Source of the DNA: Candidatus Proelusimicrobium bovinum
GTDB lineage: Bacteria; Elusimicrobiota; Elusimicrobia; Elusimicrobiales; Elusimicrobiaceae
Assembly (NCBI GenBank): GCA_902791965.1
Contig: CADAXZ010000005.1
Location: forward strand, 1 to 32,656
DNA length: 32,656 nucleotides
Direction of reading: 5' to 3'
Shown: one piece after another, positions 1 to 32,656 of the stretch
How the letters are laid out: every line of letters starts with the position of its first letter
Numbering within the stretch: position 1 is the first letter of the stretch
Position numbers and translations under genes: made by a program
The notes under the pieces: model-generated
What the model was told of the DNA's origin: nothing
Database searches by the model: none
What the model saw: the letters and a program-made list of their open reading frames with translations, nothing else

Positions 1-498
1 GAAGAATATGCCATAGAAAGAGTAGAAGACCAAAACGGTAGAGTGCTTGAACAGCATATCCCTAATGAAAAGGAAGCCTTTTCCCCGCAGGATTCTTATA
101 TCCTTATAAATATGATGAAAGGCGTAGTACAGCGCGGCACTGGCGGTGCTGCCCGCGCACTTAACAGGCCGATAGCGGGAAAGACAGGCACATCACAAAA
201 CCACAGGGATACCTGGTTTATCGGTATGACGCCTAATATAGCCGCAGGCGCTTGGATGGGTTATGATGATGATACCGCCCAAGAAAGCGGAAAATGGACC
301 GGCGGCGGAACAGTTGCGCCTTGGTGGACCGCCATAATGCAGGAAGTGCTTAAAGACGAACCCGCAACCGATTTTACCGTTCCTGACGGTATTTCCTTTG
401 CTTTCATTAATTCCGAAACAGGCAAACTTGCTTTACCAGGCGACAGAAATAAATTTTTGGAAGCATTCAAAAAAGGTACAGAGCCAAGTTCCTTTTAA
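1..498 (+). CDS. Class A penicillin-binding protein (PBP1A-like), C-terminal fragment
   Basis: The reading frame is open from base 1 and ends with TAA at 496-498, so only the last 165 residues of a larger protein are present; the start lies off the left edge. The fragment carries the transpeptidase KTGT(S) motif at about bases 181-195, followed by the DTWFIGMTP and AGAWMGYDD stretches typical of the end of class A (glycosyltransferase plus transpeptidase) penicillin-binding proteins. Such proteins polymerise and crosslink peptidoglycan on the outer face of the inner membrane. The catalytic serine (SxxK) and glycosyltransferase domain would be upstream, so the bifunctional class is inferred from family resemblance of the tail. 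mfd follows 31 bases later on the same strand. Confidence 0.88.
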   Translation, partial: EEYAIERVEDQNGRVLEQHIPNEKEAFSPQDSYILINMMKGVVQRGTGGAARALNRPIAGKTGTSQNHRDTWFIGMTPNIAAGAWMGYDDDTAQESGKWTGGGTVAPWWTAIMQEVLKDEPATDFTVPDGISFAFINSETGKLALPGDRNKFLEAFKKGTEPSSF

Positions 499-529
499 AC
501 ACATTTTACGCTAAAAGCGGCTTACTGCT

Positions 530-3500
530 ATGCAAATACAAAATATCATCTTGCCAAATATTTCGGCGGCGGCTTTCTTTGCACAAAAACATAAAAGCAA
601 AGACGGCAAAGGTGTTTTATTTATCTGCCGCGACGAACAGGAAATGGAAGATTTTATTTCCGCATTTAAAACTTTCTCAGACAATAAAAATTACACATAT
701 ACATTTTTGGGTGAAGATAAATACTCCTTAAGCAGAGGCCTTTATACCATTTTAACGGCAAAAAATCCCGTAATAACTGCTGCCTTATATTCCGTATGTG
801 CAAAACCTTTACCAGGCAAGAAAGATTTTACGCAAAACACTATTACTTTAAAAATAGCACAAAATATTTTAAGGGCAGATTTACTTTCCAAATTGGAACA
901 AACAGGTTATGAAAGAGCAGATTTTACGGAAAAATCAGGGCAATATGCCGTAAGAGGCTCTGTCGTGGATATTTTCAGCCCTAATTATGATTTCCCCTGC
1001 CGTATTTACTTTAGCGGCAATATGATTACAACCCTTGCCCTGTTTGATGTTGAAACCCAAAACACCAAAAACAATTTAGATGATTTTTGCGCCGTAGCAC
1101 TGTCTTTTAAAGAAACTAATTCCGCCTTATCAAAATGGAGTAAAGATTTTGATGTACTTACATATAATCCCCCAAAGGATTTTTCCTTGATGCCTGATAC
1201 GGCTTGTGCCTTTTATAATCTGCCCGTTGAGAACAGCATTCCTTCGGGCTTAAGGCAAATTACTTCTTTTAATGCAGATTTTAAACTTTTTGATAATGAG
1301 GTATCAAAACAATTAAAAGAAGGTTATAAAATAAAAATGTATTGTCTTAATATGGGGGAACTGCAAAGATTACAAGAGGTTTTTGCAGACTATACGGCCC
1401 TTAAAAGATTACCGCTTTTAATAGCCCCCTTGCGTGAGGGATTTTACAGTCCTAAAGAAAAATTTGCCATTTACACTTCAACACAAGTTTTAAACAGAAC
1501 TTACAGGGGTACATCCCTGATAAAACAGTTTGACAGCGAACACGCAAAACATATCCGTTTTAAAGAACTTGAAACCGGAGATTATGTAGTACACAAAGAA
1601 CACGGCATAGGCCGCTACCAAGGTATAAAAACATTAATGAATGACGGCCTGCCCGTAGATTGCCTGATAATAGAATATAAACGAGGGGAAAAGTTATATA
1701 TACCCGTAAGTGATTTTAGAAAAATACAAAAATATATCGGGCTTAAAGGCAAAGCACCAAGAATATCTTCCTTAAGCGGAAATTCTTGGAGAGAAGTAAG
1801 AAAACGCGTAAAAGAAGATGCCCAAAAAACCGCCAAAGAAATTTTAAAACTTGAAGCCATGCGCCAAGCCAATAAAGCGCAGCAACTGTTCGGCGATGAC
1901 CGCCTTGAAAGAGAATTTGCAGATTCCTTTCCCTACGAACAAACACCGGACCAAACAAAAGCCATAGGCGAAATTTTAAATGATTTAACCAAAAGCCGCC
2001 CTATGGACAGGGTTCTTATAGGGGATGTGGGCTTTGGTAAAACGGAAGTTGCAATGCGTGCGGCTTTGCGTGCGGCTTTAAGCGGAACACAAGTTTTGCT
2101 TTTAGTACCTACTACCGTACTTGCCGCACAACATTATAAGACTTTCACTCAAAGGATGGCAGCCTTCCCCGTAAACATAGAATTATTATGCCGCTTCCAA
2201 ACAAAAAAAGAGCAGAAAGATATTATAAGCAGAATAAAAAAAGGCCTTGTTGATATTGCAATAGGCACGCACAGGCTGCTTTCAAAAGATGTCGTTTTTA
2301 ACAATTTGGGGCTTTGTATTATTGACGAAGAACACCGCTTCGGCGTAAAACAAAAGGAAAAAATTAAAGCCAAATCCTTAGGGGTACATACGCTTATGCT
2401 TTCCGCTACGCCTATCCCCAGAACATTAAACCAATCACTTTCAAGTTTAAGGGAAATGTCAATAATACAAACTCCTCCGCAAGGCAGAATGTCCATAAAA
2501 ACACGCACTTTGCCTTACAGCGACGAAGTTATAACTGCCGCCATTAAGCAGGAAATATCACGCGGCGGGCAAGTATTTTACCTTTACAATAAAGTGGAAA
2601 CTATGCGCGAAAAACTTGCGTCCCTGCAAAAACTTATGCCGGAAGTTAAATTCTGCTCCGCACACGGGCAAATGGACGAACGCAGTTTGGAAAATACCCT
2701 TTGGGATTTTTATAATAGACGCTATGATGTTTTAGTCGCTTCAACCATAATAGAATCCGGCCTTGATATAACAAATGCAAACACTTTAATAATAGAAAAC
2801 GCACAGGATTTCGGCCTTGCACAGTTATACCAATTAAGGGGCAGGATAGGCCGCTCATCTAACAAAGCCTATTGTTATTTACTGCACCCTGCCTGGCTTA
2901 TGAACCAAAAACAGCAAGAGCCGGAATATGCAGTTGACAGTTTCTTTGGAAAAATACTCAAAAAGCAAAAAGACCCTAACGAAGAAGCCCGCAAAAGATT
3001 AAGCGCTATTATGGAATTTAGCGATTTGGGCAGCGGCTTTAAACTTGCCCTAAGAGATTTGGAAATACGCGGCGGCGGAGAACTTTTGGGGGTACGCCAA
3101 CACGGTTATGTAAATGAAGTCGGCCTTTCTTTATACTGTGATTTGGTAGCAAACGAAGTTAAAAAATTAAAAGGAATCCCGACAGTAAAAACGCTTTATG
3201 CTACAACAAATTTAAAAATACCGGCCTTTATCCCGCCCGATTATTTGCCTAATGATAACGAGCGTTTAAGATATTATAAAGAGATAATGACAGGTGATTA
3301 CCAAACAAAAAAAATGCTACTTGCGAAATTGGAAGATATGGCAGGCAAAGCCCCGCAGGAAGTGCTTAACTTAATAGAAGTTATGCAACTTTCTTTAGAC
3401 GGCGGTAAAATAAACATCCGCCATATTGAAGGCGGCGATAATTATACGGAATTTTATTTTACAAGGGATTTTAAAATGCCGGATAATTCACTCTCGCTGC

Positions 3501-3652
3501 TGTTTGAAACTTTCCGGCAAAATCTTAAATTCCTGCCTGCGCCAAACGGCGACGGAATAAGAATATACCACCCTCAGGGAGATATTTTAAATAATGCCAA
3601 AAAGATTTTACATACTTTAACAATGATAATACCCTCTAAAACCAATGTTTAA
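530..3652 (+). CDS. mfd: Transcription-repair coupling factor Mfd
   Basis: Mfd is a DNA translocase that removes RNA polymerase stalled at lesions and recruits UvrA. Visible in order: a UvrB-like N-terminal module (about residues 1-200, including RGSVVDIFSP), the RNA-polymerase-interacting CarD-like domain beginning near residue 345 (GDYVVHKEHGIGRYQG), helicase motif I GDVGFGKTE near residue 498, DEEH box near 599, motif III SATPIPRT, motif VI QLRGRIGRS near 768, and a C-terminal TRCF domain. At 1040 residues it is somewhat shorter than the usual 1100-1180, with a compact N-terminal part; all helicase motifs are intact. No strong Shine-Dalgarno precedes the ATG, so the exact start is less certain than the identity. 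Confidence 0.96.
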   Translation: MQIQNIILPNISAAAFFAQKHKSKDGKGVLFICRDEQEMEDFISAFKTFSDNKNYTYTFLGEDKYSLSRGLYTILTAKNPVITAALYSVCAKPLPGKKDFTQNTITLKIAQNILRADLLSKLEQTGYERADFTEKSGQYAVRGSVVDIFSPNYDFPCRIYFSGNMITTLALFDVETQNTKNNLDDFCAVALSFKETNSALSKWSKDFDVLTYNPPKDFSLMPDTACAFYNLPVENSIPSGLRQITSFNADFKLFDNEVSKQLKEGYKIKMYCLNMGELQRLQEVFADYTALKRLPLLIAPLREGFYSPKEKFAIYTSTQVLNRTYRGTSLIKQFDSEHAKHIRFKELETGDYVVHKEHGIGRYQGIKTLMNDGLPVDCLIIEYKRGEKLYIPVSDFRKIQKYIGLKGKAPRISSLSGNSWREVRKRVKEDAQKTAKEILKLEAMRQANKAQQLFGDDRLEREFADSFPYEQTPDQTKAIGEILNDLTKSRPMDRVLIGDVGFGKTEVAMRAALRAALSGTQVLLLVPTTVLAAQHYKTFTQRMAAFPVNIELLCRFQTKKEQKDIISRIKKGLVDIAIGTHRLLSKDVVFNNLGLCIIDEEHRFGVKQKEKIKAKSLGVHTLMLSATPIPRTLNQSLSSLREMSIIQTPPQGRMSIKTRTLPYSDEVITAAIKQEISRGGQVFYLYNKVETMREKLASLQKLMPEVKFCSAHGQMDERSLENTLWDFYNRRYDVLVASTIIESGLDITNANTLIIENAQDFGLAQLYQLRGRIGRSSNKAYCYLLHPAWLMNQKQQEPEYAVDSFFGKILKKQKDPNEEARKRLSAIMEFSDLGSGFKLALRDLEIRGGGELLGVRQHGYVNEVGLSLYCDLVANEVKKLKGIPTVKTLYATTNLKIPAFIPPDYLPNDNERLRYYKEIMTGDYQTKKMLLAKLEDMAGKAPQEVLNLIEVMQLSLDGGKINIRHIEGGDNYTEFYFTRDFKMPDNSLSLLFETFRQNLKFLPAPNGDGIRIYHPQGDILNNAKKILHTLTMIIPSKTNV

Positions 3653-3726
3653 CAATAAAAATTGTTTACTGTAATACTTGTTTTATCCCCCTTTTATTAA
3701 ACGCCTTAAACTGATACACTATATAT

Positions 3727-4575
3727 ATGAAGAAATATCTGTCTGTTTTATGCTTTTGTGCTTTAATATGCGCTTGTAAACAAGAACCCGAGCCGCAACT
3801 GCCGCCGCAGGATGCTTTGGCGCTAATCGGCGGGGAGGCCATAACCCAAACAGATTTTGAAAATGCAACACGGGATTTAGACGAAGATTTTAAAAAATTT
3901 ATAAAAAATGATTTCGGTAAAGAAAACTTCTTAAAATACCTGATAAATGAAAGACTTATAATAAAAGCCGCCAAAGACAGAGGCCTTGAAAAATCTCCGC
4001 AATATATTGCCCGCATTACGGAAATTGAACAGCGCCAAAAAAAGGCTTTGGCAGAAGCAAAAGATTATACTTTAAACCAACTGCTTATGCAGCAGTTAGA
4101 ACAGGACGGCACTTTACAGGTAAGCGAACAGGAAATACAGGCTTACTATAAAAAATATCCTTACCAAATTTATTTACTTGAAATACTTTTAGACGACCCT
4201 AAAGAAGCCGCAGATGTTACACGCTCTATAAGAAACGCAAAAACAGCAGGCACATTTCAAGATGCGGTAAGAAGATTCTCCAAAGACCCTGTAAGTAAAA
4301 AGAAAAACGGGCAGCTGCCGCCGTTTATCCCAGGCGAATATCTGCCGCAAATAGAAGTAGCCGCCGCCAATACACCTAACTATCAGGTACAGGGATTTAT
4401 AAAAACTGCGCGCGGATTTCATATAATAATGAAAACGGGCGAAGAAAGGCTTGCTTATAACCAAGCCACTAAAGACCGTATAAAACAGATTTTGGAAAAA
4501 CAAAAATTAGACGCTTATTTATCTTCCTTAAAAGATAAGTACGGCGTGGAGGTAATAGATAATGCAATTAAATAA
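3727..4575 (+). CDS. PpiC/SurA-type peptidyl-prolyl isomerase lipoprotein
   Basis: A 282-residue predicted lipoprotein. The N-terminus MKKYLSVLCFCALICAC has a short basic region, a hydrophobic core and a lipobox-like end (I-C-A-C, Cys17), so it is probably anchored in a membrane facing the periplasm. A SurA-N-like helical region (about 30-135) precedes a parvulin-type rotamase domain (about 140-240) with NGQLPPF, PGEYLP and the closing GFHIIMKT. The family assists folding and transport of outer-membrane proteins. Its 3' end overlaps the next gene, a second SurA-like protein, by 14 bases, so the two are surely co-transcribed. There is no obvious Shine-Dalgarno; the signal sequence right after this ATG supports the start. 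Confidence 0.87.
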   Translation: MKKYLSVLCFCALICACKQEPEPQLPPQDALALIGGEAITQTDFENATRDLDEDFKKFIKNDFGKENFLKYLINERLIIKAAKDRGLEKSPQYIARITEIEQRQKKALAEAKDYTLNQLLMQQLEQDGTLQVSEQEIQAYYKKYPYQIYLLEILLDDPKEAADVTRSIRNAKTAGTFQDAVRRFSKDPVSKKKNGQLPPFIPGEYLPQIEVAAANTPNYQVQGFIKTARGFHIIMKTGEERLAYNQATKDRIKQILEKQKLDAYLSSLKDKYGVEVIDNAIK

Positions 4576-5701
4576 AATAACAGCCATTACGGCAGCAGTA
4601 ATTTTAAGCGGAACTTTGCTTAATGCCAAAGTGGTAGATTCCACCGTAGCAACAGTAAACGGTAAACCTATTTTAAATTCCGAATACCAAAAAGTAGTAG
4701 AGGCGACTAAAGAAGTATATAAAGCAAAACAGCCGCAGATTCTGGAAAATAAAGATAATGTAGTTGCTCTTGAAGAAGAGGTTTTAAACCAAATGATTAT
4801 AGAGCAATTACTTTTACAGGCCGCCCAGGAGCAGCAAATAAAAGTTAAAGAAAGCGAAGTGGCCGAAGGTATAAACACAATTAAAAAACGCTTTGAAGTC
4901 AACGAACAGGGCAAACCCGTATCGGAAAAGGAAGCAAATGAGGCTTTTAATAATGAACTAAAAAAAGAAGGCCTTACCTATAAACAGTTTGAAAACAGAA
5001 TCAAAGACCAACTTTCTATCAGAAAACTTACCGATAATATCGCAAGAGAAAAGGCCAAAGCCCCTACCAAGGAAGAAACACAGCAACTCTATAACGATAT
5101 AAAAACTTTGATGACAAACAATAAGGAAGAAATACAAAAACTTCCGCGCGAAAGAATTGAACTTGCCGCACCTTTAGCCGCAAAACTTACACAACTTACA
5201 GCGGAGCAGGTTAAACTCTCCCCGATTTTCGTCAAAGTAGGCAAAGGTGCTGATGCTTCAGTTTGGAAAAGTAAAGAAAAAGAAGCAAACAGAATTAAAA
5301 AGGAAATAACTTCCAAAAAGATTACCTTCCTTGATGCAATAGAAAAATACTCCGACGATAAAACGCCCCTTGCCGCCGGCGGGGAAATGGTATTAATACG
5401 CGGTATAATGCCTAAAGATTTTGATGATAAAGTCTTTGCCGTGGAAGTTGGCAAAATCAGCGAACCTATCAAAACGGAAGAAGGCTACTATATTATAAAG
5501 GTAAATGCAAAAGTTGCACAAAAGGATTTTACCTATAAAGAACTTGAGCCTGAACTCGCCCGCTTTTTATCCGCGGCGCAAATGCAGAAAGCAAATATAG
5601 AATTTTTAACTTCCCTTAAAGATAAAGCGGAAATTAAAGTAATGAAAAAGTTTGAATATTCCGCACCTGCACAACAACCCGCAGCGGAAGTTAAAAAATA
5701 A
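4562..5701 (+). CDS. Periplasmic SurA-like chaperone / peptidyl-prolyl isomerase
   Basis: A 379-residue exported chaperone of the SurA/PpiC type. A signal peptide (about residues 1-22, ending LLNA) is followed by the SurA-N signature STVATVNGKPILNSEY, a long helical chaperone region, and one parvulin domain (about 215-315: SPIFVKV, AAGGEMVLI, EPIKTEEGYYIIKV). The helical C-terminus ends lysine- and proline-rich. SurA proteins escort unfolded outer-membrane proteins across the periplasm; here it would serve barrels such as the SprA-like protein encoded nearby. The ATG at 4562 lies inside the end of the preceding lipoprotein gene and has a good GGAGG at 4547-4552. A strong terminator follows directly after the stop codon. 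Confidence 0.88.
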   Translation: MQLNKITAITAAVILSGTLLNAKVVDSTVATVNGKPILNSEYQKVVEATKEVYKAKQPQILENKDNVVALEEEVLNQMIIEQLLLQAAQEQQIKVKESEVAEGINTIKKRFEVNEQGKPVSEKEANEAFNNELKKEGLTYKQFENRIKDQLSIRKLTDNIAREKAKAPTKEETQQLYNDIKTLMTNNKEEIQKLPRERIELAAPLAAKLTQLTAEQVKLSPIFVKVGKGADASVWKSKEKEANRIKKEITSKKITFLDAIEKYSDDKTPLAAGGEMVLIRGIMPKDFDDKVFAVEVGKISEPIKTEEGYYIIKVNAKVAQKDFTYKELEPELARFLSAAQMQKANIEFLTSLKDKAEIKVMKKFEYSAPAQQPAAEVKK

Positions 5702-5717
5702 TTTTTTGTTAACTTTT

Positions 5718-5745
5718 AAGGGCGGGAACATACCCGCCCTTTTTT
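5718..5745 (+). terminator. Rho-independent terminator after the SurA-like gene
   Basis: A perfect 9-bp stem (AAGGGCGGG at 5718-5726 with CCCGCCCTT at 5733-5741), a 6-base loop and a run of T through 5745. It ends the mfd/ppi transcription unit. Unusually, the pdxA start codon at 5749 begins three bases after the T run, so pdxA can have no leader independent of this hairpin. Confidence 0.9.
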
Positions 5746-5748
5746 ATT

Positions 5749-6654
5749 ATGAAACACCTCATCATAACTTTGGGCGATACTTACGGCATAGGGCCGGAAA
5801 TAACTTTTAAAGCCCTAAAAAAAGCAGGCAAAATAAAAGCAGATATTACCGTTATCGGCGATATTGCCGCTTTTAAAAGTTTAGGCACGCTTAAACAAAA
5901 TATAAATTACATTGATATTAAATCCCGCTACGGCGCACCCCAAAAAGCAGAGCCTTGCAAGAGGGGCGGGGATATTTCTTTTAAAGCCTTAAATACCGCC
6001 ATAGAACTTGCACTTAAAACAAAAAATGCCGCGCTGATTACCGCGCCAATATCCAAAGAAGCGTGGCAAAAAGCAGGCGTAAAATATATGGGGCATACGG
6101 AAGTTTTAAGGCAAAAAGCCGCCGATACAGGCGCTTTGATGATGTTTAAAAGCGGCAATTTAATTTGCGCTTTGGCTACGGAGCATTATGCCTTAAAAGA
6201 TTTAAGCAAAGCCTTAACAAAGCAGCGCATAAAAACTGCCGCAAAACTTTTGGCGGCAACACTGCCAAAAGGCAGCCTTATTGAAGTTTCCGCTTTAAAT
6301 CCGCACGCAGGCGACGGCGGTAAAATCGGCAAAGAAGAACTTAAAACTATTATTCCCGCCGTTAAAGAACTTAAAAAAGAAGGCTTAAATATTACAGGGC
6401 CTTACCCCGTTGACAGCGTTTGGTTAAGGCATATAAAGGGCCAAAGCAAAGCAATTTTAATGATGTATCACGACGCCGCCCTTTTAGGCCTTAAACTTGC
6501 CGCCAAAGAGCCTGTAATCCACATAACGGCAGGGCTTAAATTTTTGCGTGTTTCCCCCGCGCACGGCACAGCCTTTGATATTGCCGGCAAAAACATTGCC
6601 GACGAAAGTTCTATGCTCGCCGCAATAAAGTACACATTAAAAAATTTGGATTAA
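5749..6654 (+). CDS. pdxA: 4-hydroxythreonine-4-phosphate dehydrogenase-like protein PdxA
   Basis: PdxA oxidises 4-phosphohydroxy-L-threonine in the DXP-dependent pyridoxal phosphate pathway. The protein opens with LGDTYGIGPEI (family usually GDPAGIGPE). It keeps the three histidine regions expected to bind the metal: GHTEVL, ALNPHAGDGG and SPAHGTAFDIAGK. GPYPVDSVW is also conserved. It is short (301 residues against about 330), and the usual YHDQ is YHDA here, so activity on a related substrate cannot be excluded. PLP supply fits the PLP-dependent serine-palmitoyltransferase-like enzyme elsewhere in the window. The start codon lies directly behind a terminator and has no visible Shine-Dalgarno. 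The start is nevertheless fixed by the conserved N-terminus. Confidence 0.87.
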   Translation: MKHLIITLGDTYGIGPEITFKALKKAGKIKADITVIGDIAAFKSLGTLKQNINYIDIKSRYGAPQKAEPCKRGGDISFKALNTAIELALKTKNAALITAPISKEAWQKAGVKYMGHTEVLRQKAADTGALMMFKSGNLICALATEHYALKDLSKALTKQRIKTAAKLLAATLPKGSLIEVSALNPHAGDGGKIGKEELKTIIPAVKELKKEGLNITGPYPVDSVWLRHIKGQSKAILMMYHDAALLGLKLAAKEPVIHITAGLKFLRVSPAHGTAFDIAGKNIADESSMLAAIKYTLKNLD

Positions 6655-6690
6655 TGGCCAAAAAGCAAGATTTATAAACGGTATTTTTTA

Positions 6691-6728
6691 TTATTTCTTT
6701 TCGCAAAGTACACCCAAATAAGAAATAA
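6691..6728. terminator. Weak AT-rich inverted repeat between convergent genes
   Basis: TTATTTCTT (6691-6699) and AAGAAATAA (6720-6728) form a perfect 9-bp but AT-only stem with a 20-base loop, in the 97-base gap between convergent pdxA and comF. It could act as a weak bidirectional terminator; the low stability makes this tentative. Confidence 0.3.
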
Positions 6729-6751
6729 CACGCAATCAACAACAGATTTTT

Positions 6752-7480
6752 CTACTCCCTTAATGCGGTAAGCGCTAATACTTCTCTTGCGCCGGCGGCT
6801 TTAAGCACTTTGGCACATTCTTCCAAAGTCGCGCCTGTTGTGCAGACATCATCAATAAGTATAAATGCGCGCCCTTTTATTTTTGCACCTTTTTTAATTT
6901 CAAAAGCATCCGTAATATTTTGCTGTCTTTGCTTTCTGTTAAGTTTGGTTTGGCTTTCAGTTTTGCGTTTTCTTATTAAAATATCTTCGCAAGGCAGGTT
7001 GCAGTAAACGGCAAGATGTTTTGCCAAAATTTCCGCCTGATTAAAGCCCCTTTGTTTTAAACGGCTTTTATGGATAGGTACGGGGATAAGGGCTTCGGCC
7101 TCAAAAAACGGGGGATTTTCCTTAAAAGTTTTATACATCAAAGGCGCAAAAAACTTTGCTATACGGATATATTTTTCATACTTAAAAGCGTGGATAAGAG
7201 CACGGGAAGGTTCGTTAAAGCATAAAGCAGAGCGGATATACGAACATTTATATTTTGCCGCTTTACTGCCGCGGCAGTTAAAACAATGCGCACCGCCGCT
7301 TTTTAAAGGCAGGCCGCACCTTTGGCAGATAAGACCGCAAACAGGCTCAAGTTTTATTGTGCAATCCCTGCAAAGAGGGCTTTGATTATCGTGCGGCAAA
7401 TCCCTCCCGCAGCAAAAGCAGGTATTAGGAAAGAAAATATATAAAAGCCATTGTTTAATTTTATGAAAAATCTTCATCAT
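6752..7480 (-). CDS. comF: ComF family phosphoribosyltransferase-like protein
   Basis: A 242-residue ComF/GntX-type protein. The N-terminal third has four CxxC-type pairs (CFCC, CRDC, CQRC, CFNC) suited to zinc ribbons. The C-terminal part is a type I phosphoribosyltransferase fold with the PRPP loop FILIDDVCTTGATL near residue 210. ComF is needed for DNA uptake in naturally competent bacteria; the biochemical reaction is not established. It is the last gene of the lptF-lptG-sprA-like-comF run, with 7 bases between the upstream stop and its ATG. An AGG overlapping that stop serves as ribosome binding site. Two ATG codons in tandem (7480 and 7477) could both start it. Confidence 0.9.
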   Translation of the reverse strand: MMKIFHKIKQWLLYIFFPNTCFCCGRDLPHDNQSPLCRDCTIKLEPVCGLICQRCGLPLKSGGAHCFNCRGSKAAKYKCSYIRSALCFNEPSRALIHAFKYEKYIRIAKFFAPLMYKTFKENPPFFEAEALIPVPIHKSRLKQRGFNQAEILAKHLAVYCNLPCEDILIRKRKTESQTKLNRKQRQQNITDAFEIKKGAKIKGRAFILIDDVCTTGATLEECAKVLKAAGAREVLALTALRE

Positions 7481-7487
7481 TAAAAAC

Positions 7488-10400
7488 CTAAAACTGTATT
7501 GTCAGCATAGTACCTATATTATAGGCGGTATAAGAATCTTCCTTAATATAAAGATGTTTAAAATTTTGGAAAGCGCCGGAAAGCGTAAGACGCATATTTT
7601 TGGAAATTTCATAATCCAAACTTGTGGAAAAATCTACCAAATCTCGGTTTTCTTCTATCGTATAAGAACGGCGGCGGGAATAACTTGCCGTAGTGTTCCA
7701 AATTACGCGGTTAGTCATCAAATAATTAGCACCGAAAAGCGGCAGGCGGAAACTGAAAGGTAAATTAAAGTCCACTCTTACATTTAAACTCGGCACGATT
7801 TCTTTAACATCATTTACTAATATATTGCCGACTTCAGTACTGCGGTCGTAAATATAATTTATTTTAGGGGTAAAACGGAAAGCCTTATGCGTAAAAGATG
7901 TCTGCGCGGAAAAATCCCTGCGCTCATAAAAAGCCAACTGCCTGTCTACAAGCAAATCTGTTTTATTTTGCTGCTGTTCGTTATAAGTTAAAGTAGTATC
8001 AAAATAATTAAACAGCACAAAGCGGAAATCCCCGCCGTAAGCAGTATCTTCCTTATAATCCTTGCCTAATGTTTCATTAGTGGAAAGGCTGTATTTAAGT
8101 TTTAAATTTACGCCGGAAACATATTTAGTAGAACTGCTGAAGAACTTTTCAAGTTCATCAATATAAAACACTACATCGGGTAAAGTTGATGTTATTGTTT
8201 TATAGCGCGAGCCTAAATCTTCGTTAGTTTGATAACTGCGCGTAAAATTATTGATTACCGATATAGTTTTTAAAGGCGCGGCCGCACCGGTAAATTGGTA
8301 TTCTTTAAACGGATTCCAACGCATAGCGGCGCTGTAAGTATCACGCATTGTAAGGCTGCTCCTGTAAGCATAAGGGGAATTGATACCCATAGAACTGCGT
8401 AGCCAAAGTTTATCTAAAGTTTCAAAACCGTCCGGTACATATTCCCAAGCGTCGCCGTCTTGTATTCTGTAAGAGCCGGAAATACTGAAAGCAGAAAGAA
8501 TTTTTGCTTTGGGCAGCATATCCCTTCCGTTTAACGCAAGAGAGATATTCCCCTCCGAACTTCTGTTAAGGCTTTTTACATCACCTATATCAAATGTATA
8601 AGTAGTATCGCCTATTTTGCTGGATGCGGCGCTTAAATTATTGTTTTCCTTAATATTTACGCTATAACTTGCCGTAGGTGCAAGCCAAGGCTTTATCCTT
8701 AAGACGGTGCTTAAAGCCGCCGTTTCCGATGCGTATTTGCTGTATTTTTTGTTGCGGAATGCTTCCACGCCGACGGAAGCATCATAATAACGGCGTTTTT
8801 CATCTGCACTTGTAAGGCTGTAAGAAGGTACTATGGAAGTCCCCTGCCAAGGAGAAAGCGTCATCTTAAAATTATAATTTTGTATAGTGGTATCACTGTT
8901 GTAAGAAGATCCTTGCGCCGCTATTAACTGTTTATCGCTGTAATCTATCCTGTTTTTAACAAGGGAAGTACCGGCAGATAAACTGCGCAGGATATTATCT
9001 TTCTTTTTTGCGGTGTGGTTAAGCGTCAGTGCATAAGTGCGGTTTGCATCTTCCCTTTGCAAGAGTTGGTAATCGGCATTTTCAAAACTGTAAGACGCAC
9101 CGATATTGGGGATTTTCTGCCCCGTATATTCCGCCTTTATTGTTCCTTTATCTCTGTTTACTTCCCCTTTATCTAACAGGCTTACGGTATTACTGCTGTT
9201 ATATCCCAAAACATCAGGCGTTAAAGTATTGGAACGGTAATAATTGGCATTTATCGGTAAATCTTTAATGCGCTTAAATTTAAGGTAATAATCTTCCTGT
9301 CTGTTTTTTTGGTTTGTCGCTACGGCAACAGGTGTTTGGAAGTTCTCATCCATATAAGTTATTTTGCCGCCGGCATCAAACCAATTATCCACACGCACCT
9401 GTGCCTGCCCCATATAAGCATTGCCTATTGTTACCATAGAATCAGCAAGGAAAACATCATCAACCCAAACTTCCCCTTGCGGGCTGCTGCCGTCAGGTTT
9501 AATAAGCCCCGCCTGCACTATACCAACGCGCTTATAATTAAGCATACCTTCGCTTACGACAGTTGCGCCGTATTTTGAAATGTTTTCCCATCTGTCGGGG
9601 ATATTGTCGCCGTTTGTATCAATAAGTTTAAGGCTGTAAAGATGCCAAGCATCTTTAAAATCAAGCGGGATACGGATTTCGCTGTAATTATTTTCATCGG
9701 CTGCAATACGCAGGAAGAACTGTGTATCCGCATCAATATTGCCGTTATTGTAAAGCAAAAAGCGGAACTGCCTGTGTTTGGAAAAATCCATCGAACTGAA
9801 GTTCCTCTGCACAGATACCCTGCTTAAGGCCGGATTCTTTGCAAAGTCATACATAAGTGCCAAAGATTGTTCTTCAACATTATTAGTGCCGTCGTCTTTT
9901 TTCATATCATTAACAGAGCCATACAAAGTACGGAATACTTCGCCGCCGTCGCCGTTATCGGCAAAGATAGGCTTATAATTTACATTATCAACATTGTTTA
10001 TGCCATAACTTAAAAGTACTTCCTCGTTAGTATCCAAAGGCTGCCAAATACTACCAGAAACACCCAAAGCCGCTATTTTTATCTGCCCTTTAAGTTTGCC
10101 TGCAGGATTCTTTTTTAAAGTAATGCGCATTTGCTGAACAGAAGTCCAATCCGTACCCCAAGGGTTCGTGGAAGAAGCAAAATCCACCTCCTGATTAAAG
10201 GTTTTCCACCCTGTATAATTTATAAGTCCGCCGGGTAAACCGTGGATTTCTTCCCCCGCAAAACCGAAGTTCCCTCCCGAGGTTAAATCGGCAGAATCTA
10301 AAAGCCCGTTTCCGTTTAAATCCTGTGTATCAATTTCCCCGTTAGGCTGTGGAAAGGGATTATAAACATTGTTTACAAAAGGATTATAACGCTGGTAAGT

Positions 10401-12911
10401 ATTATCGGGGTTTATGTAAATCCAGCCAACATCTTCCGTACTTGTAAGCCTGCCGGTGCAGCGTAAATCTTCCGTTTTGGGAACGCTGTTCATACCCGCC
10501 ACATAATATTTACTGCAAGTAGGCAAGATTTCATCAAGCCTTAAACCTTGGGCTACTAAAGAGGGATAAGCAATATAATTATCGCTCATTTCATTCATAG
10601 TGCCGAAGGAAATATTTATATAAGGCCCGTTTTCTTCCCCCTGCATTGTAAGTTCAAAGAGTGTTTTTTCGGAAAAATCAACTCCGGCATTACTAACAGG
10701 GAAAACTATTGAAACTTCATCTCTGTCGGCAAAACCTTTATCCTGCGCTATACTGAAATCATAATCAATTATTAAAACATTTTGTTTATCATCGCCGTTG
10801 GCTATTGCCGCCGGATTGATTTGAAGCATAGGCACATCCTGCGAATCCCATTTAATTGCATCAAAAAAGTTAGTACCGGCGGTAGGGTTAGAGGCTATTT
10901 TCCAATCCTTATAAATGGTAGAGGCTTTAATATATTCCTTTGTTTCTTCCATACTGTCAATCATAGCGTAGCCAAAAAGGTTTTCGTCTTTTTTACTTTG
11001 GGCCGCTTCCGCCCCTAAGGTTAAATGTACGCCTTCTGCCACTTGAACATCATTTACTTTAAAATCGGCTTCCATAGCAGTAAGGCTGCTGGTAGTCGCA
11101 CCTACGCTCGGCACGCGTTTAGGCTCGCTGCCTGATTCATTAAGCAAAGTTGCACCCACGGAAATTTTATCGGTAAAATCATAATTAAAACGCCCGCCCA
11201 TAAGCGCGCTGTCATCACTTGTACCCGCAACATCATAAGTAATATCAACCACGCTGTTAGAGCCTATTAAATCGGAATTATAAAATGTTATAAAGCCGGA
11301 AGAATAATCCACATAGTAATCTTTATTGCGCTGCATTGTAGCACCGTTTACTTTAACCTTTTCCGACTGGACAACTATATCAGGCTCTAAAAAGTAAGTT
11401 TTGACGGTGGAAGTGTACTGCACAAAAAAGTACCTGTTAGTGGAAGAAACCGGCGTAGAATTATAAAGCCCTACATCAGCAAAACGCCCTGCTATCCTAA
11501 ATGTACCTTTATCGTAATCCACTAAAAATTGGCAGAACGGGCGGGTATCATTTACGGAGCAGACCTCAGAGCCGTCAGACTCCAAAAGTTTTAAAATAAA
11601 ATTACCGCTTCCGTCATCACGCGTAATTTGTGTCGCGCCGATACTATAATAGCGTTTTATTTCTAATTGGTAGCCGAGTTCCGCAGAGGATGATATAGGC
11701 CTGTCATTATTGGTCTTTATTATTATCGGGTAGCCGTCAGGCTGGGCAGAACTTGCCCAAACGCCTTGGCTGTTTTGATAATCAACCGCAACTACATCCG
11801 TCGCGCTTAAAGCAGTATTAAAGATAAGTATATTTTGGTTGTAATCTATCGTATAATCAACACCGCGCGTAAGCAACCTGAAAGCCGCCGTAGCGCCGTT
11901 ATCGGGGTAAACTGCCCCCGTTTTTATATCTACTGCTTTGGATGCTACCTGATAACCGCCGTTAGTATGGTCATCTATATAAACCTTTTCCGTTCCGCTG
12001 CGGATGGCATAAGTCCAAGTTGTATCAGCAGAAGCCCCCGTCTGATAACCGAAAGTTAAATCATAATATTTCCGGCGCATATATTGCAAATCGCGGATAT
12101 TTACCGTTTCAAACACACTATCGCCCTTAAATTGTTTGCTTTTGCTCTCCCCTTTGTTTTGGCTGCCTATAAGCCTTAAGTGGGCATCTTTATATTGCAG
12201 GTGCATTTTAGCACCGAATACCTGCTTACTGTAAGAGATAAATTCCGAGCCTGGCAAAGAAAGTTCTATATCCCCGAAGTCCGCACTTTGCACAATTTCC
12301 CCCGCTTTGCCGCGGTACGATACCCCTATATTTTGGGCATCTTCGCGTTGGTCGTCATAGTCAATATCAACAAAAATCCTGTCGCTTATTTTACCTTGGA
12401 TTTTAAGTTGCATTTCCTGCTCAAACTGCATACTGCTTGTGTTGCGGTCATCAACGGTACTTTTACTGGCTTTGTATTTTTTTACATCATACTTTATGCC
12501 GAAAGTTTTACGCCCCGTCATTGAAATTGTCGTCCCGTAAATAGGCAAAAGCAGCGACGGATTTAAAATTTCCATATATTGGGTTGCCTGCTCTTTTATT
12601 TCTATTCCGCCTTCCATACCTTGTATTACATTTTCCAGATATGCGCGGTCATATTTAAAATATTCTTCTTCACCTTCTGTATCTTCATCCGAAGGCGGCA
12701 ACAATAAAGGTTTATCTTCTTTTAAGAATCCGTAGCGGGCAGGCTCAAAAAGTTTAAAACGGGAAGTATCTTTAAGAACGGAGTTTTCAAAAGTTTGTTC
12801 TTCCTTATTTTCAGGCCGCGCGGCAAGTTCTCCCGCGGCAAATACCTCGGAAGTAAAACAGTTTAAGCATAAATACAAGCCCAAAATAAGCCTTAAAATT
12901 TTATTAAGCAC
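7488..12911 (-). CDS. SprA-like giant outer-membrane beta-barrel protein
   Basis: This resembles SprA, the very large outer-membrane translocon of the Bacteroidota type IX secretion system. The start is set at the GTG at 12911, giving 1807 residues: GAGG lies 5 bases upstream and a clear signal peptide follows (LNKILRLILGLYLCLNCF, cleavage after VFA). An in-frame ATG at 12962 lies inside a terminator-like hairpin and would spoil the signal peptide. SprA-like stretches occur at about residues 150-290 (KISDRIFVDIDYDD, FGDIELSLPGSEF, SKQVFGAKMHLQYKD). A calcium-loop-like DLNGNGLLDSAD lies near 860, DTNGDNIPDRWE near 1100, and WVDDVFLAD afterwards. Many alternating beta strands follow, and the chain ends in TIQF, a barrel-assembly signal. 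It is shorter than typical SprA (over 2300). Exact role unknown. Confidence 0.82.
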   Translation of the reverse strand: MLNKILRLILGLYLCLNCFTSEVFAAGELAARPENKEEQTFENSVLKDTSRFKLFEPARYGFLKEDKPLLLPPSDEDTEGEEEYFKYDRAYLENVIQGMEGGIEIKEQATQYMEILNPSLLLPIYGTTISMTGRKTFGIKYDVKKYKASKSTVDDRNTSSMQFEQEMQLKIQGKISDRIFVDIDYDDQREDAQNIGVSYRGKAGEIVQSADFGDIELSLPGSEFISYSKQVFGAKMHLQYKDAHLRLIGSQNKGESKSKQFKGDSVFETVNIRDLQYMRRKYYDLTFGYQTGASADTTWTYAIRSGTEKVYIDDHTNGGYQVASKAVDIKTGAVYPDNGATAAFRLLTRGVDYTIDYNQNILIFNTALSATDVVAVDYQNSQGVWASSAQPDGYPIIIKTNNDRPISSSAELGYQLEIKRYYSIGATQITRDDGSGNFILKLLESDGSEVCSVNDTRPFCQFLVDYDKGTFRIAGRFADVGLYNSTPVSSTNRYFFVQYTSTVKTYFLEPDIVVQSEKVKVNGATMQRNKDYYVDYSSGFITFYNSDLIGSNSVVDITYDVAGTSDDSALMGGRFNYDFTDKISVGATLLNESGSEPKRVPSVGATTSSLTAMEADFKVNDVQVAEGVHLTLGAEAAQSKKDENLFGYAMIDSMEETKEYIKASTIYKDWKIASNPTAGTNFFDAIKWDSQDVPMLQINPAAIANGDDKQNVLIIDYDFSIAQDKGFADRDEVSIVFPVSNAGVDFSEKTLFELTMQGEENGPYINISFGTMNEMSDNYIAYPSLVAQGLRLDEILPTCSKYYVAGMNSVPKTEDLRCTGRLTSTEDVGWIYINPDNTYQRYNPFVNNVYNPFPQPNGEIDTQDLNGNGLLDSADLTSGGNFGFAGEEIHGLPGGLINYTGWKTFNQEVDFASSTNPWGTDWTSVQQMRITLKKNPAGKLKGQIKIAALGVSGSIWQPLDTNEEVLLSYGINNVDNVNYKPIFADNGDGGEVFRTLYGSVNDMKKDDGTNNVEEQSLALMYDFAKNPALSRVSVQRNFSSMDFSKHRQFRFLLYNNGNIDADTQFFLRIAADENNYSEIRIPLDFKDAWHLYSLKLIDTNGDNIPDRWENISKYGATVVSEGMLNYKRVGIVQAGLIKPDGSSPQGEVWVDDVFLADSMVTIGNAYMGQAQVRVDNWFDAGGKITYMDENFQTPVAVATNQKNRQEDYYLKFKRIKDLPINANYYRSNTLTPDVLGYNSSNTVSLLDKGEVNRDKGTIKAEYTGQKIPNIGASYSFENADYQLLQREDANRTYALTLNHTAKKKDNILRSLSAGTSLVKNRIDYSDKQLIAAQGSSYNSDTTIQNYNFKMTLSPWQGTSIVPSYSLTSADEKRRYYDASVGVEAFRNKKYSKYASETAALSTVLRIKPWLAPTASYSVNIKENNNLSAASSKIGDTTYTFDIGDVKSLNRSSEGNISLALNGRDMLPKAKILSAFSISGSYRIQDGDAWEYVPDGFETLDKLWLRSSMGINSPYAYRSSLTMRDTYSAAMRWNPFKEYQFTGAAAPLKTISVINNFTRSYQTNEDLGSRYKTITSTLPDVVFYIDELEKFFSSSTKYVSGVNLKLKYSLSTNETLGKDYKEDTAYGGDFRFVLFNYFDTTLTYNEQQQNKTDLLVDRQLAFYERRDFSAQTSFTHKAFRFTPKINYIYDRSTEVGNILVNDVKEIVPSLNVRVDFNLPFSFRLPLFGANYLMTNRVIWNTTASYSRRRSYTIEENRDLVDFSTSLDYEISKNMRLTLSGAFQNFKHLYIKEDSYTAYNIGTMLTIQF

Positions 12912-12934
12912 ATAATCCTCTATTTTAATTCTAT

Positions 12935-12978
12935 AAAAAATAGCGTGTAAATGTATAAACATAATACATTTACACGCT
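12935..12978 (-). terminator. Terminator-like hairpin between lptG and the SprA-like gene
   Basis: A perfect 15-bp inverted repeat (12942-12956 and 12964-12978, 7-base loop) is followed on the minus strand by six T (complement of A 12935-12940). It has the form of a Rho-independent terminator for lptF-lptG, placed 24-31 bases before the GTG of the SprA-like gene. It may partly uncouple expression of the two. Confidence 0.82.
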
Positions 12979-12999
12979 TTGAAGTTTAAGCAAAATGTT

Positions 13000-14085
13000 T
13001 TATATTTTTAGGATTTTAAACTCAATATAAGCCACTATGCCAAATAAAACTACCGGCAGCCAACCTGCTATGGCCGGCGGTATCATACCGCTTTCTCCGG
13101 CAGAAGTCAGCATAGAAACTATCCACCAAAAACTAAAGCCTATTGCTATTGCCGCAATAATATTTAGCAGTTTGCTTGAGCGTTTTAAAGCAATAGCAAA
13201 CGGCATACCCAAAAGACACATAATTACCGTAGCAAAAGGAGAGGCCAATTTGGAATTTAAAAAAGTCTGCTCCTGAAAAGTCGTAAGCCCGCTTGCCTTA
13301 AGGAATTTTATGCGCCTTAGCAAATCGGCAATACTCAAATAAGAAGGCTTGGCATTACCTACGGCTATTTGGTCAGGCGGAACAGTAAAGTCCGAATCAA
13401 GCGAAGTAAAACTTTCTTCCCTTAAAGAAGCATTTTTGCCGAAATACCTTATAAAACCGTCCTCAAATACCCAAATACCCTTTTCTTTATTCCATACAAA
13501 TTTTTTTGCACTTATCTGCGAACTTATAGACCAACTGTTATCATAAATATCTATAAACATTCCTTCCATAAGGCCTTGGTCTGCCTTTACTGTTTTGGCA
13601 AAAAGCACGCGTTTATCATCAAGCCTTAAAGTTACATCATTCTGCACATTAAAATACCATTCTTTTTTACCGCGTATTTTGCGCTGCAGGGTAAGTTCGG
13701 CCTTTTTGCTCATATCAGGCACTAAAAATTCCTGCACGCAAAAACCGCACATAGCCACAAGAAATATACATAAAACCAAAGGTTTGAATATCTGCCTGAC
13801 TGTAAATCCGCCGGCAATACAGGCTGTCCACTCTCCGTTGCTTATCATATCTGAAATTACAAACAGCCCGCTTAAAAGGCAGGCAACGGGCAAAACCTGT
13901 ATCAGCCAAGAAGGCATTGTAAGAAAACTGTATTTAAGTACAAGGCGCAGAGTAGTACCGTAAGTATTTATCCAACGCATTTTTTCCAAACTGTCGCCCA
14001 AAAAAATCAAAAGGGAAAATATCAGTATGATAAAAATAAACGGCCCCCAAAACTTCTTGGCGATATAACGGTAAAGTATCTTCAT
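13000..14085 (-). CDS. lptG: LptG-like LPS export permease (YjgP/YjgQ family)
   Basis: A 361-residue inner-membrane permease of the LptF/LptG family, which with LptB2 extracts lipopolysaccharide from the inner membrane and passes it to LptC-LptA-LptD. One N-terminal segment (about 15-32) and two more (about 60-80 and 100-120) are visible. A periplasmic beta-jellyroll domain follows (about 135-270), then three C-terminal membrane segments (about 280-360). Its start overlaps the stop of the upstream family member by one base (TAATG), so the pair is translationally coupled as expected for a heterodimer. Assignment as LptG rather than LptF rests on order and on lacking the EI-ALRAAG signature of its neighbour. 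Confidence 0.85.
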   Translation of the reverse strand: MKILYRYIAKKFWGPFIFIILIFSLLIFLGDSLEKMRWINTYGTTLRLVLKYSFLTMPSWLIQVLPVACLLSGLFVISDMISNGEWTACIAGGFTVRQIFKPLVLCIFLVAMCGFCVQEFLVPDMSKKAELTLQRKIRGKKEWYFNVQNDVTLRLDDKRVLFAKTVKADQGLMEGMFIDIYDNSWSISSQISAKKFVWNKEKGIWVFEDGFIRYFGKNASLREESFTSLDSDFTVPPDQIAVGNAKPSYLSIADLLRRIKFLKASGLTTFQEQTFLNSKLASPFATVIMCLLGMPFAIALKRSSKLLNIIAAIAIGFSFWWIVSMLTSAGESGMIPPAIAGWLPVVLFGIVAYIEFKILKI

Positions 14086-15194
14086 TATTCAGAAAGCCTC
14101 TTTCTCCAAAAATAAATTCCTGCCAAACATCCCGCTAACACAGGCAAAAACGGCGCACCGTAAACAAGCGGTGTAAAGGAAACCTTTTCCGCTATACTGT
14201 TGCCTACCGTAATAAGGCCGAAATACATAAATATAAAGGCAAGGCTGTAAACCATAGCCGCGGAACGCCCTGCTTTTTTTGTGGTAACGAAAGCAACGGG
14301 GCAACTTAAAAGGAAAAATATCAGCGGACATAAAGCCATAGAAATCCTGTATGTAATCGCAGGACGGTATTCAACCCATTGCTTTGTACCTATTGCCTCC
14401 TCGCCGCGTTTTACCGCTTGGATAAGTTGCGGCGTGGTAAGTTCTGCCGCTTTTATGCGGCGCTTTTCGGAAACTTTTTGACTTAACGGAACATATACGC
14501 TGTATTTTTTAAATTCCGAAGTTATAATTTTCCTGCTGTCTAAAGAATAAACCCTCTGCATCTGACCGTTAAAAAGCGTAAGGGAAATACCTTTGTTATC
14601 CACATCAACTTTGCCGGTAGCCGCATTTACTTTGGTACTGAAAGCAGTATCATCATTTTTACGCGAAAGGTGGACTTGATAGACTATCTTTGTTTTTTTG
14701 TTTACATCTTCCGCAAACAAATCCCAATCACCCAAATTGATAAAAGTTTTTGGCTCTATGTTAACTTTGGAAATTTTAGAAGCAATATCTTCCTTGCTTT
14801 GCTCCACTTTATGCCGTCCCAAAGGGCTTAACCAACCGTTAAGCGCAATCATAACGCCCACCAAAAAAACAGAAAAAATCAAAATAGGTTTTGCAATTTC
14901 CCCGAAAGAAAAACCCGCCGCACGCAAAGCCATAATCTCTCCGGTTTGGCTCATTGAGGTTAAAGTCATTAAAATTGATATTTGAAACGCCATCGGCACA
15001 CTTAATACCATAATATCGGGAATCATATACAGCATAGTGGAAAAAACCCAAAGTATGTCTGCCCCGTAATTCATAGCATAAGTAAAAATCTGGGAAAACT
15101 GCCCCATAAAAACGACAAAAACAAACACAAACAATATCCCAAAAAAGAATATTGTCAGATTTTTGGTAATATACTTAAATATAATGCCGGGCAC
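14085..15194 (-). CDS. lptF: LptF-like LPS export permease (YjgP/YjgQ family)
   Basis: A 369-residue permease, partner of the gene that follows. It has membrane segments at about 12-35, 48-70 and 95-118, a central periplasmic region, and three C-terminal segments (about 280-365). The cytoplasmic coupling region GEIMALRAAGFSFGEI is characteristic of the family. The start is a GTG at 15194 with no clear Shine-Dalgarno. It fits the family's short N-terminus before the first membrane segment. It is the first gene of the minus-strand unit and is divergent from the phosphohexomutase gene, with a 113-base shared upstream region. Presence of both permeases indicates an LPS-bearing outer membrane. Confidence 0.86.
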   Translation of the reverse strand: MPGIIFKYITKNLTIFFFGILFVFVFVVFMGQFSQIFTYAMNYGADILWVFSTMLYMIPDIMVLSVPMAFQISILMTLTSMSQTGEIMALRAAGFSFGEIAKPILIFSVFLVGVMIALNGWLSPLGRHKVEQSKEDIASKISKVNIEPKTFINLGDWDLFAEDVNKKTKIVYQVHLSRKNDDTAFSTKVNAATGKVDVDNKGISLTLFNGQMQRVYSLDSRKIITSEFKKYSVYVPLSQKVSEKRRIKAAELTTPQLIQAVKRGEEAIGTKQWVEYRPAITYRISMALCPLIFFLLSCPVAFVTTKKAGRSAAMVYSLAFIFMYFGLITVGNSIAEKVSFTPLVYGAPFLPVLAGCLAGIYFWRKRLSE

Positions 15195-15307
15195 AAATTT
15201 ATTTTAGCAAATATGAGGCTTTACGGCGAATGTTTAAAACTTGCTCTTTCTTTTTATCTTAAATTTTTGTATATTGCTTTAACAGATTTTATTTATTGAG
15301 GATATTT

Positions 15308-16792
15308 ATGGCTAACGATATTAAATTTTCAACTGCCGGCTTTCGCGGCACGATAGCAGAAAGCGTAAATGCACAAAATATTTACAGGCTTTCCGTCGCA
15401 ATAGCCGAACATATTTTTACTGACCAATATTACGGGTTTAAAGGTGAAGGCTATAAAAAACATTTACAGGAAAGGGGTTTTAATTTTAAAAGGCCGTTTG
15501 TAATAGTAGGTACGGATACAAGATTTCTATCAGATAAATTTGCGGATATTGCTTGTGATGTTTTTGTTTCAAAAGGCATCAGCGTAAAACGCGCACTTTA
15601 CCCTTTGCCTACACCTGTTGCGGAATGGGCTGTACTTGAGCAAGGCGCGGTAGGGGCGGTAATTATAACGGCAAGCGAGGCAAATTACGACCAAAACGGC
15701 CTTAAATGGATTTCTTATTACGGCGGTATTGCAAATAATGAAGTTACAGCAGATATTGAAAAAAATATCCCGCCGGCAAGCGCAGTAAAGGATTTGCCGG
15801 AATTCGGCTATAAAAATTCTGCCGTAAGCGAGTTTAATTTCAGGGATGAGTACATAAAATATTTAACCTCTATAATAAATGTCAAAGCAATAAAAAAAGC
15901 CAAACTTAAAGTAGGTATAGACCCTCTTTTCGGTACTGCAAACAATTACTTTAGGGAATTTTTAGAAATTTGCGGCGTACAAATTGAAGCCATACACGAA
16001 GGGACAGATGTGCTTTTTGGAGGGGAAGTACCAAATGCCGCTCCCAAAGCCCTTACAGAATTGAGCAAAATGGTAGTAAAAAAGAAACTTAATGCCGGTA
16101 TCGCCTGTAATACCGACTGCGATAAATTCGGTATAATCGGCCCTGACGGGGTTTGGATTTCCCCCAACCAATTAGCCCCCGTACTCTTGGAGCATCTTAT
16201 AGAATACCGCGGCAAAAGCGGAAGGATATGCAGGAGTTTAATAACTACCAATTTAATAGATGAAGTCGCCAAAGCGCACAACCTGCAAGTACGCGAAACT
16301 CCGGTAGGCTTTAAATATATCAGCGAACTTATGATGACAGGACAATATATATTCGGCGCGGAAGAATCCGGCGGTATAGCCATAGCAAACAATATACCCG
16401 ATAAAGACGGCATAGCGGCTTGTATGCTTACTTTAGAAATGCTTGCCGTCAGCGGTAAATCATTAAAACAGATATTTAAGGATTTCTATAAAAAATATAA
16501 TCATTATTATGATAAAAAAGTCAGCATCCCTAAAAAAGAAATGATAATTAACCAAATTATGGAAAAACTTAATCTGCGCCCGCCTTTATCCATAAACAAA
16601 TCTTCCGTTTGGAGAATTGACAGGACCGACGGTTTTAAATTCATTTTAAGAAACGGCAACTGGCTTGCGCTACGTCCTTCCGGCACAGAACATCTTATAA
16701 GAATTTATGCCGAAGCAAAAGATGAGCAAACACCGGATATGCTTATAAGCGAAGCAAAAAAAATAATAGAAACTTTATCGGAACAATCATAA
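15308..16792 (+). CDS. Phosphohexomutase (phosphoglucomutase/phosphomannomutase family), divergent active site
   Basis: An alpha-D-phosphohexomutase superfamily protein of 494 residues; members interconvert hexose 1- and 6-phosphates through a phosphoserine. I start it at the ATG at 15308 because GAGG (15298-15301) lies 6 bases upstream; an in-frame TTG at 15296 is less likely. The fold signatures are present: STAGFRG at the N-terminus, GTDTRFLSD, the substrate loop GAEESGG near residue 350 and the phosphate-binding RPSGTE near 456. Two key loops are altered. The catalytic TASHNP is TASEAN (Ser123 kept, His replaced by Glu124). The metal loop DGDADR is N-T-D-C-D-K (268-273). It may have a different substrate or be impaired. 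It heads a run of closely spaced plus-strand genes. Confidence 0.85.
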   Translation: MANDIKFSTAGFRGTIAESVNAQNIYRLSVAIAEHIFTDQYYGFKGEGYKKHLQERGFNFKRPFVIVGTDTRFLSDKFADIACDVFVSKGISVKRALYPLPTPVAEWAVLEQGAVGAVIITASEANYDQNGLKWISYYGGIANNEVTADIEKNIPPASAVKDLPEFGYKNSAVSEFNFRDEYIKYLTSIINVKAIKKAKLKVGIDPLFGTANNYFREFLEICGVQIEAIHEGTDVLFGGEVPNAAPKALTELSKMVVKKKLNAGIACNTDCDKFGIIGPDGVWISPNQLAPVLLEHLIEYRGKSGRICRSLITTNLIDEVAKAHNLQVRETPVGFKYISELMMTGQYIFGAEESGGIAIANNIPDKDGIAACMLTLEMLAVSGKSLKQIFKDFYKKYNHYYDKKVSIPKKEMIINQIMEKLNLRPPLSINKSSVWRIDRTDGFKFILRNGNWLALRPSGTEHLIRIYAEAKDEQTPDMLISEAKKIIETLSEQS

Positions 16793-16802
16793 AGGTAGTA
16801 CA

Positions 16803-17078
16803 ATGAGTGTTATAAAAAAAGCAAAAGCCTTGCTTATAACTGCGGCAATTATGGCGGCTGTTTTACTGTTTAACGGCAATTTGTTTAATTTAATACATAA
16901 TTTGGCGGAACTTAAAAAACTTAACAGCCGTTCCGCCGCACTTGATGCCGAATATCAGAAACTTTCCAAGGAATACCAAAAGATTTTGGATGGGGATATT
17001 TCTTATCTGCAAAAAACGGCCAGAGTTAAATACCATATGACTAAACCAAATGAAATAGAATTTAGGATAGAAAAATGA
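16803..17078 (+). CDS. FtsB/DivIC-like septum formation initiator
   Basis: A 91-residue single-pass membrane protein. A basic start is followed by one membrane segment (about 8-28), a leucine-containing coiled coil (about 32-65), then the family's short C-terminal block ISYLQKTARVKYHMTKPNEI. FtsB/DivIC proteins form a trimer with FtsL and FtsQ that activates septal peptidoglycan synthesis. The ribosome binding site AAAGG overlaps the stop of the phosphohexomutase gene, and the end overlaps the next start by four bases (ATGA). The family is poorly conserved in sequence, so the call depends on topology, length and the C-terminal block. Confidence 0.82.
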   Translation: MSVIKKAKALLITAAIMAAVLLFNGNLFNLIHNLAELKKLNSRSAALDAEYQKLSKEYQKILDGDISYLQKTARVKYHMTKPNEIEFRIEK

Positions 17079-17701
17079 AAGTATATATTTTACAATTAGG
17101 CGATATGGGCAACTGCACCTATATAGTTGAACATAAAAAACAAGGGCTGATAATTGACCCTTCTTGGGATATGCAAGCCATAGAAAAAATTTTAACAAAA
17201 GAAGATATAACACCTAAGGCCGCCCTTTTTACCCACGGACATTATGACCATGTTACCGACGCAAAAGACCTTTTGGAAAAATACCGGATAAAAGGCTATA
17301 TACATTATGATGATTTGGATGCAAGCAATCTGCCGCATAAAGATATGATAACTTTTGAATCCGACCACAGCGAAACTTTAGCCGGCCTTAAAGTTGATTT
17401 TTTAAGTACCCCAGGGCATAGTAAAGGCTCGGTATGTATAAAAATAGGCAATTTAATTTTTACAGGAGATACGCTTTTCCCCAATGCCTGCGGCAGAACA
17501 GATTTGCCGGGCGGTAATCCGCGCGACCTTATGCTAAGCCTGCAAAAATTGGCTAAACTGCCGGATAATACAGTTATTTATTCCGGCCACGCTTACGGCG
17601 CAGACGGAACAGGCAGCACTACCATAGGGCAAGAAAAAACCAATAATCCATTTCTAAAAATGGCTTTAAGAGAACCTGAAAATTTTGAAGATATGATTTA
17701 A
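17075..17701 (+). CDS. MBL-fold hydrolase, glyoxalase II-like
   Basis: A 208-residue metallo-beta-lactamase-fold protein of the small glyoxalase II-like group, probably cytoplasmic. Metal ligands are all present: THGHYDH (His54, His56, Asp58, His59), His115 in PGHSKGS, Asp132 in TGDTLF and His172 in SGHAYG. The group hydrolyses thioesters such as S-lactoylglutathione or related compounds, but the true substrate cannot be told from sequence. GRTDLPGGNP is typical of this small subgroup. It overlaps ftsB by four bases and ends one base before the next start, so it is part of the same transcription unit. Confidence 0.88.
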   Translation: MKVYILQLGDMGNCTYIVEHKKQGLIIDPSWDMQAIEKILTKEDITPKAALFTHGHYDHVTDAKDLLEKYRIKGYIHYDDLDASNLPHKDMITFESDHSETLAGLKVDFLSTPGHSKGSVCIKIGNLIFTGDTLFPNACGRTDLPGGNPRDLMLSLQKLAKLPDNTVIYSGHAYGADGTGSTTIGQEKTNNPFLKMALREPENFEDMI

Positions 17702-17702
17702 T

Positions 17703-18356
17703 ATGACACAATACGCCTTAATTACCGATTTTGACGGCACAATTACCACAATAGATATTGGCAATTACCTTTGTATATTTTACGGGCTTTCCACGCCCGA
17801 AAAAATAGAATATGCTTATAAAACAAAAGCCGATGCAAGACAATGGATGGAGCAAAATTTCGGTCCGGTAAAAACTACCGTGAAAGATTTTGAAGCAGCA
17901 GTTCTTTCCCAAGCGGTTGTAAGAGCGGGGTTCAGGGATTTGTGCATTTATGCCCAAAAAAATAATATCCCTTTTGAAATAGCATCCGGCGGGCTTGATA
18001 TTTACATAAAACCCGTACTTAAAAAATATGATTGCGAGCAAATAAAAATTTTAAGTGCATCTGCTGAAATAAAACCGGACTGCATTACGGTAAAATTCCC
18101 CGATTATAAAGGTTTAAGAATGGAAGAATTTAAAAAATCCCGCGTTATGTACTATAAAGAACGGGGATATAAAGTTATTTTTTTCGGGGACGGGCCGGGG
18201 GATTTCGATGCCGCCTGTGCAGCAGATATAGTTTTTGCCACCAGCCGTTTGGAAAAAATTCTAATTGAAAATAAAATACCATTCTGCCATTTTCAAGATT
18301 ATACAGCCGCTTTAAAAATAGTAAGAGGAGAAAATGTACCCCTATCTTTTGCCTGA
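17703..18356 (+). CDS. HAD-superfamily phosphatase, MtnX/SerB-like
   Basis: A 217-residue haloacid-dehalogenase-type phosphatase. Motif I is TDFDGT with the nucleophile Asp9 and acid Asp11; motif II is in ASGG near residue 98; motif III/IV is FGDGPGDFDAACAADIVFA near 160. Overall it resembles the MtnX / phosphoserine-phosphatase-like group, which acts on small phosphorylated metabolites; the methionine-salvage reaction itself is not supported by any neighbour here. The gene begins one base after the MBL gene and its 3' end overlaps lgt by 23 bases. Confidence 0.82.
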   Translation: MTQYALITDFDGTITTIDIGNYLCIFYGLSTPEKIEYAYKTKADARQWMEQNFGPVKTTVKDFEAAVLSQAVVRAGFRDLCIYAQKNNIPFEIASGGLDIYIKPVLKKYDCEQIKILSASAEIKPDCITVKFPDYKGLRMEEFKKSRVMYYKERGYKVIFFGDGPGDFDAACAADIVFATSRLEKILIENKIPFCHFQDYTAALKIVRGENVPLSFA

Positions 18357-19113
18357 TTTTTTAGGAAAACTTATCCCGCTTTACGGCATTATGACCGCCT
18401 TAGGCTATCTTTCTGCCATTTTATACTGCCTTAAATACAAACAAAGGCTTAATATTTCCAAAGAAGCCCTGCTTGATATACTTTTTTATTTGATTTTAGG
18501 CGCACTTTTAGGCGGGAAATTATTATTTATTTTTTTAAATTGGGACAGTTTTGAAACATCTTCTTTAATTGAAAAATTAAGATACGGCTTTGTATTTTAC
18601 GGCGGGCTTTTAGGCGCTTGTGCCGTAGGTTTTTGGTCTATAAAAAAATACAAACTGCCATTTTTTAAGACGGCAGATTTCTTTGCGCCTGCTCTTGCTT
18701 TAGGGCACGCCATAGGCAGGATAGGCTGTTTTTTGGCAGGGTGCTGCTACGGTAAAGTTGCGCCGGAAAGTTTAGGCGTACACTATACTAATCCGGACTC
18801 TTTAGTGCCTTTACATTTGCACGATATACCGCTTTATCCTGTACAGTTAATAGAAGCAGTTTCAGTATTTATTTTATTTTTGATTTTAAACAGAATATCA
18901 AATAAAAAACATCTTGCCGGAACAATTACTGCCGTTTATGTTTTGGGATATGCCGTAATAAGATTTTTTACGGAATTTATGCGTGCCGACGACAGAGGCG
19001 CTTTTATTTTAGGGTTTTCCCCTTCGCAGATTATAGCCCTGCTGCTTGCAACGGCAATTACAATTTTTTTAATAAAGAGGAACTATGCCGAAAAACCAAA
19101 CAATAATATTTGA
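18334..19113 (+). CDS. lgt: Prolipoprotein diacylglyceryl transferase
   Basis: Lgt attaches diacylglycerol from phosphatidylglycerol to the lipobox cysteine of exported lipoproteins. The 259-residue protein has about seven membrane segments, the YGG motif near residue 90, the signature HAIGRIGCFLAGCCYG at 125-140 (with the essential Arg129) and the C-terminal RFFTEFMRADDRG (210-222). The start at 18334 is fixed by AGAGGAG at 18324-18330, inside the preceding phosphatase gene. Its product would process lipoproteins such as the PpiC-type one encoded at 3727. The 3' end overlaps rluD by 29 bases. Confidence 0.96.
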   Translation: MYPYLLPDFLGKLIPLYGIMTALGYLSAILYCLKYKQRLNISKEALLDILFYLILGALLGGKLLFIFLNWDSFETSSLIEKLRYGFVFYGGLLGACAVGFWSIKKYKLPFFKTADFFAPALALGHAIGRIGCFLAGCCYGKVAPESLGVHYTNPDSLVPLHLHDIPLYPVQLIEAVSVFILFLILNRISNKKHLAGTITAVYVLGYAVIRFFTEFMRADDRGAFILGFSPSQIIALLLATAITIFLIKRNYAEKPNNNI

Positions 19114-19993
19114 AGGCAAACAGGAAAGATTGGATATTTTTATTACAAACCATTATGAAAATTATTCCCGCAGCCTTATACAAAACCTTATAAAAGGCGG
19201 CGCTGTCAAAGTAAACGGCAAGCAAAGAAAACCTTCTTGGCCGCTTGAAGACGGCGATATTGTGGAAATTACTTGGCCGCAAACATCTTCATCTTTTAAT
19301 TTGAAAGATATAATAATTGCCGAAACAAAAGATTTTTTTGTAATCAATAAGCCTGCTGGGCTTTTGGTACACCCGCAAAGTTCCGCTTGGGAAGAAACAC
19401 CTGAAGTCCTTGATAATACGGAAGAAACTTTAGTATCCGCCGTACTTAAAGCCGGAATAAAAAATTTTGAAAACCCGCCCCGCGCAGGCCTTGTACACCG
19501 CCTTGACAGGGAAACAAGCGGGATAATGCTTATAGCAAAAAATGAAGATTTCCAAATTGCGGCAAGCCAAATGTTTGCCGAAAGACAAATGCACAAAACC
19601 TATAATGCCATTTGCTGCGGCGATATTGCTGATAACGAAGGTATTATAGATGTACCCATAGGCAGAGTAGCCGGCGGCAAAATTAAAGCCTCTGCTTTGG
19701 GACGCAGCGCAATCACGGAATATAAAGTTATAAAGCGTGCAGGCGGCTTTTGTTTTATGGAACTTTATCCCAAAACCGGCCGTACAAACCAGTTGCGTGT
19801 GCATATGAGTTGGCTCGGCTACCCTGTTTTGGGAGATTGGCTTTACAAAGGCGCAAAAGCACCGCGTCTTATGCTTCATGCAAGAAAACTTGAATTTAAA
19901 CATCCCTTTACCGGCCGGAAGTTATGCTTTGAGGCACTGCCGCCGCAGGATTTTATGCTTGCGTGGCAAAAAGCAGAGAAAGGCGCAATATAG
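19085..19993 (+). CDS. rluD: RluD-type large-subunit pseudouridine synthase
   Basis: A 302-residue RluA-family pseudouridine synthase. An S4 RNA-binding domain (about residues 12-65, with VKVNGKQRKPSWPLEDGD) precedes the catalytic domain with GLVHRLDRETSG (catalytic Asp141), MHKTYNAI and the C-terminal GRTNQLRVHM. The S4 domain plus these motifs fit RluD, which modifies helix 69 of 23S rRNA; RluC-type specificity cannot be excluded. A GAGGA lies a few bases before the ATG, inside lgt. It is the last gene of the tightly overlapping run from 15308. Confidence 0.92.
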   Translation: MPKNQTIIFEGKQERLDIFITNHYENYSRSLIQNLIKGGAVKVNGKQRKPSWPLEDGDIVEITWPQTSSSFNLKDIIIAETKDFFVINKPAGLLVHPQSSAWEETPEVLDNTEETLVSAVLKAGIKNFENPPRAGLVHRLDRETSGIMLIAKNEDFQIAASQMFAERQMHKTYNAICCGDIADNEGIIDVPIGRVAGGKIKASALGRSAITEYKVIKRAGGFCFMELYPKTGRTNQLRVHMSWLGYPVLGDWLYKGAKAPRLMLHARKLEFKHPFTGRKLCFEALPPQDFMLAWQKAEKGAI

Positions 19994-20182
19994 TTTCTGT
20001 AATTACCATAAATTCTAATGCCGCATAAAACACCAGACAGATATTATATCCGGCATTTTACCGTTTAATATTGTTTTATTCCCGTTAAATAAGCCACAAT
20101 TTATATATAATATTCGTATATACTTTTGTATGTCCGCAAAAGCAATAAAATATTGCCGGCGGGAAATAAATTTAACATCTTT

Positions 20183-20227
20183 AGCGCGCTTTACTTTTAT
20201 GACTATGGAAAAGTAAGCAGAAGGCTA
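20183..20227. repeat. Dispersed palindromic element, copy A
   Basis: AGCGCGCT, then TTACTTTT, a 9-base loop, then GAAAAGTAA and GCAGAAGGCTA. It matches copy B (25645-25690) at all but two positions outside the loop: T for C at the eighth base and G for A in the right arm. The arms TTACTTTT/AAAAGTAA can form a hairpin. It ends only 14 bases before the aminopeptidase start and adjoins its ribosome binding site. Confidence 0.75.
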
Positions 20228-20241
20228 ATAAGGAGAGTAAA

Positions 20242-21432
20242 ATGGATTTAAAAAAATATGCCGATGTTATGATTTTTGCCTTAAAATCAGCAAGAAAAGG
20301 CGGTAAATTTAAAAAAGGGGAAAATATTCTTGTAAGTTATGATATGCCTGCCCTTGCTCTTGCCGAAGAAATTTACGCCAAACTTACCGAGCAGGGGTTT
20401 AATACAGTTGTCCGTCCTTATGCAACGGAAAAAATGGCAAAAATCCTTTACACAAAAGGCAGTGATAGCCAAATTAAATTCACTCCGGTATGGGAAAAGG
20501 TCTTTACCGAAAATTTAAACGGGCTTATTGCCTTGCGCGCTCCCCAAAATTTAGCCAATTTAAAAGATGTTGACCCTAAAAAAATAGCCCTTGCAACCTT
20601 AGCACGCAAACCTATACGCGAAATTATGGACGAAAGAGAAGAAAAGGGCTTATTCTCTTGGACTTTGGCTAATTACCCTACCCAAGGCCTTGCAAAACAG
20701 GCTGGTTTAAGCCTTAAACAATATGAAGCACAAATAGCAAAAGCCTGCTTTCTTAATGAAAAAGATCCCGCCAAAAAATTTGCGGAAGTTACCGCCCAAA
20801 TCAATGAAGTTTCCAAACGCCTTTCCGCCCTGCCCATAGTAAAGTTAAGAACGCAATCTGAAAGTATGGATTTGGAAATTCTGCTCGGCGAAAAGCGCCG
20901 TTTCATAAGCGGCGGCGGATGCAATGTACCTTCTTTTGAAATTTTTACTTCCCCCGACTGGCGCGGCACACGCGGAATTTACTTCAGCGATTTAATGAGT
21001 TTCAGAAACGGCAATTATGTAAAAGATATTAAACTGGAATTTAAAGCAGGGCGTGTTATAAAAGCGACTGCCCGTCAAGGAGAAGCCTTCCTTAAAAAAA
21101 TGCTTTCTTTAGATAAGGGTGCTTGCCAAATAGGGGAATATTCCCTTACGGATACTCGCTTTTCCAAAATAGACCGCTTTATGGCTGATACATTATATGA
21201 TGAGAACTTCGGCGGGGCTTACGGCAACAGCCATATCGCTTTGGGCGCAAGTTATAGCGACACTTTCAGCGGTAAACCGTCCGAACTTAATAAAAAACTG
21301 AAAAAGGACCTCGGTTTTAATGAGTCCGCTTTGCATTGGGATTTGGTAAATACGCAAAATAAACTTGTTACTGCAACCCTAAAAAACGGAAAACATATAA
21401 CAATTTATGAAAAAGGCCGTTTTTTGGTCTGA
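20242..21432 (+). CDS. M29-family metallo-aminopeptidase
   Basis: A 396-residue thermophilic-type (M29; AmpS/aminopeptidase T) metallo-aminopeptidase, a cytoplasmic dimer that trims N-terminal residues from peptides using a two-metal centre. The expected ligands are in place: Glu233 in PSFEIFTSPD, Glu299 in CQIGEYSL, His331 in NSHIALG, and His365 and Asp367 in ALHWDLV. The N-terminal domain is the usual substrate-gating region. The start has AAGGAGAG at about 20229-20236. The 248 bases upstream of it separate it from rluD and hold a TATAAT at 20106-20111, though no convincing -35 was seen. Confidence 0.9.
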   Translation: MDLKKYADVMIFALKSARKGGKFKKGENILVSYDMPALALAEEIYAKLTEQGFNTVVRPYATEKMAKILYTKGSDSQIKFTPVWEKVFTENLNGLIALRAPQNLANLKDVDPKKIALATLARKPIREIMDEREEKGLFSWTLANYPTQGLAKQAGLSLKQYEAQIAKACFLNEKDPAKKFAEVTAQINEVSKRLSALPIVKLRTQSESMDLEILLGEKRRFISGGGCNVPSFEIFTSPDWRGTRGIYFSDLMSFRNGNYVKDIKLEFKAGRVIKATARQGEAFLKKMLSLDKGACQIGEYSLTDTRFSKIDRFMADTLYDENFGGAYGNSHIALGASYSDTFSGKPSELNKKLKKDLGFNESALHWDLVNTQNKLVTATLKNGKHITIYEKGRFLV

Positions 21433-21728
21433 TTACGAAAAAAAAGATCTTAAAAATACCCTAAAAACATTAAGATATTAACAATTATCCACAGTATAAG
21501 ACCTGTGGATAATTTGTGTATTTTACGACGGAAAAACCCTTACCGTAAAACTTATAAAATCTTATTTCCAGACGGAATTTGAAATATTTTTGCAACTTAT
21601 GTAAAATTTGTTTTAAGAACAGTAAAAAAAAGGCCCTAAAGGCCTTATAAGTATGATTTAAGACGGTAAAACTATAAACTTTTATCCACAACATACACCG
21701 CTGTTTAAAACCTAACCGAGGAAACAAT
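21433..21728 (+). promoter_or_regulatory. Upstream region of nrdD with three perfect DnaA boxes
   Basis: This 296-base AT-rich stretch has no gene. It contains three exact matches to the DnaA box TTATCCACA: 21485-21493 (plus), 21504-21512 (minus) and 21682-21690 (plus). The first two form a perfect 12-bp inverted repeat (21483-21494 / 21503-21514) around an 8-base spacer. A hairpin with T run on the minus strand lies at 21624-21646. Short related words containing GACGG followed by A/T-rich DNA recur near 21526, 21575 and 21662. The layout suggests DnaA-responsive control of nrdD; binding is inferred only from sequence. Confidence 0.7.
21624..21646 (-). terminator. Terminator-like hairpin on the minus strand upstream of nrdD
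   Basis: AAGGCC (21630-21635) and GGCCTT (21641-21646) form a 6-bp stem with a 5-base loop. On the minus strand it is followed by eight T. No minus-strand gene ends here, so it may block antisense transcription or end an unseen small RNA. Confidence 0.5.
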
Positions 21729-23789
21729 ATGGCAAGTAATGAGATTTTGTTGACAATCATCAAAAGAGATGGTTCAACGCAGGCTTTTGATTCAAAAAAG
21801 ATAACAAATGCTATTTTTAAAGCGGGCCAATCCACTAACGAATTTGATATGGATACCGCAAAAAAATTGACGATAAGAGTAGTAAATATTTTACAGCAAC
21901 TCTATTCGGAAATTACCCCCAGCGTAGAAAATATACAAGATGTTGTGGAAGATGTACTGTTAACATCAAATTACCATAAAACCGCAAAAGCCTATATTCT
22001 ATACAGAGACCAAAGAGCAAGAGTAAGGGAAATTTCTTCTAAATTCAATGTGGAATTAGTTGACCAATACCTTCAAAAAATTGACTGGCAGGTAAACGAG
22101 AACAGCAATATGGGCTATTCCCTGCAAGGTTTAAACAACTATGTTTCATCTGAAATTACAAAGATTTACTGGCTTAACAAAATTTATCCGGAAAATGTCA
22201 AAAAAATGCATACTTCCGGTGATATTCACTTGCACGATTTAGGCCTTTTGGGTGCTTACTGCGTAGGTTGGGATTTACAGGATTTGCTTATAAGCGGTTT
22301 TAAAGGCGTTGCAGGAAAAGCAGAAAGCAAACCGGCAAAACATTTAAGAACTGCTTTAGGGCAAGTGGTAAACTTCTTTTATACGCTGCAAGGAGAAAGT
22401 GCAGGGGCGCAGGCCTTTTCCAATTTTGATACTTTACTTGCTCCGTTTATCTATTATGACCATCTTACTTATGATGAAGTCAAACAAGCCCTGCAGGAGT
22501 TTTTATTTAATGTCAATGTACCTACCAGGGTAGGCTTCCAGACACCTTTTACCAATATAACTTTGGATTTTAATGTCCCGTCTTACTACAAAGACCAGGG
22601 CGTTATTATCGGCGGGGAAATTAAAGACAGAAAATACGGGGAATTCCAAAAAGAAATGGACCTTTTTAATAAAGCATTTTTGGAACTTATGCTTGAAGGG
22701 GACGCCAAAGGCCGCGTATTTACTTTCCCTATCCCTACTTATAACATTACAAAGGATTTTGACTGGGATAATCCGTCATACCAGCCGCTTTGGGATATTA
22801 CGGCTAAATACGGTATCCCTTACTTTGCGAACTTTGTCAATTCCGATATGAATCCGGAAGATGCCCGTTCTATGTGTTGCCGCTTAAGAATAGACAACCG
22901 CGAACTTAACCGCAGGGGCGGCGGGCTTTTCGGCTCTGCCCCGCTTACTGGTTCTATCGGTGTAGTAACTATAAATATGCCCCGTATAGGTTATTTGGCA
23001 TCCTCTGAAGATGAATTCTTCAAATTGCTTGAAGACCGTATGCAGGTTGCCAAATTAAGCCTTGAAATTAAACGCAAAGTAATTGAAAGATTTACCAATG
23101 CAAATCTCTATCCTTATATGAGTTTCTATTTAAGGAGCGTAAAACAGCGCTTTAACGAATATTGGAAAAATCATTTTTCCACTATCGGCTTAGTCGGTTT
23201 AAATGAAGCCTGCCTTAACCTTATGGGCGAAAGCGTAGGAACTGAAAAAGGACGGAAATTTGCAGTAAAGGTAATGGATTTTATGAGGGCCAAACTCGTA
23301 GAATTCCAAAAAGAAACCGGCAACAATTACAATTTGGAAGCCACTCCGGCGGAAGGCACATCCTACCGTTTAGCACGCCTTGACAGGGAAAAATACCCCG
23401 ATATTATCGTAGCCGATAATGAACAGGCAGAGCAAGGCAGGCCGCCTTTTTACACGAACTCCAGCCAGTTGCCGGTAAACTATACCGACGATATATTTGA
23501 ACTTTTAGACTTACAGGATGAAATACAGGCAAAATATACCGGCGGAACAGTACTGCATATTTTTATGGGCGAAAGGATAAAAGACACCGCCGCCCTTAAA
23601 AAATTCATCAAGAAAGTATGCGAAGGCTACCAACTTCCGTATTTCTCTATAACACCCACCTTCAGCGTTTGCCCCAAATGCGGATATATAGAAGGCGAGC
23701 ATTTTGAATGTCCTAAATGCAAAGCGGAAAAAATAGAAAATATTGAAAAACAGATTGCTCTATTGGAAGAACAACTATACAGTAAATAA
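21729..23789 (+). CDS. nrdD: Class III anaerobic ribonucleotide reductase, main subunit without glycyl-radical domain
   Basis: NrdD reduces ribonucleotides to deoxyribonucleotides under anoxia. The 686-residue chain has an N-terminal ATP-cone (about 1-95), then the ten-stranded barrel with Cys178 in LLGAYCVGWD, Cys383-Cys384 in SMCCRLRI, GGGLFGSAPLTGSIGVV and the ESVGTEKGRKFA block. It ends with the zinc-binding Cys648/651 and Cys661/664 (VCPKCGY, ECPKC). The chain then ends with a 22-residue helix-prone tail (IENIEKQIALLEEQL). The C-terminal RVxGY glycyl-radical loop found in ordinary NrdD is absent. That missing piece is encoded by the next ORF at 23905. The enzyme is therefore predicted to need both polypeptides. 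Stops in the following bases rule out simple readthrough. Confidence 0.96.
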   Translation: MASNEILLTIIKRDGSTQAFDSKKITNAIFKAGQSTNEFDMDTAKKLTIRVVNILQQLYSEITPSVENIQDVVEDVLLTSNYHKTAKAYILYRDQRARVREISSKFNVELVDQYLQKIDWQVNENSNMGYSLQGLNNYVSSEITKIYWLNKIYPENVKKMHTSGDIHLHDLGLLGAYCVGWDLQDLLISGFKGVAGKAESKPAKHLRTALGQVVNFFYTLQGESAGAQAFSNFDTLLAPFIYYDHLTYDEVKQALQEFLFNVNVPTRVGFQTPFTNITLDFNVPSYYKDQGVIIGGEIKDRKYGEFQKEMDLFNKAFLELMLEGDAKGRVFTFPIPTYNITKDFDWDNPSYQPLWDITAKYGIPYFANFVNSDMNPEDARSMCCRLRIDNRELNRRGGGLFGSAPLTGSIGVVTINMPRIGYLASSEDEFFKLLEDRMQVAKLSLEIKRKVIERFTNANLYPYMSFYLRSVKQRFNEYWKNHFSTIGLVGLNEACLNLMGESVGTEKGRKFAVKVMDFMRAKLVEFQKETGNNYNLEATPAEGTSYRLARLDREKYPDIIVADNEQAEQGRPPFYTNSSQLPVNYTDDIFELLDLQDEIQAKYTGGTVLHIFMGERIKDTAALKKFIKKVCEGYQLPYFSITPTFSVCPKCGYIEGEHFECPKCKAEKIENIEKQIALLEEQLYSK

Positions 23790-23904
23790 TTTTACGCTCT
23801 TGTAAATAGGGCTTTGGACCTATAAAAAAATAGGTCTTGTTATGCACTTAATAATTTGTAAGAATAGTAAAGGCGGTCAAAAAACCGCGCAGGAGGAAAG
23901 CAGA
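23790..23904 (+). other. Intercistronic leader between the two reductase halves
   Basis: This 115-base gap holds two small hairpins: GACCTAT/ATAGGTC (23817-23823 and 23830-23836, A6 loop) and GCGGT/ACCGC (23873-23877 and 23884-23888). It ends with a strong AGGAGG (23891-23896) for the glycyl-radical ORF. Neither hairpin has a proper T run, so I read them as translation or mRNA-stability elements rather than terminators. Confidence 0.5.
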
Positions 23905-24099
23905 ATGACAACGCAAGAAAGACACAATATAGAAACAAGAATTTCCGAACTTAAGGCAGCAAAAGCGGCCGTCAAAGGTACGAACTGCGAAGTTTATTCA
24001 AGAGTAGTCGGTTATCTTCGCCCAGTACAAAACTGGAACAAAGGCAAGAAAGAAGAATTTGCAATGCGCAAAAATATTAAAATATCCTGCGGTTGTTAG
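23905..24099 (+). CDS. Stand-alone glycyl-radical domain of anaerobic ribonucleotide reductase
   Basis: A 64-residue protein that is the missing C-terminus of NrdD. After a short helix (NIETRISELKAAKAAV) it carries CEVYSRVVGYLRPVQNWN and GKKEEF, the glycyl-radical loop of class III reductases, with the radical-bearing residue predicted as Gly36. The start at 23905 is set by AGGAGG 8 bases upstream; an in-frame ATG at 23842 has no such site and would add 21 unrelated residues. It ends in Ser-Cys-Gly-Cys, an unusual tail for this domain. It lies between nrdD and the activase gene. It is comparable in concept to GrcA/YfiD, which replaces the radical domain of damaged pyruvate formate-lyase, but here the partner has no radical site of its own. 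Confidence 0.92.
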   Translation: MTTQERHNIETRISELKAAKAAVKGTNCEVYSRVVGYLRPVQNWNKGKKEEFAMRKNIKISCGC

Positions 24100-24163
24100 T
24101 TCGTAAATTAAAAAAATTATATTGTATGTTTAGTATTTTTTATTCTGAGGCAGGTGTGTAGTA

Positions 24164-24778
24164 GTGAAGATTAGCGGACTTTTAAAATTTTCTATGATAG
24201 ATTTTCCGGGCAGTATTTCAGCAATAGTATTTACACAAGGTTGTAATGTGCGTTGTGCATATTGCCATAATCCGGAACTTATACCGCCCGCCCAGAATGA
24301 AGAATACGCCCTTAGCGAAGAAGAAGTACTTGAATATCTTGAAAGACGCAAACATTCTTTAGACGGCGTGGTAATAACCGGCGGAGAACCTACACTGCAA
24401 AAAGATTTAGATAAATTTGCTTTGACCCTTAAATCCATGGGATATATGGTTAAATTAGATACCAACGGTACAAATCCGGAAATGGTACAAAAACTCATAG
24501 ATAAAAAACTTGTGGATTTTATCGCTATGGACATAAAAGCCCCGTTTGAAAAATATGAAGCAATATGCGGCCCGATAGACATAGAAAAAGTAAAGCAGAC
24601 TATGCAGATTATTTTATCTTCCGGTATAAATTACCAGTTCCGTACAACTTATTACAAAGAAATCCTTAATGATAATGATATAGAAGCAATAAAGGCTATG
24701 TTGCCTGATGTTTCTAAATTTAAACTGCAGGAATGTTTACCCGTAAAGCAAAAAGATGTCCTTAAAATAGAACATTAA
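24164..24778 (+). CDS. nrdG: Radical-SAM activase of anaerobic ribonucleotide reductase (NrdG2-type)
   Basis: A 204-residue radical-SAM enzyme that would use a [4Fe-4S] cluster and S-adenosylmethionine to make the glycyl radical. The cluster motif CNVRCAYC (Cys27, Cys31, Cys34) follows the family opening GLLKFSMIDFPG. VVITGGEPTLQ is the SAM-contacting GGEP motif, and LDTNGTNP and DIKAP follow. The overall type is the NrdG2-like activating protein rather than the short E. coli NrdG. The start is a GTG at 24164 with GAGGCAGGT upstream. It directly follows the stand-alone glycyl-radical protein, its presumed substrate. Confidence 0.93.
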   Translation: MKISGLLKFSMIDFPGSISAIVFTQGCNVRCAYCHNPELIPPAQNEEYALSEEEVLEYLERRKHSLDGVVITGGEPTLQKDLDKFALTLKSMGYMVKLDTNGTNPEMVQKLIDKKLVDFIAMDIKAPFEKYEAICGPIDIEKVKQTMQIILSSGINYQFRTTYYKEILNDNDIEAIKAMLPDVSKFKLQECLPVKQKDVLKIEH

Positions 24779-24792
24779 AAATTCCCTTTTTG

Positions 24793-24816
24793 TATAATAT
24801 AAAAAATTATAGGAGG
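24793..24816 (+). promoter_or_regulatory. Probable -10 element and ribosome binding site of lemA
   Basis: A perfect TATAAT at 24793-24798 is followed by an AGGAGG at 24811-24816, five bases before the lemA ATG. No good -35 is visible at the usual spacing, and the implied leader would be short. The ribosome binding site is certain; the promoter is tentative. Confidence 0.45.
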
Positions 24817-24821
24817 TTAAG

Positions 24822-25418
24822 ATGGCTGTAATACTTGTATTAGTTGTTCTTATTGTAGTTGCTATATATACAATAAGTATGTATAACGGATTAATTACCC
24901 TTAAAAACCGTGTTAAAGAGGCCTGGAGTGATATTCAAGTTCAACTGAAAAGACGCTATGATTTAATCCCAAATTTGGTAGAAACAGTAAAAGGCTACGC
25001 CGCACATGAAAGCGGAACATTAGAAAAAGTAATAAAAGCCCGCAATATGGCTATAAACGCTTCCGGCGCAAGCATAGAAGAACAGGCAGCAGCCGCTAAT
25101 CAGGTATCCTCTACTTTAAAAAGTTTATTTGCTTTATCAGAAAGTTATCCTGATTTAAAAGCAAATACGAACTTTCTTGAACTGCAAAGGGAACTTTCCG
25201 ACACAGAAAACAAACTTCAGGCTGCAAGAAGTTTTTATAACACAAATGTAAATGCTTTTAATACAACTATTGAAAAATTCCCCAACAACATTATTGCAAA
25301 TACATTTCATTTCCAAAAAGCCGCTTTGTTTGAATTAGCCACAAGTAAAGTTTTAGTTTTTAGCAACTTACACATATTTATAAAAAAAGCCCCGTTAAGG
25401 GGCTTTTTTATTGCTTAA
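24822..25418 (+). CDS. lemA: LemA family membrane protein with altered C-terminus
   Basis: A LemA-type protein: one N-terminal membrane segment (about 2-21), then a long helical bundle with NRVKEAWSDIQVQLKRRYDL, IPNLVETVKGYAAHE and the C-terminal FYNTNVNAFNTTIEKFPNN. Cellular role of the family is unclear. The family usually ends soon after the phenylalanine-rich FELE-like block with a K-V-x-F type tail. Here FELATSKVLVF is followed by 18 further residues, and those codons run through a Rho-independent terminator (25382-25410). One extra T in the five-T run at 25357-25361 would create TTT TAG and end the protein at the expected place, so a one-base deletion (real or a sequencing error) is likely. 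Confidence 0.88.
   Translation: MAVILVLVVLIVVAIYTISMYNGLITLKNRVKEAWSDIQVQLKRRYDLIPNLVETVKGYAAHESGTLEKVIKARNMAINASGASIEEQAAAANQVSSTLKSLFALSESYPDLKANTNFLELQRELSDTENKLQAARSFYNTNVNAFNTTIEKFPNNIIANTFHFQKAALFELATSKVLVFSNLHIFIKKAPLRGFFIA
25382..25410 (+). terminator. Rho-independent terminator overlapping the end of lemA
   Basis: AAAAAAGCCCC (25383-25393) pairs perfectly with GGGGCTTTTTT (25399-25409) around a 5-base loop, ending in six T. It lies inside the present lemA reading frame, which argues that the frame originally ended upstream. Confidence 0.92.
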
Positions 25419-25795
25419 ACACTATACTAAAAGTTATAAGAAAAACTATATTGTTTTTTGGGCCTAATGGTTAAAAAATGGCTTTATACTGTTTTTGCAA
25501 TAAACTTTAGCCTAAAAATATATTTCATAATATTTCCCAATAATCCAATAAAATAGGCTGCGACTTGTATTAAATATGTCATAGCACAATATCTTTACCC
25601 ATTTTCTGTTTATATTTTTAAAAGCGAACAGGTTTCGCGCCTTGAGCGCGCCTTACTTTTCTCACTCACAGAAAAGTAAGCAAAAGGCTATGGCTCATTA
25701 GGTAAGCCAAAGCCTTATATTACGCTTTTTATACCGGCATAAGAATATATCCTATAAAATCATTTTTAAGACGGTATTATCAACTTTTTTGGCAA
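25419..25795. other. 377-base gene-free stretch between convergent lemA and GNAT genes
   Basis: I see no credible gene here. The first 200 bases are AT-rich with no recognisable signal. From 25624 to about 25720 lies a compact structured segment: a small hairpin GCGAA/TTCGC (25624-25638), palindromic element copy B and a second hairpin. The remainder is AT-rich and leads into the GNAT gene's stop. Confidence 0.6.
25645..25690. repeat. Dispersed palindromic element, copy B
   Basis: AGCGCGCC, TTACTTTT, a 10-base loop, then GAAAAGTAA and GCAAAAGGCTA. It pairs with copy A at 20183-20227. CGCGCCTT also occurs as a direct repeat at 25636-25643 and 25647-25654. A second hairpin follows directly, with AAGGCT-A-TGGCT (25684-25695) pairing with AGCCA-A-AGCCTT (25705-25716) across one mismatch. 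Confidence 0.75.
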
Positions 25796-26890
25796 TTAAA
25801 CAGTTTTTTGGTATATTCTGTAAGTTTTAGTTTTATAACAGCCGGCTTCTTCTATGACGGAAATTATCGCTTTATTATCTTCCAGCATCCAAGAAAGTTC
25901 CGCCTTATTCCAACCTTTTTTTATACCGTTATCAACTACATGTTTAATAAGTAAAAGTTCCAAACCGCGGCTGCGGTGATCTGGGTGGACACCAAGCATA
26001 ATCATACGGCAATCGCGGATTTTATGCCAAGTTAAAAGTGCTTTAGGCAGTTTTAAAGGATTAAGCCAGCCGCCCAGAACTTTAAAGACCCTGTTCATAT
26101 TAGGTATAGCAATCGCAAAACCGGCAGGTTCGCCTTTTATTTCTATCATACAGGTAAGTTCCGGCTTTACTATCATTTTTAATTGTTTTGCCGTTTGGGC
26201 AATTTCCGCTTCGGTTATCGGCACAAAGCCGTAATTTTGACTCCAGGAAGCATTATAAATTTCCCTAATTGTTTTTACTTCCCTGTCAAAATCTTTAAGA
26301 TTAACAGGCCGCATTTTAATATCCGGATTTTTTAAAATACGGTTTATTATCTTTTGCATACGCGGCGAAAATTCGTTTTTATCCGTTCTGTCAAAGGCAA
26401 GCAAATCTTTTGCCTTTTCAAATCCGCAGGCTTTTAACAGTTTGTCATAATACGGATAGTTATAAGGCATCATTATACAAGGCATAGAATCAAAACTGTC
26501 AATCAAAACGCCGCAGGTGTGATTGGTACTCGGGTTAACAGGCCCGCGCACAGCATCTTTGCCTTTTTGTTTAAGCCAATTAACGGCGGCATCCGTTAAG
26601 GCTTTGGCAGTTTGTTCGTCATCCTCGCAATCAAAAAAGCCGAAAAACCCTATATTATCCTGCCAATGTTTATTGTGGTTGCTGTTTGTTATAGCCGCAA
26701 TTCTGCCGACGGTTTTGCCGTCCTTTTTAGCCAAAAAAAGTTCCTTTTCCGCATTTTGCCAAAAAGGGTCATCAGTTAAAAGATGTTTGGTTTCGCTTTT
26801 AAGTTCTGCTACAAAAAATTGACTTCCCTTATATAAATCAAAAGGGAAATCAATAAATTCTTTAAGGTTTGCCTTTTCTATACTAAGCAT
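25796..26890 (-). CDS. GNAT-superfamily acyltransferase (YghO-like; possible ceramide synthase)
   Basis: A 364-residue protein of the long GNAT type. The N-terminal half has ELFLAKKDGKTVGRIAAI, IGFFGFF, GPVNPSTNHTCG and MPYNYPYYDKLL. The C-terminal half has a GNAT core with MIMLGVHPDHRSRGLELLL, the acyl-CoA-binding loop. Proteins of this kind often sit beside serine palmitoyltransferase genes. As I recall, the bacterial ceramide synthase of Caulobacter is a GNAT-type acyltransferase, so N-acylation of a sphingoid base is a reasonable inference. It starts on the TAATG shared with the upstream gene's stop, meaning translational coupling. It is the last gene of the unit. Another acyl acceptor is possible. 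Confidence 0.72.
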   Translation of the reverse strand: MLSIEKANLKEFIDFPFDLYKGSQFFVAELKSETKHLLTDDPFWQNAEKELFLAKKDGKTVGRIAAITNSNHNKHWQDNIGFFGFFDCEDDEQTAKALTDAAVNWLKQKGKDAVRGPVNPSTNHTCGVLIDSFDSMPCIMMPYNYPYYDKLLKACGFEKAKDLLAFDRTDKNEFSPRMQKIINRILKNPDIKMRPVNLKDFDREVKTIREIYNASWSQNYGFVPITEAEIAQTAKQLKMIVKPELTCMIEIKGEPAGFAIAIPNMNRVFKVLGGWLNPLKLPKALLTWHKIRDCRMIMLGVHPDHRSRGLELLLIKHVVDNGIKKGWNKAELSWMLEDNKAIISVIEEAGCYKTKTYRIYQKTV

Positions 26891-28080
26891 TATTTTATTA
26901 TACCTAAGGCTTTGCCGGCCGCGCCGAAAACATCTATAATTTTATCAATTTGTTCGTCGGTATGTGTCGCCATAAGGGTAACCCTCATCATACATTTATT
27001 TGGCGGTACGGCAGGCGGGATTACAGGTGTTGTAAAAATGCCGCCGTCAAAAGTGGCGCGCCACATTTTAAAACAATCCTCTATATGTCCTACAAAAACA
27101 GGAACAATAGGAGTTTGTGTTTTACCTATATCAAAACCTAACTTTTTAAAGCCGGTTTTAAGCCTTTCACTGTTGGCCCAAAGTTTATCCTTGCGGGACA
27201 TATCAGTCCAAATCAAATCAAGTGCTTTGCTGATAGACGCTATTGAAGCAGGCGGCAAAGCAGCAGAAAAGATTTGGCTTCTTGCGCTGTGGCGGATATA
27301 ATGGATAACATCGGCATCTCCGGCAACAAAACCGCCTACGGTTGCGAAAGTTTTTGAACAAGTACCTACGATTAAATCCACTTCGCCGTTTTCCAAACCG
27401 AAATGCTCGCAAGTACCGCGTCCGGTTTTACCTAAAACACCTGTCGCGTGAGCATCATCAACAATAATCCTTGCGCCGTATTTTTTGGCTAATTTTACTA
27501 TTTCCGGCAAATTGCAAATATCGCCTTCCATACTGAATACACCGTCAACGATTATAAGTTTGCCTTTACTGTCGTCAATTTTGGAAAGGACCTTTTCCAA
27601 ATCTGCCATATCATTATGTTTAAAGCGCACCATTTCCGCTTCTGAAAGTTTTACACCGTCTAAAATGCTGGCGTGGTCCAATTTATCAACTATGGCTACA
27701 TCGCCTTTTTTAAGCAAACAGGAAATTACACCCAAATTCATTTGATAGCCTGCGGAGAAAATAAGTGCCGCTTCTTTGCCTTTAAACTTGGCTATTTTAT
27801 CTTCCAAATCATTGGCGGCCTGCGTATTGCCGTTTAAAAACCTTGACCCAGCCGACCCTGTACCTTTAAGCATTGCCGCTTCTGCGGCGGCTTTTTTCAT
27901 TTCGGGGTCATTGGCAAGGCCCAAATAGTTATTTGAACCGGCCATAATAAGTTTTTTACCGTTTAATTCAATTTCCGGCGCCTGTGCGGAAGATATAGGC
28001 TGAAAATAGCCGTAAATTCCTTTATCCATAAGGATTTTGGCGTCTTTAAAATTTCTGCATTTTTCAAAAATATCTGCCAT
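26890..28080 (-). CDS. PLP-dependent alpha-oxoamine synthase, serine-palmitoyltransferase-like
   Basis: A 396-residue member of the family that includes serine palmitoyltransferase (SPT), KBL and BioF; these condense an amino acid with an acyl thioester, releasing CO2. Visible: GSNNYLGL (48-55), GTGSAGSRFLNGN (73-85), cofactor-stacking His136 in LDHASIL, VDDAHATG (Asp208, His211) and the PLP lysine Lys243 in TCSKTFATVGGF. The lysine loop and SARSQIFSAALPPA look more like bacterial SPT than KBL or BioF, and the C-terminal PPAVPPNKCMMR also fits SPT. AAGG lies upstream of the ATG. Position behind accBC and in front of a GNAT acyltransferase supports a lipid role. KBL (threonine catabolism) is the main alternative. 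Confidence 0.8.
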   Translation of the reverse strand: MADIFEKCRNFKDAKILMDKGIYGYFQPISSAQAPEIELNGKKLIMAGSNNYLGLANDPEMKKAAAEAAMLKGTGSAGSRFLNGNTQAANDLEDKIAKFKGKEAALIFSAGYQMNLGVISCLLKKGDVAIVDKLDHASILDGVKLSEAEMVRFKHNDMADLEKVLSKIDDSKGKLIIVDGVFSMEGDICNLPEIVKLAKKYGARIIVDDAHATGVLGKTGRGTCEHFGLENGEVDLIVGTCSKTFATVGGFVAGDADVIHYIRHSARSQIFSAALPPASIASISKALDLIWTDMSRKDKLWANSERLKTGFKKLGFDIGKTQTPIVPVFVGHIEDCFKMWRATFDGGIFTTPVIPPAVPPNKCMMRVTLMATHTDEQIDKIIDVFGAAGKALGIIK

Positions 28081-28122
28081 AGTTTTTACCTTTTTTATTT
28101 AATTTCCTGTTATCTCTTAAAC

Positions 28123-28590
28123 CTATTTTATCGATGCTTTCTTAATTGTATTTGTAGTTGAACGGCCTTCTAAAATAGGATAAAGTGCGACTTTTTTTGC
28201 AAATTCTCTGCCTACTACATTTTCCACTTTATAATCAGCGCCTTTTATAAGAACATCGGGCCTGACGAGTTTTATAAGTTCCAAAGGAGTATCTTCCTCA
28301 AACAAAGCGACGGCATCTACCGCCTGCAAAGAAGCACACACAAGCGCTCTGTCCTCTTGGCAGTTTATCGGACGCAAAGGCCCTTTAAGCCTTTTGACCG
28401 AAGCATCGCTGTTTATACCAAGCACCAAAATATCTGCCTGATTTTTTGAAAACTCCAAAATACTGACATGTCCCGCATGTAAAATATCAAAGCATCCGTT
28501 GGTAAAAGCGATTGTTTTACCTTGCTGTCTTTGTTCTTTTACAAAGGTATCTAACTGTTGCCAAGTAAGTATTTTATTTTTGGCTTTCAT
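28123..28590 (-). CDS. D-glycero-beta-D-manno-heptose 1-phosphate adenylyltransferase (single domain)
   Basis: A nucleotidyltransferase of 155 residues equal to the C-terminal domain of HldE (RfaE2/HldC type). It activates heptose 1-phosphate to ADP-heptose for the LPS inner core. The signature FTNGCFDILHAGH lies at about 29-41; INSDASVKRLKGPLRP, LIKGADY and the C-terminal GRSTTNTIKK follow. The kinase domain is not attached, so a separate HldA/HldE kinase would be needed elsewhere. I place the start at the ATG at 28590, which overlaps accC by 17 bases and fits the family's N-terminus. An in-frame TTG at 28614 is the alternative; neither has a strong Shine-Dalgarno. Confidence 0.88.
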   Translation of the reverse strand: MKAKNKILTWQQLDTFVKEQRQQGKTIAFTNGCFDILHAGHVSILEFSKNQADILVLGINSDASVKRLKGPLRPINCQEDRALVCASLQAVDAVALFEEDTPLELIKLVRPDVLIKGADYKVENVVGREFAKKVALYPILEGRSTTNTIKKASIK

Positions 28591-29950
28591 TTTTCTTAAT
28601 AATTTTTTCCACAAGACCTGTATTCATTCTGCCTGCGGAAAAATCCTCGTCATTAATCATTATTTTATGGAAATCTATTGTAGTTTTAACACCTTTTATA
28701 CGGAATTCATCCAAAGCCCTTTTACTGCGTTTTAAAGCAGTTTGCCTGTCTGGCGCAAAAACTATAAGTTTTGCGATAAGGCTGTCATAAAAGGAAGGTA
28801 TTGTATAGCCAGTATGAACATGGCTGTCAAGGCGAATACCAAGCCCGCCCGAAGGTATCCATTCTTCAATAGTGCCCGGGCAAGGCATAAAATTATGCCT
28901 GTAATCTTCCGCATTTATGCGGTGTTCTATTGCGTGGCAATGCACCTCAAGCGCGCGCTGCGGTGTAATATTTAAGGCTTTACCTTGTGCAATATCTATC
29001 TGTAATTTAACTAAATCAAAACCGCTTACAAGTTCCGTAACAGGATGTTCCACCTGAAGGCGGGTATTAACTTCCATAAAATAGAAATTATGGTTTTCGT
29101 CCATTAAAAACTCAGCCGTGCCTACCCCGCTGTATTTGGCTTCCTTGGCAAGGCGCATAGCCGCGGCGCAAAGTTCTTTTCTTACCTCAGGCGTTACAAA
29201 CGGGGAAGGGGATTCTTCCAGCAGTTTTTGGTTTTTGCGCTGCATTGAGCAATCCCTTTCAGCAAAGGCAACTGCATTGCCGTAATTATCTGCCGCTATT
29301 TGAACTTCTATATGGCGCGGATTTAAAACTAACCTTTCAAAATAAACCCTTCCGTCGCCGAAAGCGGCTTTTGCTTCCCCCTGTGCGGTATCAAGCGCTT
29401 TTTGGAAATCTTCTTTACCGAAAGCAGGGCGCATACCTCTGCCGCCGCCGCCCATAGTGGCTTTAATCATTATCGGGAATCCTACCTTTTGCGCTGTTTT
29501 TAAGAAATCTTTTTCAACAATTCCGTCAGAGCCTGGTATAACAGGCACTTTAGCGGCAAGCGCCAAAGCCCTTGCATGGGCCTTTTCCCCAAGTTTTAAA
29601 ATGGCCTCAGGTTTAGGGCCGATAAACACCATACCGTTATCAATAACGGCTTGCGCAAATTTTGCATTTTCCGATAAAAATCCATAACCAGGGTGGACAG
29701 CCTGTGCGCCGGTCATTTTACAAGCGGCGATTAAGGCATCAATATTCAAATAACTCTCTGCCGAAGGCCCGGGGCCTATGCAAACGGCTTCGTCTGCCTG
29801 GCTTACATGGGCGGAATATTTATCCGCTTCGGAATAGACCGCTACGGATTTTATGCCCATTTCTTTAAGGGTGCGGATTATACGAAGGGCAATTTCCCCC
29901 CTGTTGGCTATGAGAACCTTATCAAAAGGTTTAAAAGTTTCTTTAATCAT
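28574..29950 (-). CDS. accC: Biotin carboxylase subunit of acetyl-CoA carboxylase
   Basis: AccC carboxylates the biotin on AccB using ATP and bicarbonate, the first step of malonyl-CoA formation. The 458-residue chain has the start ANRGEIALRI, HPGYGFLSEN, the ATP-binding glycine loop GGGGRGM, AERDCSMQRKNQKLLEE, the metal- and biotin-site FYFMEVNTRLQVEHPVTE and HRINAED. The usual GDK of the ATP-grasp region is GEK (conservative). All catalytic stretches look intact. It begins one base after the accB stop and overlaps the heptose adenylyltransferase gene at its end. accA and accD, the carboxyltransferase subunits, are not in the window. Confidence 0.95.
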   Translation of the reverse strand: MIKETFKPFDKVLIANRGEIALRIIRTLKEMGIKSVAVYSEADKYSAHVSQADEAVCIGPGPSAESYLNIDALIAACKMTGAQAVHPGYGFLSENAKFAQAVIDNGMVFIGPKPEAILKLGEKAHARALALAAKVPVIPGSDGIVEKDFLKTAQKVGFPIMIKATMGGGGRGMRPAFGKEDFQKALDTAQGEAKAAFGDGRVYFERLVLNPRHIEVQIAADNYGNAVAFAERDCSMQRKNQKLLEESPSPFVTPEVRKELCAAAMRLAKEAKYSGVGTAEFLMDENHNFYFMEVNTRLQVEHPVTELVSGFDLVKLQIDIAQGKALNITPQRALEVHCHAIEHRINAEDYRHNFMPCPGTIEEWIPSGGLGIRLDSHVHTGYTIPSFYDSLIAKLIVFAPDRQTALKRSKRALDEFRIKGVKTTIDFHKIMINDEDFSAGRMNTGLVEKIIKKNESQK

Positions 29951-29951
29951 A

Positions 29952-30326
29952 TCAAGGCTCTATAAAAAAAAGAGGCTGCCCGTATTCTACGGCAGCACCA
30001 TCTTTGGCTAAATTGATTTTTAAAGTTCCTGCTACGGGGCAATTAACTTCTTTTAAAGTTTTATTCATTTCCACATAGCCTAAAATATCGCCTTGTTTAA
30101 CTGGCATATTTTCTTTAATTACAACGGCTTTGCCTTTTAAGCCGGAATTATAAATCCCGACTGCAGGGGCTTTAACTGCGGTAAGTTTACAAGAAAAATC
30201 AGAGGCTTTAGGGTTTTTGGCGGCGGTGGAAATTTCCACACAAACGCCGTCTTTTTTAAACAGCACTTCCTGTAAATCGGTCTTTTTAGACCAAGCAATA
30301 AAATCCGAAAGGGTTTTTGTATCCAT
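29952..30326 (-). CDS. accB: Biotin carboxyl carrier protein-like AccB with atypical attachment motif
   Basis: A 124-residue AccB. The N-terminal helix region (LSDFIAWSKKTDLQEVLFKK) and the C-terminal biotinyl domain (about 50-124, with VKQGDIL and VEYGQPLFFIEP) are clear, and accC follows. The attachment site is odd. In place of EAMKM it reads E86-M-N-K89-T, with no gap in the alignment to ordinary BCCP, so Lys89 occupies the biotin position but both flanking methionines are lost. It slightly resembles the lipoyl motif ETDKA. It could still be biotinylated by an adapted ligase. AGGAGA precedes the ATG. The gene heads the acc-heptose-SPT-GNAT unit. Confidence 0.88.
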   Translation of the reverse strand: MDTKTLSDFIAWSKKTDLQEVLFKKDGVCVEISTAAKNPKASDFSCKLTAVKAPAVGIYNSGLKGKAVVIKENMPVKQGDILGYVEMNKTLKEVNCPVAGTLKINLAKDGAAVEYGQPLFFIEP

Positions 30327-30395
30327 AAAATCTCCTATGTATATATATTATCATTTATAGATTAAATATGAAAGGTCTTAAGGATAAATTGAAAA

Positions 30396-30420
30396 TATGC
30401 CGCTTAAAATAAGCGGCATA
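30396..30420 (-). terminator. Hairpin after tgt
   Basis: A perfect 11-bp inverted repeat (TATGCCGCTTA 30396-30406 and TAAGCGGCATA 30410-30420) with a 3-base loop, followed on the minus strand by a T-rich stretch (TTTTC). It lies 16 bases after the tgt stop and probably ends queA-tgt before the accB unit; the T run is short. Confidence 0.65.
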
Positions 30421-30435
30421 ATATCACTAAAGATT

Positions 30436-31614
30436 TTATTTATATGCTTTTTCCATTTCCGCTTTAAACTTTAAAAATGTTCCCTCTTTAATGCACTTTC
30501 TTACCTGTTCCATCATTTTGGTTAAAAAGCGGATATTGTGTACAGAAAGCAAACGGTGGCTTGTAAGTTCCCCCGCCCTAAACAAATGCGAAAGATAAGC
30601 CCTTGAATAATTTTTACAGACAAAACAATCGCATTTATCATCAAGCGGCAAATCCTGAGTGCGGTACTTTAAGTTTTTTATGTTGACTTTACCCGATGTT
30701 GTCATTACCTGCCCGTTACGCGCAACCCTTGTAGGCCAAACACAATCAAACATATCAACGCCGTGTTCTATACAATCCAAAATCTCCTGCGGAGTACCAA
30801 GCCCCATTAAATAGCGGGGCTTGCCTTCCGGCAAAAACGGCGTTGTATGGCGCAGGGCAAGGTTCATTTCTTCCCGTGTTTCACCGACAGATAAACCGCC
30901 GATGCAAAAACCGTGCAAAGGCAAAGTTGCCATATCTTTTGCGGCTTCTTGTCTTAAAGCAGGGTAAATTGCGCCTTGTATTATACCGAATAAAAGCGAG
31001 TGAGGAACGCTAAAAGAACCATCTGCGTTTTGTGTTATTTCCTGCGGGGTTATGGAATGGTATTTTGCCGCGGCGCGCCTTGCCCAGCGTTTTGTTATGG
31101 CAAGGGCTTTTTTGGCTTCACTTTCTTTAGCGGTTGCAGGTATCAGGACATCAAGGCAAGTCCAAATATCAGAGCCTATTTTACTTTCCGATTCTATAAC
31201 ATTTTCCGGCGTAAAAAAATGCTTACTGCCGTCGTGGTGGGATTTAAACCAAACGCCTTCTTCCGTTATTTTTCTCAAATGTGAAAGGCTGTGTACCTGA
31301 AACCCGCCCGAATCGGTTAAGATACTGCCGTCCCAGCGCATAAATTTATGCAGGCCGCCCATCTTTTGCAACAGTTCCGTACCCGGGCGTAAGTATAAGT
31401 GATAAGTGTTTGATAAAATACACTGTGCTTTTACATGGTGTAAATCTTCTTCCGTCAATGCTTTTACGCAGGCTTGCGTGGCAACCGGCATAAAAACCGG
31501 TGTTTCAATAACGCCGTGTTTTGTGTAAAGTCTGGAAACTCTGGCTTTACTTTGCGTATCTTTTGCATCTATTACAAAAGGGGATATTACTTTAATTTCT
31601 GTAAGTTCGCTCAT
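30436..31614 (-). CDS. tgt: tRNA-guanine transglycosylase
   Basis: Tgt exchanges guanine-34 of GUN-anticodon tRNAs for preQ1 in queuosine synthesis. The 392-residue protein has the catalytic base Asp101 in LTDSGGFQ, the nucleophile Asp290 in MFDCVWPTR, GIIQGA and GLSVGE. The zinc site CDCFVC (Cys328, 330, 333) is completed by His359 in SVHN. DCVWPTRVARNG shows Val where Asn is usual, a small deviation. Its start overlaps the queA stop by four bases (ATGA), so the two queuosine enzymes are translationally coupled. No preQ1 riboswitch was recognised within the window. Confidence 0.96.
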   Translation of the reverse strand: MSELTEIKVISPFVIDAKDTQSKARVSRLYTKHGVIETPVFMPVATQACVKALTEEDLHHVKAQCILSNTYHLYLRPGTELLQKMGGLHKFMRWDGSILTDSGGFQVHSLSHLRKITEEGVWFKSHHDGSKHFFTPENVIESESKIGSDIWTCLDVLIPATAKESEAKKALAITKRWARRAAAKYHSITPQEITQNADGSFSVPHSLLFGIIQGAIYPALRQEAAKDMATLPLHGFCIGGLSVGETREEMNLALRHTTPFLPEGKPRYLMGLGTPQEILDCIEHGVDMFDCVWPTRVARNGQVMTTSGKVNIKNLKYRTQDLPLDDKCDCFVCKNYSRAYLSHLFRAGELTSHRLLSVHNIRFLTKMMEQVRKCIKEGTFLKFKAEMEKAYK

Positions 31615-32648
31615 AAAATCAACATTGAATCTCCGAAAGAATAAAAACGGTATTTCTGTTCTACCGCCTGGCTGTAAGCCTGATATATAAAATCTTCATC
31701 GGCAAATGCACATACCATACAAAGCGGAGTGGAATCGGGGAAATGGAAATTAGTTATCAAACAATCTACTGCTTTAAATTTATAACCGCCGTAAATAAAT
31801 AAATCCGTCCACTTGCCGCCTGCTTTGATAAGGCCGTTTTCACCGGCGAAACTTTCTATCGTGCGAGTACTTGTAGTGCCTACCGAAAACAAACGCCCGC
31901 CGTTTTGTTTTGTTTTATTTATAATATCGGCGGTTTCCTGCGGGATTGTTGCATATTCCGCAAGCATTTTGTGTTCTTGCGGCTCGCCGCGCAAAGGCTT
32001 AAAAGTACCCCAGCCGACATGTAAAGTAATATAAGCAATATTTACGCCTTTATCCTTTAAAGTTTGCAGTAGTTGCGGCGTAAAATGAAAACCTGCCGTA
32101 GGCGCAGCGATAGAACCTTCATTTTTGGCATAAACCGTTTGGTATCTTTGTTTATCCGTTCCTATGGAAACGGGCAGCCCCGCGTGTTTGCGTGCCTTTT
32201 CTATATAAGGCGGCAAGGGCATAAAGCCGTACTCGCGGCAATAAGGCATAATATCCTGTGTATTAAATCTTATTACGGCTTCGGCATTTTCCGTATTGGA
32301 AATAACTTCTCCTTCAAGCCCGCCTTCAAAAATAAGTTTTGTGTTTGGTTTGTATTGGCGCAGTAAAACCGCCCAGCAGTTTTTATCTTCAAGTTGACGC
32401 ACTAAAAGTATTTCAATTTTACCGCCTGTTTCTTTATGGGCAAAGAGTTTTGCCGGAAACACCTTTGAATTATTTATAACAATAGTATCGCCGCTGTTTA
32501 CAAACTGCGGCAAGTCCCTGAAGATTTTATGTTGTATGGTTCGTGTTTTCCTGTCAAGCACCATAAAACGGCTGGAATCTCTGGGGTCAGCCGGATTTTT
32601 TGCTATTAAATCATCTACATTAAATTTTTTAAATCTTTCAAAAGCCAT
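31611..32648 (-). CDS. queA: S-adenosylmethionine:tRNA ribosyltransferase-isomerase
   Basis: QueA transfers and isomerises the ribosyl part of S-adenosylmethionine onto preQ1-tRNA to give epoxyqueuosine. The 345-residue protein shows the family start (PADPRDSSRFMVLDR), INNSKVFPAKLF, the core AAPTAGFHFT and HVGWGTFKP, GTTSTRTIES, LITNFHFPDST and the typical end YRFYSFGDSMLIL. It appears complete, with the ATG at 32648 only eight bases from the right edge, so its ribosome binding site and promoter cannot be judged. tgt follows with a four-base overlap. Confidence 0.96.
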   Translation of the reverse strand: MAFERFKKFNVDDLIAKNPADPRDSSRFMVLDRKTRTIQHKIFRDLPQFVNSGDTIVINNSKVFPAKLFAHKETGGKIEILLVRQLEDKNCWAVLLRQYKPNTKLIFEGGLEGEVISNTENAEAVIRFNTQDIMPYCREYGFMPLPPYIEKARKHAGLPVSIGTDKQRYQTVYAKNEGSIAAPTAGFHFTPQLLQTLKDKGVNIAYITLHVGWGTFKPLRGEPQEHKMLAEYATIPQETADIINKTKQNGGRLFSVGTTSTRTIESFAGENGLIKAGGKWTDLFIYGGYKFKAVDCLITNFHFPDSTPLCMVCAFADEDFIYQAYSQAVEQKYRFYSFGDSMLIL

Positions 32649-32656
32649 TTTAAATC

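Follow-up and report, generated by a model that had tools for sequence, protein, structure and literature searches.

In Escherichia coli, DnaA prefers tandem boxes that lie 2 to 3 bp apart, and ChIP-seq has detected its binding upstream of both nrdD and nrdA (PMC11317965). The nrdDG site is a tandem double box, TTAAGAACAggTTATCCACA, whose occupancy has been shown (PMC11317965), and tandem boxes also precede nrdAB, the class I operon with a DnaA-regulated promoter (PMC11317965, Table 1). DnaA boxes can be coupled to transcription termination as well: DnaA roadblock termination at E. coli asnC and guaB is among the earlier work cited in PMC11317965, and a DnaA-dependent his attenuation has been proposed (PMC10989985). 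A different arrangement is found with NrdR and the NrdR boxes, where one regulator serves different classes of ribonucleotide reductase (RNR). To our knowledge, the link between dNTP synthesis and replication is understood in only a few models.

The window analyzed here is a stretch of 32,656 nucleotides from Candidatus Proelusimicrobium bovinum. It represents contig 5 of a genome assembled into 135 contigs with a total of 1.51 Mb, whose nearest named relatives are MAGs of Elusimicrobiaceae and Elusimicrobiales, with gut samples being common among them. As in the E. coli nrdDG operon, DnaA boxes are found 5' of the class III RNR operon. However, instead of a tandem double box with demonstrated occupancy, this locus contains a convergent palindrome with a 19-bp register, embedded in a terminator-like hairpin and identified by sequence comparison. 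With nrdAB, it shares the location of DnaA boxes 5' of RNR genes and the probable link of dNTP supply to replication, except that nrdAB is a class I operon, whereas the enzyme here belongs to class III and, in relatives, to class II.

It is likely that this palindrome makes the nrdD-(glycyl-radical ORF)-nrdG operon responsive to DnaA. The original prediction, that DnaA controls dNTP synthesis for the class III enzyme in this organism, is well supported, still as a prediction, by the invariance of the DnaA-contacted positions, the recurrence of the box pair at nrdJ, and the normal DNA-binding domain of the DnaA encoded in this genome. Since ChIP-seq has already established that DnaA of E. coli binds at nrdD and nrdA, this idea is not new in kind. 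What is new is the convergent rather than tandem geometry, its apparent use at two classes of RNR in a lineage that lacks NrdR, and the apparent dual constraint of box and hairpin. The open-licence papers searched describe neither a convergent pair embedded in a hairpin, nor its use at RNR classes III and II, nor its presence in an Elusimicrobiota genus that lacks NrdR. Here, a deep-branching phylum with no detectable NrdR seems to have reached the E. coli solution, DnaA at RNR promoters, with another site geometry and with two RNR classes, and the supply of DNA precursors is probably tied to replication in this genus of gut bacteria, as it is in E. coli. The palindrome would also be a case of one sequence that meets the constraints of protein binding and of an RNA hairpin, and it supplies specific, testable DNA sequences.

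The box pair and its conservation

Three exact copies of TTATCCACA, the 9-mer of the DnaA consensus, are found within 206 bp in the nrdD upstream region. Box 1 (positions 21485 to 21493, plus strand) and box 2 (21504 to 21512, minus strand) are the left and right arms of a convergent pair with a start-to-start distance of 19 bp. The proximal box (21682 to 21690, plus strand) lies in the predicted 5' leader. Boxes 1 and 2 are part of a perfect inverted repeat with 12-bp arms (21483 to 21494 and 21503 to 21514) and an 8-base spacer.

The window contains 5 copies of TTATCCACA against 0.2 expected, a number that is reached in none of 100 shuffles; the two remaining copies (at 9385 and 14596) are within coding sequence. 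Across the whole genome, the 9-mer shows no enrichment, with 23 copies in 1.51 Mb and likewise 23 copies of the reversed control 9-mer. Fourteen of the 23 are in coding sequence and 9 are intergenic, and 7 of these 9 fall into two clusters, 3 at nrdD and 4 on contig C67. The cluster upstream of nrdD is not a chance occurrence. A spaced palindrome of the form TCCACA-N5-14-TGTGGA is found only once in the genome of the window species. A plasmid search with the nrdD upstream region produced no match.

The original prediction had placed the three boxes and the inverted repeat correctly. It had also proposed a genome-wide count, in which the 9-mer itself turned out to be unenriched, whereas its intergenic clustering is marked. 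The two observations that it named as contrary evidence are not seen: the box is not common at random intergenic sites, the palindrome being rare elsewhere, and the repeat is conserved within the genus, even though it is absent from sister genera.

Specifically, the palindrome is found 5' of nrdD in 16 of the 16 genus genomes in which that region is assembled. In 15 of these, nrdD is in place; in G016, where the contig ends, the assignment is based on promoter motifs. G012 (upstream region missing) and G004 (no nrdD) are outside this set, and several of the compared genomes are fragmented MAGs. The upstream alignment of the 16 genomes has 348 columns with a mean column identity of 53%, and invariant runs of more than 2 columns occur in it only at the two box cores, TCCACA and TGTGGA. 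Positions 2 and 4 to 9 of both boxes are invariant, and positions 1, 3, and 10 vary. In this alignment, the boundary between invariant and variable positions in the palindrome matches the limits of the DnaA box, and the pattern indicates purifying selection on the box positions, tied to the RNR gene.

The start-to-start distance of the pair is 19 bp in most genomes, 20 bp in G001, G007, G011, and G017, and 18 bp in G009. The pattern TCCACA-N5-14-TGTGGA is present in every genus genome, mostly in a single copy. The gene located 5' of nrdD varies (an M29 peptidase, a PhoH-like protein, a 250-aa protein, or another one), while the palindrome is constant. The 21682 box is found at the same position only in five species, namely, the window species and G001, G007, G011, and G017. 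A tandem box, TTAT[AG]CACA, located 2 bp before the left arm, is found only in G002, G003, and G010, and a minus-strand TGTTGATAA, TGTGGACAA, or TGTGGATAA is found ~36 bp downstream of the palindrome in most species. The tandem double box with 2- to 3-bp spacing, the E. coli mode, which a DnaA site need not follow, is absent from this window. The additional boxes around the palindrome, among them the tandem one at a 2-bp distance in G002, G003, and G010, agree with the known preference of DnaA (PMC11317965).

Within the family, the palindrome appears to be genus-specific. None of the examined nrdD upstream regions of genus g6 contains it. Each of 13 g6 genomes has one or two chance-like matches to TCCACA-N5-14-TGTGGA, none of them in an nrdD upstream region examined, and these were rejected as the same element. 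Because the palindrome is missing from other genera of the family, nrdD has no general need of it; its absence from the sister genera suggests either a gain within the genus or a loss elsewhere. Several g6 nrdD genes (L040 to L047) have, in place of DnaA boxes, an AT-rich palindrome, TTATTAGTAATAATTACTATTAAG, that overlaps a TTGACA-type promoter. Two palindromes of G004 were also rejected as nrdD elements: one on contig C18, which resembles palindromes of G002 and G003, does not lie at nrdD, and the other, on C23 (L281), belongs to an unrelated terminator between other genes. The stem of the latter contains GGTCCACAG/CTGTGGACC, an example of how chance can produce a stem with TCCACA.

The predicted nrdD promoter (21579 to 21607, plus strand) consists of a TTGAAA -35 element, a 17-bp spacer, and a TAAAAT -10 element with an upstream TATG, and it matches the consensus at 10 of 12 positions; a TTATGnTAnAAT-like -10 is conserved in the 16 genus genomes. 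With the start site inferred near 21614, the convergent pair is centered ~115 bp upstream of it, beyond the core promoter, and the 21682 box lies ~70 nt past it. The same region contains two CG(A/T)CG-like elements ~45 bp apart: CGACG (21526 to 21530, plus strand), with its positions 1, 2, and 4 (C, G, and C) invariant in the 16 genomes, and GACGG (21571 to 21575, plus strand), just 5' of the -35 element, with an invariant CG in the 16 genomes. By eye, similar elements are found in genus g6. The two elements of the window are a possible site of another nrdD regulator.

The inverted repeat as a predicted hairpin

The inverted repeat is also a predicted terminator-like hairpin (21483 to 21514, plus strand), with a 12-bp stem, an 8-nt loop, and a T-rich tract behind it (21515 to 21524, plus strand), a role that was overlooked in the original prediction. 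Its predicted RNA fold has a free energy of -16.1 kcal/mol and a z score of -3.2. Seven of the 12 stem pairs (box positions 2 and 4 to 9) are unvarying; the 5 variable ones all co-vary, with zero one-sided changes. In the stem, 97.9% of the alignment cells are paired, versus 31 to 47% with the partner slid, and the arm states TTA, TTG, CTG, ATA, and CTA correspond to at least 4 symmetric changes on the NrdD tree (counted by eye). The 12 bases after the box include 7 to 9 T in 16 of 16 species, the T tail of the window species being weak (TGTGTATTTT). The stop codon of the codirectional gene is always 25 to 57 bp before the palindrome; in the window, the gene that the hairpin would terminate encodes an M29 aminopeptidase (20242 to 21432, plus strand; Pfam Peptidase_M29, 1.4e-102). 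A stem-loop and a T-rich tract, as in intrinsic terminators, are thus both found here, along with compensatory pairing.

All these features, as well as the existence of the unrelated G004 terminator with a TCCACA stem, would also suit a palindrome whose sole role is the intrinsic termination of upstream transcription and whose likeness to DnaA boxes is accidental. That reading is quite improbable, given that a terminator needs no invariant TnTCCACA in both arms in species with saturated flanks, that the core is constant while the upstream gene changes, that further boxes, single or in tandem, are found beside the palindrome, and that the box pairs at nrdJ in G009 and G015 have mismatched arms. 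Independent DnaA boxes need no symmetric arms and a terminator needs no invariant DnaA cores, so both constraints seem to act on the palindrome. Alternatively, the arm symmetry could be the work of template switching that corrects inverted repeats, in which case no selection for an RNA structure would be needed. The TTG and CTG arms may be weak DnaA sites.

Candidate binding proteins and recurrence at nrdJ

The DnaA protein encoded in this genome contains domains I, III, and IV, the last of which belongs to PF08299 (1.3e-28); in phmmer searches, the protein matches the solved structure of domain IV of E. coli DnaA (1J1V). In most genus genomes, the related 9-mers TTATCAACA, CTATCCACA, TTATACACA, and TTATCCACA are found where the GC skew switches, in the ~100 bp that follow dnaA. 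A second PF00308 protein does not contain PF08299 and was rejected as the box binder. Most genus genomes encode a long proline-rich protein (L098, L091) with a DnaA-type ATPase and no DnaA DNA-binding domain. Unlike the systems under NrdR control, all 18 genus genomes are without detectable NrdR, the two weak matches being the ATP cone of NrdD itself, and NrdR was therefore rejected as the regulator.

Class II RNR is present in 4 relatives, and the one member that was tested exceeds the cut-off for NrdJ (TIGR02504). In the three of them with an assembled nrdJ upstream region, a convergent box pair in the same 19-bp register is found 92 to 133 bp upstream of nrdJ: TTATCCACA-N10-TGTGGATAA in G012, TTATCCACA-N10-TGTTGATAA in G009, and TTATCAACA-N10-TGTGGATAA in G015. 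In the 1.5-Mb genome of G001, a pair spaced at 18 to 20 bp, with at most one mismatch per box, is found once, at nrdD. As nrdJ is unrelated to nrdD and lies at another locus, its box pair provides an independent line of evidence that such pairs belong to RNR control. The arms at nrdJ in G009 and G015 are incompletely complementary, so the hairpin cannot be the main constraint there.

That the element accompanies two RNR classes, in a genus lacking NrdR, that its register is near-constant, and that its arms change symmetrically, as in a dimer site, might point to a dedicated dimeric RNR regulator that has replaced NrdR, with the DnaA-box likeness due to coincidence or descent. However, the register varies from 18 to 20 bp, the half-sites are the DnaA consensus, and the same 9-mer is found, single or in tandem, at nrdD, near dnaA, and in the C67 cluster; with no candidate protein found, such a regulator is unlikely. 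Some features count against DnaA, too: the convergent pair, with its 10-bp gap, differs from the tandem geometry preferred in E. coli, and arm positions 1 and 3 change symmetrically, which is not required of independent boxes.

With DnaA as the preferred binder, the protein, probably in the ATP form that accumulates before initiation, would bind the convergent pair and adjust transcription from the promoter at 21579 to 21607, so that dNTP supply would follow replication. With the boxes located 5' of the core promoter, activation or conditional modulation would fit better than simple promoter occlusion. Judging from the co-variation, the same inverted repeat would close the upstream transcription unit as an RNA hairpin, and DnaA binding and termination insulation would share one sequence. 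At the 21682 box of the window species and its four close relatives, bound DnaA could hinder elongation, acting as negative feedback or a roadblock. DnaA occupancy, the sign of the regulation, and termination in vivo at nrdD are what we infer here. The DnaA roadblocks at asnC and guaB and the his attenuation likewise couple DnaA boxes to transcription termination, but here the two boxes themselves form the predicted hairpin stem. A bolder and more tentative version has DnaA as a shared regulator of RNR classes III and II in this NrdR-less genus, acting through a convergent pair of boxes whose palindrome also serves as a terminator, so that DnaA occupancy would also decide how far transcription of the upstream gene reads through into nrdD.

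Origin, titration sites, and the RNR genes

Perfect DnaA boxes, several of them in one AT-rich intergenic stretch, might also be part of a replication origin, an option that the original prediction proposed to exclude by GC skew. The exclusion was borne out in the relative G001, whose kilobase coordinates refer to its own genome, of a species other than that of the window. The cumulative GC-skew minimum of G001 is at ~350 kb on C1, beside dnaA (352.6 kb), and its nrdD is at 573.8 kb, ~220 kb from dnaA, where the skew is mostly positive and does not change sign. With no dnaA, dnaN, or gyrase genes found among the window genes scanned, the chance that this region is part of an origin is negligible.

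A conserved intergenic cluster of 4 to 6 DnaA boxes (++---) is found in G000, the genome of the window species, on contig C67 (10543 to 10818; L009) and in G001 at C2:588709-588993. The four-box C67 cluster was rejected as oriC, since its G001 equivalent (C2:588.7 kb) has no skew switch, whereas dnaA has one. Located away from the GC-skew origin, this type of cluster is a candidate datA/DARS-like titration site. G001 has only two dense box clusters, and the nrdD site, being one of them, might itself be a datA- or DARS-like site of DnaA titration or nucleotide exchange that merely adjoins nrdD. This is very improbable, as the pair recurs at another locus, nrdJ, the palindrome stays with nrdD when the neighbors change, and the larger cluster of 5 to 6 boxes elsewhere is a better titration candidate.

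The nrdD gene (21729 to 23789, plus strand; Pfam NRDD, 4.7e-191) encodes the catalytic part of class III RNR, with the ATP cone, the catalytic domain, and Cys4, and its product scores above the cut-offs for NCBIfam NF006126 and TIGR02487. This 686-aa ORF ends after the Cys4 zinc site, without the glycyl-radical segment. The glycyl-radical motif RVVGYLRPVQNWN is found in a separate 64-aa ORF (23905 to 24099, plus strand; Pfam NRDD positions 532 to 560), which is located between nrdD and nrdG and has its own ribosome site. It is followed by the nrdG-type radical-SAM activase NrdG2 (24164 to 24778, plus strand; Pfam Radical_SAM; TIGR02495, 217.5 bits with a cut-off of 131). Elsewhere in the window, a 1824-aa ORF (7488 to 12962, minus strand) has no Pfam match at 0.001. 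Unlike the rest of the genus, the genome of the window species also encodes class I RNR (the C-terminal part of nrdA, and nrdB; L186, contig C63, 2 to 2099), the upstream region of nrdA lying beyond the end of that contig.

The split nrdD is found in 72 of 80 loci from relatives (Elusimicrobiaceae and Endomicrobium; mostly L102 to L175), and 6 loci, the majority of them in other phyla, have a fused gene. The literature searched yielded no account of a class III RNR in split form, and this split is possibly more surprising than the DnaA boxes. The new ends at the split look like short helices.

Follow-up and report, generated by a model that had tools for sequence, protein, structure and literature searches.

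The plastid heteromeric acetyl-CoA carboxylase of plants contains BADC proteins, which are paralogues of BCCP that lack the biotinylation motif and accompany a separate biotin carboxylase and a canonical BCCP. Excerpts of one account (PMC11926652) describe BADC as 25-30% identical to BCCP, without AMKL and not biotinylated, report that these proteins inhibit in vivo and act as assembly glue in vitro, record that the inhibitor and glue roles are disputed, and hold that only the plant enzyme has BADC subunits. The same excerpts mention a non-catalytic subunit that serves as "glue" in certain bacterial acyl-CoA carboxylases (PMC11926652), and part of a second paper has BADC competing with BCCP for BC (PMC7712654). 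By analogy, BADC is best read as the closest precedent for a degenerate AccB/BCCP paralogue that we located in Candidatus Proelusimicrobium bovinum, within a 32,656-nucleotide stretch of DNA (the window). This AccB-like protein shares with BADC the missing motif, the canonical BCCP present beside it, and the separate biotin carboxylase; unlike BADC it is bacterial, is encoded directly before accC, is 124 residues long, and has almost no linker. The likeness is one of description rather than of compared sequences, and a PDB profile search returned no BADC by name.

The gene occupies positions 29952-30326 of the minus strand, stop codon included, and was assigned from its open reading frame, ATG start, and translation. 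It immediately precedes accC (28574-29950, minus strand), the only biotin carboxylase gene of the genome, whose product exceeds the NCBIfam cut-offs of both PRK08591 (649.7 bits) and TIGR00514 (637.7 bits). The AccB-like protein matches Pfam Biotin_lipoyl (PF00364) over residues 50-122 with 36.2 bits (cut-off 22.1) and scores 40.5 bits against the NCBIfam BCCP model TIGR00531, below the cut-off of 115.2. By itself the latter score is a weak argument against a functional AccB/BCCP, because the canonical AccB of the same genome (98.7 bits) also falls below that cut-off. An hhalign comparison with canonical AccB covered 120 columns at a probability of 99.1, and across the aligned columns the protein shares 22% identity with canonical AccB from its own genus. 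It thus resembles bacterial AccB/BCCP in fold, N-terminal module, C terminus, and place before accC, but differs in lacking the AMK motif, in scoring under the TIGR00531 cut-off, and in occurring beside a canonical AccB. Lipoyl domains, whose turns read E-x-x-K, and GcvH belong to the same barrel superfamily and share the ExxK turn, whereas the gene context and best family match of the AccB-like protein are of the carboxylase type. AccE-type helper subunits of bacterial acyl-CoA carboxylases are likewise non-catalytic but are not known to be biotinyl-domain proteins.

The former biotin-acceptor turn is encoded by codons Met87-Asn88-Lys89-Thr90 (30057-30068, minus strand) and was placed from the sequence, from its alignment to canonical AccB, and from its position between model strands 81-87 and 90-95. 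It reads E86-M87-N88-K89-T90 where E-A-M-K-M/V is expected, so reading of the open reading frame and alignment to canonical AccB bear out the original prediction of M-N-K-T in place of A-M-K-M. That prediction had also described a gapless alignment to BCCP, which holds for the strand-turn-strand segment with Lys89 in place but not for the whole domain, as the thumb region is one residue shorter than in ordinary AccB and the linker is nearly absent. The replacement of two flanking methionines, by Asn88 and Thr90, was read correctly; the full difference nevertheless amounts to three motif residues (A87M, M88N, and M90T), and the canonical AccB of the window genome itself carries valine, not methionine, after the acceptor lysine. 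Finally, the protein had been taken for the AccB of this organism, whereas it is a paralogue of one, a canonical AccB being present in the same genome.

An AlphaFold2 model built from 59 rows (pLDDT 86.8, pTM 0.59) consists of a helix at residues 3-13, strands at 18-25 and 28-34, and a barrel in which residues 88-89 form the turn. The helix-strand-strand portion corresponds to an N-terminal module (residues 1-34; 30225-30326, minus strand) that aligns with the N-terminal module of canonical AccB and has Trp12, Thr16, Asp17, Leu18, and Glu20 conserved. The biotinyl-domain-like barrel spans residues 49-123 (29958-30182, minus strand), as delimited by PF00364 and by structure comparison, and includes the C-terminal EYGQPLFFIE. 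Its best PDB match in Foldseek was the Escherichia coli biotinyl domain 1bdo (TM by target 0.87, 1.3 Å), and 4hr7, the BCCP of the E. coli BC complex, was near the top of the matches. As judged from the model, the AccB-type fold and the N-terminal module appear to be retained.

Every one of the 18 genus genomes has the AccB-like gene, as do 89 of 90 genomes of the family; in the exception (G052) accC is missing as well, as would happen if the operon fell in an assembly gap. At the turn, nine of the 18 genus members have EMNKT or QMNKT, five have ESHKK, QSHKK, or QCHKK, two have EAGKT, and G016 and G006 have EAGTS and EMNNT, respectively; AMK occurs in none, and the acceptor residue is lysine in 16, with asparagine in G006 and threonine in G016. 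A wider scan of species genomes, performed with peptides from outside the acceptor turn, yielded 78 loci, 74 of which (L075-L148) belong to the AccB-like family; the titles of 68 name Elusimicrobia or a taxon within the phylum, and those of the other six give only "bacterium" (L077, L088, L102, L126, L142, and L148). AMK was absent from all 74, lysine was at the site in 42, and the remaining 32 had Ser, Ala, Thr, Asn, Gly, Arg, or Gln. All four loci of the scan from outside Elusimicrobiota (L149-L152; Omnitrophota, Bacteroidetes, and two Margulisiibacteriota) possessed AMK. Many rows without the lysine carry lysine, glutamine, or alanine one position on (ETLSKK, ETLSQK, and ETVSAK), so there is no consistently placed neighboring lysine. 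A functional AccB would be expected to have an AMK-type motif and an acceptor lysine conserved among its orthologues; here the motif is EMNKT, and the lysine is present at only 42 of the 74 loci. A strain-specific change or sequencing error, for which an ordinary A-M-K-M at this locus in relatives had been proposed as the sign, was rejected, since the gene is present throughout the genus and neither the 18 genomes nor the 74 wider loci have AMK. EAMK is, however, found in the accC-linked copy of other Elusimicrobiota classes, which indicates evolved loss rather than a change confined to one strain.

Across Elusimicrobiota, the AccB-like family profile matched 304 of 340 genomes (E 1e-13) and the canonical AccB profile 307 of 340 (E 1e-12). 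From 64 of the 340 genomes, selected to span families, 113 matches were obtained and 80 were fetched; when sorted by profile, motif, and gene context, 60 were of the accC-linked type (L213-L263 and L265-L273) and 20 were canonical (L264 and L274-L292). The canonical set, found by profile, had EAMKV[F/M/L]N[E/D] in 20 of 20 cases. The motif was lost in 22 of the 60 accC-linked proteins (L213-L231, L270, L272, and L273), four of which keep a lysine at the site, and the other 38 have [A/T/C]M followed by Lys (32), Arg (5), or Gln (1). The arginine versions, in which AM or TM is kept, come from other families and classes of the phylum (L239, L255, L260, L262, and L269), as does the glutamine version (L238). 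An ancestral accC-linked protein probably carried the biotin motif and members of the class Elusimicrobia lost it. The AMK, TMK, or CMK and the Arg or Gln versions in other classes point to repeated loss. A quick tree of 110 rows (138 columns, with 46 of 107 inner branches open) placed 82 accC-linked rows, representing 129 different ones, on one side of a branch (SH-aLRT 89) and 26 canonical rows on one side of another (80), and required at least 14 changes between lysine and other residues. The 26 canonical rows had been selected by the EAMKV motif, so that their zero motif entropy is circular and was not used. Three accC-linked rows lacking the motif (L270, L272, and L273, family f11) sit on a very long branch.

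The AccB-like gene is under strong purifying selection, lysine-less lineages included. Pairwise dN/dS (Nei-Gojobori) between the window gene and four near relatives (L075-L078) was 0.06-0.08, with synonymous sites near saturation; five lysine-less pairs gave 0.03-0.08, and two more such pairs had zero amino acid changes. The variable columns include 87, 88, 90, and 91, and the conserved ones include Trp12, Thr16-Leu18, Glu20, Glu86, and EY.QPLFFI. Mean entropy was 1.52 for the N-terminal module vs 1.45 for the barrel, so the module is not the more conserved part.

In the window the accC start codon lies 1 nt past the AccB-like stop, and the first accC ATG lies 1-11 nt past it at the 16 junctions of relatives that were examined. 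Downstream of accC on the same minus strand are genes named by eye as RfaE2/cytidylyltransferase-like (28123-28614), glycine C-acetyltransferase (KBL)-like (26890-28080), and acetyltransferase-like (25796-26890), the last being the end of a conserved gene row; the same order, from the AccB-like gene to the acetyltransferase-like gene, recurs among relatives (names by eye). A terminator-like hairpin (30396-30420, minus strand) between the AccB-like gene and tgt upstream of it, the latter named by eye, comes from a consensus scan only, with 2 found in the region vs 0.7 expected, and is weak evidence. Elsewhere in the window, a 1824-residue open reading frame (7488-12962, minus strand) adjoins two LptF/LptG genes and has no Pfam match at E 1e-5. 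Same-strand accC follows in 70 of the 74 wider loci, with its frame starting within 250 nt in 45 and 250-2500 nt off in 25. In the other four it was absent from the stretch examined: L122 ends after 324 nt, and L132 (6.0 kb), L143 (4.3 kb), and L145 (2.8 kb) have enough flank to tell. In a sister family another gene intervenes between the AccB-like gene and accC. Intervening frames of ∼555-600 residues that encode a hydrophobic stretch and CxxC motifs resembling zinc ribbons were seen at L127:6368-8032, L135:6387-8183, and L113:6368-8140; the encoded protein might be a further partner of the complex. AccC is single in 86 of 90 family genomes, two copies being present in G063, two pieces in G011, and none in G032 and G052. 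The two AccB-like/accC pairs of G063 are on contigs C82 and C32, and this genome may be a mixed assembly because it is 83% complete with 3% contamination.

The window genome (1.51 Mb, 92% complete) contains four places matching PF00364: an OadA-like protein (EAMKME), the canonical AccB (EAMKVFNE), GcvH (ESVKS), and the window protein. Canonical AccB was detected in 81 of 90 family genomes, including 51 of 51 good ones, and all 30 canonical loci read with a loose pattern have EAMKVFNE. Its gene has a conserved place of its own: at 46 of 49 loci it adjoins an FtsK-like gene, a small open reading frame, or both; upstream of it in the window genome are frames that by eye resemble a phage portal protein and a prohead protease (L294:50-991 and 972-1556). 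Neither the AccA nor the AccD profile reached its cut-off in any of the 18 genus genomes, and in 17 of the 18 both profiles match within one open reading frame of 415-584 residues. The sole AccA/AccD-like match of the window genome is an MmdA/PccB-type carboxyltransferase (L293:2063-3712, contig C3) that scores 704.5 bits with TIGR01117 (below the cut-off of 998.8) and 578 bits with PF01039. Adjoining it are phosphopantetheinyl-transferase-like and PfaA/PKS-like frames. This carboxyltransferase make-up is unusual for a bacterial acetyl-CoA carboxylase; given that no AccA or AccD match reaches its cut-off and a single MmdA/PccB-type frame is present, the AccC and AccB enzyme here probably uses a one-chain carboxyltransferase of that type.

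We consider it fairly likely that the AccB-like protein has ceased to be a biotin carrier and belongs to the AccC-AccB complex as a subunit without biotin, in a structural or regulatory role, because it keeps the carrier fold, is encoded with AccC, stays under selection whether or not the lysine is present, and has a genuine carrier alongside it. Produced together with AccC from the gene directly before accC, it would take carrier positions on AccC or pair with canonical AccB, and such occupancy or pairing would determine how the acyl-CoA carboxylase assembles, in what stoichiometry, or how active it is; the biotin chemistry would be done by the unlinked canonical AccB. That the protein is unmodified in the window species is inferred, on comparative grounds only, as are its contact with AccC or AccB and its influence on activity. 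According to the accessible part of a study of the Chloroflexus carrier (PMC11077971), K-to-A substitution in the EAMKM motif abolishes biotinylation, which supports non-modification at the loci without the lysine. Against a non-biotinylated subunit stand the retention of Lys89 in the window species and most of the genus, an N-terminal module that is on average no better conserved than the barrel, the 25 loci at which accC lies 250-2500 nt away, and L132, L143, and L145, where it is not near. The same 25 loci also count against a second function that the position immediately before accC would allow, in which only AccB's repression of its own operon is left and the protein is a dedicated autoregulator that sets accC expression outside the enzyme. 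Control by the N terminus only would not need the barrel and the C-terminal YGQPLFFIE, and these are as conserved as the N-terminal module, so we regard an autoregulator as unlikely.

The biotin/lipoate-ligase family has three places in the window genome. A 187-residue protein scores as a biotin ligase (L006:1456-2019), a 235-residue protein resembles one (L005:1474-2178), and the third gene shares a contig with that of GcvH; one small genome has two biotin-ligase-family genes, and one product is only 187 residues long. The searches proposed with the original prediction, for further biotin acceptors and for BirA-type genes, thus found two of each. One of the biotin ligases could act on Lys89 and make the window protein a second working carrier for AccC. 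Glu86 is conserved, Lys89 still occupies the right turn in the window species, as a lysine does in 16 of the 18 genomes of the genus, and the accC-linked copy retains EAMK in outer classes of the phylum. Mutagenesis of biotin domains suggests that biotinylation does not strictly depend on the methionines beside the lysine, so with its lysine in place the protein might still be modified. We nevertheless judge a working carrier improbable, as relatives of the same family without the lysine keep the gene under the same selection, the residues flanking the lysine are among the variable ones, and the other acceptors of the genome are ordinary. Of the three options offered at the outset, loss of modification is the best supported. 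An adapted ligase was rejected as the main idea in view of the two ordinary acceptors and the lysine-less relatives, and since canonical AccB can keep the biotin chemistry, there is no need to invoke ligase adaptation or lipoate. Lipoate or octanoate on Lys89, with recruitment of the protein to a lipoyl-dependent process, is very improbable: the lysine does remain in the window species, E-M-N-K-T is as similar to lipoyl turns as to biotin turns, and a ligase-family gene accompanies GcvH on one contig, but many relatives have no lysine at the site, the linkage is to accC rather than to gcv or dehydrogenase genes, and among family models BCCP fits best rather than any lipoyl protein. That the gene is an old accB in decay is hardly credible despite the decay of the motif in many lineages, and a pseudogene was rejected, given dN/dS values of 0.03-0.08, retention in 89 of 90 family genomes, and no internal stop among the matches listed.

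Returning to a non-biotinylated subunit of the AccC-AccB complex, we found no paper that describes a biotin-less BCCP subunit from bacteria in the open-licence literature, as judged by titles and the beginnings of abstracts. In its accessible part, an early-evolution study of biotin carboxylases mentions Elusimicrobia and presents trees without the BCCP domain (PMC3199775). On balance we lean toward a history in which an Elusimicrobiota clade evolved its own BADC-like subunit, the accC-linked AccB having become a non-biotinylated assembly or control subunit, the unlinked AccB doing the chemistry, and the lysine having been lost many times. If so, bacteria would have their own counterpart of a subunit described as exclusive to plants, and carrier duplication followed by loss of biotin would be a path by which fatty-acid synthesis can gain a helper subunit more than once. 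A bacterial analogue beside its own biotin carboxylase would offer a small, easily expressed system in which to address the role of a biotin-less carrier, and the series within the phylum (EAMK, EAMR, EAMQ, ExxK, and no lysine) would amount to a natural mutagenesis of the acceptor site. For annotation, the locus warns that an accB adjoining accC is not always the carrier.
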